Below are positions 1 through 53,322 of a stretch of DNA of 53,322 nucleotides, in pieces. The translations under genes were made by a program, and so were the position numbers. The notes beneath the pieces are model-generated. The model worked only from the letters and a program-made list of their open reading frames with translations, did not search any database and was not told the DNA's origin. This stretch comes from Oscillospiraceae bacterium (GTDB lineage: Bacteria > Bacillota > Clostridia > Oscillospirales > Oscillospiraceae), in NCBI GenBank assembly GCA_017548065.1, contig JAFYNQ010000041.1, positions 1-53,322 on the forward strand, read 5' to 3'. The stretch's first letter is position 1. Every line of letters begins with the position of its first letter.

Positions 1-345
1 AAGCCATCAAAAGTTTATGTTTTGACGGTTTGAGGGTTCTTTGCTACACCGGTCGGGCGCCTCTCCGCGTTATGTTAACTCGGTGATAAATAAACATGCC
101 CCCAAGCCATCAAAAGCTTGCGTTTTGACGGATCGGGGTCTTTGATATACCGGTCGGGCGCTTCTCCGCGTTATGTTAACTCAGAAATAAATAAGCATGC
201 CCCCAAGGCATCAAAAGCTTGCGTTTTGACGGTTTGAGGGTTCTTGGATACACCGGTCGGGCGCCTATCCGTGTTATGTTAACTCGGTGATAAATAAGCA
301 TGTCCCCAAGCCAGCAAAAGTTTATGTTTTGACGGCTTGGGAGCT
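1..345. repeat. Tandem array of a ~103 bp unit (3 full copies plus a partial)
   Basis: Units begin at 1, 104 and 205, and a partial fourth begins at 308, giving periods of 103, 101 and 103 bp. Copies differ at only a few positions. Each unit holds an imperfect hairpin built from CATCAAAA and TTTTGACG and flanked by C-rich and G-rich arms, then a GGTCGGGCGCC segment and a TTATGTTAACT segment. The last copy has the best stem (CCCAAGCC at 305-312 with GGCTTGGG). There are no unique spacers, so it is not a CRISPR array. No protein is visible in it. The array runs off the left edge, so its full size is unknown. Confidence 0.9.
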
Positions 346-356
346 ATGACAAACTG

Positions 357-392
357 ACCGGGTGTTTGCCTTGGTCAAGGCAAGCACCCGGT
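357..392. terminator. Hairpin terminator downstream of the ceramidase-like gene
   Basis: ACCGGGTG at 357-364 pairs with CACCCGGT at 385-392, and the inner arms TTGCCTTG and CAAGGCAA extend the stem. It lies just beyond the stop codon of the leftward gene ending at 398. The better T-run (TTTCTTTT) is on the + side, so leftward termination may be less efficient. Confidence 0.65.
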
Positions 393-397
393 TTCTT

Positions 398-1747
398 TTA
401 TCGTTTCATGTGTTCTGCGAAGATCTGGCAGTAGCGGTTGCCGACGGCGCCGCCGGTGCCACGTTCGTAGCGGGTAATGCCGTACTCGTAGAACTTATGC
501 TCGCAGCCGATCTCATTGGGGAAATACAGCTGGTGGTCTTCCGAGCAGGTGACCACAAAGGTAAATGCCATGGGGCTGTTTGCCTTGATCTCCTTACCGA
601 AGGTGCTGAACAGCTCGCCGGGGAAGAAGGTAATGCCCACGTTGCCGATGGCCATGGCATGGATGGGGAAAGAACCGGACTCCGGTGCATTGGCACGGCC
701 CACAAGACCGGATGCCTCAAAGTTGGTGTGGAAACCGTACTCCTTCACCTTTGCCACAACCTCCGGAGCTCTGTGGCTGCCGAACTTGGTACGCAGCGCC
801 AGCACCTCTCTTGCGTGGGCAAGGCGAACTTCGTCCTCTACGCCTTCCTTCATGCGCTTGGCAGTATAAATCTCACCGTAAAGGGTCACATCATCGCCTT
901 CTGCAGCGGTGAGGTTGTCCAGCTGATCCACCACGTATTCACCCAGACGTGTACCAAACGCATTGGGATCTTTTCCGTAAGGAGACAGCCCCATGCGGCT
1001 GTTGGGTGTGGAGTCGCCGCCGGCTGCGATGAAATAAGCGCAGTGGGCATCCGTGTTCTTTTCCACATAGGTACGGACATAGTAGGGAAAGTCAGCAGAC
1101 AGCTTTGTCTTCAGGTCCTTGCCGCTGCAAATGGTGGCGTGGGCAGCCAGATTGATCATAATGATGTCCTTCTTGCCCTCTGCAGGACGTGTAAATTTCA
1201 GGATCTGGCACTCCGGGTCACCCTCATACATGTGGGACTTAAAGCCGGGGGCAACAGAACCGTGACCGTTGCCGTAGGAAGAACCGTCCAGCATCCAGTA
1301 GTGACGAACAAAGGTCATGTTTCTGGTCTGTGCGCTGCCGTAGGACAGACTTGCTTCGCTCAGGTCAGCAATGGCGGCTCTTGCCGCATCCACACAGGCA
1401 ATTTTGAATTTGGCAAGGTATTCCTCCTTACCGGGGAGGTCATTTTTTATGGTCGGCGCAGAATGGGTGTGGGTAGCATTGAGAACGATGTTCTCACCGG
1501 GAACACCGGTGGCTTCGGTGACCATCTCCTTGATGTGGTGGTAAAAATCGTTGATCGTTACCGTGTCACAGGTATATATCAAATAGGTCTTTCCACCCTC
1601 CTGCAGAGCGATGCAGGTAACAGCCAGCTCGTCACGCAAGCCGTCAACGGAAATATCGGTTTTTGCGTCATTGCCTGCAATATGCGCCACCAGATTATCC
1701 GGAAGGCACACGATTCTGGCAAATCCTGCCTGAAGTTTATTGCTCAT
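398..1747 (-). CDS. Neutral/alkaline ceramidase-like hydrolase, cytosolic
   Basis: 449 residues. It resembles the neutral/alkaline non-lysosomal ceramidase family (Pfam Ceramidase_alk), zinc amidohydrolases that cleave N-acyl sphingosine. Visible family motifs are NATHTHSAP near residues 90-98 and INLAAHAT further on, which carry the likely zinc-binding histidines, and FFPGELF with the likely zinc-binding glutamate. The loop that holds the nucleophile in known ceramidases reads GGDSTPN here, with Thr where Ser is expected. There is no signal peptide. The ATG at 1747 was chosen because AAAAGGAG lies 8 nt upstream; an in-frame TTG two codons earlier is too close to that site. It lies downstream of deoR in the same direction. 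The ceramide substrate is unproven, and related acyl-amino sugars or lipids are possible. Confidence 0.8.
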   Translation of the reverse strand: MSNKLQAGFARIVCLPDNLVAHIAGNDAKTDISVDGLRDELAVTCIALQEGGKTYLIYTCDTVTINDFYHHIKEMVTEATGVPGENIVLNATHTHSAPTIKNDLPGKEEYLAKFKIACVDAARAAIADLSEASLSYGSAQTRNMTFVRHYWMLDGSSYGNGHGSVAPGFKSHMYEGDPECQILKFTRPAEGKKDIIMINLAAHATICSGKDLKTKLSADFPYYVRTYVEKNTDAHCAYFIAAGGDSTPNSRMGLSPYGKDPNAFGTRLGEYVVDQLDNLTAAEGDDVTLYGEIYTAKRMKEGVEDEVRLAHAREVLALRTKFGSHRAPEVVAKVKEYGFHTNFEASGLVGRANAPESGSFPIHAMAIGNVGITFFPGELFSTFGKEIKANSPMAFTFVVTCSEDHQLYFPNEIGCEHKFYEYGITRYERGTGGAVGNRYCQIFAEHMKR

Positions 1748-1819
1748 AATCAAAACTCCTTTTCGCTTTTTTCTTTATTTTACCACCACACAGCAGTAAA
1801 GGCAAGCACTGAAATAAAA

Positions 1820-2566
1820 TCATTCTTCTGCAACAATAAATTTTGTGTTGGGGTATCTGGACTTTGTGGCTTCGGGGAATTCAAAATCAGAGATCACACC
1901 GGAAAGCTTTGAGAAATCGCAAAGTATCTTGTCCATCTGCTGGGTGATTTTGGTCTTGTCTGTTAAAAAATAAGCCTCGTCACTATTTTGCAGCATGGTT
2001 TTATACAATAAATAATAGGTACTGTGGATTTCACCGTCCAAGGTCACGCTGTCCACGGAAAAGAACATTTTATTTGCCCGGTAATGCTGGGCGTTCTCCA
2101 CGGTTTCCTCGCCTGCCAGCACATGGGGACGCTCCGCAATACGTCCGCCCAGGCAAGTGACCTCCATATCATAGCCGCCCAACTCAATGGCAAGGCGCAT
2201 ATTATTGGTGATCACGTGCAGGTTCTTTTTCTCCGAAAGAAACGGCAGAATGTACTGCACCGTGGTGCTGCCGTCCAAAAACACTGTGTCCCCGTTCTGT
2301 ATCAACGCTGCGGCAGCCTTTGCCACCCGGCGCTTTTCTTTTTTCATGTAAAACTGCCGCTCCTGCAGCGCCGGAAGATTACCCCTTTTGGCAATTTCCA
2401 CGCCGCCGTAGCTTCTCTTTACAAGCCGCAGCGCCTCCATGGCATTCAAATCCCGGTTAATGGTGGCAGAGCTGTAGTGCAGCCGCTCCACCAAATAACG
2501 AACGGTTACATAGCCTTGTTTTTCCAATATGTGCAGGATCTGATCCTGCCGTAATTTTTGTGACAT
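1820..2566 (-). CDS. DeoR/GlpR-family transcriptional regulator
   Basis: 248 residues. The N-terminal winged helix-turn-helix (about 1-60) reads RQDQILHILEKQGYVTVRYL and then SSATINRDL, the DeoR recognition helix. The sensor domain contains DGSTTVQYILPFL, like the sugar-phosphate-binding DeoRC domain, and VITNNMRLA. Such regulators usually repress sugar-catabolism operons until a phosphorylated sugar binds. It is transcribed divergently from the MATE-led operon at 2691. The region between them holds repeated TTTGAGAAAGT boxes that overlap the rightward promoter, so control of both directions is likely. The ATG is preceded by GAGAGG. The family call is secure; the effector is unknown. Confidence 0.92.
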   Translation of the reverse strand: MSQKLRQDQILHILEKQGYVTVRYLVERLHYSSATINRDLNAMEALRLVKRSYGGVEIAKRGNLPALQERQFYMKKEKRRVAKAAAALIQNGDTVFLDGSTTVQYILPFLSEKKNLHVITNNMRLAIELGGYDMEVTCLGGRIAERPHVLAGEETVENAQHYRANKMFFSVDSVTLDGEIHSTYYLLYKTMLQNSDEAYFLTDKTKITQQMDKILCDFSKLSGVISDFEFPEATKSRYPNTKFIVAEE

Positions 2567-2587
2567 AGCGCAGCCCTCTCATGAGAA

Positions 2588-2648
2588 AGTTTGAGAAAGT
2601 TTCAAAATATCAAACCTATATTGACACAGTTTGAGAAAGTGATAAACT
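2588..2648 (+). promoter_or_regulatory. Rightward promoter with duplicated putative DeoR operator
   Basis: The 13-mer AGTTTGAGAAAGT occurs at 2588-2600 and again, identical, at 2628-2640, 40 bp apart. A near-consensus promoter overlaps the second copy: TTGACA at 2621-2626, a 16 nt spacer, TAAACT at 2643-2648. The second box lies almost entirely between the -35 and -10, where a bound repressor would block polymerase. That the adjacent DeoR protein binds these boxes is inferred from position. Confidence 0.7.
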
Positions 2649-2690
2649 TATGGTAACATTTGCCCCGTTCTGTGTCAAGGAGGCGCAACC

Positions 2691-4088
2691 ATGAAATTCA
2701 CAAAAAATCTCACAGAGGGAAATACCTACAAAGCCTTTCTCGGCTTTGCCTTCCCCCTGCTGCTTTCCTATTTGCTGTCCCAGGTCTACAGCACTGTGGA
2801 TGCGGTGATCGCAGGTAAGTTTATCAGCCAGTACGCCCTGGGCGCTGTCAGCGCCACCGGCTCTTACGAAAACGTCTTCCACTCTCTTTTCAACGGCTTT
2901 GCCGCAGGCTTCGGTATTTACATTGCCCAGCAGTTCGGCAAGGGTGACCACGCCGCCGTCAAACGGGATATTGTGAGCAACGGCATTTTTGTGGTTGCCG
3001 TTTCCTTTCTCATCAGCATTCTCTCCGTGACCTTCCGTGATCCCATTATGGACTACCTGAAGGTAGACCCCATTTTGCGTGCAGATGCGGAGCGCTATTT
3101 CATGATCTTCACCATGGGTTACATGCTCACCTATGTGAACATGCTGCTGGTGCAGGCGCTGTATGCTTTGGGCTGCACCTCCTTCTCCCTCTACGTATCT
3201 TTCATCGCCGCCATATTCAAAATCGGCGGCAACCTGCTGTCAACGCTGGTACTGAAGCTGGGTGTGGGTGGACTTGCCTTTTTCACCGTACTCTCCAGCG
3301 GTGTGTCCACTGTGTGCTACCTGCTTCTGCTCCGTCGGGTCTTCAAGGAGCTGCCCACGGAAAAGCAGGCCTACCGCTTCCGGTTTTCCGGCGTCAAAGG
3401 CTCCCTTCGCTATGCCATTCCGGCGGCGGTGCAGCAGATGGCCTTCCACGGTGTGGGTCTGCTGATCGCCCCCTCCGTCAACGCGCTGGGTGCCGATGCC
3501 ACCACCGCTTTCAACATTTCCAACAGACTCTACAACATTGCCACTGTCAGCCTTTGGGCCGTTACCAATGCCTTTACCAGCTACACCTCCCAATGTGTGG
3601 GCAAGGGCGATCACAGGAAGCTGCCCCGGGGTGTCCGCATCGGTTTTCTTCTGAACTGCTTGATGCTGCTGCCCTTTGTTCTCATCCCCTGCATTTTCGC
3701 CAAGCCCATTACCACCATCTTCTTCCCCTCCGGGGTTTTGGGGGATGCTTATAACTACGCTGTCCGCTATGCATCGTTCTATCTGCCCTTTGTGTATGTA
3801 CAGCTGATCGGACATATGTATCATGCCTACATGCGCAGTCTCGGCTCTGTGACCACAGTTTTGGGCATCACCCTGTTTTGCAGCGCCATCCGTGTTGCCG
3901 CCACAATTCTGCTGGTACCCACACTGCACTTAGAAGGTGCTTTTTGGGGACAGATCATCAGCTGGGCAGTGGATGCGGTGGTTTCCTTTGTTATTGTATT
4001 TTTCTTCTTCCGCACCCCGGAGCAGCTGAAAGCCATTGTTGAAAAGGTACGAAACCATTCAGCGCAAAAACAAAAAAGTGAGGTATAA
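2691..4088 (+). CDS. MATE-family multidrug/metabolite exporter
   Basis: 465 residues with about twelve hydrophobic segments in two similar halves, as expected for a MATE transporter that exports cationic drugs or metabolites using Na+ or H+ gradients. The N-terminal region GFAFPLLLSYLLSQVYSTVD and the glycine-rich FNGFAAGFGIYIAQQFG are typical. The ATG follows CAAGGAGG by a normal distance. It is the first gene of the rightward DeoR-linked operon, and the next gene starts 1 bp after its stop. Its link to sugar or ceramidase-like genes suggests a linked substrate or product, but nothing in the sequence shows which. Confidence 0.92.
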   Translation: MKFTKNLTEGNTYKAFLGFAFPLLLSYLLSQVYSTVDAVIAGKFISQYALGAVSATGSYENVFHSLFNGFAAGFGIYIAQQFGKGDHAAVKRDIVSNGIFVVAVSFLISILSVTFRDPIMDYLKVDPILRADAERYFMIFTMGYMLTYVNMLLVQALYALGCTSFSLYVSFIAAIFKIGGNLLSTLVLKLGVGGLAFFTVLSSGVSTVCYLLLLRRVFKELPTEKQAYRFRFSGVKGSLRYAIPAAVQQMAFHGVGLLIAPSVNALGADATTAFNISNRLYNIATVSLWAVTNAFTSYTSQCVGKGDHRKLPRGVRIGFLLNCLMLLPFVLIPCIFAKPITTIFFPSGVLGDAYNYAVRYASFYLPFVYVQLIGHMYHAYMRSLGSVTTVLGITLFCSAIRVAATILLVPTLHLEGAFWGQIISWAVDAVVSFVIVFFFFRTPEQLKAIVEKVRNHSAQKQKSEV

Positions 4089-4089
4089 C

Positions 4090-4971
4090 ATGAACTTTCC
4101 TATCTCTGTTTGGCTTCCTTATTTTAATACCATGTCTGTGAGAGAAGCCATTTCCAGTTTGGTAAAAGCCGGTTTTTTTCATGGTGAACTGTCCACCGAG
4201 CATTATTGGGAACTACTGAACAGTTGCGGCGACCCGATTGCTGCCGGTAAAACGCTGAAAGAATACGCAGACAGTGTTGGCTACAAGGTTTTGCAGGGAC
4301 ACCTGACATTCAACGGCGGTCTTTGCGACGATTCTGCAATGGAACGTTTAAAGCCGGAAATGGATATGTTTATGGCTGCCGGCATCCGCAGTGCGGTGCT
4401 TCATGTCAACGGCGGCAACGAGCTGTCCCCGGAGGAGCGGTACAACCGCTGGATCTGTTATCTGGGAAAGCTTGCAGACTATGTGGATGGCTCCGGCATG
4501 ACCCTTTGCATTGAAAACGTACACACCCTCCCCTATTGTTACGATGCTGCCAAAATCAAAACGCTCATAAACGATGCCGGCGGCAAAAACCTCGGCATCT
4601 GCCTGGACACGGGGCATTTGCACCTGACCCGTACCGCCGGACACACGGAGGAATCCTTCCGGGATTTCATTCTGGGTGCAGGCGATTTGCTGCAGGCGCT
4701 GCACATTACGGACAACAACGGCACCGAGGACAGCCATCAAATGCCCTTCAGCGCCCGTCGGGGTGTTCCCTGGCAGGAGGTCATGCAGGCTTTAAAGGAC
4801 ATTGACTACAAGGGTCTGTTCAATTTGGAAATCATAGGTGAGCGTTATGCCCCCCTTGCCATCAAGCTTCAAAAGCTTGCTTTTGTTCGCAGCATGTGTG
4901 ATTACATGATGAGCGAAGAATTTCTTGCTATACCCCCCGAAGCCTATTTACCGCCCATGGAAAGACGTTAA
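4090..4971 (+). CDS. Sugar phosphate isomerase/epimerase-like TIM barrel
   Basis: 293 residues of the xylose-isomerase-like TIM-barrel family (AP endonuclease 2 fold). Metal-binding positions can be followed along the barrel: LCIENVH (Glu), GICLDTGHLHLT (Asp/His), LHITDNNG and then FNLEIIGE (final Glu). The family includes sugar isomerases, epimerases and inosose dehydratases, and the exact reaction cannot be read here. The start at 4090 is preferred over an in-frame ATG at 4036 that would overlap the MATE gene by 53 bp; GTGAGG lies just before 4090. The gene is translationally close to its neighbours on both sides. Confidence 0.85.
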   Translation: MNFPISVWLPYFNTMSVREAISSLVKAGFFHGELSTEHYWELLNSCGDPIAAGKTLKEYADSVGYKVLQGHLTFNGGLCDDSAMERLKPEMDMFMAAGIRSAVLHVNGGNELSPEERYNRWICYLGKLADYVDGSGMTLCIENVHTLPYCYDAAKIKTLINDAGGKNLGICLDTGHLHLTRTAGHTEESFRDFILGAGDLLQALHITDNNGTEDSHQMPFSARRGVPWQEVMQALKDIDYKGLFNLEIIGERYAPLAIKLQKLAFVRSMCDYMMSEEFLAIPPEAYLPPMERR

Positions 4972-4984
4972 AGGAGGAAAACCC

Positions 4985-6529
4985 ATGAAAAGATTACTTG
5001 CGCTGATCTTATGCATCACACTGTCTTTGAGCCTTTTTGCTGCTTGCGGAAACACGGGAGATTCCACGGCTATAACCGAATTCTCCGTAGGCTATGCCAA
5101 AGCCGATATCACCCCCACCGATCCCGTACCCCTCCGTGGCTACGGTGATGCCATGGAGCGTATCTCTGAGGGTTATTTGGAGCCCATGTACGCCACCTGC
5201 GTGGCTTTTGCCGATACCGAAGGAGAGATCGTTCTGCTGATCTCCCATGACCTGACCAACAGCGATAAGTTTGTGTTTGATACATGCCGTAAGCAGATCT
5301 CCGAGGAAACAGGCATTCCTGTCAGTCACATTCTCTTTACCGCCTCCCACTGTCACAGTGCTCCCGACTATTCTCAGGATCATCCCAATATTGCGCCCTA
5401 TCTTCTCCTGGTTTGGGAGCAAGTCCTGAAGGGTGCGAAGGAAGCCATTGCTGACCTAAAACCCGCCACCATGGAGACAGGCTTCACCCGTGTTGACGAC
5501 ACCAATTCCGTTCGTCACTGTCTGTTGGCAAACGGCACCTATCAGGGTCATAATTTAGGCCCTGTTCCCCAGGATCAGTTCATCGGCCATGCAACCAAAG
5601 TGGATAATCTGTTGCAGGTAGTCAAGTTCACCCGTAAAAACGACAAGGATGTGATTCTCGTCAACTGGTGCGGCCACCCCAAAGCCGTTGATAAGAGCAT
5701 CTACTATATGGCAGGCCCCAACTATCCCGGCATTCTCCGCAGTGAACTGGAAGCCATGTACGACTGCGAGGTTTCCTTCGTCCTCAGCGGCTCCGGCAAC
5801 GTCAACAACCACTCCCATATTGATGGCGAATTCGTCTCCAGAGACTATGTTGAGCTGGGCAAGCACTTGGCAAGCAATGTCTCCAACGTGATTGAAAACA
5901 GCCTGACGCCCGGCAAACTGGATAAGATCCAACTGAGTGAAAATCTTTGGAAAACGCCGAATAAGGATGGCTCTCCCATTACTGTGCCTCTGTACGCCTT
6001 CTCCATCGGTGACTGGGCCTGTGTCACTGCTCCCTTTGAAATTTTTGACACCAATGCCATGGCAGTCCGTGACGCTTCCCAGTTTAAGATGACATTCTAT
6101 GCATCCTGCGCCAACGAAGCGCAAGGCTACCTTCCCACACCGGCCTCCTACAGTTGGGCTATCACCTACGAAGCACCCATCAGCAAGTACCCCGCCGGTA
6201 CTGCCGAGCTTCTGCAGGAGCAGCTGATCGGACAGCTATCTACCATCTTTGCCGCTTCCGGTAACGAAGTAGCGGACAAAGGAGATGACTACAATACGCC
6301 TGAATTTATTCCCGCCTCCGATGGTGCCACCTACTTGAACCCCTCACCCGGTAAGCCTGCTACAGCCGTTGCCAACGGTTTCTACCATGTGGTTCTATAT
6401 AAGAACGGCACCGAGGTCAAGAACATGCTCTGCATTGACGAAGCCACTTCCCAAAAGGTCGCAGCCGCCGCCGAGATGGAACTTATACTGAACGAGCAAA
6501 ATGTTATCGTAGATGTGATTGCCAAGTAA
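4985..6529 (+). CDS. Ceramidase-like lipoprotein
   Basis: 514 residues. The N-terminus is a lipoprotein signal (MKRLLALILC, then a hydrophobic run ending LFAAC with Cys21), so the protein is probably anchored outside the cell. The body resembles neutral/alkaline ceramidases: GYAKADITPTDPVPL at the start of the domain, TASHCHSAP near 119-127, NWCGHP, and APFEIFD with the likely zinc-binding Glu. The loop where ceramidases carry the nucleophilic Ser reads GSGNVNNHS, so the canonical Ser is not recognisable. The start at 4985 follows AAAGGAGG by a good distance; an upstream ATG at 4925 would run into the previous gene and displace the signal peptide. It lies between the TIM-barrel and GH3 genes of the same operon. 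Confidence 0.82.
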   Translation: MKRLLALILCITLSLSLFAACGNTGDSTAITEFSVGYAKADITPTDPVPLRGYGDAMERISEGYLEPMYATCVAFADTEGEIVLLISHDLTNSDKFVFDTCRKQISEETGIPVSHILFTASHCHSAPDYSQDHPNIAPYLLLVWEQVLKGAKEAIADLKPATMETGFTRVDDTNSVRHCLLANGTYQGHNLGPVPQDQFIGHATKVDNLLQVVKFTRKNDKDVILVNWCGHPKAVDKSIYYMAGPNYPGILRSELEAMYDCEVSFVLSGSGNVNNHSHIDGEFVSRDYVELGKHLASNVSNVIENSLTPGKLDKIQLSENLWKTPNKDGSPITVPLYAFSIGDWACVTAPFEIFDTNAMAVRDASQFKMTFYASCANEAQGYLPTPASYSWAITYEAPISKYPAGTAELLQEQLIGQLSTIFAASGNEVADKGDDYNTPEFIPASDGATYLNPSPGKPATAVANGFYHVVLYKNGTEVKNMLCIDEATSQKVAAAAEMELILNEQNVIVDVIAK

Positions 6530-6565
6530 GCGCAGCCCACAATACCCGACAAAGGAGCGATTTTT

Positions 6566-8194
6566 ACGAAGCCTGATATTTCTAAAATGACACTACGGGA
6601 AAAGCTGGGTCAGACCGGCATTCCCAGTCCCTCTGCACTGGCCAAAGCAATTCCTGCCCGGGGAGGCTATCTTGCCTGCTTCACCAAGTACCCCTACAGC
6701 GGTCTTTATGTCAATGGCAGCACTTTGATACAAGATGACGGCACACCCCTTGCCACCCCGGCAGAGGCAAACGCTGCCTTTTCCAAGTTGAATGCACAGC
6801 TTCCCATCCCCCTGCTGATTTCCGGCGATTGTGAGTACGGCGCAAATACGCTGTACCCGGAGCTGCATGCCTTCGGCACGAACATGGCCATGGGTGCGGC
6901 AGGTTCTGAAGCGCTGGCTTACAAGCGCGCTTATTATTGGGCAAAGGAAATGCGCTCCATGGGTGTGAACTGGCCCTTCAGCCCGGTTGTTGACCTGCAT
7001 ACCAATTTCTTCTCCACCGGCGGCATCCGCAGAATTTCCGCCGATCCGGAGATCGCCGCAAAAATTGCCGCACCCCTGATCAAAGGCATCCAAGATGTTG
7101 GCGTTGCCGCCAGCGCCAAGCATTTCCCCGGCTCCAGCAAGGATTACCGTGACCCCCATTTCTGCAATAATTGTAATCGAAAGACCATGGAAGAGTGGAA
7201 CGCAAAAGACCGAAAAGTCTGGCAAGCCGCCATTGATGCCGGTGTGCTTACTGTTATGACTTCCCACAGCGCTGTTCCGGCCATGGACGATTCCATCACT
7301 GCCAACGGCCTCCCCCGTCCTGCTTCTGCATCCAAAAAGGTCATTGACCTGCTGCGCAACGACCTGGGCTTCCAGGGTCTTGTGGTCACGGATGCGGTGA
7401 GCATGAAGGGTCTGACCGCCGCTTTCTCCCACGAGGATATGTATATTGAGTGCTTCAACGCCGGAAATGACATTATCCTTTTCACCGATATGGATTACAT
7501 TGACGTGATGGAAAAAGCAGTGGAAACCGGGCGTGTTACCATGGAACGGGTGGACGAAGCTTGCCTGCGTGTGCTGGAACTGAAAGAAAAGATCGGTCTT
7601 TTCGGGGAGGAAACCTTTGTTCCCCTGACAGAGGAAGAGCAAAAAGACATTCCCCGGGTATCCTATGAGATCGGCAAGCATGCCATGACCCTGATCACCA
7701 ACCGTGGCGAGCTTCTGCCCTTTGACCCCAAGAAAGTGAAAAAAGCCGCCATTATTAACGTATCCCCCGATGCGGTATTTCTCAAATCCTTGGAGGTCAT
7801 GAAGGAAGCCTTTGCCGCCCACGGCATTGAAGCCGTCATTTATGAGCGCCTCTCCGGCAAAAAGCTGCTGCAGGAGATCAGCCAGGCGTGCGATATTATC
7901 GTGTATGCCGCATTCCTTGCCCAAAGCCGTCCTCTGGGTATGTCTGTATTCTCCCGAAAGGAAGACTTGAACACCTTGTATCACAGCCTTTCCTTCGGCG
8001 CAGAAAAGTCTGTGGGCGTATCCTTTGGCGCAACTTCTATTTATTATAATTATTTTGAAAGCATCGGCGCTTTCATCAATGCCTATTCTCCGGATCATGA
8101 CACCATGCGTGCCTTTGTAGACGGCATTTTAGGTCAGTTCCCCTTCACCGGCAAGACACCCGTGCCCTTGTTTCCTGCATTTAAAGACGAATAA
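6566..8194 (+). CDS. Glycoside hydrolase family 3 (NagZ-like), possible ACG start
   Basis: About 542 residues if started at 6566, or 535 from the first ATG at 6587. GH3 signatures are KHFPG, a DPH that may supply the catalytic dyad, and VVTDAVSMKG with the nucleophile Asp. The arrangement resembles beta-N-acetylhexosaminidases (NagZ type), which remove GlcNAc from muropeptides or glycans. No signal peptide is seen. AAAGGAG at 6551-6557 is 8 nt from an ACG codon at 6566, in frame, which would give (M)KPDISKMTLREKLGQ, a natural GH3 start. The ATG at 6587 is 29 nt from that site. So the start is either a rare ACG or a mutated ATG. It is the last gene of the DeoR-linked operon, and a strong terminator follows. 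Confidence 0.85.
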   Translation, partial: TKPDISKMTLREKLGQTGIPSPSALAKAIPARGGYLACFTKYPYSGLYVNGSTLIQDDGTPLATPAEANAAFSKLNAQLPIPLLISGDCEYGANTLYPELHAFGTNMAMGAAGSEALAYKRAYYWAKEMRSMGVNWPFSPVVDLHTNFFSTGGIRRISADPEIAAKIAAPLIKGIQDVGVAASAKHFPGSSKDYRDPHFCNNCNRKTMEEWNAKDRKVWQAAIDAGVLTVMTSHSAVPAMDDSITANGLPRPASASKKVIDLLRNDLGFQGLVVTDAVSMKGLTAAFSHEDMYIECFNAGNDIILFTDMDYIDVMEKAVETGRVTMERVDEACLRVLELKEKIGLFGEETFVPLTEEEQKDIPRVSYEIGKHAMTLITNRGELLPFDPKKVKKAAIINVSPDAVFLKSLEVMKEAFAAHGIEAVIYERLSGKKLLQEISQACDIIVYAAFLAQSRPLGMSVFSRKEDLNTLYHSLSFGAEKSVGVSFGATSIYYNYFESIGAFINAYSPDHDTMRAFVDGILGQFPFTGKTPVPLFPAFKDE

Positions 8195-8200
8195 AACGCA

Positions 8201-8227
8201 GCCTCCCATGGATAAACCATGGGAGGC
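8201..8227. terminator. Bidirectional terminator between convergent genes
   Basis: A perfect 11 bp stem (GCCTCCCATGG at 8201-8211, CCATGGGAGGC at 8217-8227) with a 5 nt loop. AGTTTT follows on the + strand, and TGCGTTTTATT follows on the - strand. It serves the GH3 gene and the leftward carboxypeptidase gene. Confidence 0.9.
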
Positions 8228-8242
8228 AGTTTTATGTTCCGT

Positions 8243-9382
8243 TTATCCTGCGGCTTGGTGCAGGAGGGTTTTGAAAATATCCCAAAAGGTAAGACGGGAA
8301 ACGGAGACTTGGGAAACCAAAGGGATCTGCGCCAGTATTTTATCCCCAGCCTTCACTGTGGCTGTGCCAAGGCGCTGTCCTTTGGACACGGGGGCTGTGA
8401 CAAACGGCTCCAGTGTCAGCTCGGTAGTAACAGAATCCCGCAGAGATTTTTCCAGCAGGACGGGCGTATTTTGGGACGGCACAGCCATCACTGCCTCTTC
8501 TTTTCCCATTTTCACCGCCACACTGCCGTCTGTGACCTCCGGGCGGTAAACGCAGTAGTTGGCAAAGCCGTAATCCAGCATGGATTTGCAGGCAGAAAAC
8601 CGTTTTGCCGACGTCTCCGCCCCCATGACCACGGCAATCAGCTCCGTGCCGTCACGCTCTGCCGCAGAAGACAGACAGTAGCCTGCCCCGGAGGTGAAGC
8701 CGGTTTTCAGTCCCGTACAGCCCTTATAAAACCGCACCATTTTATTGGTATTGGAAAGACCGAAAGTGCCATCCCGCACGGTGTCCATCCAAATGGTGGT
8801 ATATTTTTTAATGTCCGGGTGGTTCACCAGCAGCTCCCGTGACATAAGGGCAATGTCATACGCCGAGATCAGATGGTCCTTTGCCGCCTGGTCATCGTCC
8901 AGCCCGGTGCAGTTGACAAAGTGGGTGTTTTCCATCCCCAGCTCCTTTGCCCGTTTGTTCATCAGCTCCACAAATCCCGCCTCACTGCCGGCAATATGCT
9001 CCGCCATGGCGCAGGCGCAGTCATTGGCAGAGCTGACAGCGATGGATTTGACCATATCCTCCACGGACATCGTCTCCCCTACTTTTAAGTAGATCTGACT
9101 TCCGCCCTTTTCCGCTGCTGTCTCCGATGCGGTGACCGTGTCTGTCATTTTGATCTTCCCGGAATCCACCGCCTCCATAACCAGCAGCAAGGTCATCACC
9201 TTTGTGACACTGGCAGGCGGCAGCGCTGTGTGGGCATCCTTTTCATACAGCACCGTGCCGGTGGCGCTGTCCATAAGCACAGCGCTTTTCCCCTCTATCT
9301 GCAAGTCCACTGCCGCCGCACCAAAGGGCAGCGCAGAAAAAAGCAGCAATACTGCCATAACAAAAGAAACCGTTCGTTTCAT
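8243..9382 (-). CDS. D-alanyl-D-alanine carboxypeptidase (DacA/DacF type, PBP5-like)
   Basis: 379 residues from the ATG at 9382, which has GGAGGGG just upstream. A signal peptide (MKRTVSF, then a hydrophobic stretch ending near AAA) directs it outside. The serine penicillin-binding motifs are SVTK, SAND (SxN) and KTG in LKTGFTS. A C-terminal PBP5-like beta domain ends in an amphipathic stretch (SRLTFWDIFKTLLHQ) that should hold it at the membrane. It trims the terminal D-Ala from peptidoglycan stem peptides. It could be the spore-specific DacF, but sequence alone does not decide this. It ends against a shared terminator. Confidence 0.94.
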   Translation of the reverse strand: MKRTVSFVMAVLLLFSALPFGAAAVDLQIEGKSAVLMDSATGTVLYEKDAHTALPPASVTKVMTLLLVMEAVDSGKIKMTDTVTASETAAEKGGSQIYLKVGETMSVEDMVKSIAVSSANDCACAMAEHIAGSEAGFVELMNKRAKELGMENTHFVNCTGLDDDQAAKDHLISAYDIALMSRELLVNHPDIKKYTTIWMDTVRDGTFGLSNTNKMVRFYKGCTGLKTGFTSGAGYCLSSAAERDGTELIAVVMGAETSAKRFSACKSMLDYGFANYCVYRPEVTDGSVAVKMGKEEAVMAVPSQNTPVLLEKSLRDSVTTELTLEPFVTAPVSKGQRLGTATVKAGDKILAQIPLVSQVSVSRLTFWDIFKTLLHQAAG

Positions 9383-9436
9383 TCTGACCCCTCCTTGAAA
9401 ACAGCCTATGCAGCACGTCCCGGTCGTATGAAAAAA

Positions 9437-9512
9437 CGTGTCATTGCGGTGGCAAAATTCCCGTAAGCAAGGGGATTGCCATGCCTTGCTTTGCAAGGCT
9501 CGCAATGACACG
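9437..9512 (-). repeat. 76 bp palindromic repeat acting as terminator
   Basis: A perfect 12 bp inverted repeat (CGTGTCATTGCG at 9437-9448, CGCAATGACACG at 9501-9512) encloses smaller hairpins, including GCCTTG/CAAGGC and TGGCAA/TTGCCA. Read leftward it is followed by TTTTTTC, so it can end transcription of the gene that stops at 9518. The nested palindrome is MITE- or REP-like. Confidence 0.75.
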
Positions 9513-9517
9513 GATTT

Positions 9518-10666
9518 TTATTTATTGAAAAAGGCTTTGATCTCATTTCTCGTAGCTTTCACGCTGCCCTGGAAGAAGCCGGGCTTGCCGCCGCCTCTGC
9601 CGGAGAGGGCTTCGTTGAGGGACAGTCCCAAAGCTTTCACATCCCCGGACTTGTTCACCAGGGCGAAGCTGTAGCCTTCTCCGTCCTTGCCGGAAAATAC
9701 AGCCGCCGTACCGCCGCAGGAATCTGCGATCTTGTCTGCCAGCTGCCGCACAGTGGCAGAGTCCAGCGCCTCGCCAAAGTAGACCACATCGCCCTTGTCC
9801 CGGAAGGACCGGGCAATGGCATCAAACAGCCGCCGCTCCAGGCTAACCGCACGGAATTTTTCCTCCGAAAATGTCTCGTTCATCCGCTGGGCGGCGCTGC
9901 CGGTCTCCAACAGCTTTGCGGAAAATGCCTGGCTCACCAGCCGGTTTTGCTCAAAAATTTTACCCATGTAAGTAACCGCTCTGCCGCCGCAGATCATTTC
10001 CATACGGACACCCTCGTGGAATTTAATGCAGGACAAGATCTTGATATAGCCGATCTCACCGGTATTTGCCACGTGGACACCGCAGCAGGCGCAGGTGTCA
10101 AAGCCGGGGATCTCCACAATGCGTACCGGCCAGGGCAGCGCCTTTTTGGTTCTGTACTGCACCTGGGGCAGTTCCTCCGGGGAGGGGTAACTGCACAGCA
10201 CCGGCAGGTTCAGAAACACCGCCTCATTGGCCTGCCGCTCAATTTCCGGCAGGATCTCCAGGGGGATGGGGGCATCAAAATCAATGGTCACCACGTCGGA
10301 ACCCATGTGGAAGCCCACGTTATGGCTGCCGAACATTTTATGAATGATGCCGGACACGATATGCTCGCCGGTGTGCTGCTGCATCAGGTCAAACCGCTTC
10401 TCCCAGTCCACACGCCCTTCCACTATGGTATCCACCGCAAGAGGGCTGTCGCACAAATGGAGGACAATGCCCTCCTCTTCCCGTACTGCCAGCACACGGG
10501 CTGTTCCCAAAATGCCGGTATCGTAGTCCTGACCGCCGCCTTCGGGGTAGAAGGCGGTGGCATTCAAGGTCACCCAAAAGCCCTCTTTTGCTTCCCGACA
10601 AGAAGTAACAGTGGAAATAAATTCCCGTCTGTGACAGTTTTCATAGTATAATTTCAAAGTTTCCAT
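9518..10666 (-). CDS. AlaX-type alanyl-tRNA editing protein with DHHA1 domain
   Basis: 382 residues. It resembles the editing half of alanyl-tRNA synthetase. An N-terminal beta-barrel part has YPEGGGQ, the zinc motif HTGEH (about 98-102) and the second zinc motif CACCGVH near 193-199. A DHHA1-like C-terminal region ends in SGRGGGKPGFFQGS. Such proteins hydrolyse mischarged Ser- or Gly-tRNA(Ala) in the cytosol. The longer form with the DHHA1 domain corresponds to AlaX-L. The start at 10666 follows GAGGTG; an ATG four codons upstream overlaps that site. A promoter with 17 nt spacing lies at 10690-10718. Confidence 0.93.
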   Translation of the reverse strand: METLKLYYENCHRREFISTVTSCREAKEGFWVTLNATAFYPEGGGQDYDTGILGTARVLAVREEEGIVLHLCDSPLAVDTIVEGRVDWEKRFDLMQQHTGEHIVSGIIHKMFGSHNVGFHMGSDVVTIDFDAPIPLEILPEIERQANEAVFLNLPVLCSYPSPEELPQVQYRTKKALPWPVRIVEIPGFDTCACCGVHVANTGEIGYIKILSCIKFHEGVRMEMICGGRAVTYMGKIFEQNRLVSQAFSAKLLETGSAAQRMNETFSEEKFRAVSLERRLFDAIARSFRDKGDVVYFGEALDSATVRQLADKIADSCGGTAAVFSGKDGEGYSFALVNKSGDVKALGLSLNEALSGRGGGKPGFFQGSVKATRNEIKAFFNK

Positions 10667-10689
10667 AAGGCACCTCACTTATTTCAAAT

Positions 10690-10718
10690 ATTGTAGCACA
10701 ATACCGCTTTCTTTGCAA
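10690..10718 (-). promoter_or_regulatory. Promoter of the AlaX-type gene
   Basis: Read leftward: TTGCAA (10718-10713), 17 nt spacer, TACAAT (10695-10690), about 24 bp before the start codon. Confidence 0.65.
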
Positions 10719-10826
10719 CGTCATGGGAAGATTGTCCCTGTTTTTTTGAAGCTTGCTTCCTGATTCGTGGTTTTTCTGTGGCCTTTCGGTGTAAACTGGT
10801 AGCACTACCCAATAGGAGGATGCGCC

Positions 10827-11609
10827 ATGCAATGTCAAAAATTGAGAACCTATATGGAAACCGGTAGAGTGGTGTTCCTGCCTGCCAGAACCATTCGTGC
10901 CAATCCGGCACAACCACGGAAAATTTTTCGGGAGGAATCTCTTTCGGAGCTGTCCGAGTCCATCCGTCAGCACGGTGTGCTGCAGCCCATTTCCGTGCGG
11001 CGCATGGGTGTTTACTATGAGCTGATCTCCGGGGAGCGGCGCCTGCGTGCCGCCATACAGGCAGGCCTGTCGGAGATTCCCTGCATCGTCATGCAAATGG
11101 ATGACAGCGAGTCTGCCATGACCGCACTGGTAGAAAATCTCCAGCGGCAGGATCTGGATTATATTGAGCTGGCACGGGGCATCAGCCGTGTAATGGAGGA
11201 ATTTTCCATGAGCCAGGAGCAGGCGGCACGGCTGCTGGGAAAAAGCCAAAGCGCCGTGGCCAACAAGCTGCGGCTGCTGCGGCATTCTGCGCCGGTTCTG
11301 GAGCAGCTGCGAAATCACGAGCTGACAGAGCGCCATGCCCGTGCGCTTTTAAAGCTTCCCACAGAGGAAATGAAGCTGATTGCCATTGAAAACATTGCCA
11401 GGGCAAATATGAGTGTGGCACGGGCAGAGCAGTACATAGCTTCCTTGCTTACAAATCCCACCCAGCGGCCTGCAAAGACGGACATTATCGGTTTCCTGAA
11501 AAATGTGACCCAGGCGCTGTCCCGTTTCCAGCAAAACGGCATCCCGGCCATTTCCGAGCGGAAAGAAACGGAGCATCAGATCGTATTAACCATCACGATA
11601 CCAAAATAA
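10827..11609 (+). CDS. ParB/Spo0J-family protein, probably nucleoid occlusion factor Noc
   Basis: 260 residues. The N-terminal ParB/Srx domain includes NPAQPRK, GERRLRA (the CTP-binding arginine patch of ParB proteins) and ENLQRQDLD. A central helix-turn-helix follows, with MSQEQAARLLGKSQSAVANK, then a C-terminal dimerisation region. Such CTPases load at parS-like or Noc-binding sites and guide chromosome segregation or keep division away from the nucleoid. No parA is adjacent, and the gene is alone on its strand, which fits Noc better than Spo0J. I saw no parS-like 16-mer nearby. The start is preceded by TAGGAGG. Confidence 0.88.
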   Translation: MQCQKLRTYMETGRVVFLPARTIRANPAQPRKIFREESLSELSESIRQHGVLQPISVRRMGVYYELISGERRLRAAIQAGLSEIPCIVMQMDDSESAMTALVENLQRQDLDYIELARGISRVMEEFSMSQEQAARLLGKSQSAVANKLRLLRHSAPVLEQLRNHELTERHARALLKLPTEEMKLIAIENIARANMSVARAEQYIASLLTNPTQRPAKTDIIGFLKNVTQALSRFQQNGIPAISERKETEHQIVLTITIPK

Positions 11610-11610
11610 A

Positions 11611-11632
11611 AGCACCGTCTGACGACGGTGCT
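11611..11632 (-). terminator. Terminator of the nusA-infB-ribF operon
   Basis: AGCACCGTC at 11611-11619 pairs with GACGGTGCT at 11624-11632. Read leftward it is followed by TTTTATTTTGG. The stem touches the ribF stop codon. It also sits just after the rightward ParB gene. Confidence 0.88.
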
Positions 11633-12507
11633 TAAAGAAGCGCTTTTGTTTTTTCGGCGTCTTTTTGGATCTGCTGTTTCAACGCTTCCAGGGAGGGGAA
11701 CTTTTCTTCCGGGCGGAGGAATTTGCGGAACTCCAGGGAGACGGTCTTGCCGTACAAGTCCCCTTCAAAGTCCAGAATCCAGGGCTCTACGGTCACGTGA
11801 TCCCCGTCTACAGTGGGACGCATGCCCACATTGGTCACCGCCTTGTATTTTTTTCCCTCCACATGAATATAGCAGGCATACACACCGAAGGCAGGCTGTA
11901 CCAGCCCCTCCGGCAGCGCCAGGTTTGCGGTGGGAACGCCGATGGTGCGTCCCAGCTGCTTGCCGGCGATCACCTGCCCGGTCAGCACATGGGCATGACC
12001 CAGGTAGCGGTTTGCCTCTTCCACGTCACCCACAGCCAAAAGGCTGCGGATATGGGTGGAGGAAACACGGACACCGTCCAGCTCCTGCTGGGGTACGATG
12101 GCGCAGGGCAAGCTGCGACTTTCACAAAAGCCCTGCAGCTTTCGGGCCGTACCGTCGCCACCTGCGCCGAAGCGAAAATCGCTGCCGCACACAAAGCCGG
12201 CGGCACCCTGCTCCACCAGGTCAGTTAAAAACACAGACCAGTGGGTGGTCATCAGCTTCTTGTCAAAGGGCAGTGCGATCACAGAATCCATGCCGCAGCC
12301 GTACAGCAGCTGCGCACGCTGCTCCACGGTGTTGATCAGTTCCGGTGTCTTGCCGGACACAAGGCCGTCGGGGTGGGTGGCAAAGGTCACCACACCGGCA
12401 CGGCAATTATTCTCTTTTGCCAGTGTCAGGCAGGCACGCAGCAGCGCCTGGTGACCCAGATGTACCCCGTCAAAGAAGCCCAGGGCATAGATGCATTTTT
12501 CTTTCAT
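11632..12507 (-). CDS. ribF: Bifunctional riboflavin kinase/FAD synthetase RibF
   Basis: 291 residues, normal for the family. The N-terminal FAD synthetase (nucleotidyltransferase) domain has GFFDGVHLGHQ. The C-terminal riboflavin kinase domain has GVPTANLALP and FGVYAC. It makes FMN and then FAD in the cytosol. It is the last gene of the rimP-nusA-infB operon, 2 bp downstream of truB, a common truB-ribF pairing in Firmicutes. A short GTGGGA precedes the ATG. Confidence 0.97.
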   Translation of the reverse strand: MKEKCIYALGFFDGVHLGHQALLRACLTLAKENNCRAGVVTFATHPDGLVSGKTPELINTVEQRAQLLYGCGMDSVIALPFDKKLMTTHWSVFLTDLVEQGAAGFVCGSDFRFGAGGDGTARKLQGFCESRSLPCAIVPQQELDGVRVSSTHIRSLLAVGDVEEANRYLGHAHVLTGQVIAGKQLGRTIGVPTANLALPEGLVQPAFGVYACYIHVEGKKYKAVTNVGMRPTVDGDHVTVEPWILDFEGDLYGKTVSLEFRKFLRPEEKFPSLEALKQQIQKDAEKTKALL

Positions 12508-12509
12508 AG

Positions 12510-13373
12510 TTATCCCACTTCAAAGAAGCTTTTAATGGTTGACATAACATTTTCCTCTACCTTGGCAAGCATGAGGAAATTTCCTTCCCCGTCATAGGCA
12601 CGGTAAGTGCCGTCGGGAAGCGCAATGGTAAAGCTGTTTCCGTTACGGCAGCGCAGCGCCTGCTTTTCCGTAAGGGTGACTGCCGTATACTCTGTGAACA
12701 TGGTGTCCACCGGGCGCAGGAAGCGCTCCGGGTCGGCAGCTTCCACCAGCTGCTGCAGCGGCACTGCCTCCGCAATGGAATAAGCGCCGGCAGCTGTTCT
12801 GCGAAGGGACTCCATGCAGCCGCCACAGCCCAGCGCCGCACCGATGTCTTTGCACAAGGTGCGGATATAAGTACCCTTGGAGCAGCGCACACGAAGCGTT
12901 GCCTTCACACCGTCAAAGGACAGCAGCGTCAGCTGATGAATGGTCACGGGACGGGGCTTGCGCTCCACCTCTTTGCCCTTCCGGGCCAGGTCGCACAGCT
13001 TTTGTCCGCCGATCTTAATGGCCGAATACATAGGAGGGGTCTGAAAAATATCTCCACGGAAATTTTCCAGGGCTGCCTCCAGGTCAGCCTCTGTCACCGC
13101 CACCGGAGACTCTGTCAGCACGGTGCCGGTGATATCCTCGGTGGTTGTGGTAATGCCCAGGCGCAAAACCGTTTCGTAGGTCTTTTCCGCATACTCAAAG
13201 AACTCCACGCCACGGGTGGCACGTCCCACAAACACCGGCAGCACGCCGGTGGCCATAGGGTCTAAGGTACCGCCGTGCCCGATGCGCTTTGTGTGCAGCA
13301 CACCACGGAGCTTGCTGACCACGTCCTGGCTCGTCCAGTCCATAGGCTTGTCTATAATTACAATTCCGTTCAT
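12510..13373 (-). CDS. truB: tRNA pseudouridine(55) synthase TruB
   Basis: 287 residues. It isomerises U55 in the T-loop of tRNAs. The motif GHGGTLDPMATGVL holds the catalytic Asp38, and KGTYIRTL further on is the conserved RNA-binding/active-site motif. The C-terminal part resembles a short PUA-like domain. It lies 11 bp after nrnA and just before ribF in the same operon. Confidence 0.97.
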   Translation of the reverse strand: MNGIVIIDKPMDWTSQDVVSKLRGVLHTKRIGHGGTLDPMATGVLPVFVGRATRGVEFFEYAEKTYETVLRLGITTTTEDITGTVLTESPVAVTEADLEAALENFRGDIFQTPPMYSAIKIGGQKLCDLARKGKEVERKPRPVTIHQLTLLSFDGVKATLRVRCSKGTYIRTLCKDIGAALGCGGCMESLRRTAAGAYSIAEAVPLQQLVEAADPERFLRPVDTMFTEYTAVTLTEKQALRCRNGNSFTIALPDGTYRAYDGEGNFLMLAKVEENVMSTIKSFFEVG

Positions 13374-13384
13374 ACTTTCACCGC

Positions 13385-14332
13385 TTACAGTTTGGGCATG
13401 GCATTAATGACCGCCTCCACCGCTTCCTCCATGGTCATATCCATGCTGGCACCGGCAGCGCCACGGTGACCGCCACCGCCAAAGACGGCGCAGACAGCGC
13501 TGGCATCGTACTCGGGAAGAGCACGGACAGACAGCTTCACAATGCCGTCCTCCTGCTGCCGCAGCGTTGCGGCGATCTTCACACCCTCAATGGACCGGGG
13601 GAAGCCGGAGATGTTCTCCATATCGTCCTCCGACAGCTCCATTGCCTTTTCCACCGCCAGGGGAAGGGCGCAAATGGCAATTTTGCCATCTGCCAAAAAC
13701 TGCAGATGCTCAATGATCCAGCCCTGAAGCTTCAAACGCTTCAGGGAATTTGTTTCAAACAGCGCCTGATTCAGCATGGGCAGATCCTTGCTCACCGCTG
13801 CGCAGGCTGCCGCCACCTCAAAGGTGCGGCTCTGGGTGTTGGCATAGCGGAAGCAGCCGGTATCTGTGGAGATAGCTGTATAAAGGGCATTTGCCATGGG
13901 GTTATCCAGGTGGACACCCATTTCTGTCATAATATCATAGATGATCTGTCCGCAGGCTGCTGCCTGGGGATCCACCAGTTCAAAATCCGTAAAGCTTTCG
14001 CTGGAACGGTGGTGGTCAATACGCAGGTCAATGTGACCCAGCAGGTGGGAAAATGCTGCCGGCAGCATGCCGGGGGAAGCCACATCCACAGAAATAACCA
14101 CGTCTCCCGGCTGGGCGGCAGGCTTGGAGATTCCCTCCAGCAGATGGGCATACTTTACCGTCACCTCAGGATTGTAGAGAACATGGGCAGACTTACCGAT
14201 GCTGCGCAGCGCACGGCACAGCGCAGCGGCACTGCCCAACGTATCACCGTCGGGACGGCGGTGTGTCACAATGGCAAAGCCGTTGCGACCCAAAAGATAG
14301 GCGGCGGTTTCAGCTCTCGTCAGACTCCTCAT
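13385..14332 (-). CDS. nrnA: DHH-family phosphoesterase, NrnA-like nanoRNase/pAp phosphatase
   Basis: 315 residues. The DHH motifs are in order: THRRPDGDTLGS, SVDVASPG, RIDHHRS (the DHH itself) and the C-terminal DHHA1 motif GGGGHRGAAGAS. NrnA degrades short oligoribonucleotides and 3'-phosphoadenosine 5'-phosphate, replacing Orn in Firmicutes. Its start overlaps the end of rbfA by 23 bp, which suggests translational coupling. The position between rbfA and truB is the usual one in Clostridia. Confidence 0.95.
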   Translation of the reverse strand: MRSLTRAETAAYLLGRNGFAIVTHRRPDGDTLGSAAALCRALRSIGKSAHVLYNPEVTVKYAHLLEGISKPAAQPGDVVISVDVASPGMLPAAFSHLLGHIDLRIDHHRSSESFTDFELVDPQAAACGQIIYDIMTEMGVHLDNPMANALYTAISTDTGCFRYANTQSRTFEVAAACAAVSKDLPMLNQALFETNSLKRLKLQGWIIEHLQFLADGKIAICALPLAVEKAMELSEDDMENISGFPRSIEGVKIAATLRQQEDGIVKLSVRALPEYDASAVCAVFGGGGHRGAAGASMDMTMEEAVEAVINAMPKL

Positions 14333-14678
14333 CGTTTTTTACCTCTAAAGAATTGATAAGCTTCAGCATTTTTGCGCCATAGGTAATGGAATCGTCTGCT
14401 TCCCACACCAGCTCCGGTGTGTAACGCAGCTGCAGGCTTCTGCCCAGCTCACGGCGCAGGTAGCCACCGGCGGACTTCAAGCCCTTCAGGGCATCCGCTG
14501 CACGCTCTTCCTGCAGGAAGCTGACGAAAATTTTTGCATAACGCAGGTCAGGTGTTGCCTCCACATGGGTAATGGAGATCATGGTGTCCTGCACTCTGGG
14601 ATCTTTCAAATTGCGGATCAAAGAGGACAGCTCCTTCTGGATCTCCTCATTGATACGTCCAATACGATTGGATGCCAT
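14310..14678 (-). CDS. rbfA: Ribosome-binding factor A
   Basis: 122 residues, a single KH-like domain. It starts SNRIGRINEEIQKELSSLIR and contains DPRVQDTMISITHVE, both typical of RbfA, which helps mature the 30S subunit and 16S rRNA 5' end. The C-terminus is acidic (DEESDES). AAGGAGG precedes the ATG. It follows infB after a 75 bp gap and overlaps nrnA. Confidence 0.97.
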   Translation of the reverse strand: MASNRIGRINEEIQKELSSLIRNLKDPRVQDTMISITHVEATPDLRYAKIFVSFLQEERAADALKGLKSAGGYLRRELGRSLQLRYTPELVWEADDSITYGAKMLKLINSLEVKNDEESDES

Positions 14679-14753
14679 GTTATAGCCTCCTTATATGGTA
14701 GATTTCAAATATTGTGGGAACAGCCGTGCCGGGGCGCGGCACGGCTGATGGTT

Positions 14754-17084
14754 TTATCGCTTGACCTCTTCCATGACGAAGCACTCGAAGACGTCGCCTT
14801 CCTTGATGTCATTGAAGTTCAGGATGCTCATGCCGCACTCGTAGCCGGCGGTGACTTCCTTGGCAGCGTCCTTGAAGCGCTGCAGAGAGCCAACCTCGCC
14901 CTCGTGAATAACAATGTTATCACGCAGCACACGCACCTGGGCAGCACGGGTAACCTTGCCGTCCTTGACCATACAACCGGCAATGGTGCCCACAGAGGAG
15001 ACCTTGTAGGTCATACGCACCTCGGCATGACCGATGACCACCTCTTCAAAGGTGGGTGCCAGCATACCCTTCATAGCAGCCTCAATCTCGTTGATGGCAT
15101 CATAGATGACACGGTAGAAGCGCATATCCACAGCGGTACGCTGTGCGCTTGCCTGGGCGCCGGAGTCGGGACGGACGTTAAAGCCGACAATGATCGCACC
15201 TGCGGTGGATGCCAGCAGAATATCGGACTCGTTGATCGCGCCGACACCGGTGTGGATCACACGGACACGAACCTCCTCATTGGAGATCTTCTCCAGGGAT
15301 GCCTTCACAGCTTCTGCAGAACCCTGCACGTCAGCCTTAACGATCAGAGGCAGTTCCTTCATTTCGCCCTCCTGCATCTTGGCAAAGAGGTTATCCAGAG
15401 TGACCTTCTGCATAGCGTTGGCTGCATCGTCCTTCATCTTCTGCTTACGCTGCTCCACCAGCTCACGAGCCATACGCTCGTCGGTAACGGCGTTGAACTC
15501 GTCACCGGGTGCGGGAACCTCTGCAAGGCCGGTGATCTCCACGGGCACAGAGGGACCGGCAGTCTTCACGCTGCGACCCTTATCATTGGTCATAACACGG
15601 ACACGACCCACAGCGGTACCGGCAATGACGATATCGCCCTGGTTCAGTGTGCCGTTCTGCACCAGCAGTGTTGCAATGGGGCCACGGTTCTTGTCCAGTC
15701 TTGCTTCAATAACCGTACCCTTTGCACGGCGGTTGGGGTTGGCCTTCAGCTCCTGCACCTCGGCAGTGAGGATGACCATTTCCAGCAGCTCATCCAGACC
15801 CATGCCGGTCTTTGCGGAAATGGGAACGATGATGGTCTCGCCGCCCCACTCCTCGGGGATCAGCTCATGCTCGGTCAGCTGCTGCTTGATGCGGTCGGGG
15901 TTTGCCTCGGGCTTATCCATCTTGTTGATGGCAACAATGATGGGCACTTCGGCAGCCTTGGCATGGTTGATGGACTCAATGGTCTGGGGCATGATGCCGT
16001 CATCGGCAGCAACCACCAGAATGGCGATATCGGTGCTCTTGGCGCCACGGGCACGCATAGAGGTAAAGGCAGCGTGACCGGGGGTATCCAGGAAGGTGAC
16101 CATATTGCCGTTTACGTCCACAGTGTAAGCACCGATGTGCTGGGTAATGCCGCCTGCCTCGCCCTTGGTGACAGAGGTCTTACGGATGGCGTCCAGGGTA
16201 GATGTCTTGCCGTGGTCAACGTGACCCATGACAACCACAACGGGCGCACGGGTGACCAGCTCTTCATCGGTATCCACGTGATCGTCAATGATCCGCTCCT
16301 CAATGGTAACGGTGACCTCACGCTCCACCTTGCAGCCCATTTCCACAGCCACAAACTCTGCAGTGTCGCTGTCAATGACCTGGTTGATACCTGCCATAAC
16401 GCCGTTGGTCATGAGGCACTTGATGACCTCACCGGCAGTCTTCTTCATACGGGAAGCCAGCTCGCCGACGGTAATCTCGTCGGGGATCTTGACGGTAACG
16501 GGTGCCTTACGGGCAACCTCCATCTGCAGGCGACGCATCTTCTCCTGCTCCTCGTTACGAGCCTTGTTGCCACGGAACTTGTTGTCCTTGCGGTTCTGCT
16601 GACCCTTCTTACCGAACTTCTGCTTACCGCCCTGGTAATCCTGCACACGCTCGGAAACCAGGTTGTCCACATCGTCAAAACGGCTGGTGTTCACCTGCAC
16701 AGCAGAGGTGTCCACAACACGGCGCTCACGCTTACGCTCCGGCTCCTTGGGAGCAGCGGGCTTTTCAGGTTTCTTCTCCTGCTTGGGCTCTGCCTTGGGA
16801 GCAGCAGTCTTTTCAGCCTTCTTCTCTTCCTTGGGTTCTGCCTTGGGGGCTTCCTCCTGCTTCTTCTCCTCTGCCTTGGCAGCTGCCGCAGCAAAGACCA
16901 CCTCAATGGACTCGATCTGGTGGGTCTGGGTGATATAATCAAAAATCACATTCAGCTCTTCATCCGTCAAAACCTGGGTGTTGGACTTGGGCTTCTCAAA
17001 AAACTTCTCCATGATCGCACTGATCTCCTTGGTAGACATACCAAAGTCAGTTGCGACCTCCTTCAAACGATACTTCATACTCAT
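14754..17084 (-). CDS. infB: Translation initiation factor IF-2
   Basis: 776 residues. An N-terminal IF2_N domain ([17 protein letters not shown]) is followed by a low-complexity Lys/Glu/Ala/Pro linker (about 70-130) and a second IF2_N-like part. The GTPase domain has G1 [10 protein letters not shown]3 DTPGH and G4 NKMD, and the C-terminal domains bind fMet-tRNA. It brings initiator tRNA to the 30S subunit. AGGAGGTG lies just upstream of the ATG. It follows ylxQ closely in the operon. Confidence 0.98.
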
Positions 17085-17101
17085 TCAAGCACCTCCTGTG
17101 A

Positions 17102-17524
17102 TTAGTTACGCTTGGTACGGCCAAAACGCTTATTCCGCTGATGCGCCTTTTCCTCGGTCTGCCGCTGACGGATCCTCTGGGTACGCTTGTCCAGGTTCTC
17201 CATCACCTCACCGTAGGCTTCAGGATCATTCAGCGCCTTCAAAAAGGCAAGGGCCATTGCCGGGTCTGTCATGGCTGCGATGGCAAGGCTTGTTCTGCCC
17301 ACTGCCATGCCCATGTCATCCTTGGTAAAGGGGATCTTCACGCACTGCTGATTGGTGCCTGCCACAAAGCTTTTGGCTCTGCGCCAGGTGTGATCGGATG
17401 CATCCGATGCCACGATCACCAGTCTTGCCTTCTGGGCTCTTGCCGCACCGCCTACGGGCTCTTCGCCCAGCTCAATGCGACCGGCCTTTCTTGCCAGTGC
17501 CAGATAATTGAGCGCTTTATCCAT
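17102..17524 (-). CDS. L7Ae-family RNA-binding protein YlxQ
   Basis: 140 residues. The start MDKALNYLALARKAGRIELG and the VIVASDASDHT segment match the L7Ae/L30e/YlxQ family, which binds kink-turn RNA. The C-terminus is a basic tail (QRNKRFGRTKRN). The start at 17524 is chosen because AATGGAGG precedes it; longer in-frame starts lie inside ylxR. It overlaps the ylxR stop by 8 bp. The exact target RNA is not known. Confidence 0.93.
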   Translation of the reverse strand: MDKALNYLALARKAGRIELGEEPVGGAARAQKARLVIVASDASDHTWRRAKSFVAGTNQQCVKIPFTKDDMGMAVGRTSLAIAAMTDPAMALAFLKALNDPEAYGEVMENLDKRTQRIRQRQTEEKAHQRNKRFGRTKRN

Positions 17525-17789
17525 TGGTGCCATCCTCCATTTCCTTTTCCAGGCGGTCATAGACCTCATCGGGGATAGGAACCTCCAGGCTGCGCTCCAG
17601 GCTCTTTGCCTTCCGGGCACGCTTCAGGCAATCTGCCAGGGGGCAGATATATGCGCCACGTCCGTTCAGCTTGCCGCTGAAATCCAGACTGACGGTGCCG
17701 TCGGTACCACGGACGACCCGGATCATTTCCTTCTTTGCCTTTCGCTCACGGCAGCCCATGCACTGCCGCTGAGGGATCTTCTTTTGCAT
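17517..17789 (-). CDS. YlxR/RnpM family RNA-binding protein
   Basis: 90 residues. The family motifs QRQCMGCRERKAKKEMIRVV and GRGAYICPLADCL are both present. YlxR (DUF448) proteins bind RNA, and in Bacillus a member has been reported to modulate RNase P. Its place between nusA and ylxQ is the standard Firmicutes arrangement. AGGAGG lies upstream of the ATG. Confidence 0.96.
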   Translation of the reverse strand: MQKKIPQRQCMGCRERKAKKEMIRVVRGTDGTVSLDFSGKLNGRGAYICPLADCLKRARKAKSLERSLEVPIPDEVYDRLEKEMEDGTNG

Positions 17790-17810
17790 AAGACTACCTC
17801 CTTGTGTTGG

Positions 17811-18923
17811 TTATTCTTCAGTCTCCGGCTCTACCTGGCTCTCGGCCTTGATGTCAATCTTCAGGCCGGTGAGACGGGCTGCCAGACGGGCGTTCTGACC
17901 CTCCTTGCCGATGGCAAGGCTCAGCTGATTGTCGGGAACCACAACGCTGTAGGTCTTGGTGCCGGGAACAGCGGTGACGCTGATAACTTCAGCGGGGCTG
18001 AGGGCAGCACGGACATACTCGCAGGGATCTTCGCTGAACACAACGATATCGATCTTCTCGCCATGGAGCTCTCCCACCACAGCGCCAACACGGCCGCCAC
18101 GGGGACCAACACAAGCGCCCACGGGATCCAGGCCTTCCACAGCGGCACGGACTGCCACCTTGCTGCGGCTGCCGGGCTCACGGGTGATGGAACGGATCTC
18201 CACCTGACCGTCAGCGATCTCGGGGATCTCCAGCTCAAACAGACGGCGCACCAGGTTGGGATGGGTACGGGAAACCTGCACCAGAGGGCCACGGTTTGCC
18301 TTGTGTACCTCCAGCACGTAAACACGGATCAGGTCACCGGCATTGTAGGTCTCGCCGGGGATCTGCTCTGCGGTACGCAGCACAGCATCGTTCTGCTCGT
18401 TGCCCTGACCCACACGGACGAAGATGTCACCGGTGGGATCTACACGCAGCACAGTGCCGGTGAGCATTTCCTGGGCCTTGGAGGAGTAGCTCTCGTAAAC
18501 AGCGCCACGCTCTGCCTCACGGATGCCCTGGATCACCACCTGCTTTGCAGTCTGGGCAGCGATACGACCAAACTTCTGAATGTCCACGGGGATGCGGATC
18601 ACATCGCCAACCTTGGCATTGGGCTCAACGGTCTTGGCAGCGTCCACATGGATCTCCAAAGCCAGATCCTCTACCTCTTCCACCACGGTCTTCAGCTGGT
18701 ACATATACAGACCCTTTTCGGACAGATCCACTTCCACATTCTCTGCGGAAATATCACGGTGATCCTCACGGTCCTTGCGGTATGCGTTGGTCAGTGCCTG
18801 CTTCAGGCGCTCCACCATGTAATCAACGGGAATGCCCTTCAGCTTCTCAAGATCCCGCAGGGAAGCGAAGATCTCTGCCCCGATATCTACCTTGGGGGCT
18901 GCGGTTTTCTTGGCTCTTGCCAT
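17811..18923 (-). CDS. nusA: Transcription termination/antitermination factor NusA
   Basis: 370 residues. An N-terminal RNA-polymerase-binding domain is followed by an S1 domain (about 130-200) and two KH domains; VGPRGGRVGAVVGELHGEKI and LAIGKEGQNARLAARLTG are the GxxG-containing KH motifs. It lacks the C-terminal acidic repeats of Proteobacteria, as is normal in Firmicutes. NusA promotes hairpin folding during pausing and intrinsic termination. It lies second in the operon, and a terminator-like hairpin in the operon leader is a plausible target for feedback. Confidence 0.98.
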   Translation of the reverse strand: MARAKKTAAPKVDIGAEIFASLRDLEKLKGIPVDYMVERLKQALTNAYRKDREDHRDISAENVEVDLSEKGLYMYQLKTVVEEVEDLALEIHVDAAKTVEPNAKVGDVIRIPVDIQKFGRIAAQTAKQVVIQGIREAERGAVYESYSSKAQEMLTGTVLRVDPTGDIFVRVGQGNEQNDAVLRTAEQIPGETYNAGDLIRVYVLEVHKANRGPLVQVSRTHPNLVRRLFELEIPEIADGQVEIRSITREPGSRSKVAVRAAVEGLDPVGACVGPRGGRVGAVVGELHGEKIDIVVFSEDPCEYVRAALSPAEVISVTAVPGTKTYSVVVPDNQLSLAIGKEGQNARLAARLTGLKIDIKAESQVEPETEE

Positions 18924-18990
18924 AATTTCCTCCTTTGTCTGTTGTCAGACTGTTTATATATTGGATAACTTACTTACTTTTGAATACGGA

Positions 18991-19443
18991 TTAAAATTCC
19001 ACCCGCAGACGAACCAGTGCCACCTCGGATTTCTCAAAGGTGATGGTCTCCTTGCCGGCTTCCACGGTGACCTTGCCCTCTTCGTAGCCACGAAGCACGC
19101 AAGGGATCTCCTTCAGGCCGTTCCGGGGACGGTACAGCTTCACGGTGATCGCACTGCCCATGAACCGCGCAAAGTCGCCGGGTCGCTTCAATGCACGCTC
19201 CAGGCCAGCGGAGCATACTTCAAAGTGGTAGCTCTCGCTGATGGGGTCATGCTCGTCCAGCACCGGGTCAACAGCGCGGTGGATCTTCTCACAATCCTCA
19301 ATGTCCACGCTGCCGTCCTTGTCGATATACAACCGCAGGAACCGCTCGGAGCCTTCCCGGACGTATTCCACGTCCCAAAGGCTGCAGCCGAAGCTTTCCA
19401 CGATGGGCTGGGCAAAGGATGTGACAAGCTCTGTTACTTTCAT
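18991..19443 (-). CDS. rimP: Ribosome maturation factor RimP
   Basis: 150 residues. SFGCSLWDVEYVREGSERFL and the VSSAGLERAL-like segment (here VCSAGLERALKRPGDF) are RimP signatures. It helps assemble the 30S subunit. The ATG at 19443 is preferred since GAAGAGGG precedes it; an ATG at 19461 abuts the T-run of the leader hairpin and has no ribosome binding site. It is the first gene of the nusA-infB operon. Confidence 0.96.
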   Translation of the reverse strand: MKVTELVTSFAQPIVESFGCSLWDVEYVREGSERFLRLYIDKDGSVDIEDCEKIHRAVDPVLDEHDPISESYHFEVCSAGLERALKRPGDFARFMGSAITVKLYRPRNGLKEIPCVLRGYEEGKVTVEAGKETITFEKSEVALVRLRVEF

Positions 19444-19466
19444 TTTTGCACCCTCTTCCATGAAAA

Positions 19467-19490
19467 AGAGAGGAGCGCTTGCTCCTCTCT
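19467..19490 (-). promoter_or_regulatory. Terminator-like attenuator in the rimP-nusA leader
   Basis: Read leftward: a perfect 10 bp stem AGAGAGGAGC/GCTCCTCTCT with loop AAGC, followed directly by TTTTTC. It lies between the strong promoter at 19518-19546 and the rimP start at 19443, so transcripts from that promoter must pass it. This matches an intrinsic terminator used as an attenuator. Confidence 0.75.
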
Positions 19491-19517
19491 TTCGTAAAGT
19501 ATACTTAGATTACTTGC

Positions 19518-19546
19518 ATTATAACACCGTTTTGTCGGTTTTGCAA
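19518..19546 (-). promoter_or_regulatory. Promoter of the rimP-nusA-infB operon
   Basis: Read leftward: TTGCAA (19546-19541), 17 nt spacer, perfect TATAAT (19523-19518). It lies after the stop codon of the upstream gene (19572) and before the leader hairpin. Confidence 0.85.
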
Positions 19547-19571
19547 GTGTTTTTTGAAGATTTCCGAAATT

Positions 19572-21752
19572 TTATCTTTCCAGAACGATCAGTGCCAGCT
19601 CGGTTTCGGGCAGCTGCACGGTGATCACGCCGTCCTTCAGCTCCACATCAATGGGCTTGGGCTCCGGTGCCAGCTCGGTCAGGACGCTTGCCTTCACAGT
19701 TTCGCCTTCCCACTTGATGCTGACTGTGCCTTCCAGACCATGCTCCTCGCCTGCTGCGATCAGCTTGCCGTTATCAATGTTGTAGCTCTTGATCCACTTG
19801 TTCTCGTCTGCGCCGATGAGATCCACCTGGTCACGGAAAATACCGTGGCCGTAGCGCTTCAGCCATGCTCTGCGCAGAGCGTTGGTCTTGATGAGACGTG
19901 CCTGCTGCTCGGGGTCTCTGCGGAAGGTGTTGTCACCCTCCAGGTCATAGCACCAGAAGTAGGAGCCCATGACGAAGGACTTATACAGCAGCCATGTGGA
20001 CTTTCTTGCAATATGCTCTGCACGCATGCCGGAGTGGCGACGGGGGTTGAGCATATCGGTGAGCACCTGCTTGGGGAAGGTGTACTTATAGACCTCACTG
20101 TACACACCGGTGAACGGCATACGCAGTGTGGAGATCAGCTGTGCGGCAACACCGCTGCCGTAGATATCGCAGCAGCCTTCGTAGAGAATAACTGCCTCGG
20201 GGTTTCTTGCACGGGTCTCCTCCAGCAGCTGCTCATAGCCATTGTTCCAGATGGCAGGGTTGCCCTTGTGATCCTCATGGTCGGGGTGGTAGCACAAAAC
20301 AGCGGGAGACATGCCCAGCTGATCGTAGTACACGCCGTCCAGACCCATTTCCTGGATCATGTAGGTAACGTTGTCCACCAGGTCCTTACGCCAGGAGGGC
20401 TCGTTCATGCAAAGGCTTGCAAAGTTGATGTCCTTTGCGCCATAGTTTTCGATCTTCAGAGAGCCGTCACGGTTCATGGCGCAGCTCTTCTTGGTACGCT
20501 CTGCGTTTTCGGGATAGCCCACGTTACACAGACGGGAGTTGACATAGAAGGTGACGTGACCGCCGTCTTCCTTGATGGCCTTCACAGCAGCCTTCAGTTC
20601 CTCCTCGGTACCCAGCTCAGGACTGGGACGGTACAGGGGGAAGCCGTCATCAAAGCCGTGGATATTCCAGCCGGAGATCAGCAGGTGGTTGAAGCCCTGC
20701 TCCTTGGCATTGGCATAAATTTCGGGCAGATCCTTGAACTTATGCACGATCTTGCCGCCCTGGTACATGAAGTCATAGTGCGCAGACAGACCGGGAGATT
20801 CCTTGAACCACTGGGGCATGGGATCACGGTCCAGCTTGGGCTGGTCAATGGCCTCACGGTAAGCACGGTACTCGTCTGCAGCCCAGTGCCAGTCGCCCTC
20901 ATGGAAAGCAAGCACACATTCCTCGCTCTCCCAGATACCCTTCTTCATGCAGGGATAGTGGACGACGCCCAGACCGATACCGGGGTAATACTTGCCCTTG
21001 GACCAGGCAGCCAGACCCTTGGTCAGGAACTTTTTGTCACGGCAGGTGATGTAGATACCGGTGTTCTCCTCACGGCTGTACAGATCCATCCACAGCATGG
21101 AGCAGCCGCCGGTGTAGGTACGCTCCATGATATAAATGCCACGGTCATCCTTCACACCGTTACGGTTGGACAGACGGTTACCATGGAGATACTCCTGCCA
21201 CTTCCAGGTGGTCATGACAGCAGGCTCTGCAATGGTGTTGGTGGGGTCTTCAATCAGTGTGCCGGAGATGCCGGGGTAGATCAGGCGGTCTTCTGTCCAG
21301 TCCTCACCCAGCCACAGGCCGTTGATCTGGGGGAAGTTCACGCTCTGCACCTCATACTCGGTGCGGTTTTCCAGGGTCAGGAACCAACGGGTACGGCAGT
21401 CATCCTTGGGGATGATCACCTTGACCTTGGCGGAGATATCGATCTTCTCGCCGTTTGCCATCAGGTAGGGGTACTCCAGCTCAGCATGTGCCCAGCCGTC
21501 CTCCTGGGTGACAGTGACAGTAGGCTTCAGGGACTTGTCCTCCTGGATCTGCAGGTAACGGGGAATGTTCAGGTGCTTCTTCTCGTCGCCCACGAACACA
21601 ACACCGTCCAGAATGCCGGTGCCTTCTTTATAGAAGTTCTTGGAAGCATTGTCCGCAGTCTCCTCACGGACGAATGCCAGCACCTCACCGTTGAGGGCAT
21701 CAAATTCAATGGATACCAAATCGTTGGTGGCAAAAAGTCTGGAAATATACAT
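19572..21752 (-). CDS. Glycoside-hydrolase-like TIM-barrel protein (DUF6259-like)
   Basis: 726 residues with no signal peptide. An N-terminal beta-rich domain (about 1-270) leads into a TIM-barrel-like region with YFWCYDLEG and DGVYYDQLGMSP, where the Asp after YY is a likely catalytic acid or nucleophile, then a C-terminal beta domain (about 660-726). The layout resembles alpha-galactosidase-like families and the DUF6259 group common in gut Firmicutes. The specific substrate cannot be told. It starts 3 bp after murQ in a kinase-murQ-hydrolase operon, so an intracellular amino-sugar glycoside is a reasonable guess. The gene is real; the function is moderately sure. Confidence 0.72.
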   Translation of the reverse strand: MYISRLFATNDLVSIEFDALNGEVLAFVREETADNASKNFYKEGTGILDGVVFVGDEKKHLNIPRYLQIQEDKSLKPTVTVTQEDGWAHAELEYPYLMANGEKIDISAKVKVIIPKDDCRTRWFLTLENRTEYEVQSVNFPQINGLWLGEDWTEDRLIYPGISGTLIEDPTNTIAEPAVMTTWKWQEYLHGNRLSNRNGVKDDRGIYIMERTYTGGCSMLWMDLYSREENTGIYITCRDKKFLTKGLAAWSKGKYYPGIGLGVVHYPCMKKGIWESEECVLAFHEGDWHWAADEYRAYREAIDQPKLDRDPMPQWFKESPGLSAHYDFMYQGGKIVHKFKDLPEIYANAKEQGFNHLLISGWNIHGFDDGFPLYRPSPELGTEEELKAAVKAIKEDGGHVTFYVNSRLCNVGYPENAERTKKSCAMNRDGSLKIENYGAKDINFASLCMNEPSWRKDLVDNVTYMIQEMGLDGVYYDQLGMSPAVLCYHPDHEDHKGNPAIWNNGYEQLLEETRARNPEAVILYEGCCDIYGSGVAAQLISTLRMPFTGVYSEVYKYTFPKQVLTDMLNPRRHSGMRAEHIARKSTWLLYKSFVMGSYFWCYDLEGDNTFRRDPEQQARLIKTNALRRAWLKRYGHGIFRDQVDLIGADENKWIKSYNIDNGKLIAAGEEHGLEGTVSIKWEGETVKASVLTELAPEPKPIDVELKDGVITVQLPETELALIVLER

Positions 21753-21754
21753 CT

Positions 21755-22558
21755 TTATTTCGCTCCTTCCACAGTTTTACGAATGTTCCAATCGTTCTGC
21801 TCCAGCAGTGCGATCGCTTCTTCCTCGGGACAATCCAAAATTGCAGCGGTGATCCGCACCACTCTGCCCTTCAGCTTCTCGTTGGAGGGCTTCAGATTTA
21901 CCATTAAGTTCTCATACACCTTGCCGGTTTTGATCATGGCGCAGGTGGAGAGCATATTGAGGACAAATTTTTGGGAGTTACCGGCCTTCAGTCTTGTGGA
22001 GCCGGTGACCACCTCGGGACCGGTATCACAGACGATGGCAATATCTGCCACCTTTTCAATGGCAGTGTCGGGGTTGGAGCTGACGGACACGGTGACACAG
22101 CCCATTTCCTTTGCCTTTTCCAGAGCGCCGATGACGTACTTTGCGCCGCCGGCTGCGGAAATGCCCACCAGCACGTCGCCGGGATTCAGCACCTTTTCCA
22201 CGTCGGCTACACCGTTTTCGTATACATCCTCGGCATTTTCACCGGCCTTGAACATCCGCTCGGGACCGCCGGCGATGATGCCCTGCACTGTGTCATGGGT
22301 AACACCGAAGGTAGGGGGACACTCGGAAGCATCCAGCACACCCAGTCTGCCGGAGGTACCGGCGCCGATGTACACCAGCTTGCCGCCTCTGCCAATGGCT
22401 TCCGCAGCAGCATCCACAGCCTTTGCGATCTGTGCAAGCGCTGCTTCCACAGCCAGGACGGAGTTCATATTCTCCTTGTTCATCAGCTGCACCATTTCAA
22501 AAGAGGTCATCTTGTCAACATGGGTGCTGTTTTCATTGCGCATTTCTGTTCTCAGCAT
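21755..22558 (-). CDS. murQ: N-acetylmuramic acid 6-phosphate etherase MurQ
   Basis: 267 residues. It removes D-lactate from MurNAc-6-phosphate to give GlcNAc-6-phosphate. The N-terminal TEMRNENS, the SIS-domain signature YIGAGTSGRLGVLDASECPP, GISAAGG and a C-terminal UBA-like helix (EEAIALLEQNDWN) are all present. It is slightly shorter than the usual ~300. It overlaps the upstream kinase gene by 7 bp, so the two are coupled. The pairing allows phosphorylation of MurNAc followed by ether cleavage. Confidence 0.93.
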   Translation of the reverse strand: MLRTEMRNENSTHVDKMTSFEMVQLMNKENMNSVLAVEAALAQIAKAVDAAAEAIGRGGKLVYIGAGTSGRLGVLDASECPPTFGVTHDTVQGIIAGGPERMFKAGENAEDVYENGVADVEKVLNPGDVLVGISAAGGAKYVIGALEKAKEMGCVTVSVSSNPDTAIEKVADIAIVCDTGPEVVTGSTRLKAGNSQKFVLNMLSTCAMIKTGKVYENLMVNLKPSNEKLKGRVVRITAAILDCPEEEAIALLEQNDWNIRKTVEGAK

Positions 22559-23685
22559 ACTGTTCTCCTGTAAGTCATTACAAAATTCTCATAGAAATTC
22601 TCCGGGATAGGAAGCTGGGCAAGGCGCATGGTCTCAATGCAGGCGCCGTAAATGGGCGGAAGCTCCGGGATCAGCAGCTCCACGCCGGACATTTCCTGCA
22701 CCATGGAGCGGAACATATCTGCCTTCCAGAAGCTACCTGCCGCCACTGCCCGGTTAGGCGCATCGTAGCGCTCCACCGCTGCCTTCAGCAGCTCGGCCAA
22801 TCGCTGGGCATTCTGCCGCAGGATCTCCACCGCAGCCTCATCGCCCTGGTCGGCGGCATCCACCACCACACGGGCAAGGTCTGCAATGAAGGGTCTTCCG
22901 TTTTTATATACCGTACCGATGTTGGCAAAAATGCTGCCGCCCAGCGCCTGGGTGATTTTCTCGGTCAGCAAGGTGGGCTTGTCCAGTCCATCCTCTGCTG
23001 CCAGGGCACGGCGCAAACCGTCCTTGCCCACATCATAGGCAGAGCCTGCCTGATCCAGCAGGTAGCCCCAGCCGCCTACACGGTAACGCTGGCCTCCCTT
23101 GCGCACAAACACGCAGGAGCCGGTGCCGCAGATAATCGCCATGGAGTTGTCGGGATCCTCACCCATAGAAAGCACGTTGGCAGCATCGGTGTCCGCGCCG
23201 ATGACAGTACGGAACCGCTCTCCCAGGCCGTCTTTGATGGCCTTCTGGTACTTCTCCAGGGACACGCCGCCAATACCGGCAAATACCGCATTGGGGGTCT
23301 TGCCACGAAGCAGCTGCTCCAAGCCTGCGCCCAGCACCTCAATAGAATGCTCAATGCCGTTGTCATTGGGGTTAGAGCCGTCTGTGCGTACCACATTGCG
23401 CACCACACCGTTCTTCTCAAAGAGAACAAACTCGGTCTTGGTGCCGCCGCCGTCAATACCCACCAGCAGAGAACGCTCGCTCTCTGCAAACAACGCATCT
23501 ACGGAAACACCGAAATAATTGGCCAGCCGAATCGCATTTTCAAGGTCAGGAACGCTCAAGCCTCTCTCCCATGCGCTGATTGCCTGAAAGCTTACAAGCA
23601 CGTTGTCCGCCAAGGCACGCTGGGTCAGTCCCTCCCGCATGCGGTAGGTTCTGATATTTTTTCCTATTTGGGTCAAATCCGCCAT
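22552..23685 (-). CDS. HTH-XRE / BadF-type amino-sugar kinase fusion (MurK-like)
   Basis: 377 residues in two domains. Residues 1-64 are an XRE helix-turn-helix (MREGLTQRALADNVLVSFQA, then ISAWERG). Residues 72-377 are a BadF/BadG/BcrA/BcrD sugar kinase: GIDGGGTKTEF (phosphate 1), a GIGGVS turn, CGTGSC (phosphate 2) and AAGSFW. The clostridial MurNAc/GlcNAc kinase MurK is of this family and is found with murQ. Here the kinase is joined to a DNA-binding domain, suggesting a sugar-sensing regulator that also phosphorylates its inducer. GAGGTG precedes the ATG, and a strong promoter is upstream. Confidence 0.85.
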   Translation of the reverse strand: MADLTQIGKNIRTYRMREGLTQRALADNVLVSFQAISAWERGLSVPDLENAIRLANYFGVSVDALFAESERSLLVGIDGGGTKTEFVLFEKNGVVRNVVRTDGSNPNDNGIEHSIEVLGAGLEQLLRGKTPNAVFAGIGGVSLEKYQKAIKDGLGERFRTVIGADTDAANVLSMGEDPDNSMAIICGTGSCVFVRKGGQRYRVGGWGYLLDQAGSAYDVGKDGLRRALAAEDGLDKPTLLTEKITQALGGSIFANIGTVYKNGRPFIADLARVVVDAADQGDEAAVEILRQNAQRLAELLKAAVERYDAPNRAVAAGSFWKADMFRSMVQEMSGVELLIPELPPIYGACIETMRLAQLPIPENFYENFVMTYRRTVC

Positions 23686-23704
23686 AACGCTTCACCTCAA
23701 GGTC

Positions 23705-23733
23705 ATTATAAGTACATAAATCTAGAGAATCAA
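23705..23733 (-). promoter_or_regulatory. Promoter of the kinase-murQ-hydrolase operon
   Basis: Read leftward: TTGATT (23733-23728), 17 nt spacer, perfect TATAAT (23710-23705), 20 bp before the kinase start. Confidence 0.75.
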
Positions 23734-23756
23734 ACAATTTACGCTTTAATTTCCGG

Positions 23757-23785
23757 CAGTAATTCAACCGCCGGTTGAATTACTG
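23757..23785. promoter_or_regulatory. 29 bp near-perfect palindrome over the SDR stop codon
   Basis: CAGTAATTCAACCG at 23757-23770 is the exact reverse complement of CGGTTGAATTACTG at 23772-23785, with one base between. It includes the stop codon of the SDR gene. No T-run follows on the - strand. It may be a transcript-end hairpin or an operator for the HTH-kinase encoded 72 bp downstream. Confidence 0.6.
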
Positions 23786-24586
23786 CTGTGCCAGCTTTTC
23801 TGCCTTCAGGGTGTTCAGCTCCTGGGGATACAGCTGGCTCATCATGCCGCCGTCCACCACCAGCTCTGCGCCGGTGACGTTCTTGGACAGGTCTGTGCCG
23901 AAATAGAAAGCAGCATTGGCGATGTCTTCAAAGTCGGAAATATCGCCGATGGGTGTCAGGTCGCCGTTGACGATCTGCTTGCTACCCATTTTCACCCAAC
24001 GGGCGGTCTTGATGGTACCGGGCAGCACCACGTTGCAGCGGATGCCGAAGGGTCCCAGATCAATGGCAAATGCCTTGCTCATGGACAGAATGCCGCCCTT
24101 GGAGGCGCAGTAGGCTGCACGGTTGGGGATGGCACGGTAAGCGGTGTTGGAGCCGATGAACACGATGGCGCCCTTATGCTGCTCCTTCATACGCAGAGCT
24201 GCCTGACGGACGATCATAAAGTTCCACACCAGGTTGGTCTCAAAGACTCTCTGGAACTCCTCCACGGAAACCTCAAAGAAATTCTGACCCTTGGCAGGAT
24301 CGGTGCCGAAGCCCAGGTCTGCGGAGTTCAGCACAACTGTCTCCACGAAGAGGCCCTTTGCATCAATGTCGGCAAAGATCTCCTTTACCCGCTCTTCGTC
24401 ACGGATGTCCAGGCCGTAGCCATAGCCGGTGACACCGTACTTTTCTGCCACCTGGGCAGCAGCGGCCTCGGCTCTTGCAGCTTCACGGCTGGTGATGACC
24501 ACATTGTAGCCTGCAGCGGCAAACTTCTCGGCAGTGACAAGGCCGGTGCCTACGGTACCGCCGGTAACAAATACAGCTTTTTTCAT
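23780..24586 (-). CDS. Short-chain dehydrogenase/reductase
   Basis: 268 residues of the classical SDR family. The NAD(P)-binding motif TGGTVGTG is near the N-terminus, the SDR Ser is in IGSNTAYR, and the YCASK catalytic motif follows at a normal distance. VDGGMMSQ is the usual C-terminal loop. It likely oxidises a sugar or sugar acid. The start at 24586 follows GAGGTG; a GTG codon inside that site is less likely. It is 14 bp after the enolase-superfamily gene and probably works with it, perhaps preparing the sugar acid that is dehydrated. Confidence 0.9.
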   Translation of the reverse strand: MKKAVFVTGGTVGTGLVTAEKFAAAGYNVVITSREAARAEAAAAQVAEKYGVTGYGYGLDIRDEERVKEIFADIDAKGLFVETVVLNSADLGFGTDPAKGQNFFEVSVEEFQRVFETNLVWNFMIVRQAALRMKEQHKGAIVFIGSNTAYRAIPNRAAYCASKGGILSMSKAFAIDLGPFGIRCNVVLPGTIKTARWVKMGSKQIVNGDLTPIGDISDFEDIANAAFYFGTDLSKNVTGAELVVDGGMMSQLYPQELNTLKAEKLAQQ

Positions 24587-24599
24587 AATACGCACCTCA

Positions 24600-25760
24600 T
24601 CAGAAGTAGAACTTAGACTCCGGGGGACGGATATCGGTCAGGGCGCCGGTGTAGTGACGCAGAGTGTGAGGCTGGTAGGGATGTGCCAGGCAAGCCTCCT
24701 CGTTGATCTCAATGCCCAGACCCGGCTTATCGGGAATGTAGATGTAACCGTCCTCATAGCGCAGCTCCTCGTTGGTCACGTCGGCACGCCAGGGCACGTC
24801 GGAGTACATGATCTCCAGGATGGAGAAGTTGGTGCAGCAGCCTGCCAGCTGCAGTGTTGCGGCGTTGGCAACGGGGCCGGAGGGGTTATGAGGCGCAAAA
24901 GCGATGTAGTGGGTCTCTGCCATAGCGGAGATCTTCTTCAGCTCCATGATGCCGCCGGCATGGCTGATATCCGGCTGGATATAGTCAGCAGCACGCATTT
25001 CAAACAGGTCCTTATACTGGCGCATATTGTAAAGACGCTCCCCTGCGGAGATGGCCACGGGGGACTTGTCACGGACAGCCTTCAGTGCCTCCAGGTTATC
25101 CGGGGGAACGGGCTCTTCAAAGAGCATGGGCTTGAACTGCTCCAGCTCCTTTGCGATCTTCACACCGGTGGGAACATTGAAACGGCCATGGCCTTCAATG
25201 AGCAGATCCATCTCATCGCCCACCGCCTCGCGGACAGCGGCAACACAGCGCAGAGCGGTGTCCAGATCCTTGTTGGAGATCTCCAGGTAGGACTTGCCGA
25301 AGGGGTCCCACTTCATAGCGGTGATGCCACGCTGCACAGCGATTCTTGCCTTCTCGCCAAATTCCTCGGGGGTCTTGGCGCCGGCAAACCAGCCGTTGAC
25401 ATAGATACGCACCTTGTCGGTGGTCTTGCCGCCCAGCAGCTTATATACGGGCACGCCCAGGCTCTTGCCCAGAATATCCCACAGCGCAGTCTCCACAGCA
25501 GAGATCGCACTCATAAGCACAGGGCCGCAGCGCCAGTAGGAGTCACGGTACAGATCGTGGGCAATGCGCTCAATGTTGGTGGGATCCTGACCCACCAGCA
25601 CATCCTTAATATGCTCCACAGCGCCGATGAGCGCCTTTTCCTTGTACTCCAGGGTGGCTTCGCCCACACCGTCAATACCCTCGTCGGTGTAAACCTTGAT
25701 GAATGCCCAGTTGGTACGGAAGCAATCTACCACAAATGTTTTGATGTCTGTAATTTTCAT
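24600..25760 (-). CDS. Sugar-acid dehydratase of the enolase superfamily (mandelate racemase type)
   Basis: 386 residues. An N-terminal capping domain (about 1-125) is followed by a barrel with metal ligands in IEGHGRF (Glu, plus catalytic His), FEEPVP and ISAGERLY, and the second catalytic His in APHNPSG. The two-histidine pattern is that of D-galactonate/gluconate-type dehydratases that yield 2-keto-3-deoxy acids. The substrate is not determined. It is the first gene of a two-gene operon with the SDR; AAAGGAG is upstream. A KDPG-type aldolase that could use such a product lies at 34218, not in the same operon. Confidence 0.88.
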   Translation of the reverse strand: MKITDIKTFVVDCFRTNWAFIKVYTDEGIDGVGEATLEYKEKALIGAVEHIKDVLVGQDPTNIERIAHDLYRDSYWRCGPVLMSAISAVETALWDILGKSLGVPVYKLLGGKTTDKVRIYVNGWFAGAKTPEEFGEKARIAVQRGITAMKWDPFGKSYLEISNKDLDTALRCVAAVREAVGDEMDLLIEGHGRFNVPTGVKIAKELEQFKPMLFEEPVPPDNLEALKAVRDKSPVAISAGERLYNMRQYKDLFEMRAADYIQPDISHAGGIMELKKISAMAETHYIAFAPHNPSGPVANAATLQLAGCCTNFSILEIMYSDVPWRADVTNEELRYEDGYIYIPDKPGLGIEINEEACLAHPYQPHTLRHYTGALTDIRPPESKFYF

Positions 25761-25792
25761 AAGAACACTCCTTTATGAAATATAGTTTTCTG

Positions 25793-25821
25793 ATTTTATT
25801 GTAACGAAAACTGTTTCTCAA
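25793..25821 (-). promoter_or_regulatory. Promoter of the dehydratase-SDR operon
   Basis: Read leftward: TTGAGA (25821-25816), 17 nt spacer, TAAAAT (25798-25793). It is divergent from the AraC promoter at 25878, with 56 bp between, so the AraC protein may control both. Confidence 0.65.
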
Positions 25822-25877
25822 GTCTTTCAATATATTACTGTTTTTTTAGAATTTTTCTTATATTTTCGCAAATTTGC

Positions 25878-25906
25878 TTGCATAGAGGCATATTCTTTGT
25901 TAAAAT
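25878..25906 (+). promoter_or_regulatory. Promoter of the first AraC gene
   Basis: TTGCAT at 25878-25883, 17 nt spacer, TAAAAT at 25901-25906. It is 36 bp before the start codon. Confidence 0.65.
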
Positions 25907-25942
25907 CTTATTACGATATTTTATTTCAAGGGAGGCTGCGCC

Positions 25943-26755
25943 ATGGATTGTCCCTCTTTTTCCGTGCTGGAATTCGGTGTTTTTGACTCGGAAGTCAAGT
26001 TCCCCAAAATGGTTACTACCCAGGATCGCAGACCGGATTGCTATGAGCTGGAGCTGTATGCCGCCGACTGTCCCGGTAAGTCCTGCATGGACGGCCAGTG
26101 GTATCCCCTGCTGCACGGCACCTTTGTCTGCGCAAAGCCCACCAGCATCCGCAAAAGCTTCCTCCCCTTCAAGTGCTACTACATCCATCTGCAAACAGAG
26201 GATGCCGCACTGCAGCAGCTTCTGGATGGGATCCCGGCGCTGTTCACCTTGCCCCGTGTGCAGGAGCTGGTGCATCTTTGGAATCAGCTGCTGCCTCTTG
26301 ACCCGGAGAATTTCCCGGAGGATCGGCTGTTGCTGACTTCCGGCGTCTGCCGCATTATCCATACCGTCTGCCACTACCGCCACGCTGCCAGCGACATTAA
26401 GGAAGACCGCATTTTACTCCATCAGAAGAGCCTGCTGCAAACAGAAGCCTACATCCGCTCCCATCTTTCCGAGCCTTTGGAGCTGCAGCAGCTGGCAGCT
26501 GTCTGCGGTTTAAGCCCCACCTATTTTCACAGCGTCTTCACGGAGTTTTTCCAGAAGACCCCTGCCCGTTTTGTTCTGGACTGCCGCATCACCGCCGCCA
26601 AAACGGCGCTACTGACGGAAAACCGGGATCTTGCGGAGCTGGCCGCCGATTGCGGCTTCTCCTCTCAGTCCTATTTCTGCTATAAATTCAAGCAGGTCAC
26701 GGGGCAAAGTCCTCTGCAATACAGAAAAGACCAGCTGGGCAAGCTGCAGCTGTGA
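25943..26755 (+). CDS. AraC-family transcriptional regulator
   Basis: 270 residues. The N-terminal sensing domain (about 1-150) has a cupin-like feel: YELELYAADCPG and a later LPFKCYYIHL. The C-terminal AraC DNA-binding domain (about 165-270) has two helix-turn-helices: LQQLAAVCGLSPTYFHSVF and ELAADCGFSSQSYFCYKFK, the last being the AraC signature. It is divergent from the dehydratase-SDR operon, which it probably activates. The ATG follows GGGAGG. It is convergent with a paralogous AraC gene 9 bp away. Confidence 0.93.
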   Translation: MDCPSFSVLEFGVFDSEVKFPKMVTTQDRRPDCYELELYAADCPGKSCMDGQWYPLLHGTFVCAKPTSIRKSFLPFKCYYIHLQTEDAALQQLLDGIPALFTLPRVQELVHLWNQLLPLDPENFPEDRLLLTSGVCRIIHTVCHYRHAASDIKEDRILLHQKSLLQTEAYIRSHLSEPLELQQLAAVCGLSPTYFHSVFTEFFQKTPARFVLDCRITAAKTALLTENRDLAELAADCGFSSQSYFCYKFKQVTGQSPLQYRKDQLGKLQL

Positions 26756-26764
26756 TGCTCCCCT

Positions 26765-27565
26765 TTATTTGCGGCTCAGCTCCTTCTTGCGGTACTGCAG
26801 CGGCGTCATTCCCATGGCCTCTTTGAACTTGTAGCCAAAGTAGGTTTGGGAAGAAAATCCGCAACGGTTTGCAATATCCGTCATGGTGCAGCTTTCGGTC
26901 AGCAGCATGATCTTTGCCGCACCCACGCGGCAGCTGAGCAGCCGCTGAGCCGGTGTCTGTCCGAAGGCGGCAGTGTAGAGGCGGTGGAAATAGTTGGGGT
27001 GCAGATTGCACATATCCGCCAGCTCTGCCAGGTTGATCTCCTCCATATAATGCTCACGGATATATCTGTCCACCTGCTGCAGCATACGGCGGTGGGACAG
27101 CGTGCCGCTGCTGGTGCCCTCACCGTCACCGTTACCGGAGCGCAACAGCATATTCAGCAGCTTGCAGACACAGCCGTCAATCAGCAGACGGTCTGCCGGG
27201 TCGTTGCGGTCATTGACCTGCAGCAGCTCATGGAACACCTTCACCGCTTCGTCCATGTCCCACAGAACACCGTACACCGGAAGGCGATCCAACAGCTCGA
27301 TCAGCACCTCATCATGGGTGTGAATATTGAAAAAATAGCATTTATAAGGCAGTCGCAGCCGTTGCCGCCAGCCGGGCTTTGTCAGGCTGAAGCAGCCCTT
27401 TTTTGCCGTGTAGTCCACGCCGTTGATGGTAACGCCGCCCTGGCAATCCACCGGGTACAGCTCAAACTCGTAAGAGGTGACCATTCTCTCTTTCACGCTT
27501 CGTGGCAGCTTGTTTTTATAGGCCGATGAATTAAAGGCGTTGAAGCCGGTAACCGTAAATTGCAT
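26765..27565 (-). CDS. AraC-family transcriptional regulator (paralogue)
   Basis: 266 residues, organised like the preceding regulator. The sensing domain shares YEFELYPVDCQG and LPYKCYFFNI with it; the DNA-binding domain has LADMCNLHPNYFHRLY and ANRCGFSSQTYFGYKF. It is divergent from the creatininase-family gene at 27733, a likely target. The ATG at 27565 is better spaced from GAAAGG than one three codons upstream, though either is possible. The two AraC genes are probably an old duplication that now serves the left and right flanks separately. Confidence 0.92.
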   Translation of the reverse strand: MQFTVTGFNAFNSSAYKNKLPRSVKERMVTSYEFELYPVDCQGGVTINGVDYTAKKGCFSLTKPGWRQRLRLPYKCYFFNIHTHDEVLIELLDRLPVYGVLWDMDEAVKVFHELLQVNDRNDPADRLLIDGCVCKLLNMLLRSGNGDGEGTSSGTLSHRRMLQQVDRYIREHYMEEINLAELADMCNLHPNYFHRLYTAAFGQTPAQRLLSCRVGAAKIMLLTESCTMTDIANRCGFSSQTYFGYKFKEAMGMTPLQYRKKELSRK

Positions 27566-27591
27566 TCCGATCATCCTTTCTTATTGACTTT

Positions 27592-27619
27592 CTTATAAAT
27601 TATCATAAAAATTCGTCAA
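27592..27619 (-). promoter_or_regulatory. Promoter of the second AraC gene
   Basis: Read leftward: TTGACG (27619-27614), 16 nt spacer, TATAAG (27597-27592), 26 bp before the start codon. Confidence 0.65.
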
Positions 27620-27644
27620 TGGCAAGAAAACAAGTTAAGATATC

Positions 27645-27673
27645 TTGAAAAAACAGTAAGATAACTATATATT
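27645..27673 (+). promoter_or_regulatory. Promoter of the creatininase-family gene
   Basis: TTGAAA at 27645-27650, 17 nt spacer, TATATT at 27668-27673. It is divergent from the AraC promoter, with about 25 bp between. Confidence 0.6.
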
Positions 27674-27732
27674 TTTTTATTTGCAAGGATTACAATGAAG
27701 CTATCAAAAATATTTTTTGGGAGGAATTTATC

Positions 27733-28587
27733 ATGTTATGGGAAAACCTGCGTTGTGAACAATTTGAAGAGGCTGTAAAGACCGCCAAGGGTGTCTGCGT
27801 TGTACCCATCGGCTGCCTTGAAAAGCACGGCCCTCACTCTCCTCTGGGTACGGATACCATTGTTGCCACCGGTATGGCATTAAAAGCCGCAGAACAGGAG
27901 CCTGTGGTTGTCTTCCCCACCATGTACTTCGGTGACAAGAGCGGCGCAGGCGAGTTCCCCGGCACTGTGATCTTCTCTTTGGAGACCCGTTGGCATATTT
28001 TCCGTGAGACCTGTAACGAGATCCACAGAAACGGCTTTACCAAGATCCTGTTTCTGAACGGTCACGGCGGCAATAAAGATATGCTGGGCGCTTTCACCCG
28101 TGCCATGATGCAGGAAAATCCCGACGTCATGTGCTTTATCACAGGTGTACCCAGTGACACATCCGCAGTCCTTACGGAAATTTTGGCCGCTCCTGAAAAC
28201 TATAGCTATCTTACAGAAGAAGACCGCGCCGCTATGCAGGAGTATCTGGACAAGAAAATGGTAGGTGGTCATGCCTGCTTCTCCGAAACCGCCCACTGCG
28301 CCTACTTCTGCCCCGAGGGCATGCGCCTGGACGGCATTGCCGACGAAAGCGGCGACAGTACCCACCGGTTTGATGAATTTAAAGCCCACGGTATTCGCAC
28401 CCACTTTGAATGGATGGGCAACTACCCCAACTCCTACCACGACTCCAACGGCTATAAAATGAACGAGCGCATCGCAAAAGCCTATACAGAACACCGTGTC
28501 CCCAAGCTTGCGGCAACTTTCCGCTTCTTGAAAGAAGAGACCATCTCCAACGAGTACTTCAAAGAGTGGAGACCGAAACAGAAATAA
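27733..28587 (+). CDS. Creatininase-family metal-dependent amidohydrolase
   Basis: 284 residues. PIGCLEKHGPHSPLGTDT carries the Glu, His and Asp metal ligands, and FLNGHGGNK is the second family motif. Members cut small cyclic or linear amides such as creatinine, and some act in cofactor maturation; the substrate here is not known. The gene is alone between a divergent AraC regulator and a terminator. TTTGGGAGG precedes the ATG. Confidence 0.92.
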   Translation: MLWENLRCEQFEEAVKTAKGVCVVPIGCLEKHGPHSPLGTDTIVATGMALKAAEQEPVVVFPTMYFGDKSGAGEFPGTVIFSLETRWHIFRETCNEIHRNGFTKILFLNGHGGNKDMLGAFTRAMMQENPDVMCFITGVPSDTSAVLTEILAAPENYSYLTEEDRAAMQEYLDKKMVGGHACFSETAHCAYFCPEGMRLDGIADESGDSTHRFDEFKAHGIRTHFEWMGNYPNSYHDSNGYKMNERIAKAYTEHRVPKLAATFRFLKEETISNEYFKEWRPKQK

Positions 28588-28592
28588 CAAAA

Positions 28593-28628
28593 AACCGGCA
28601 CTGGATCAACCTGAACCGGTGTCGGTTT
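28593..28628. terminator. Bidirectional terminator between convergent genes
   Basis: A stem of AACCGGCACTGG with CCGGTGTCGGTT (some G-U pairs), followed by TTTTGTT on the + strand. On the opposite strand TTTTTTGTTA follows. It serves the creatininase-family gene and the leftward ceramidase-like gene. Confidence 0.8.
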
Positions 28629-28658
28629 TGTTATGAAATTCTAATTATCTCTGCTTTT

Positions 28659-30197
28659 TTACCGGACGATATCTACTGCCACATTGTAGTCATCGAACAC
28701 CAGCTGCACAGAGGGCATTTGGGCGATTTCCTCTGCCAAAGCCTTATCCCGAACCAAAATACGTGCCACCTGGTTGTTATACAGCAGGTCAAAGTACCAG
28801 TAACCGTTTTCACCCTCAGTGATGGGAAGACTGCCGGGGGCAGGATTGAGATAGGTGCGGCCGTTTGTCTTGGGCTCATAGGGCGTGGACATATAGCCTT
28901 CCGCCTTCTCCTGCGGCTGCTGACCGCTGGCTTGGAAGGTCTTTTCCATCATAGCCTTCAGCTGATCACGGAGGATCTCTGCAGCGCCCTTGCCATAGAG
29001 ATTTGATCCGGTGTCTGCCTCGTAGCAGTAGTAGTTGAAGGATTCCTCGTGGGGCATATACTTTTGTCCGTCGCCTGCATTGGCGCAGGAGGCGTAGAAA
29101 GTATACTTGTAGGGCGAGGCTTCCCGCACTTCACGGGCGTGCATATCAAAGATTTCAAAGGGTGCGAAGGCGCAGCCAAACTCACCGAAGCCAAAGGTAT
29201 ACAGCGGATGCTTCTTTTCCTGCATCACATAGTCTTCCTTTGTCAGATAGATCTTGCCGGTTTGTGCCGGCTGCCAGTTTTCGGCGATCTTCACTGCCTC
29301 GGCAGCCAGCAGCTGACCGTGGGTCACATAGGTTTCGTAATCATAGTTATCATAGATGTAAGTATTGGTCATACGGGAGCCGCAAACCACATTGCCGGCG
29401 CCGCCCAGCACAAAGGCTGCGTGACAATCCAGCTGCTTTTCCACTTCATTTCGCATAACACCGGCATAGTCGGCGGAAATGGCGTAGTGATCAATTTTAT
29501 TGGCACCGGCATAGTGGGCCTGCCAGTTGATCAGCACCACATCCTTGCCGCCCTCACGGGTAAACTTCACCAGCTGCATCAGGTTATCCGCCTGACCCAA
29601 ATGGCCATAAATCAGGGATTGATTGATAAGACCCATCTCGTAGGCCCGGTAAGTACCGTCGGTGAGAATAAAATGACGACGCCAGTTCAGACCCTCCGGG
29701 CGGCTGAAACCGGCATACATCTGGGCAGGCTTCCGGTCAGCCATAGCTTCCTTTGCCGCCTCAAAGCAGCCATTGCGGAATCTCTCACCGGGAATACCTG
29801 CGGTTTTGGGACTCATAGAGCTATGGGTATGGGTAGCGGAAAACACAATGTTGTCTCTGGGAATGTCGATGACCTCTGTGATCCGATCCCGGATGTCTTC
29901 TGCCGCTTTTTCTGCGGTGTTCAGCATATCCAGACCAAACATCAGCACTGTGGTGCCTTCCTCATCCGTAAAGGCAACACAAGTAGCATAGATCGGATCC
30001 ATAACAGACTTGGACTCACGTTCCTCGCTACTGCTAAAGCCGGCCAGGCGTACCGGTTCAGTGGGAGTAATATCCACCTTGGCATAGCCAACACTGAACA
30101 CACCTGCCAGAGGATCCGCTTCCTCCTTGGCCTGACAGCCGGAGAAAATACCCACACTTAACAGGGCGCATAAAAGCAAACAAACAATTCGTTTCAT
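28659..30197 (-). CDS. Ceramidase-like lipoprotein (third paralogue)
   Basis: 512 residues. The signal MKRIVCLLLC ending in FSGC (Cys near 20) marks an exported lipoprotein. It is collinear with the lipoprotein at 4985: GYAKVDITPTEPVRL, SATHTHSS (His motif), INWQAHY, APFEIFD, YASCANAG. The nucleophile loop reads GGAGNVVCGS, again lacking the canonical Ser context. The two lipoproteins are closer to each other than to the cytosolic protein at 398. The ATG at 30197 follows AAAGGAG; an in-frame TTG is two codons earlier. It has its own promoter. Confidence 0.82.
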   Translation of the reverse strand: MKRIVCLLLCALLSVGIFSGCQAKEEADPLAGVFSVGYAKVDITPTEPVRLAGFSSSEERESKSVMDPIYATCVAFTDEEGTTVLMFGLDMLNTAEKAAEDIRDRITEVIDIPRDNIVFSATHTHSSMSPKTAGIPGERFRNGCFEAAKEAMADRKPAQMYAGFSRPEGLNWRRHFILTDGTYRAYEMGLINQSLIYGHLGQADNLMQLVKFTREGGKDVVLINWQAHYAGANKIDHYAISADYAGVMRNEVEKQLDCHAAFVLGGAGNVVCGSRMTNTYIYDNYDYETYVTHGQLLAAEAVKIAENWQPAQTGKIYLTKEDYVMQEKKHPLYTFGFGEFGCAFAPFEIFDMHAREVREASPYKYTFYASCANAGDGQKYMPHEESFNYYCYEADTGSNLYGKGAAEILRDQLKAMMEKTFQASGQQPQEKAEGYMSTPYEPKTNGRTYLNPAPGSLPITEGENGYWYFDLLYNNQVARILVRDKALAEEIAQMPSVQLVFDDYNVAVDIVR

Positions 30198-30242
30198 AAA
30201 CAACGCTCCTTTATTCCAATCGTTTCGTATTTTGCTCTTACC

Positions 30243-30271
30243 AGTATATATGACCCGAATTGCAAAATCAA
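30243..30271 (-). promoter_or_regulatory. Promoter of the third ceramidase-like gene
   Basis: Read leftward: TTGATT (30271-30266), 17 nt spacer, TATACT (30248-30243), about 46 bp upstream of the start. Confidence 0.65.
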
Positions 30272-30322
30272 TAAATTCTTAATTGACAATGTTTTGCAGC
30301 GTTGAGAAAGCGCAATAACAGA

Positions 30323-30386
30323 AATCCCCCGGTGGAAGGTTCGTGCCGAGGGATCCGTGCATAGGGTTTCTATGCAGAATTTTTTG
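30323..30386 (+). other. Two hairpins and a T-run upstream of the TIR-TM2 gene
   Basis: The first hairpin pairs ATCCC and CCGG near 30324 with CCG and GGGAT near 30346-30354. The second is a perfect TGCATAG/CTATGCA stem (30358-30364, 30370-30376) followed by GAATTTTTTG, like an intrinsic terminator. It lies upstream of the TIR-TM2 promoter, so it is not that gene's leader. It could end a short RNA, but I found no convincing promoter for one. Confidence 0.4.
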
Positions 30387-30414
30387 TGACGGCAGACTTT
30401 TGTTGAATACGGCA

Positions 30415-30443
30415 TTGTATTTCCCGTCGGGGTGTGTTATGAT
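30415..30443 (+). promoter_or_regulatory. Promoter of the TIR-TM2 gene
   Basis: TTGTAT at 30415-30420, 17 nt spacer, TATGAT at 30438-30443. An in-frame ATG at 30439 lies within the -10, which supports the start at 30475. Confidence 0.65.
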
Positions 30444-30474
30444 AAGCAAAAGAAAGAGGAGGCAAGCGTACACT

Positions 30475-31233
30475 ATGGAAACTAAGCCCTATGTTTTTAT
30501 CAGTTATGCCCACAAGGACAACGAATTGGTATACCCTGCCATTGCAGCGCTGCAGGCGCAGGGAGTCGCACTGTGGTATGACAACGGCATTGAAGCCGGA
30601 AGCGAATGGCCGGAATTTGTTGCGGAGAAGGTGATGAACTGCAGCAAGTTTGTGCTTTTTATCAGTGAGTCCTATTTGCAGTCCCAGAACTGCAAGCGGG
30701 AATTGAACTTTGCCATTGCCCGGAAGAAGGATATTCTGTCCATTCATTTGCATGATGTGGAGCTGTCCCCGGGTATGGAGATGCAGCTTGGTACATATCA
30801 GGCCATCTTCTGCAACCGCTTCCCCTCCAGAGAGAGCTTTTGCGAAGCTCTGCCCCAGGAGCCCTTCTTTACTCCTTGCAAGTCCCAGTCTACAACCACC
30901 CAAAACGTTTCCTTCAATCAGTCGGAGCCTGCAAATACCCAGGAGCCTCAGAAGACTGTTTTCTACAACCAGCCGACGTCTGCAAATACCGCCACGCCCC
31001 CTTCCAACACACAGCTGCCGAAGAAACGCAAGCTGGTCGCCATTCTCCTGGCATTTTTCCTTGGCGCTTTTGGCGCTCACAAATTCTACCTGAAGCAGCC
31101 CCTGTGGGGTATTTTGTACCTGGTTTTCTTCTGGACCTACATTCCTTCCATCCTTTCTATTATTGACTTCATCATTATGCTTTGCCAAAGCGATGAACAA
31201 TTTGCGGAAAAATATCACTGCATCGTTGAATAA
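30475..31233 (+). CDS. TIR domain fused to TM2 membrane domain
   Basis: 252 residues. Residues 4-115 form a bacterial TIR domain: YVFISYAHKDNE, LWYDNGIEAGSEW and CKREL, whose Glu76 fits the catalytic Glu of NAD-cleaving TIRs. A Gln/Asn/Thr/Pro-rich linker (about 125-180) has two related copies of an NQ-ANT segment. Residues 185-250 form a TM2 domain with two membrane helices: AILLAFFLGAFGAHKFYLKQ and the loop to IIDFIIMLC. The protein should be membrane-anchored with the TIR in the cytosol. TIR proteins act as NADase effectors or scaffolds in immunity. AGAGGAGG is 12 nt before the ATG. No Thoeris or CBASS partner is adjacent. Confidence 0.85.
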   Translation: METKPYVFISYAHKDNELVYPAIAALQAQGVALWYDNGIEAGSEWPEFVAEKVMNCSKFVLFISESYLQSQNCKRELNFAIARKKDILSIHLHDVELSPGMEMQLGTYQAIFCNRFPSRESFCEALPQEPFFTPCKSQSTTTQNVSFNQSEPANTQEPQKTVFYNQPTSANTATPPSNTQLPKKRKLVAILLAFFLGAFGAHKFYLKQPLWGILYLVFFWTYIPSILSIIDFIIMLCQSDEQFAEKYHCIVE

Positions 31234-31238
31234 AAAGA

Positions 31239-31263
31239 CCCCCCGGTGGCTGCCACCGGGGGG
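31239..31263. terminator. Bidirectional terminator, CCCCCCGGTGG stem
   Basis: CCCCCCGGTGG pairs with CCACCGGGGGG around a CTG loop, between the convergent TIR-TM2 and FAD oxidoreductase genes. T-run strength is modest on both sides. Confidence 0.8.
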
Positions 31264-31269
31264 GATCGT

Positions 31270-32640
31270 TTATAGGGAAAGAATTGCGTTTTGGGTGAGG
31301 AGCGTTTGGCGCAGAGCGTTTACGTCCACCTTGTGGGGGGCAATATTTTCCGTTACTGCCATGGCTGCGGCGTTACCCACCGCCTGACCCATGGCCATGC
31401 AGCAGGGCATCACACGGGTAGAGCCTACCACATGGTCATCCACGCTGATGCAGCGACCGGCAAACATAAGGTTTTCAATCTCACTGCTCACCAGGCAGCC
31501 GTAAGGAATGCCGAAGGGGCGCTCCAGCTTGTGGAACAGTGTGCCGCTGCCATTGTTATAATGGATATCAATGGTATAGCCGGAAAGGCACACCGTGTCC
31601 TCCGGGATCTCTCCCTCCAGCGCCTGCTCCAGGTTTAGGGTGGAAACGCCTTTGATCCTGCGTGTCTCCCGAATGCCGATGGAGGGGGCAATGGAGGAGA
31701 TATAACAGTTTTCAAAGCCGGGCACGTGGGCACGCAGTGTCTCCACCAGCTTCTGCAGCTGCAGGTGACCTTCCGTTTCGCCACGGGTCAGATCCAGCAC
31801 GTCCGTGCCGTCCACATCCAGCAGACGGGTGGTATTCACATACATCTGTCCCTTATGCACACCGTTGATGACAATAATATTGCCACGTGCCACCGGGCAG
31901 ATGCCCTGCTCCTTCAGCTTCCGCCAGGTCTCCGTCATGCCCACAAATACGTAGTTGGGGTCTGCACGGAAATAGGCGGCATCGTAGCCGGGCTTTGTCT
32001 GAATGGTGGCGCTCATGGGCTTCATTTCCTCGGGGTGCTTTTCCACATGGTCAAGCAGCGCATTGTCATCCACGCCCTCTATGGTACACATCACCGTAGG
32101 GGGCATCTGTTCCTGATTCTCACCACGGCCCATGTCATAGGAGCAGCCTGCCAGACACGCCAGGTCGCCGTCGCCGGTGCAGTCGGCAAAGATTTTGGCA
32201 GCAACGGTCACACGGTTGCACTTGCCGTACAGCGTCACCGTCTTCAGCGCACCATCCTCCACTTGCGCTTCAATGGTCTCCACGTGGAGGATCACCTCCA
32301 CACCTGCCTCCCGGCACATTTGCAGCGCCAGGATCTTCACCATTTCCGCATCCACATTGGCAACGGAGTTGTGCTTGGGGCAGGGACGAACACCGTAGCA
32401 TGCGCCCATCGCCTGCAATCTGTTCACAAATTCCTCGCCGAAGCCGGCGATGCACTTGTTGCCGTTTTCATCCAAAAAGCCCAGCAGCGGCAGACCCAGG
32501 GTAAGATTGCCGCCCAAATAGCCGTTTTTCTCCAAAAGCAGAACACGCTTGCCTGCCCGTGCCGCCGTAATGGCAGTGGCAAGACCGGCAGGGCCGCCGC
32601 CTATGACGGCAATGTCACATTGGTACGCATGCTGTTTCAC
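31270..32640 (-). CDS. FAD-dependent oxidoreductase (FAD_oxidored family)
   Basis: 456 residues. The N-terminal Rossmann motif VIGGGPAGLATAITAARAGK and then LLEKNGYLGGNLTLG bind FAD. ADCTGDGDLAC and SIGIRETRRIKG are typical of the FAD_oxidored/fumarate reductase-like group found in polysaccharide-use loci. The substrate is not known. It is the last gene of the KDPG aldolase operon and ends at a shared terminator. It likely oxidises or reduces a sugar-acid intermediate. Confidence 0.9.
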   Translation of the reverse strand: MKQHAYQCDIAVIGGGPAGLATAITAARAGKRVLLLEKNGYLGGNLTLGLPLLGFLDENGNKCIAGFGEEFVNRLQAMGACYGVRPCPKHNSVANVDAEMVKILALQMCREAGVEVILHVETIEAQVEDGALKTVTLYGKCNRVTVAAKIFADCTGDGDLACLAGCSYDMGRGENQEQMPPTVMCTIEGVDDNALLDHVEKHPEEMKPMSATIQTKPGYDAAYFRADPNYVFVGMTETWRKLKEQGICPVARGNIIVINGVHKGQMYVNTTRLLDVDGTDVLDLTRGETEGHLQLQKLVETLRAHVPGFENCYISSIAPSIGIRETRRIKGVSTLNLEQALEGEIPEDTVCLSGYTIDIHYNNGSGTLFHKLERPFGIPYGCLVSSEIENLMFAGRCISVDDHVVGSTRVMPCCMAMGQAVGNAAAMAVTENIAPHKVDVNALRQTLLTQNAILSL

Positions 32641-32652
32641 AGTTTCGCCCCC

Positions 32653-33606
32653 TTATTGCACGGGATACAGCGGTGTGCCGCCATGGAACACCCGGATAAT
32701 GGACTCGGCACTGGTGATACCGGCATTGTAATTGGTCTCCACAGACAGCGCTGCCACGTGGGGCGCCAAAAGGGTGTTGTCCAGCTTGCCCAGGGCAAGA
32801 TCCTCCGTCACCGGCTCCCGTTCGTACACATCCAGGGCGGCGCCTGCCAGCTTGCCGCTTTGCAGCGCTTCCACCAGGGAAGGTTCGTGGATCAGTGCGC
32901 CACGGGAGGTGTTCACCAGGTAAGCGCCGTCCTTCATCATGGCAATGGTGTCTTTGTTGATCAGGTGCCGGGTCTGGGGTGTTGCAGGAATATGCAGAGA
33001 CACAACGTCGCTTTCTGCCAGCAAGGTCTCCAGGGACACCGGCTTTACATTCAGCGCCGCCGCCTCTTCTTCCTTCACATAGGGGTCATAGGTGAGCATT
33101 TCCACATCAAAGCCCTGAAGCAGCTGCGCCAGCCGCTTGCCGATGCGTCCGAAGCCCACAATGCCCACAGTCTTGGACTTCAGCTCGTGCATGGTATACC
33201 GTGCCCAGCCGCCCTCACGGACAGTTTGGTCAAACAGACGGATGTTTTTGATGACACCCAAAATCAGGGTCACCGCAAATTCCGCCACGCAGTTATTGTT
33301 GGAGATCACGCCCACAGCAATGCCACGGCGCTTCATAGCCGCCAGGTCAAAGTTATCTGTGCCGACACCGAAGCGGATCACCACCTTCAAGTTGGGAGCG
33401 GCAGACAGCATATCTTCATCATACTGCTCCGTACCGGAAACCACAGCAAAGGCATCCCTGATCATTTCCTTCTGCTCTTCAACCGTCAATCTCCGCCCGG
33501 TATCATTGCAGACCAGTTCAAAGCCGGCATCCAGCAGCATCTTCTTGGCATCGGGACTTACCAGCTCTCCGTGATGGCGGAAGGGAAAGGCGACAATGGG
33601 TTTCAT
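32653..33606 (-). CDS. D-2-hydroxyacid dehydrogenase (phosphoglycerate dehydrogenase-like)
   Basis: 317 residues. The NAD-binding motif VGIVGFGRIGKRL is followed by the catalytic Arg in NTSRGALIHE, the Glu and the His in LLAPHVAAL. It interconverts D-2-hydroxy acids and 2-keto acids in the cytosol. It starts 4 bp after the preceding kinase gene. In this operon it might convert a sugar-derived keto acid. The family is sure; the substrate is not. Confidence 0.93.
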   Translation of the reverse strand: MKPIVAFPFRHHGELVSPDAKKMLLDAGFELVCNDTGRRLTVEEQKEMIRDAFAVVSGTEQYDEDMLSAAPNLKVVIRFGVGTDNFDLAAMKRRGIAVGVISNNNCVAEFAVTLILGVIKNIRLFDQTVREGGWARYTMHELKSKTVGIVGFGRIGKRLAQLLQGFDVEMLTYDPYVKEEEAAALNVKPVSLETLLAESDVVSLHIPATPQTRHLINKDTIAMMKDGAYLVNTSRGALIHEPSLVEALQSGKLAGAALDVYEREPVTEDLALGKLDNTLLAPHVAALSVETNYNAGITSAESIIRVFHGGTPLYPVQ

Positions 33607-33610
33607 AGGC

Positions 33611-34213
33611 TCAACCTCTTTCTAAAATTTCAGCAATTTGGGCGATCAGCCCGTCAGTATCAATGGTTTCAGGGTAGGTGGCATCCACAGAGATCCTTGT
33701 GCCGTCCCAGTAGGCCTTGTCCATACCCAAATGCAAAAACCGCCGGTCAAATCCTTCACGGGTCATATGGAAGGTGGTGTCCTCCCCTTCCAGCGGCGGA
33801 TAATGGGTCTGCATGGCATGCCCCAGATGGCGCAGGCCCTGACTATCCCGTGCCACATAGCGCTCATACAGCACCTGGGGATCGCCGTTTAAAAACACGG
33901 TGACCACGTTGCAGTCCTGCCCTGCTTCCTTCAGCAGCTGACCCAGCTTTTCCCCGGAGGCAGCATCAAAGTTATTGTCCACGATCACAGACCGCTTTGC
34001 CTTGACCATGGCCTTCAGGCACCGCAGCAGCACCTCATTTGCCGCCACATCCAGCGCCCGTTTCTCTGCATAGCAGGAAAAGCCCAAAGTGTCAAAAAGA
34101 CCCTCTTTGATATTGTCCTTTTCCAGAATCGGATAGCCGAACCGTGCCTGCAAACGGCTTGCCAATGTGGACTTGCCCGTTGCCGGCATACCGGCGAGAA
34201 TGATCAGCTCCAT
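33611..34213 (-). CDS. P-loop kinase-like ATPase (AAA_33 type)
   Basis: 200 residues. The start MELIILAGMPATGKSTLASR holds a Walker A motif, and VIVDNNFDAA resembles a kinase Walker B/lid region. It is like small metabolite or nucleoside kinases. The start at 34213 follows AGAAGGG; an upstream in-frame start would overlap the aldolase gene by about 56 bp. The gene sits between KDPG aldolase and the hydroxyacid dehydrogenase. A kinase for 2-keto-3-deoxy sugar acids is a tempting role, but those are usually of the PfkB family, so this is only a guess. Confidence 0.85.
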   Translation of the reverse strand: MELIILAGMPATGKSTLASRLQARFGYPILEKDNIKEGLFDTLGFSCYAEKRALDVAANEVLLRCLKAMVKAKRSVIVDNNFDAASGEKLGQLLKEAGQDCNVVTVFLNGDPQVLYERYVARDSQGLRHLGHAMQTHYPPLEGEDTTFHMTREGFDRRFLHLGMDKAYWDGTRISVDATYPETIDTDGLIAQIAEILERG

Positions 34214-34217
34214 GGCA

Positions 34218-34871
34218 TTAACCCTTCTGCAGCGTTGCCATAAAATCTGCGGTTGCCTGGGTGATGGCGTCAAACTGACCGTCCTTCACCCACTGCGGCT
34301 TGAACAGACACCCTGCCACACCGGCGCCCACAGCACCGGCCTGCATGTAAGCAACCACGTTGCTGCCGTCCACGCCGCCCACTGCCAGCATACGCACATG
34401 ACTCAAGGGGGCTGCCACAGTCTTAAAGTAGGCAGGGCCTACCTGGTTTGCCGGGAAGACCTTCACAAAGTCAGCGCCTGCACGGTGCGCCTGCATCATT
34501 TCCGTGGGAGTCAGTGCGCCGGGGATGGATACCATATCCATCGCAACGGTGGCCTTGATCACGTCCTTATCCGTGTCAGGAGAAATAATGAAACGGGCGC
34601 CGGCTTCCTTTGCCTGCTGCACCATTTCCACAGTGGTCACCGTGCCGGCTCCGAATGCCATTTCGCCGCCCAGGGTCTCCTGCAGCAGGCGGATGGTATC
34701 GGCAGTCTTCTGCCGTTCCTGCGCACTCTTCTGATCAAATGTAACCTCCATCAGCTTCACGCCGCCACGGTGCAATGCCTTTGCCAGGTTCACGCAATCC
34801 TCACCGTAAACACCACGGACAATGGCGATCACCTTTTCCTCCAAAATCTTCTGAATTATTTCTTCACGCAT
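34218..34871 (-). CDS. Bifunctional KDPG/KHG aldolase
   Basis: 217 residues. KLMEVTFDQKS holds the catalytic Glu, GAGTVTT is a phosphate-contact loop, and DFVKVFPANQVG contains the Schiff-base Lys. It splits 2-keto-3-deoxy-6-phosphogluconate (or 4-hydroxy-2-oxoglutarate) to pyruvate and a second product. The ATG at 34871 follows TGGGAG. It is the first gene of a four-gene operon. It probably completes the breakdown of sugar acids produced by a dehydratase such as that at 24600. Confidence 0.93.
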   Translation of the reverse strand: MREEIIQKILEEKVIAIVRGVYGEDCVNLAKALHRGGVKLMEVTFDQKSAQERQKTADTIRLLQETLGGEMAFGAGTVTTVEMVQQAKEAGARFIISPDTDKDVIKATVAMDMVSIPGALTPTEMMQAHRAGADFVKVFPANQVGPAYFKTVAAPLSHVRMLAVGGVDGSNVVAYMQAGAVGAGVAGCLFKPQWVKDGQFDAITQATADFMATLQKG

Positions 34872-35240
34872 AGGACACACTCCCATTTTATTTAATATAG
34901 TATAATTCTACACGATAAAAAGAGGTTTGTAAACTGTCACAAAAAATTTCCGGGAGAGATCTCGCCACCGATAAGGACAATATCTTCCGTGTCTCCGTCA
35001 TGCTCCACGAGCAGCCGCAAAAATAAATGCAATGATTTGTCCCGGTTTGTACCCACAGTACAAACCGGGATATTTCATCACATTTTCCCTTGTTTCCCAA
35101 TGCTTTTTTCAAAAATAACACCTACCCTTGCTGAACGAAAAGTATCAAATAAGGGTAGGTATTATGGCATATACTGCGCTTTTTTGTGCAATGCAGCACA
35201 CCTTGTTTTGATAGTTCAACACACAGAACCAGCCCCTGTG
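34872..35240. other. Non-coding stretch with two inverted repeats
   Basis: No credible gene was seen. A perfect 12 bp hairpin lies at 35041-35069 (CCCGGTTTGTAC, 5 nt, GTACAAACCGGG). A second inverted repeat is ACCTACCCTT at 35120-35129 with AAGGGTAGGT at 35151-35160. The sequence is AT-richer than the flanking metabolic genes and leads into the accessory block. Confidence 0.6.
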
Positions 35241-38200
35241 TCAGAAGTTGAACGGATTTGACGAAGGCAGGAGCTCTTGTTTCTCAAGTTGTTCCTTTAG
35301 ATTATCTGGATTTAAAGTGGCTTGGTTTAAAATGTACTGCGCAATATGCTGGATCAGTTTTACCCGCAACTCCGCAAGAGATTGTACCCGGAAATCCATA
35401 TCTTTTCGAAGCGCTTCATCTTTCCAATGTGTTAGCTGATGATACAAGCAAGCAGTTTGCGCCTTATCGATGCAATCCAGCACATCCTTGAAGTGAAGTT
35501 CCTGTGGGGCAGCGCGGTATATTTCATATATCTTTGTGCAGCAGAGCAAAAGAGTCTTGATATCCTCCAGTAAATTGTGGTTTCCTGTCAGGATGTAATA
35601 ATCTTCATAGCCTCGCAACAAATTATATTTAAAATTCTGGTGCGCTTCAAATTGTGCGATTCCCAATTTAAAACGGATCCATGCCAAGTCTTTCCATTGG
35701 GCGTAAGTTCCAGCTCCCTCAAGAGCACTCTGTATATATCTCTCTGCGGAATAGAGATTCTTTGCCGCTTGCACCAGTTTTTCTTCTGTACCTTGTATAC
35801 TATCAAAATCTGCCATACGCACCAGAGACAATGCTAAGTTTCGAGCCGTATACGGAGACGGCTTGCGGTGGTGCTGTTCTTGGGAATAAGTATAACTTTC
35901 GTCCAGCATCTCCTGGATCTGCGCACGGAAAGCATCTTTTTCAGGACCATCCGGGATATCTCTATAGCTCCTGATATTCATGAGCAACAGCTGATCTAGA
36001 ATGCATATATAGGTATACCGACTGCATTCCTTCTGACGTTCCGGAGAAAGCTGTCGATAATACTCCAAAGCCGCTTGACAGATGGAAAGGCGCTTGCTGC
36101 GGGGTGAGGCTTTTGCCAACACCAACTGGAGATGCAGGAAGTGCTCGGCATTGAATACCCCCGGATTCTCCCGGATCATTTGTTGAATGCGAAGACAGCA
36201 AGCCCTCGCCTCGATATTTTTTCTATATTTATAGTAAAGGTTAGCTGCATGGTACAAGATTGCGTATTGAGACAGCAAGTAATCCGATTGTGCTCTACCG
36301 TCCTTATCAAGCAAGGCGGTCCACGCATCTAACGCCCGCAATGCATCTGCACATAGGTGGGATCCTTTATCATGATGGGCATCATCGGAAGATTCTCCGC
36401 AGTTGAGGGCCGCTTGCATGCCATTCAACGTCAGCAAACGATATCGGTCCACAGTTTCTTCCCGGCGCAACAGATCCTCCAGCCTTCCCTTATTGAAAAG
36501 AAAAATCTCGGAAAGCATATATATCGTATCCGGGTCCGGCGGATATTCCTTGGCAAAGGTGGTGTAGATGAACTGAGCCAATGTATCTCCGTGGTCTGTT
36601 GGCGGAAAATCGATAGCACGCTTCTTCGCTTTCAAAAGTAGTTCATAACACACTTTGGAAGCGATCTCCCAAGCAGGATCACCCGGCAAATAACGATCCA
36701 AATATCTGTGAAGCTCAGGCCAAGCCCCAATTTTCACACAGCAATACGGGATCTGCATCATAGCAACAGGATCTTGCTTCGGGAGAGTATACAGATAGTT
36801 CAGAAGCTGTCGACGATAGCGTTCACATACCTTGTTTTGTAGAAGTCCTTGGGGTATGCATTCCAGCGCAAAGGATATTACGCCATCGTTGGCGATGATC
36901 AGATAGCGTCTTAAGTATAAGATATATGACGCAAAATCCAGATCGTTCCATTTTTTTCCATCCCTGAGCAGAAGCGCTTTTAGATCTGACTCTCGTAAAC
37001 CCCGGTGCGCAACAGCTAAATAGATCATTGCCTCGTAGAAATCCGGGTTGTCGAATTGGCAAGCCCCATGGTGCAAAAGCATATTCGCCATTTCCGGAAT
37101 GCTGTCCGGACATTGCTCTATGATTTGCGATTGATAGAGAGAGATCGCATCCATACCACCTCCTAATTGGCGAATCTGATCGTAATCTTTTCGGCTAAAC
37201 ATACATAACCGCTGAATCAAAAAATGCCCGTAGAAAGATCGGCCTCGCGTCTTTTTTTCTACCAACGACAAAATGTCTGAGCTAAGTTCACGATGGAGTA
37301 TTTCCAATATATCCTGAGGGTTAGGAGCTCCTGGACAAGAAGCATAACCTTTTCTAAACCACAGTCGGCCGTGCCTTCCGCAGAGCAACATGTGGACCTT
37401 TCCGGAGAGCTTTGTCGGGATAGCATAAGCATAGTTTTGTTGTCCGCTGGAATCCAAAACATCGATATAAGGCAATGCAATTATCAAGGGCGGGGCGGAA
37501 CTCTGATTGTATTGCTCTACTAACCGATCCAACCGGTCTTGCCACCAACACAGCCGGTCAACCTCATTTTCATAAGGTGGGAGCGCAGTATCGTGCTCCA
37601 ATCCGATCAGATCCTCCATGCAGTATGCCAAATATTGCTGCAAATCACGAACCGTATTGCATAGATGCGACCTGTCACAAATAATAGGAAGGATGTTCCA
37701 TCCTTCAGCTTCCAATGCGCCTGTCAAAGAACAAACCGCTTCCAGCATATCAACCTCATCTTGAACATTAAACCAATATTCCATGAGAGATTCATTATAG
37801 TGCTGTAAAAGGCGCTGGCCAAAGCTGGGATAATATTGCTGCCGGATCAATTCTTTTTGCCAATGTTGATCCTTGATATAGGGCGATAGAGAAGCAGAAG
37901 CTTTCCAGCGGTAATCCATCATCTGGGAGATTTGGCTGATCAGCTCTTGCGCAAGTGCATCCATTCCGTTGAGGCACTGATGTTCCTGATCCCAAGAAAC
38001 GGTGTAGTAGTGTACTCGCTCCGGAACCAATGACAAAATGCGTGCCTTAAGTTGGTTCATACGCTCTTGCTGAAGTGCGTCCTCCGCAGCAAACTGGGCC
38101 GGGATCTCCCCTTGAAACTGCCGAATGAAGATTAGCGTATTATCCAAACGATCCTTATGAAGAAGTGGCCCACATTCCAATTCCAGAGCAGTTATACTCT

Positions 38201-38531
38201 GCCCCAAGCAGGAAGAAAGATCAATACCTATCTCCGACGCAATTTGGGAAACAAGTGTGGCATCGGGTATCCATCCATAACGCTCGCCCAGAAACAAAAG
38301 AAAAAAAGGTTTGCAACGCTCAACCTCTTGCAAACAAGTAGAAACGACTTTATAGGTACTGTGTTGCGTGTCTAACGAAACAGTATCAATCCCCCAACGC
38401 AAGTCACAAAAATGGATCGTTTCCCCATATTCTTGTGCAATACGGTTAATACTGGGAGCAATGAACTGCTGTAACAAGTCCCGCTCATCATCCATGTCCG
38501 CAAAAGTACTAGATACAAAAATGTTAGTCAT
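35241..38531 (-). CDS. DUF4062 / degenerate STAND ATPase / helical-repeat protein
   Basis: 1096 residues. Residues 1-170 are a DUF4062 domain, TIR-like in fold: IFVSSTFADMDDERDLL, FCDLRWGID, EVERCKPFFLLFLGERYGW. Residues 230-400 align in outline with a NACHT/STAND ATPase: a Walker B-like strand in PPLIIALPYIDVLDS and a sensor strand KVHMLLCGR. No GxxxxGK[ST] P-loop is found. HRGLRESDLKALLLRDGKKW and the next segment resemble the STAND winged helix. The C-terminal ~500 residues look like TPR-type helical repeats. The start at 38531 follows GAGGTG. The gene is AT-richer than its neighbours and sits beside tRNA-Leu, so transfer is likely. A defence or signalling scaffold is plausible. Confidence 0.82.
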   Translation of the reverse strand: MTNIFVSSTFADMDDERDLLQQFIAPSINRIAQEYGETIHFCDLRWGIDTVSLDTQHSTYKVVSTCLQEVERCKPFFLLFLGERYGWIPDATLVSQIASEIGIDLSSCLGQSITALELECGPLLHKDRLDNTLIFIRQFQGEIPAQFAAEDALQQERMNQLKARILSLVPERVHYYTVSWDQEHQCLNGMDALAQELISQISQMMDYRWKASASLSPYIKDQHWQKELIRQQYYPSFGQRLLQHYNESLMEYWFNVQDEVDMLEAVCSLTGALEAEGWNILPIICDRSHLCNTVRDLQQYLAYCMEDLIGLEHDTALPPYENEVDRLCWWQDRLDRLVEQYNQSSAPPLIIALPYIDVLDSSGQQNYAYAIPTKLSGKVHMLLCGRHGRLWFRKGYASCPGAPNPQDILEILHRELSSDILSLVEKKTRGRSFYGHFLIQRLCMFSRKDYDQIRQLGGGMDAISLYQSQIIEQCPDSIPEMANMLLHHGACQFDNPDFYEAMIYLAVAHRGLRESDLKALLLRDGKKWNDLDFASYILYLRRYLIIANDGVISFALECIPQGLLQNKVCERYRRQLLNYLYTLPKQDPVAMMQIPYCCVKIGAWPELHRYLDRYLPGDPAWEIASKVCYELLLKAKKRAIDFPPTDHGDTLAQFIYTTFAKEYPPDPDTIYMLSEIFLFNKGRLEDLLRREETVDRYRLLTLNGMQAALNCGESSDDAHHDKGSHLCADALRALDAWTALLDKDGRAQSDYLLSQYAILYHAANLYYKYRKNIEARACCLRIQQMIRENPGVFNAEHFLHLQLVLAKASPRSKRLSICQAALEYYRQLSPERQKECSRYTYICILDQLLLMNIRSYRDIPDGPEKDAFRAQIQEMLDESYTYSQEQHHRKPSPYTARNLALSLVRMADFDSIQGTEEKLVQAAKNLYSAERYIQSALEGAGTYAQWKDLAWIRFKLGIAQFEAHQNFKYNLLRGYEDYYILTGNHNLLEDIKTLLLCCTKIYEIYRAAPQELHFKDVLDCIDKAQTACLYHQLTHWKDEALRKDMDFRVQSLAELRVKLIQHIAQYILNQATLNPDNLKEQLEKQELLPSSNPFNF

Positions 38532-39102
38532 TGCTATTTTCACCTCAATTATTAGGCAGCCTTGAACAAATTGTAATATCCTTGTTGCAATGGGTATATA
38601 GCTGTTATTAATGATTATATCATATTAATCTCAAATTGCAAATTCTCGAGTCTATCATGTCTTGTTTTATTTTATTCATAGTAAATAAGGTGCACCTGCT
38701 TTTCGCTTTTGTCTGTACAACTCAACTATGACACAGGTCAGCTCTATTCACCATTCTTTTTTCCTAAGCGAGAGGTTTAAAACTGTCAGCTTGCTGATAG
38801 TTTAAAATCTCTCGTCTTCTAACCCATCATTATACAACCTACACTATTGCTTTTGCTTGCGCGTTTAGATAACGAATACCCTGGCTGTTTAACGAAATGC
38901 GGTATTTTAACGATAGGAATGCACTACCGGTTATTTTTGGATGGTGATTTCTGCAGTTTGGGGGTAGCAAATGCACAAGATATAGGCAACACAGGTGGGT
39001 AAATGCAACGCTAGGTTTGAGGAATCCTTGTGCTGTAAGGACTTTGGGGCATAAAAAACGATACCCTTTATGACACGATTGTATCACAAAGGGTAACGAT
39101 TA
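38532..39102. other. Non-coding AT-rich stretch
   Basis: It holds the promoter at 38614-38641, a long imperfect hairpin at 38769-38813 (CGAGAG arms, CTGTCAGC/GCTGATAG tip), and a small inverted repeat ATACCCTTT/AAAGGGTAA near 39061-39095. An 82-codon open frame on the - strand (38839-39087) resembles no family that I recognise and has no clear ribosome binding site. No integrase remnant was recognised. Confidence 0.6.
38614..38641 (-). promoter_or_regulatory. Promoter of the DUF4062/STAND-like gene
   Basis: Read leftward: TTGCAA (38641-38636), 16 nt spacer, perfect TATAAT (38619-38614), about 80 bp before the start codon. Confidence 0.75.
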
Positions 39103-39120
39103 TGGTGCCGCTGACCGGAC
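39103..39120 (-). repeat. 18 bp copy of the tRNA-Leu 3' end (att-like)
   Basis: The 18 bases at 39103-39120 (TGGTGCCGCTGACCGGAC) are identical to 39271-39288, which is the CCA end, acceptor and part of the T-arm of tRNA-Leu. The copies are 168 bp apart in the same orientation. This is the pattern left when an element integrates at a tRNA 3' end. Confidence 0.75.
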
Positions 39121-39235
39121 AGCGACTCGCTGCGCTTGCTTGCATAAGTTCCTCCGACCAATCGTCCGTCGCCTACGGCTCGGCCTCTTGGGGTGTCACT
39201 TATCGAACCTCCGGTTCTCGTCCCAGCGACATAGC

Positions 39236-39270
39236 AAAAAAGCAGATACCCGGATGGGTATCTGCTTTTT
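39236..39270 (-). terminator. Terminator of tRNA-Leu
   Basis: AAAAAAGCAGATACCC, loop GGAT, GGGTATCTGCTTTTTT. It is a perfect stem directly downstream of the tRNA CCA end, with T-runs in both directions. Confidence 0.92.
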
Positions 39271-39357
39271 TGGTGCCGCTGACCGGACTCGAACCGGTAC
39301 GGATTTTACTCCAAGGGATTTTAAGTCCCTGGTGTCTACCTATTCCACCACAGCGGC
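39271..39357 (-). tRNA. tRNA-Leu (anticodon UAA)
   Basis: Read leftward from 39357: acceptor GCCGCTG pairs with CAGCGGC at 39281-39275, the discriminator is A, and CCA is encoded (39273-39271). The anticodon arm is GGGA-CTTAAAA-TCCC, giving anticodon TAA. A variable arm (CTTGGAGTAAAATCCGT region) and the T-loop GGTTCGAGTCC are present, as in class II tRNAs. It reads UUA and, by wobble, UUG codons. Confidence 0.97.
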
Positions 39358-39548
39358 ATATTATTTTATTCCTTCTCCTTCAAGAAGTTTGGGGAGAGTG
39401 GGTTGGTGTCTGGTTTCCAGCAAATAGGATACGGGGGGCGCGAACGCCTCCCCTGCAGTAAAATACATAGTGCAAAATCGTTTGGCGTGCTTACAAGGGG
39501 TGCAACGTGCTACCTATGGTATCACACTTTATGTGTGCCGTCAAGGTG

Positions 39549-40487
39549 TTATTCTTCGCCGTAGGAGGCTTTGGGGCCGAAGAAATCACGGAGGGCCTGG
39601 AGGTAGTATTCTCCGCCTACAGGGTAGCAAAGACCGTGACCGGCTTTGGGGATAGTGACGATCTTTTTCGGCGCGCGGCAGGCTCTGTGGAGGCGGCGGC
39701 TCATGCGGCAGGGGACGTACTGATCCTCTTCGCCGTGGAAGAAGATCACCGGCACGGTGCAGGTCTCCATGGCTTCCATGGGGGAGTATTCCTCCAGGTC
39801 AAAGCCGCCGTACACCTTGGCGCCCAGCTTCACAAAGGGATAGGAAAGCTTTTTGGGCAGACCCATATCCCCGATGACTTTCTGAATGATCTCCTTGGGA
39901 GAGGAGTAGCTGCAATCTGCCAGCACACCCAGCACATTTTCCGGCAGGGGGTGACCTGCTGCCATCAGCACCGTTGCGGCGCCCATGGACACACCGGTCA
40001 GAATAATGGTCACCTCAGGGCCGAACTTTTTCACCAAAAAGTCTACCCAGGCGAGGCAGTCCTTATGCTCATAGATACCGAAGGTAATGACCTTACCCTC
40101 ACTTTCGCCGCTGCCACGCTGATCCACCAGCAAGCAGCTTCTGCCCAGCTTGAAACAGCGCTGGACACCACCGGACAGGTCACGCTGAGCGCTGCCACGG
40201 TAGCCGTGGAACATCAGCTCAATGGGCGCACCGGGGGCGAACTCATAAAAAATACCCTGCAGAGTCAGTCCGTCAAAGCTTTTGATGGACACACGCTCCT
40301 GGGGCAGCGCCTTTGTCTCCTTTGCCCACTGCGCCATGGCGGGATAGAAGGGTTCATAGATCTCCCCTTCGGGAAATTCCGACACCTGACCGGGCTGGGC
40401 GAGGAAGGCCATACGGTAGCAAATATATGCGGTGATGTACACCGCCGCAACGATCACTGCCAAAGCAGCTACGATCAACCAAAACAC
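39549..40487 (-). CDS. Membrane-anchored alpha/beta hydrolase
   Basis: 312 residues from a GTG at 40487. The N-terminus is a transmembrane helix (WLIVAALAVIVAAVYITAYI). The alpha/beta-hydrolase fold has FHGYRGS (oxyanion region), VDQRGSGES, the nucleophile elbow GVSMGA, an Asp in HGEEDQYVP and a His in KAGHGL. It is likely an esterase or peptidase-like enzyme facing outward. CGGAGG is 9 nt before the GTG; a TTG 15 codons upstream has no ribosome binding site. It is divergent from the PlsC-like gene. Confidence 0.9.
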   Translation of the reverse strand: MFWLIVAALAVIVAAVYITAYICYRMAFLAQPGQVSEFPEGEIYEPFYPAMAQWAKETKALPQERVSIKSFDGLTLQGIFYEFAPGAPIELMFHGYRGSAQRDLSGGVQRCFKLGRSCLLVDQRGSGESEGKVITFGIYEHKDCLAWVDFLVKKFGPEVTIILTGVSMGAATVLMAAGHPLPENVLGVLADCSYSSPKEIIQKVIGDMGLPKKLSYPFVKLGAKVYGGFDLEEYSPMEAMETCTVPVIFFHGEEDQYVPCRMSRRLHRACRAPKKIVTIPKAGHGLCYPVGGEYYLQALRDFFGPKASYGEE

Positions 40488-40598
40488 AAGCAAAAACCTC
40501 CGGGAGTTGGTGGTAGAAAACAAGCAATTCAAGGTAGCACGGCGCTGCCGGGCAGCGGCGCTTACACTGTCACAGATACGTCTTATTCCTACCCGTTT

Positions 40599-40627
40599 AT
40601 TTTAGCACTCCTTAACACAAAGTGCAA
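40599..40627 (-). promoter_or_regulatory. Promoter of the alpha/beta hydrolase gene
   Basis: Read leftward: TTGCAC (40627-40622), 17 nt spacer, TAAAAT (40604-40599). Confidence 0.6.
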
Positions 40628-40653
40628 GGGTTTTTGACAAATTTCAATAGTTC

Positions 40654-40682
40654 TTGCTATTTTTCCGCAAATCATTTACAAT
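40654..40682 (+). promoter_or_regulatory. Promoter of the PlsC-like gene
   Basis: TTGCTA at 40654-40659, 17 nt spacer, TACAAT at 40677-40682, about 25 bp before the start. Confidence 0.6.
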
Positions 40683-40706
40683 GTAAAATAGAGGAGTGTG
40701 AGGTTT

Positions 40707-41966
40707 TTGGATATTGAAGTAAATTACAAAAACAAAAAGCGGTATAAGACCGCAAAATATCCCCTGCATCAGACAAAATTCTGGACGTATCTGATTTATT
40801 TTCTGTCCCGCTGCGCCCTGATCGGCAAGGACTACAAAGTGGAATGCATCGGCATGGACGAGCTGAAGCCCCCTTACATGCTGCTGAGCAATCACATGCA
40901 TTTTATTGACTTTGAACTGGCTGCCATGGGTACCCATCCCCACCCCGTGAGCAACGTGGTGTCCATTGACGGCTATGTGATCAAGTTCTTCCTTCTGGAG
41001 TGGATCGGCGCCATTGCCACCCGTAAATTCACCACAGACATCCATCTTGTGAAATCCATCCGCAAGGTGCTGCAGCGTGGCGACATTCTTGCCATGTACC
41101 CGGAGGCACGGTACTCCCCCTGCGGCACCACCGCCTTCCTGCCGGATTCCCTGGGCAAGCTTATTAAGATGAACAAGGTGCCGGTGGTGGCTGTTGTTCA
41201 CCACGGCAACCATCTGTATGCCCCCTTCTGGAATTTCAAAGCAAAAAAGAAGGTGCCGCTGCACACCACCATGACAAAGATCCTTACCCCGGAGCAGATT
41301 GAGGCCATGTCTGTTGCGGAGATCAATGCGGTTTTGAAGGATGCTTTGCAGTACGACGATTACCGCTATCAGAAAGAACGTGGCATTAAAATCACCGAGA
41401 CCTTCCGTGCGGAGGGTCTGCACAAGGTGCTGTATCAATGCCCCCACTGCAAGAAGGAATTTGAAATGGATTCCCAGGGCAGTCACCTTTTCTGCAAGGC
41501 CTGCGGAAAGCGTTGGGAGTGGCAGGAGGACGGCTATCTGCGTGCCCTGGAGGGCGAGACAGAGTTTGACCACATCCCCGACTGGTTTGACTGGCAGCGT
41601 CAGCAGGTAAAGGAAGAGATCGCCCGTGGCGAATATCACTTTGAAGACGAGGTGGAGGTATTCTCCCTGCCCCGTGTGCTGCGCTACATTCCCCTGGGCA
41701 AGGCAAAGCTGACCCACGATCCCGAAAACGGCTTCCGGCTGGAGGGCTTCTACCGGGATGCAAAATACTTTATTCAGCGGCAGCCTGCCCAGACCAATTC
41801 CCTGCATGTTGAGTACGATTTTGTGCCTTTGAAGGGACGTGACTGTGTGGATATCTCCACAGAAAACGACTCCTTCTACTGCTGCCTCACCAAGTCCAAC
41901 CGCATCACCAAGCTGGGCTTTGCCACAGAGGAGCTGTATTTGTTAAGTCAGAACGGAGGCAAATAA
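40707..41966 (+). CDS. PlsC-like acyltransferase fused to a zinc ribbon
   Basis: 419 residues from a TTG at 40707. The N-terminal half is a 1-acylglycerol-phosphate acyltransferase domain: SNHMHFID (the HX4D motif, His63 and Asp68), then YPEARYSPCG in place of the usual PEGTRS motif. A zinc ribbon follows near 245-266 (CPHC and CKAC). The last ~150 residues are unassigned. AGGAG is 10 nt before the TTG, while a GTG at 40698 is too close to be used. The enzyme probably acylates a lipid precursor at the membrane. It overlaps the next gene by one base, so the two are coupled. Confidence 0.85.
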   Translation: MDIEVNYKNKKRYKTAKYPLHQTKFWTYLIYFLSRCALIGKDYKVECIGMDELKPPYMLLSNHMHFIDFELAAMGTHPHPVSNVVSIDGYVIKFFLLEWIGAIATRKFTTDIHLVKSIRKVLQRGDILAMYPEARYSPCGTTAFLPDSLGKLIKMNKVPVVAVVHHGNHLYAPFWNFKAKKKVPLHTTMTKILTPEQIEAMSVAEINAVLKDALQYDDYRYQKERGIKITETFRAEGLHKVLYQCPHCKKEFEMDSQGSHLFCKACGKRWEWQEDGYLRALEGETEFDHIPDWFDWQRQQVKEEIARGEYHFEDEVEVFSLPRVLRYIPLGKAKLTHDPENGFRLEGFYRDAKYFIQRQPAQTNSLHVEYDFVPLKGRDCVDISTENDSFYCCLTKSNRITKLGFATEELYLLSQNGGK

Positions 41967-43471
41967 TGAGACGGTTACTGCTTTGCGCCCTGGCGCTGTG
42001 TATCCTTTTCTCTGCCGTTCCCCTGGGCTATGCGGAAGCACCCGAGGGACTGGAGCAGCTGATCTACGAAAGCCACAAGTACAACCGGGAAGCAGACATT
42101 ACCGACTACAAGCTGACCTACGAGGAATTTGATGCCATTTTTGACAAAATGGCTGCAGAGGGCAAGCTCCCCTGGTATGCGGAGACCGGTTACAGCTACA
42201 GCTATAACGAGGTGTCCCAGCTTCTGCTGTCTGTTACCCCCATGGTAAGCGATCCCAAGGTCTATGACCGTACCCTCTATGCCCAGAAGCTGGCGGCATT
42301 CACGGAAAAATGCATTCTGCCGGGCATGACACCTTTGCAGATCGCACTTTCCGTTCACGATCAGCTTGCGCTGCATAATATTTACGATGAATCCCTGGCA
42401 AAAAATACCGGCTATGACCTGCTGGTACACGGCACCACTGTCTGCGCCGGTTATGCGAATCTGTACACCCAGATCCTCAACAGCGCCGGTGTCCCCTGCA
42501 TCACCGTCACCAGCGACGAAATGAATCATGCCTGGAACCTGGTGCAGCTGGACGGCAGCTGGTATCACGTGGACGTGACCTGGGACGATCCCACCGCCGA
42601 CATCTACGGACGTGTCCGCCACACCTATTTTCTGCTGACCGATGCGGAGATCAGTACCGGCGAAGAGCCGCACTACGGCTGGGATTCCGCCCTCCCCTGC
42701 ACCAACACCCGTTATGCGGATGCCTACTGGCGGAATGTAGAAAACCCCATTCTGTTTGAAAGCAGCAGCACCTCGTATCTTCTGCGCAACGAGGATTGGG
42801 ACAACTACATTTATCGTCGTGACGAAGCAACCGGGCAGGAGACTCTGCTGTTTTCCGACACCGACCACTATGTGGATGTGGATGACGGCGGCTATGCCTT
42901 CGTTCACCGTGGTCTTTCCCTGGCAGAGGGACGGCTTTACTTTAACCGCCAGGACACCATCTGCTCCATGAACACCGACGGCAGCGATGTGAAAACCGAA
43001 TATACATACGATACGAAAGCCAACAACCGGTTTATTTACGGCTTCTGGCTGGACGGCGACACCCTGCAGCTGTCACTGGCAAACAGAGACTACGAGACCG
43101 AAACCCGGCAGCAGACCCTGGCGCACCTCTCTGACCGTCATGTCCACAGCTTCACTGTCACCCAGCAGGCGCCTACCTGCATCGCAGAGGGCTACACACT
43201 CTCTGTGTGTGACTGCGGTCTGCAGGCAGAAAGCGACCACCTGCCCTCTGCCGGTCATGACCTGAAGGTATCTGCCAAAAAGGCTGCCACCTTCTTTGAA
43301 GCCGGCTACGAAGAGGGCTACTGCGTCAACTGTCAGCAGGAGACCTCCCAGGAGATCCCCAAGATCAACTTTGCTTTTTGGTTCCTGGACAACTACAAAT
43401 ATATGCTTATCGGACTGGGTGTGATCCTGCTGATCACCATTTTCTCCCCCTCCGGCAAGCGAAAAAAGTGA
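41966..43471 (+). CDS. Secreted transglutaminase-like (cysteine protease fold) protein
   Basis: 501 residues. A signal peptide (MRRLLLCALALCILFSAVPL) leads to a transglutaminase-like domain with the triad Cys in GTTVCAGYA, His in MNHAWN and Asp in YHVDVTWDD. A middle region resembles the DUF5050/beta-propeller-like repeats seen with such domains. Two Cys-rich segments follow (VCDCG and CVNCQQ), and the C-terminus ends in a membrane helix (MLIGLGVILLITIF) and basic tail. It would act outside the cell, perhaps on peptidoglycan peptides. The start overlaps the preceding stop codon (TAATG). Confidence 0.9.
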   Translation: MRRLLLCALALCILFSAVPLGYAEAPEGLEQLIYESHKYNREADITDYKLTYEEFDAIFDKMAAEGKLPWYAETGYSYSYNEVSQLLLSVTPMVSDPKVYDRTLYAQKLAAFTEKCILPGMTPLQIALSVHDQLALHNIYDESLAKNTGYDLLVHGTTVCAGYANLYTQILNSAGVPCITVTSDEMNHAWNLVQLDGSWYHVDVTWDDPTADIYGRVRHTYFLLTDAEISTGEEPHYGWDSALPCTNTRYADAYWRNVENPILFESSSTSYLLRNEDWDNYIYRRDEATGQETLLFSDTDHYVDVDDGGYAFVHRGLSLAEGRLYFNRQDTICSMNTDGSDVKTEYTYDTKANNRFIYGFWLDGDTLQLSLANRDYETETRQQTLAHLSDRHVHSFTVTQQAPTCIAEGYTLSVCDCGLQAESDHLPSAGHDLKVSAKKAATFFEAGYEEGYCVNCQQETSQEIPKINFAFWFLDNYKYMLIGLGVILLITIFSPSGKRKK

Positions 43472-43523
43472 AACCGATGGTTTCCATCACTGTTTATAAC
43501 ACGGTTTTAACAAAATTTTTCAG

Positions 43524-43580
43524 TTTATCTCATTTTTATCTCATTTGGCTGTTGATTTTTCCCCGTGGATAGAGTATCAT
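43524..43580 (+). promoter_or_regulatory. Promoter of metV-metF with an 11 bp tandem repeat upstream
   Basis: TTGATT at 43552-43557, 17 nt spacer, TATCAT at 43575-43580. Just upstream TTTATCTCATT occurs twice in direct tandem (43524-43534, 43535-43545), about one helical turn apart, as expected for an activator or repressor site. Confidence 0.6.
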
Positions 43581-43617
43581 ATTCTTTAGAAATTCTTACG
43601 AAAAGGAGATATTTTCT

Positions 43618-44268
43618 ATGATCATTACCCAAAAGAAACCGATTGAAGAAGTTATGGCAATGGTCGGCGAGGCAAAGACCGTGGCAATCGTTGGCTGCGG
43701 CAGCTGCGCTACCGCTTGTCAGACCGGCGGCGAAGCACAGATCGCTGAGCTGACTGCCATTCTGGAGCAGGCAGGCAAGAAGGTGGTGGGTACCACCATC
43801 GCTGACTACTGCTGCATGAACCTGGGCGTTAAGGCCAAGATGAAGCCCATCGTAGCTGCTAACCCCGATTGCGTCATCTGCATGAGCTGCGGTGACGGCG
43901 TGCAGTGTGTTGCCAAGAATGCCGGCAACGCTCCCGTTTATCCCTCCAACGACACCATGTACCTGGGCGAGGCTGTCCGTTTTGGTGTTTGGGAAGAAGC
44001 TTGCCGCTTCTGCGGTCAGTGTGTGCTGGGCTCCACCGGCGCTATCTGCCCCATCACCCAGTGCGCAAAGAGCCTGGTCAACGGCCCCTGCGGCGGTCAG
44101 AAGAACGGCAAGTGCGAGGTCAATCCCGAGAATCCCTGCGCATGGATCAAGATCTACGAGCGTCTGCAGGCTACCGGCCAGCTGGATAAGCTGACCCAGG
44201 CACGTCCCGACAAGGGCTACGAGAAGGTAGCATATCCCAGAACTATCAGCTTGAGGGGGAAGAAGTAA
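43618..44268 (+). CDS. MetV-like partner subunit of methylene-tetrahydrofolate reductase
   Basis: 216 residues of the MTHFR_C (methylene-THF reductase C-terminal) family. Many cysteines suggest Fe-S or zinc binding: VGCGSCATACQTGG, CMSCGDG, CRFCGQCVLGSTG and NGPCGGQKNGKCEV. In acetogens MetV works with MetF and often an electron-transfer partner in the Wood-Ljungdahl pathway. The gene overlaps metF by one base. AAAGGAGAT precedes the ATG. Confidence 0.9.
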   Translation: MIITQKKPIEEVMAMVGEAKTVAIVGCGSCATACQTGGEAQIAELTAILEQAGKKVVGTTIADYCCMNLGVKAKMKPIVAANPDCVICMSCGDGVQCVAKNAGNAPVYPSNDTMYLGEAVRFGVWEEACRFCGQCVLGSTGAICPITQCAKSLVNGPCGGQKNGKCEVNPENPCAWIKIYERLQATGQLDKLTQARPDKGYEKVAYPRTISLRGKK

Positions 44269-45191
44269 TGAGCAATCTGAAAGAAGCACTGGAATCCGGC
44301 AAGTTTGGCGTAACTGCCGAAATGGCACCCCCCAAGGGTTATGACTTTACCGAGCAGATGGAAGCTGCCGAGCTTCTCCGTGGTAAGGTTCACGCTGTTA
44401 ACGTTACTGACATGCAGAGCGCATGCCTGAAGGCCACCGGCCTGGGTCTGTGCATCAAGCTGAAGCAGGCAGGCATTGATCCCATCCTGCAGATGACCGG
44501 CCGTGACCGTAACCGTATGGCAATCATGGGCGACATCCTGGCTGCTGCCGGCTTCGGCATTGACACCATGCTGGCTCTGACCGGCGACCACCCCGTGGTT
44601 GGTGACTGCAAGGACTCCAAGCCCGTTTATGACCTGGACTCCGTGGGCATCCTGAACATGCTGTCCAAGATGGAGGAAACCGGTCTGGACTGCGGTGGCA
44701 ACGAGATCGTGGGCGGCGCTCCCAAGTTCTACAAGGGCGCTTCCGTTACCCCTCTGTATGACCCCATGTTCCTGCAGGTGAACAAGCTGCGTCAGAAGGT
44801 AGAGGCCGGCGCTATGTACATTCAGACCCAGGGCATCTTTGACCTGGACGTGCTGAAGCGCTTCCTGGAGGAAGTGGACAAGGCCGGTATCAAGACCCAC
44901 ATTATGGCCGGTATCATCCCCCTGAAGGGCGCCGGTGGTGCTAAGTACATGAACCAGAATGTTCCCGGCATCGCTGTTCCTCAGGACATGATCGACAAGC
45001 TGGAAGCCGCTGCTGCCGAAGGCAAGGAAAAGGGCATCAAGGGTCTGCCTGCAAAGCTGGGCATGGAGATGGCTGCAGAGATGATCGCAAAGATCAAGGA
45101 CGAGAAGCTCTGCGACGGTGTCCACGTCATGGCAATCGGCGCCGAAAAGTCCGTTCCCACCATCCTGGAAATGGCCGGCGTTACTGTGTAA
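44268..45191 (+). CDS. metF: Methylenetetrahydrofolate reductase MetF
   Basis: 307 residues, a normal MTHFR barrel. FGVTAEMAPPKG with the catalytic Glu, LALTGDHP (flavin region) and AGIIPLKGAGGAKYMNQNVPG are the visible motifs. It reduces methylene-THF to methyl-THF for methionine synthesis or the methyl branch of the Wood-Ljungdahl pathway. It is translationally coupled to the MetV-like subunit. A strong terminator follows. Confidence 0.95.
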   Translation: MSNLKEALESGKFGVTAEMAPPKGYDFTEQMEAAELLRGKVHAVNVTDMQSACLKATGLGLCIKLKQAGIDPILQMTGRDRNRMAIMGDILAAAGFGIDTMLALTGDHPVVGDCKDSKPVYDLDSVGILNMLSKMEETGLDCGGNEIVGGAPKFYKGASVTPLYDPMFLQVNKLRQKVEAGAMYIQTQGIFDLDVLKRFLEEVDKAGIKTHIMAGIIPLKGAGGAKYMNQNVPGIAVPQDMIDKLEAAAAEGKEKGIKGLPAKLGMEMAAEMIAKIKDEKLCDGVHVMAIGAEKSVPTILEMAGVTV

Positions 45192-45203
45192 TTCCATACA
45201 AAT

Positions 45204-45229
45204 AGCCGCTGCGGTTTTCTGCAGCGGCT
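45204..45229 (+). terminator. Terminator after metF
   Basis: AGCCGCTGC (45204-45212) pairs with GCAGCGGCT (45221-45229), and TTTTCTTTT follows. Confidence 0.9.
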
Positions 45230-45261
45230 TTTCTTTTGCCGGGAGGCTGCATTTCTTTTTA

Positions 45262-45290
45262 TTGACGAATGGGAAAACTGTGGGTAAAAT
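45262..45290 (+). promoter_or_regulatory. Promoter of the branching enzyme gene
   Basis: TTGACG at 45262-45267, 17 nt spacer, TAAAAT at 45285-45290. Confidence 0.65.
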
Positions 45291-45319
45291 AAGGGTATAC
45301 TGAAATGGGAGGTGAGAGT

Positions 45320-47272
45320 GTGTACAAGCTTTTGAAAAAAGATCCGCAGCTGCGGCATTTTGAAAAGGATATCCGGCTGCGCATGGCAAACTATGCCCAA
45401 AAGCTGGCCTCCCTTTGCGGTGACGGCACACTTTCGGACTTTGCCAACGGGCATAAGTATTTCGGCTTCCATCAGCAAGACGGCGGCTGGTACTACCGGG
45501 AGTGGGCGCCGGGTGCGGAAAGATTATATCTTACCGGTGATTTCTGCAACTGGGAGCGGTATGCCCATCCCATGGAGAAGCTGGAAGACGGCGTTTTTCA
45601 GCTGTTTTTGCCCGGAGAGACTGCCCTTTGGGACGGCTGCACCGTCATGACCGTTGTGGTCAGCGGTGGGCAGGAGCTGGAGCGTGTTCCTCTGTATGCC
45701 ACCCGTGTGGTGCAGGATCCCGCAAACTACAGCTGGAATGCTGTGATCCACCATGCGCCGCCCTTCCCCTGGACAGATGAAAAATTCAAGCCCAAAAAGA
45801 AGCTGTTTATTTACGAGTGCCACATCGGCATGGCCCAGGAAGAGGGAAAAGTCGGCAGCTACGAGGAATTTCGGTTAAACATTCTGCCCCGTGTGAAGGC
45901 GCTGGGCTATAACACCTTGCAGATCATGGCCATTATGGAGCATCCCTACTATGCATCCTTCGGCTACCAGGTGACCAATTTCTTTGCCCCCTCCTCCCGG
46001 TTCGGCACGCCGGAGGCGCTGAAAAAGCTCATTAACACCGCCCACAAAATGGGCATTGCTGTGCTGCTGGATGTGGTACATTCCCATGCCTGCACCAACA
46101 CCCGTGAGGGCATCAACGAGTTTGACGGCACGGTGTACCAATTTTTCCACGAAGGCGCCCGGGGCGACCACAGCGCCTGGGGTACCAAGTGCTTCAACTA
46201 CGGCAAAAACCAGGTGATCCACTTCCTGCTGTCCAACCTGAAATACTGGCTGGAGGAATATCACTTTGACGGCTTCCGCTTTGACGGTGTCACCTCCATG
46301 CTGTACCACAATCACGGTCTGGGTGAGTCCTTTGACTGCCCCGAAAAATATTTTTCCATGAACACCGACACCGAGGCAGTGACCTATCTGCAGCTTGCCG
46401 CCACCCTGGTGAAAGCAGTGAAGCCCCACGGGATCCTGATTTCCGAGGACATGTCTGCCATGCCCGGTATGTGCCTGCCGATCAAGGACGGCGGTATCGG
46501 CTTTGACTACCGTCTTGCCATGGGTGAGCCGGATCTGTGGATCCGCCTGGTGAAAGACGTGCCGGACGAAATGTGGGATATGCACAAGCTCTGCTATGAA
46601 ATGACGGTGCGCAGACCCGGCGAAAAGGTCATCGGCTACTGCGAGTCCCATGACCAGGCGCTGGTGGGCGACAAGACCTTGATGTTCCGCCTCTGCGACA
46701 AGGAAATGTACACCGCCATGGACAAACAGAGCCAAAGCCTGATCATTGACCGGGGCATGGCGCTGCACAAGCTGCTGCGGCTGCTGACCATGACCCTGGG
46801 TGGTGAGGGCTATCTCACTTTTATGGGCAACGAATTCGGACACCCGGAGTGGATCGATTTCCCCCGGGAAGGCAACGGCTGGAGCTATCACCACTGCCGC
46901 CGCCAGTGGAGTCTGGCAGAGGATCCGGCGCTGCGGTTCGGTGACCTGCTGGCATTTGAGAAGGAAATGGTTGCCATGGCAAAGAAGCTGCGTGTCATAG
47001 GCGGCAAGGGACAGATCCTTGCTGTGGACAACCAGGCAAAAACCATCGTCTATCAAAAGGGCAATGGCATTTTTGCCTTCAATTTCCACCCCACCGACTC
47101 CTACGAAGGCTTCCGTCTCCCGGTTGCAGGGGGTGACTATCAGGTAGTGCTGTCCTCCGACGATTTTGCCTTCGGCGGTCAGGGACGCATCTGGCACGAA
47201 TGCTATCACGCAGACAAAGACGGTCTGCAGCTGTACCTGCCTGCCCGGACGGCAGTGGTACTGAAACGCTGA
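45320..47272 (+). CDS. glgB: 1,4-alpha-glucan branching enzyme, eukaryote-like GlgB type
   Basis: 650 residues from a GTG at 45320, with GGGAGG 7 nt upstream; an ATG at 45305 overlaps that site. An N-terminal CBM48-like domain (YREWAPGAERLYLTGDFCNW) precedes the GH13 barrel: DVVHSH, FDGFRFDGVTSM with the nucleophile Asp, LISEDMSAMPG with the acid/base Glu and YCESHDQ. The layout is of the eukaryotic-type branching enzymes also found in Clostridia. It introduces alpha-1,6 branches in glycogen. No other glycogen genes are adjacent. It ends at a split terminator. Confidence 0.95.
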   Translation: MYKLLKKDPQLRHFEKDIRLRMANYAQKLASLCGDGTLSDFANGHKYFGFHQQDGGWYYREWAPGAERLYLTGDFCNWERYAHPMEKLEDGVFQLFLPGETALWDGCTVMTVVVSGGQELERVPLYATRVVQDPANYSWNAVIHHAPPFPWTDEKFKPKKKLFIYECHIGMAQEEGKVGSYEEFRLNILPRVKALGYNTLQIMAIMEHPYYASFGYQVTNFFAPSSRFGTPEALKKLINTAHKMGIAVLLDVVHSHACTNTREGINEFDGTVYQFFHEGARGDHSAWGTKCFNYGKNQVIHFLLSNLKYWLEEYHFDGFRFDGVTSMLYHNHGLGESFDCPEKYFSMNTDTEAVTYLQLAATLVKAVKPHGILISEDMSAMPGMCLPIKDGGIGFDYRLAMGEPDLWIRLVKDVPDEMWDMHKLCYEMTVRRPGEKVIGYCESHDQALVGDKTLMFRLCDKEMYTAMDKQSQSLIIDRGMALHKLLRLLTMTLGGEGYLTFMGNEFGHPEWIDFPREGNGWSYHHCRRQWSLAEDPALRFGDLLAFEKEMVAMAKKLRVIGGKGQILAVDNQAKTIVYQKGNGIFAFNFHPTDSYEGFRLPVAGGDYQVVLSSDDFAFGGQGRIWHECYHADKDGLQLYLPARTAVVLKR

Positions 47273-47276
47273 AAAT

Positions 47277-47668
47277 ACCCCCCGATGCTTAGCGTGATAC
47301 TCTTAACGGAGTATCACGCAACTCTATTCGCCTGACGGCGAGTTATATTGCTTCGCAGTGATATTATGCTACGCATAGTGATATTGTCCTGCGGACAGTT
47401 TATGGCGAATAGAATATCACGAAACCGATAGGTTTCATATCACTTTCGCAAAGCGAAAATATCACGCTGACTTTAGTCAGCATATCACTTATCAGACAAA
47501 AAGAAAGAGAAGACTCGTTATGATACGAATCTTCTCTTTTTTGTTGTTAATGGGTTTGGGCTACTGTCCAAGTGCATTTGTACTTACAAATGCGATGCTG
47601 GTTCTTAGCGGAATTTGAAAGAATTCTATTTTCTCCCATAAGAACAACACACATTTCCATCGGGGGGT
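47277..47668. repeat. Mosaic of small hairpins inserted in a convergent terminator
   Basis: The outer arms ACCCCCCGATG (47277-47287) and CATCGGGGGGT (47658-47668) are perfect inverted repeats that abut the stop codons of both flanking genes. Between them are GCGTGATACTC/GAGTATCACGC (47292-47319), CTATTCGCC/GGCGAATAG (47324-47332, 47404-47412), and GTGATATT boxes (47358, 47378) facing ATATCAC boxes (47414, 47437, 47459, 47482). The gaps between boxes each hold a 4-6 bp hairpin such as GAAACC/GGTTTC and GCTGAC/GTCAGC. A terminator-like hairpin (47506-47537 with T6) and GCATTTGT/ACAAATGC (47574-47593) follow. No protein is encoded. Confidence 0.85.
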
Positions 47669-47672
47669 TGTC

Positions 47673-48686
47673 TTATTCTGTCATCACATAATCGTTCAGT
47701 ATCTGTAAGGTATCGTCCAGCTTATCATTGAACAAGGGGCTGCCAAACACACCGATGATATATCTATGCCCTTCAATATCAAAGGCAGAGAGCAAGCAGC
47801 TGCCGGCGGCATCTGTCTGCCCGGTCTTCAGTCCGATGGCATAGGGACAGTAATAATCTGTCTCCGGGTTTACCAGCAGATTGGTGTTGATCCATTCCTT
47901 TTCGCTGCCAACCACCGGCTGCACTGTGGCCTTGGGGATGGAAGCGTACTGCATGATGGTCTCATTTTCCAGCGCCAGCTTTGCCACCGTCACCAGATCG
48001 GTGAAATTGGTGTAATGTCCCTCGCTGTGGTAACCGTCGGGATTTTCATACTGTGTGCCGGTCATACCCAATTCCTCTGCCTGGCGGTTCATTTCCATCA
48101 CAAAGGTCTCCACCGCCGCATCAATATCCAAAGAGGGATTGCCTGCCACCTCCCGACCAGCCTCGGTGGCGATCATGTAGGCAGCATCGTTGCCGCTGGG
48201 CATCAGCATGCCCTGCACCAGCATTTCCACCGTCATCACATCGCCGTCCTCCAGCTTGGCAGTGGAGGCATCCTCCGGGATCCGCTCCAGGATGCTGCCG
48301 GCTGTCAGCTGCCACTGGGGGTCCAGGTACTGCAGTGCCACATGGATGGCAAACAGCTTTGTGATACTGGCAGGCCAGATACGCTCCTGGGGATCTCCCA
48401 GCAGGTATGTAAATTCTTCCTTTTGCAGATCATAGACAAAAGCCTTGGTTGCCGTCAGCTCCCGCTCCTCGGGATACGTCACCCAGGTAATGGGAGGCAT
48501 CTCAAAGGGCTCTGTGGGTTCTGTGGTAGGCTCCGTTGTAGGCTCTGTGGTTGCCTCGGTGGTTACCGCCTCCTCACCGAAATCCGGCTTGGGAAGCAGA
48601 CCCACCGTAGCATCCAGGTATGCCACCGCCGCCACTGCCACCAGCAGCACCAGCACAATGATCTCCAGCACCAACCATTTTTTCAT
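47673..48686 (-). CDS. Membrane-anchored D-alanyl-D-alanine carboxypeptidase
   Basis: 337 residues. An N-terminal membrane anchor (WLVLEIIVLVLLVAVAAVAY) is followed by a Thr/Glu/Pro linker with repeated TTEP units (about 42-58). The serine peptidase motifs are SITK, SGND and KTG in GLKTGQTD. It is of the DacA/VanY-like serine type and trims peptidoglycan peptides outside the membrane. It follows galactokinase by 13 bp on the same strand, so they are probably co-transcribed without an obvious functional link. Confidence 0.92.
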   Translation of the reverse strand: MKKWLVLEIIVLVLLVAVAAVAYLDATVGLLPKPDFGEEAVTTEATTEPTTEPTTEPTEPFEMPPITWVTYPEERELTATKAFVYDLQKEEFTYLLGDPQERIWPASITKLFAIHVALQYLDPQWQLTAGSILERIPEDASTAKLEDGDVMTVEMLVQGMLMPSGNDAAYMIATEAGREVAGNPSLDIDAAVETFVMEMNRQAEELGMTGTQYENPDGYHSEGHYTNFTDLVTVAKLALENETIMQYASIPKATVQPVVGSEKEWINTNLLVNPETDYYCPYAIGLKTGQTDAAGSCLLSAFDIEGHRYIIGVFGSPLFNDKLDDTLQILNDYVMTE

Positions 48687-48699
48687 AGCTTACCTCGCA

Positions 48700-49893
48700 T
48701 CAAAACATTTCTACGCCGCCCTCATTGCGGATGGACAGCACATGGCAGGCGCCTTCGCCCAGGGCATTTTCAATTCCCTTGCAGAAATCCTCCAGAATAT
48801 CCACAGGCACAAAAGCCTGCACCGTACCGGCAAAGCCACCGCCATGGACACGGAAGCCGCCACGGCCTGCCAGGTATCGGTCGCACAGCGCCAGGGCAAT
48901 TGCCACGTCCTGATGCGCCTTATAGCCTGCAGGGATCACGTTCTGCAAATACATATAAGAGCTGTAGCCGCTTTCCTTCATCAGCTGCAGGTAACGGTCA
49001 AAGTCACCCTGCTCCAGCGCCGCTACCTGCATAGGCACACGGGCATTCTCCTTGAAGAAATGCACCGCACGCATCACAGCACGGTCACCGCAGCGCTGCC
49101 GCAGCTGAGGGATGGCAGCATAAAAGGCTTCCTCATCCACATCCCGAAGCACCGACTTGTGAAAGTAATCGCAAATGGCCTTCATTTCAGCCGGAACGGC
49201 TGCATATTCGTCAGTCAGGTCTGCGTGGCTTGCCCGGGTATCAATGATGCACAGCGCATGACCGCAATCAGCAAAATCAAAGTCCACCTTCTGCAGTCTG
49301 GGGTTGCCGGGGGAGCAGAAATCCATACGTACCATGCCGCCCACCGCAGATGCCATCTGATCCATGAGGCCGCAGGGCTTTCCGAAATAATCACGCTCGG
49401 CATACTGCGCTACCATGGCGATCTCCGGCTGTGACACATGACCGCCGAAGAACAGATGGTTCATGATCGTACCCATCAGCACCTCAAAGGCGGCAGAGGA
49501 GCTGAGTCCCGAGCCCGGCAGCACTGTGGATTCCACGTAAGCATCAAAGCCGGACACCATGCAGCCCAGCTGCTCAAACCGTGCCGCCACGCCACGGATC
49601 AGCGCCGCAGTTGTGTTGATCTCTTCCCTTTTGGGGCGCAGATCCTGCAATGACACCTGGCAAAGGGGGTAGCCCTTGGACTGCACACGGATGGTATCGC
49701 TGCACGTCATGCGCACAGCTGCCCGGGTATCCAGGTTCACCGCCGCTGCCAGCACCATGCCATGCTGATGGTCTGTATGGTTGCCGCTGAGCTCTGTGCG
49801 ACCGGGGGCAGAAAAATATCGCTGGGGCGCACAGCCAAAGGCCGCTTCAAAGCCCTGCTGCAATGCTGCCCTGGTTTCTTGTGTCAACTTCAT
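48700..49893 (-). CDS. galK: Galactokinase
   Basis: 397 residues of the GHMP kinase family. The galactokinase signature reads GRTELSGNHTDHQHG, the ATP-binding loop is LPGSGLSSSAAFEVL, and motif 3 is HGGGFAGTVQAFVP. It phosphorylates galactose at C1 in the Leloir pathway. No other gal genes are adjacent. The start at 49893 is preceded by GAAGAAGGGG; a long in-frame extension upstream covers the promoter and is rejected. Confidence 0.95.
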   Translation of the reverse strand: MKLTQETRAALQQGFEAAFGCAPQRYFSAPGRTELSGNHTDHQHGMVLAAAVNLDTRAAVRMTCSDTIRVQSKGYPLCQVSLQDLRPKREEINTTAALIRGVAARFEQLGCMVSGFDAYVESTVLPGSGLSSSAAFEVLMGTIMNHLFFGGHVSQPEIAMVAQYAERDYFGKPCGLMDQMASAVGGMVRMDFCSPGNPRLQKVDFDFADCGHALCIIDTRASHADLTDEYAAVPAEMKAICDYFHKSVLRDVDEEAFYAAIPQLRQRCGDRAVMRAVHFFKENARVPMQVAALEQGDFDRYLQLMKESGYSSYMYLQNVIPAGYKAHQDVAIALALCDRYLAGRGGFRVHGGGFAGTVQAFVPVDILEDFCKGIENALGEGACHVLSIRNEGGVEMF

Positions 49894-49927
49894 GGAAACC
49901 CCTTCTTCCAAACAAATTTCTTCGGAT

Positions 49928-49956
49928 ATTATAGCAGAACTTGCCGCTATCGTAAA
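49928..49956 (-). promoter_or_regulatory. Promoter of galK
   Basis: Read leftward: TTTACG (49956-49951), 17 nt spacer, perfect TATAAT (49933-49928). Confidence 0.7.
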
Positions 49957-49973
49957 GTATTTTTCAAAAAAAC

Positions 49974-50048
49974 AAGCAGACCGACCTCCGCACCCTTGCC
50001 GCTGCAAGCTTTGCAGTGACAAAGATACCGGAACAAATCGGTCTGCTT
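49974..50048 (-). terminator. Long-stem terminator of the nifS-nifU-rrf2 operon
   Basis: AAGCAGACCGA (49974-49984) pairs with TCGGTCTGCTT (50038-50048), enclosing a ~53 nt loop with its own GCTGCAA/TTGCAGT hairpin. Read leftward a GTTTTTTTG follows. The unusually large loop suggests that a small element was inserted in a simpler terminator. Confidence 0.75.
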
Positions 50049-50052
50049 TTTC

Positions 50053-50460
50053 TTACTGATCTTTCAAAAGATCTGCCAGGGTAATGCCTTCAAAGAAGGC
50101 TTCTACCATGCTGTCCAGCTTCTCCCACATGGGCAGGGTGTGACAGCAGGTGGCACGGGAGCAGGCAGAGGGACCCTGGGTGGTGCAGGATACGGTGTTC
50201 AGGCTGCCTTCCGTCAGCTTCAAGATGCTGCCGACGGTGTACTCCTCCGGCTTTCGGTTCAGCCGGTAGCCGCCGCCCTTGCCGTGTGCCGCATCTACAA
50301 AACCAGCCTTACTCAAGGTGGTCATAATGGCCTCCAGATATTTCTGGCTGATGCCTTCTGCCTCTGCGATCTCTTTCAGCGGAATGTACCCTTCGTTCCC
50401 ATGCAGCACGAAGTATACCATCACCCGCAGGGCATAGCGCCCTTTTGTGGATACGATCAT
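50053..50460 (-). CDS. Rrf2-family Fe-S sensing regulator (IscR-like)
   Basis: 135 residues. An N-terminal winged helix (TKGRYALRVMVYFVLHG, then ISQKYLEAIMTTLSKAG) and a C-terminal cluster-binding segment with Cys92, Cys100, Cys105, Cys106 and His107. The spacing is close to the three Cys plus His that hold the [2Fe-2S] cluster in IscR. It should sense Fe-S supply and repress the isc-like genes. It is last in the operon and overlaps nifU by 4 bp. Likely operator boxes lie at the operon promoter. Confidence 0.93.
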   Translation of the reverse strand: MIVSTKGRYALRVMVYFVLHGNEGYIPLKEIAEAEGISQKYLEAIMTTLSKAGFVDAAHGKGGGYRLNRKPEEYTVGSILKLTEGSLNTVSCTTQGPSACSRATCCHTLPMWEKLDSMVEAFFEGITLADLLKDQ

Positions 50461-50888
50461 TCGTGACAGTGTGCGCAGTTGGCGCAGTCGGGGAACTGGC
50501 TCTTGTCATAGGGGATGCCGTTCTTTTCGTAGTAGTCCTTCAGTGCGGACTTGATGGCCTCCTCTGCCAGCACAGAGCAGTGCAGCTTGTGGGCAGGCAG
50601 ACCCTCCAGTGCCTCGGCAACTGCCTTGTTGGTCAGCGCCATGGCATCGGCAATGGACTTGCCCTTGATCATCTCTGTAGCCATGGAGGAAGAAGCAATG
50701 GCGCTGCCGCAGCCAAAGGTCTCAAACTTCACATCTACAATGATATCGTTTTCAATCTTCAGGTAGATCTTCATGATATCGCCGCACTTGGCGTTGCCGA
50801 CCTCGCCCACGCCGTCGGCATTCTCAATCACACCCACATTCCGGGGATGCATAAAATGATCCATAACAACTTCAGAATACAAAGCCAT
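50457..50888 (-). CDS. NifU/IscU-like Fe-S scaffold protein
   Basis: 143 residues. The scaffold cysteines are in NAKCGD, TFGCGSAIASSS and LHCSVLAEEAI, with the Asp of CGD. A C-terminal Cys-rich tail (CANCAHCHE) goes beyond the usual IscU core. It accepts sulfur from the adjacent cysteine desulfurase and builds Fe-S clusters in the cytosol. It lies between nifS and rrf2. GGAG is upstream of the ATG. Confidence 0.95.
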   Translation of the reverse strand: MALYSEVVMDHFMHPRNVGVIENADGVGEVGNAKCGDIMKIYLKIENDIIVDVKFETFGCGSAIASSSMATEMIKGKSIADAMALTNKAVAEALEGLPAHKLHCSVLAEEAIKSALKDYYEKNGIPYDKSQFPDCANCAHCHE

Positions 50889-50912
50889 ATTATATATCTC
50901 CTATCGTTTAAA

Positions 50913-52100
50913 TTACAGAATATACTCTCTTTTTCCGGTCTGCAGATCACGCCACACGGGACTCATGTTACGCAGGAGCTGCACCACCTCGGGAACTACC
51001 TTCAGGATGTGATCCACCTCTTCCTCGGTGTTGTAGTGACACAGAGAAAGACGGAGAGAACCGTGCGCCACATCGTGGACTCTGCCGATGGCCAGCAGCA
51101 CGTGGCTGGGATCCAGAGAGCCGGAGGTGCAGGCAGAGCCGGAGGAAGCGCAGACACCCATGGCATCCAGGTACAGCAGCAGGCTCTCGCCCTCAATACC
51201 CTCAAAGCAGAAGCTGACATTGCCGGGCAGGCGGTTCACGGGGTCACCGTTCAGTGCGCTGTGGGGGATCTGGGAAAGACCTGCGATCAGGCGGTCACGC
51301 ATGGCGGTAACCTTTGCTGCATTTTCGTCAATATGATTGCAGGCATCCTCCAAAGCAGCCGCCAGACCGCAAATACCGGGGATGTTTTCTGTACCGGCAC
51401 GCTTGCCACGCTCCTGGGCGCCACCTTCAATCAGGTTCACCAGGGGCAGACCACGGCGGACATACAGTGCGCCCACGCCCTTGGGGCCGTGGAACTTATG
51501 ACCGGAGAGGCTGAGCATATCAATGTTCTGTGCCTTCACGTCAATATGCAGATGTCCTGCCACCTGCACAGCATCGGTATGGAACACCACACCGGCTTCC
51601 TTACAAACTGCGCCGATCTCTGCAATGGGCAGCACGGAGCCGATCTCGTTATTGGCATACATCACCGTAACCAGGCAGGTGTCCTCACGGATGGCATCCT
51701 TCACCTGCTGCGCAGTAATATTGTGACCCTTTGCCACATCCAGCAATGTAACCTCAAAGCCTTCCTTTTCCAGCTTGTTCAGGGTGTGCAGCACTGCATG
51801 ATGCTCAAAGGCAGTGGAAATAATATGCTTCTTGCCTTTTCTTGCGCCATAGGTGGCAGCGGAAATAATGGCCTGGTTGTCCGCCTCACTGCCGCCGGAG
51901 GTGAAGATGATCTCTCTTGCTTCCGCACCCAGGCAGGCGGCGACTTTTTCACGGGCAGCGTCCAGCGCTTCCTTGGCCTCCTGACCAACGGAATGGAGGC
52001 TGGAGGGGTTGCCGTAAACCTTATCCATATAGGGCAGCATGGCCTCAATGGCGATTTTGCTCATTTTGGTCGTTGCCGCATTATCTGCATAAACTTGCAT
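50913..52100 (-). CDS. Cysteine desulfurase NifS/IscS
   Basis: 395 residues. The N-terminus VYADNAATTKMSKIAIEAML, the PLP Lys in LSGHKFHGPKGVG, and the persulfide Cys in ASSGSACTSGSLDPSHVL are all present, the short active-site loop marking the NifS/IscS group. It supplies sulfur to the scaffold encoded next. It is the first gene of a nifS-nifU-rrf2 operon; TGGAGTG precedes the ATG. Confidence 0.97.
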   Translation of the reverse strand: MQVYADNAATTKMSKIAIEAMLPYMDKVYGNPSSLHSVGQEAKEALDAAREKVAACLGAEAREIIFTSGGSEADNQAIISAATYGARKGKKHIISTAFEHHAVLHTLNKLEKEGFEVTLLDVAKGHNITAQQVKDAIREDTCLVTVMYANNEIGSVLPIAEIGAVCKEAGVVFHTDAVQVAGHLHIDVKAQNIDMLSLSGHKFHGPKGVGALYVRRGLPLVNLIEGGAQERGKRAGTENIPGICGLAAALEDACNHIDENAAKVTAMRDRLIAGLSQIPHSALNGDPVNRLPGNVSFCFEGIEGESLLLYLDAMGVCASSGSACTSGSLDPSHVLLAIGRVHDVAHGSLRLSLCHYNTEEEVDHILKVVPEVVQLLRNMSPVWRDLQTGKREYIL

Positions 52101-52119
52101 AGTATCACTCCATATCTAT

Positions 52120-52169
52120 TTACCTAGTTTCTTCGTAGGTAATATACCATGTTTTACCTATCGTGTCAA
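52120..52169 (-). promoter_or_regulatory. Promoter and putative Rrf2 operator of nifS-nifU-rrf2
   Basis: Read leftward: TTGACA (52169-52164), 17 nt spacer, TATATT (52146-52141). TAGGTAA at 52136-52142 and its inverse TTACCTA at 52154-52160 form a 7 bp inverted repeat with 11 bp between, covering the -10. A third TTACCTA is at 52120-52126. Confidence 0.82.
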
Positions 52170-52280
52170 TAGGTTAAACCCGGCACCGTTGTTTTTCCAT
52201 ATTTTAACTAAATTTTCGTCTTTTGCATCGGTTGTTTTTGCTATCGCTTGGCATATTAAAAAGGCAAGGAGGTTGAAAAA

Positions 52281-53240
52281 ATGAAAACTTTCCGTATTCT
52301 TATGGTTTCCTTTTTAATAATCGTCTTTTCTGTTGCCGCAAGCGCTGCCCAGCTGCTGATTCCCGGCGGTCAGCTGGTGGGACTGGAGCTGCAGGACAAC
52401 ACCGTCACCGTGGTGGCTTTTGAAGAAAATACCAGTGCCGCAAAAGCCGCCGGTCTGCAGGAGGGCGATCGGATCTTGAAAATTGACGGTGTTTCCGTGG
52501 GTTCTGTTTCCGACATTCGTAACGCCCTTGACCGCTCCGACGGGCAGGTGGATATCTGCGTTCTCCGTGGCAAAAAGACAAAGGCCTTCTCCGTCTGTCC
52601 CGACCCCACCCAGGAAGGCCCGAAGCTGGGTGTCTACCTGAAGCAAGGCACCACCGGCGTTGGCACCGTCACCTATTATGACCCCGAAGACGGCAGCTTT
52701 GCCGCATTGGGTCACGGTGTCAACACCGCAAACGGCAATCTTTTACAAATGACCCAGGGCGCTGTCTATTCCGCCAAGGTCATGCGTGTGAAGAAGGGCG
52801 CCGTCGGCACACCGGGACAGTTGGTGGGCAGCCTTACAGACCCGGAAGCCACCGGCAAGCTTTCCAAAAATACAAACCAGGGTGTGTTCGGTGACATTGC
52901 CGTGGTATCCACCGCCGCACCGTTGCCGGTTGCGCAGCCGGAGGAAATACGCACCGGCAGCGCCACCATCCGCTCTACTGTGGAAGGTGACTCCCTCAAG
53001 GAATATTCTGTGGAGATCCTGAAAATTTATCCAACCGGAAGCCGTCAAACCCGAAATATGCTTCTGAAGGTCACTGACCCCACCTTGCTCTCTACCACCG
53101 GCGGCATCGTCCAAGGCATGTCCGGCAGTCCCATCATTCAAAATGGCAAAATCATCGGCGCAGTGACCCACGTCCTTGTGAACGACCCCACCATGGGCTA
53201 CGGCATCTTTATTGAAAATATGCTAGACGCAGCGGTCTAA
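52281..53240 (+). CDS. spoIVB: SpoIVB-type sporulation serine peptidase (S55) with PDZ domain
   Basis: 319 residues. A signal/anchor (MKTFRILMVSFLIIVFSVAA) is followed by a PDZ domain (about 30-110, GLQEGDRILKIDGVSV). The S55 protease domain has the catalytic His in FAALGHGVNT and the Ser in VQGMSGSPIIQNG. In Bacillus SpoIVB is made in the forespore and starts the SpoIVFB-dependent activation of sigma-K. It is slightly shorter than the Bacillus protein. AAGGAGG is 8 nt upstream of the ATG. Confidence 0.92.
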   Translation: MKTFRILMVSFLIIVFSVAASAAQLLIPGGQLVGLELQDNTVTVVAFEENTSAAKAAGLQEGDRILKIDGVSVGSVSDIRNALDRSDGQVDICVLRGKKTKAFSVCPDPTQEGPKLGVYLKQGTTGVGTVTYYDPEDGSFAALGHGVNTANGNLLQMTQGAVYSAKVMRVKKGAVGTPGQLVGSLTDPEATGKLSKNTNQGVFGDIAVVSTAAPLPVAQPEEIRTGSATIRSTVEGDSLKEYSVEILKIYPTGSRQTRNMLLKVTDPTLLSTTGGIVQGMSGSPIIQNGKIIGAVTHVLVNDPTMGYGIFIENMLDAAV

Positions 53241-53242
53241 AG

Positions 53243-53322
53243 CCTCCCTTGTGTAAAGGGAGGTGGCTGCCCGAAGGGCAGACGGAGGGATTGTATTGTA
53301 TCGGTACGTGACAATCCCCCAG
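53243..53322 (+). repeat. Three-hairpin repeat element, cut by the window end
   Basis: CCTCCCTT/AAGGGAGG (53243-53263), TGCCC/GGGCA (53268-53280) and GGGATTGT/ACAATCCC (53287-53318) follow one another just after the spoIVB stop. The first hairpin could end transcription. The set looks like a dispersed repeat unit, but only this copy is present. Confidence 0.6.

Follow-up and report, generated by a model that had tools for sequence, protein, structure and literature searches.

The gene and its setting

The window analysed here is the whole 53,322-nt stretch of contig JAFYNQ010000041.1 from a gut-type Oscillospiraceae bacterium, and the window gene is a DUF4062 gene on its reverse strand (35241..38531; 1096 aa from an ATG start). 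It lies in a single open frame of 1100 codons without a stop (35241-38543), and residues are numbered from the GTG at 38543, the ATG at 38531 being residue 5. As GAGGTG, read by eye as a ribosome-binding site, stands ahead of this ATG, the start at 38531 given in an earlier note on this DNA is likely right. The encoded protein begins with DUF4062, a TIR-like NADase-type domain (residues 5-215; 37899..38531), followed by a nucleotide-binding core of NACHT origin that lacks nucleotide motifs (residues 218-410; 37314..37892; profile, model and fold matches), a helical domain (HD) with a winged helix (WH) (residues 411-612; 36708..37313; profile and fold matches) and C-terminal TPR-like helical repeats, presumed to be the sensor (residues 613-1100; 35244..36707), all on the reverse strand. 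Sequence and structure prediction bear out this order, which the earlier note had read as DUF4062, NACHT/STAND-like core, winged helix and helical repeats.

The AT-richness remarked on before is real, with a GC content of 45.7% for the gene against 53.4% for the window, and a GC3 of 0.475 against 0.66-0.73 in five nearby genes. The gene is single copy and patchy in distribution, a homologue at E<=1e-5 being found in 4 of 136 genomes of the genus, its own genome counted, and it was probably acquired horizontally. In the window genome (assembly GCA_017548065.1, 88.9% complete) there is no second DUF4062 gene over the cut-off (the two weaker matches reach 14.7 and 13.5 bits), and none of 42 NACHT matches passes its cut-off (best E 5e-4). 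The sensitivity of the NACHT profile PF05729 is low, 58 of 85 family members being detected.

For relatives, we took the best 80 of at least 543 confirmed loci from an alignment scan of genome contigs, picked by their similarity to the window, together with loci from whole-genome searches. Matches were found to 89 ORFs in the sampled loci, eight of which were left out of the alignment for being short or not reaching the start. Single-protein scans of genome and viral contigs gave no relatives, nor did the alignment scan of viral contigs; phage records gave no matches, and plasmid records two, over DUF4062 only. Four loci (L129, L147, L153 and L155) were removed by a motif and length filter and inspected apart, and Walker A is intact in L129, L147 and L153, the three with frames that reach it. 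Among the matches listed, the nearest kin of the window protein are Lachnospiraceae proteins with an intact Walker A and 31-35% identity to it, and three homologues from its own genus also have an intact Walker A. One gene of this genus (L129, 6771-10079) combines an intact Walker A with an unusual Walker B (ILLSD), and its DUF4062 has SSTE instead of SSTF.

The effector end

The N-terminal domain is readily assigned to Pfam PF13271 (DUF4062; 49.7 bits against a cut-off of 24.7, E 4.2e-13), and a profile of 66 relatives, the window protein included, matches the TIR-like chain of TEP1 (PDB ID: 11gz) with an E of 2.3e-44. A May 2026 preprint, in the part of its text drawn on here, assigns to DUF4062 a TIR-like NADase activity through which bacteria deplete NAD+ in their defence against phages (Swarozyc, KpSwz), and reports the DUF4062 of human TEP1 to be an active NADase as well (PMC13174449). 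The probable catalytic residue of the window protein is Glu121 in SITALE (38181..38183), which lines up with the final Glu of SVTEME in the TEP1 chain. By residue count, E121 would be the catalytic E1008 of TEP1 if the 220-residue chain, for which the numbering is not stated, spans 894-1113, and R88, equated by the same counting, would be the active-site R976; the position of TEP1 R908 is then Ala15. All 84 aligned rows of the sample (best 80 of at least 543) share E121 and R88 with the window protein.

The window protein retains 40 of 50 conserved DUF4062 columns. This is the fair measure of its conservation, since the 26 DUF4062 positions that we tabulated were chosen among those invariant in an alignment with the window protein itself as one of its rows. 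The ten other relatives without a P-loop keep more, 44-48 of the 50. Taken with the described activity of the domain, these motifs suggest that the window gene probably serves in NAD+-depleting defence.

The NACHT-derived module

The earlier note held that Walker A is missing, and no GxxxxGK[ST] is present at the P-loop position of the window protein. The former Walker A reads VQDEVDML (residues 260-267; 37743..37766) where kin have GxxGxGK[ST]; one alignment places it without gaps against kin motifs such as GATGSGKS, and a second has gaps there. In the model of the whole protein a strand (257-260) passes through a two-residue turn into a helix (263-279), so the phosphate loop is predicted to be gone, and three acidic residues stand at its former position. 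A frameshifted P-loop was considered and rejected, as the other two frames of that strand contain stops and no P-loop.

The claim that Walker B and later STAND landmarks remain stands only in part. The strand of the former Walker B (residues 353-361; 37461..37487), the landmarks of the fold and Asp361 are still there, but the Mg-binding Asp has become Pro358. In the alignment the HD motif, PLYL in kin, has become SFYG (37221..37244; Pro to Ser436), and the DFxH motif of the kin winged helix (36858..36878) has Leu560 in place of His. We take this His to be a nucleotide-contact site. The HD Pro is reported to contact adenine in NLRs (PMC7583971, in part). Of the Walker A, the Walker B Asp, the HD Pro and the WH His, the window protein has thus kept none (0/4). 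Its conserved columns are kept at 10 of 16 positions in HD and WH and at 2 of 9 in the core, where five of the nine are the P-loop itself.

Family searches do not see the module. Pfam gives no NTPase family and, besides DUF4062, only two sub-threshold matches (E 0.22 and 0.5), and at E<=1 neither the PADLOC defence-system models nor NCBIfam give any family for the window protein, so that searches of this kind can miss such receptors. With the whole protein, the first Foldseek match is Avs3 at an E of 2.1e-7, with a TM-score of only 0.16. Because TPR chains filled the VIA-align list in the whole-protein fold search, the module was folded alone, and it then matched the NBD-HD-WH arrangement seen in MalT, 6mfv and Apaf-1, with ORC matches far below Apaf-1 and MalT. 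The homology and fold of a NACHT-HD-WH unit are therefore present by profile and fold match, and neither search refuted the NACHT/STAND origin that the earlier note had wanted checked. Together with the four lost contact sites they support its reading of a STAND-derived protein that has lost switching, and the module very probably cannot bind nucleotide in the normal way.

Relative to DUF4062, the core has not run far ahead of its kin. The ratio of core to DUF4062 identity against the nearest kin is 0.56 for the window protein, compared to a mean of 0.61 (range 0.49-0.69) for the kin among themselves, which suggests a core hardly more diverged from its nearest kin than their cores are from each other.

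Repeated loss of the P-loop among relatives

Within the sample (best 80 of at least 543), K[ST] is missing at the P-loop column in 11 of 91 rows, the window included, a proportion that is not a natural frequency because the sample was chosen by similarity to the window. These 11 rows have all lost the WH His, eight have lost the Walker B Asp (three keep it) and four the HD Pro (seven keep it); in one, L057, the P-loop change is from Lys to Arg only. The 80 rows of the same sample with K[ST] have the Asp in 78 cases, the Pro in 68 and the His in 61; 58 of them show all four sites, 11 show three and another 11 show two, with four alignment gaps scored as losses.

Trees were built without the Walker motif columns, the first from 84 rows and the second from 88; the second also leaves out the WH His columns and the long-branch rows L072_1206, L078_571 and L055_5231. 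The P-loop label needs five changes of state among the sampled relatives (best 80 of at least 543), of which the supported branches force four in the first tree and five in the second. Because the outgroup rows are intact, we read these changes as losses and not as gains. That all 11 losses go back to a single origin was rejected (one clade, p-AU 1e-57). A clade of the window protein with L054 was not rejected (p-AU 0.37), where both are long branches. L054 (9010-13692) is the second protein in the sample (best 80 of at least 543) with none of the four nucleotide sites, and its former P-loop, VSQDEHSLDML, has the letters QDE and DML in common with the window protein.

Six of the P-loop-less rows of the sample (best 80 of at least 543) form one clade (SH-aLRT 97 in the first tree, 95 in the second). 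They have an altered loop of the same shape, in which the Lys or Arg is preceded by an additional residue, and have lost the Walker B Asp, and since both features are common to the clade its P-loop-less state is probably inherited. For the pair L050/L066 from this clade, the NACHT-like region has a dN/dS of 0.10 and DUF4062 one of 0.08, values that are rough since dS is 1.9 and 1.2, and which point to purifying selection on a pair without a P-loop. The other pairs of the four tried were P-loop-less L093/L066, which is saturated, and the intact pairs L058/L018, saturated in the NACHT region, and L021/L037, with a dN/dS of 0.27 there. Four sisters of the clade (L018, L053, L058 and L068) lack the His and have a P-loop, which suggests a stepwise erosion of the nucleotide sites. 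A sign test for linked loss of His and P-loop on independent pairs gave a median p of 0.25, with too few pairs for significance.

As a group, the P-loop-less rows of the sample (best 80 of at least 543) have an over-diverged core (rank test p 4e-7, with rows that are not independent), and in this sample the window protein ranks 13th lowest of 90. Its end branch is long (1.69 in the second tree), and among the matches listed it has no close P-loop-less relative. On both trees of the sample (best 80 of at least 543) the loss of its P-loop is its own, and the loss may be young, as the nearest kin among the matches listed have an intact Walker A. That relatives appear to have lost their P-loops separately may mean that such receptors are able to work without the ATP switch. 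More specifically, we propose tentatively, at somewhat under even chances, that five lineages by the tree, the window protein's among them, lost Walker A and the WH His, mostly also the Walker B Asp, and in the window protein and L054 the HD Pro, while keeping the NADase motif and the NACHT-HD-WH unit, and that they would act by ligand-templated assembly alone, with no nucleotide switch.

Proposed mechanism and its rivals

The domain order, the NACHT ancestry, the loss of four sites, the NADase motif and the recurrent loss of Walker A in relatives, as read from sequence and structure prediction, are as a whole best explained, with reasonable likelihood, by a stand-alone immune receptor with a pseudo-NTPase middle. 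The C-terminal repeats would recognise a ligand linked to phage or stress, and the protein would in this way sense phage; the pseudo-NTPase would hold the closed shape and pass on assembly without binding ATP; and the TIR-like DUF4062 would destroy NAD+ once several copies are brought together, killing the infected cell. Ligand-templated assembly, as in the ATPase-less KpSwz, would take the place of nucleotide exchange. That the gene is functional we think quite likely; that activation is ligand-templated and free of nucleotide is plausible and somewhat less probable than its opposite. Several observations count against the receptor reading: the intact Walker A of the nearest kin among the matches listed, the long end branch, a DUF4062 that keeps fewer conserved columns than in the other P-loop-less rows, a core hardly more diverged than those of its kin, and the mostly metabolic or general look of the flanking proteins scanned. 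As DUF4062 is an NADase-type effector, the likeliest role shifts from the scaffold or decoy envisaged earlier to a receptor bearing its own effector.

The strongest rival is a decaying copy, in which a DUF4062-NACHT gene arrived horizontally, lost the ATP switch and is now being eliminated, serving no function at present. The earlier note had foreseen a decayed copy should close homologues be intact, and the nearest kin among the matches listed are; the long end branch, the lowest DUF4062 conservation of the 11 P-loop-less rows and the single, patchily distributed copy fit as well. However, the frame remains open over its full length behind a start and ribosome-binding site, E121 and R88 are retained, and the replacement of all four contact sites in the middle, next to 40 of 50 retained DUF4062 columns, is not the pattern expected of uniform decay. 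The five changes of state among relatives, with one P-loop-less clade represented by a pair under roughly estimated purifying selection, also speak against decay, which we consider unlikely. The protein could also be a decoy or dampener, capturing phage proteins or active homologues and sending no signal. Such a role would fit the loss of the switch, but would have no need of the catalytic Glu, and no active homologue lies over the cut-offs in the window genome at its 88.9% completeness; we regard it as highly improbable.

Alternatively, the protein might bind a ligand and serve as the template on which an active STAND protein assembles. NAIP5 acts in this way on NLRC4, and P-loop mutations in NAIP5 suggested that its ATP binding is dispensable for assembly (PMC7583971, in part). 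The L055 locus, where a P-loop-less gene lies 0.66 kb downstream of an intact DUF4062-NACHT gene and a single small gene separates the two, is in keeping with such partners, but in the window genome (88.9% complete; 58 of 85 members detected by PF05729) no DUF4062 or NACHT partner is found over the cut-off, and the window protein has an effector domain of its own, making this improbable here. A further proposal is that inactive STAND modules retain an ancestral function in binding nucleic acids (PMC8195603, in part), and the window protein could be a nucleic-acid receptor of that kind. Its core is acidic, with a net charge of -9 across 193 residues and acidic residues at the phosphate position, the whole module (net -10, against an intact mean of -12.8) is no more basic than its kin, and the ORC fold matches are far weaker than those to Apaf-1 and MalT, and we hold this reading to be very unlikely.

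Comparison with known systems

The window protein has the same N-terminal TIR-like domain and conserved catalytic motif as the Swarozyc protein KpSwz and TEP1. KpSwz is described as carrying a short HTH or winged auxiliary domain that binds the phage portal, and no NACHT module (PMC13174449, in part); the window protein differs in having the NACHT-derived module and TPR-like repeats after DUF4062, and we do not class it as a Swarozyc. The same source, in part, describes DUF4062 adjoining NACHT in TEP1, NWD1, NWD2 and NPHP3, with the human NACHTs described as ATPases and NAD+ hydrolysed by TEP1 alone of the four. In the window protein, by contrast, the NACHT-derived module lacks nucleotide contacts and the C-terminus is TPR-like.

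In a wide sense the protein fits iSTAND, since it has a STAND fold in which both Walker A and Walker B have eroded. The iSTAND and iSTAND2 modules are reported from MoxR-vWA ternary systems, some with an N-terminal TIR (PMC7159879 and PMC8195603, in part), and BrxB, BrxF and PglW as the inactive STANDs of BREX (PMC12839542, in part). Those are parts of multi-gene systems, whereas the window gene stands alone, with no Pfam match to MoxR or vWA among the 13 flanking proteins scanned, and derives from DUF4062-NACHT receptors, its nearest listed kin having an intact Walker A. The plant NLRs Pb1 and RXL, with a regressed NB domain, are described as possibly genuine immune receptors without an annotated P-loop NTPase domain (PMC8559963, in part), but these NB-ARC proteins are eukaryotic and differ in their effector and sensor domains. 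The window protein shares the NBD-HD-WH arrangement with Avs3, MalT and 6mfv, which have helical-repeat sensors, and with Apaf-1. All of these have P-loops, and the window protein does not.

Inactive STANDs and regressed NLRs are thus already known, whereas the open-access literature searched yielded neither P-loop-less DUF4062-NACHT receptors nor an account of their repeated origin. The main text of PMC13174449 has 'Walker' nowhere and 'P-loop' once, in a reference title, and the portions used of PMC12169576, PMC10907252 and PMC12258605 contain no P-loop-less bacterial NACHTs. A natural series in which the ATP site was lost several times, with intact kin at hand, makes the role of that site directly testable. 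The exchange of nucleotide is regarded as the central switch in NLR-like and STAND receptors.

Neighbouring genes and insertion sites

The 13 flanking proteins scanned with Pfam have a metabolic or general look, one being without any family, with the exception of a gene 4 kb from the DUF4062 gene (30343-31233, forward strand) that joins a TIR_2 domain to a TM2 membrane domain in one protein. It resembles ThsB models (PADLOC E 1.4e-8; the sole flanking protein run on PADLOC) and is a candidate membrane-bound TIR effector. The 21-nt stretch at the tRNA-Leu 3' end has a copy (95%) 168 bases away, towards the AT-rich gene; the two occupy 39100-39120 and 39268-39288, and the copy could be a trace of integration at the tRNA. 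Upstream of the window gene, at about 38773-38830, a long imperfect hairpin (gagaggttt...aaatctctc) was seen by eye; it is absent from the repeat-finder list and has no Rfam match. A comparison of four loci gave no empty insertion site, as two shared the hydrolase side only and two the operon side only.

Among the relatives, L055 (5303-12270) has an intact DUF4062-NACHT gene, then a DUF1963-like gene, then the P-loop-less gene downstream, a tandem that is possibly a pair of active and inactive receptors. The DUF1963-like gene (about 186 aa) is found in L018, L055, L058, L060 and L066, with DUF4062-NACHT genes of one tree branch, P-loop-less or not. The same two neighbour genes (71% and 90% identical) occur in L066 (12383-14847) and L084 (1703-4173) close to P-loop-less receptors from separate parts of the tree, suggestive of a common hotspot for insertion. 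In L084, a TIR_2 protein (4418-5407; two stretches pass) lies about 1.2 kb upstream of the P-loop-less DUF4062-NACHT gene and in the same direction.
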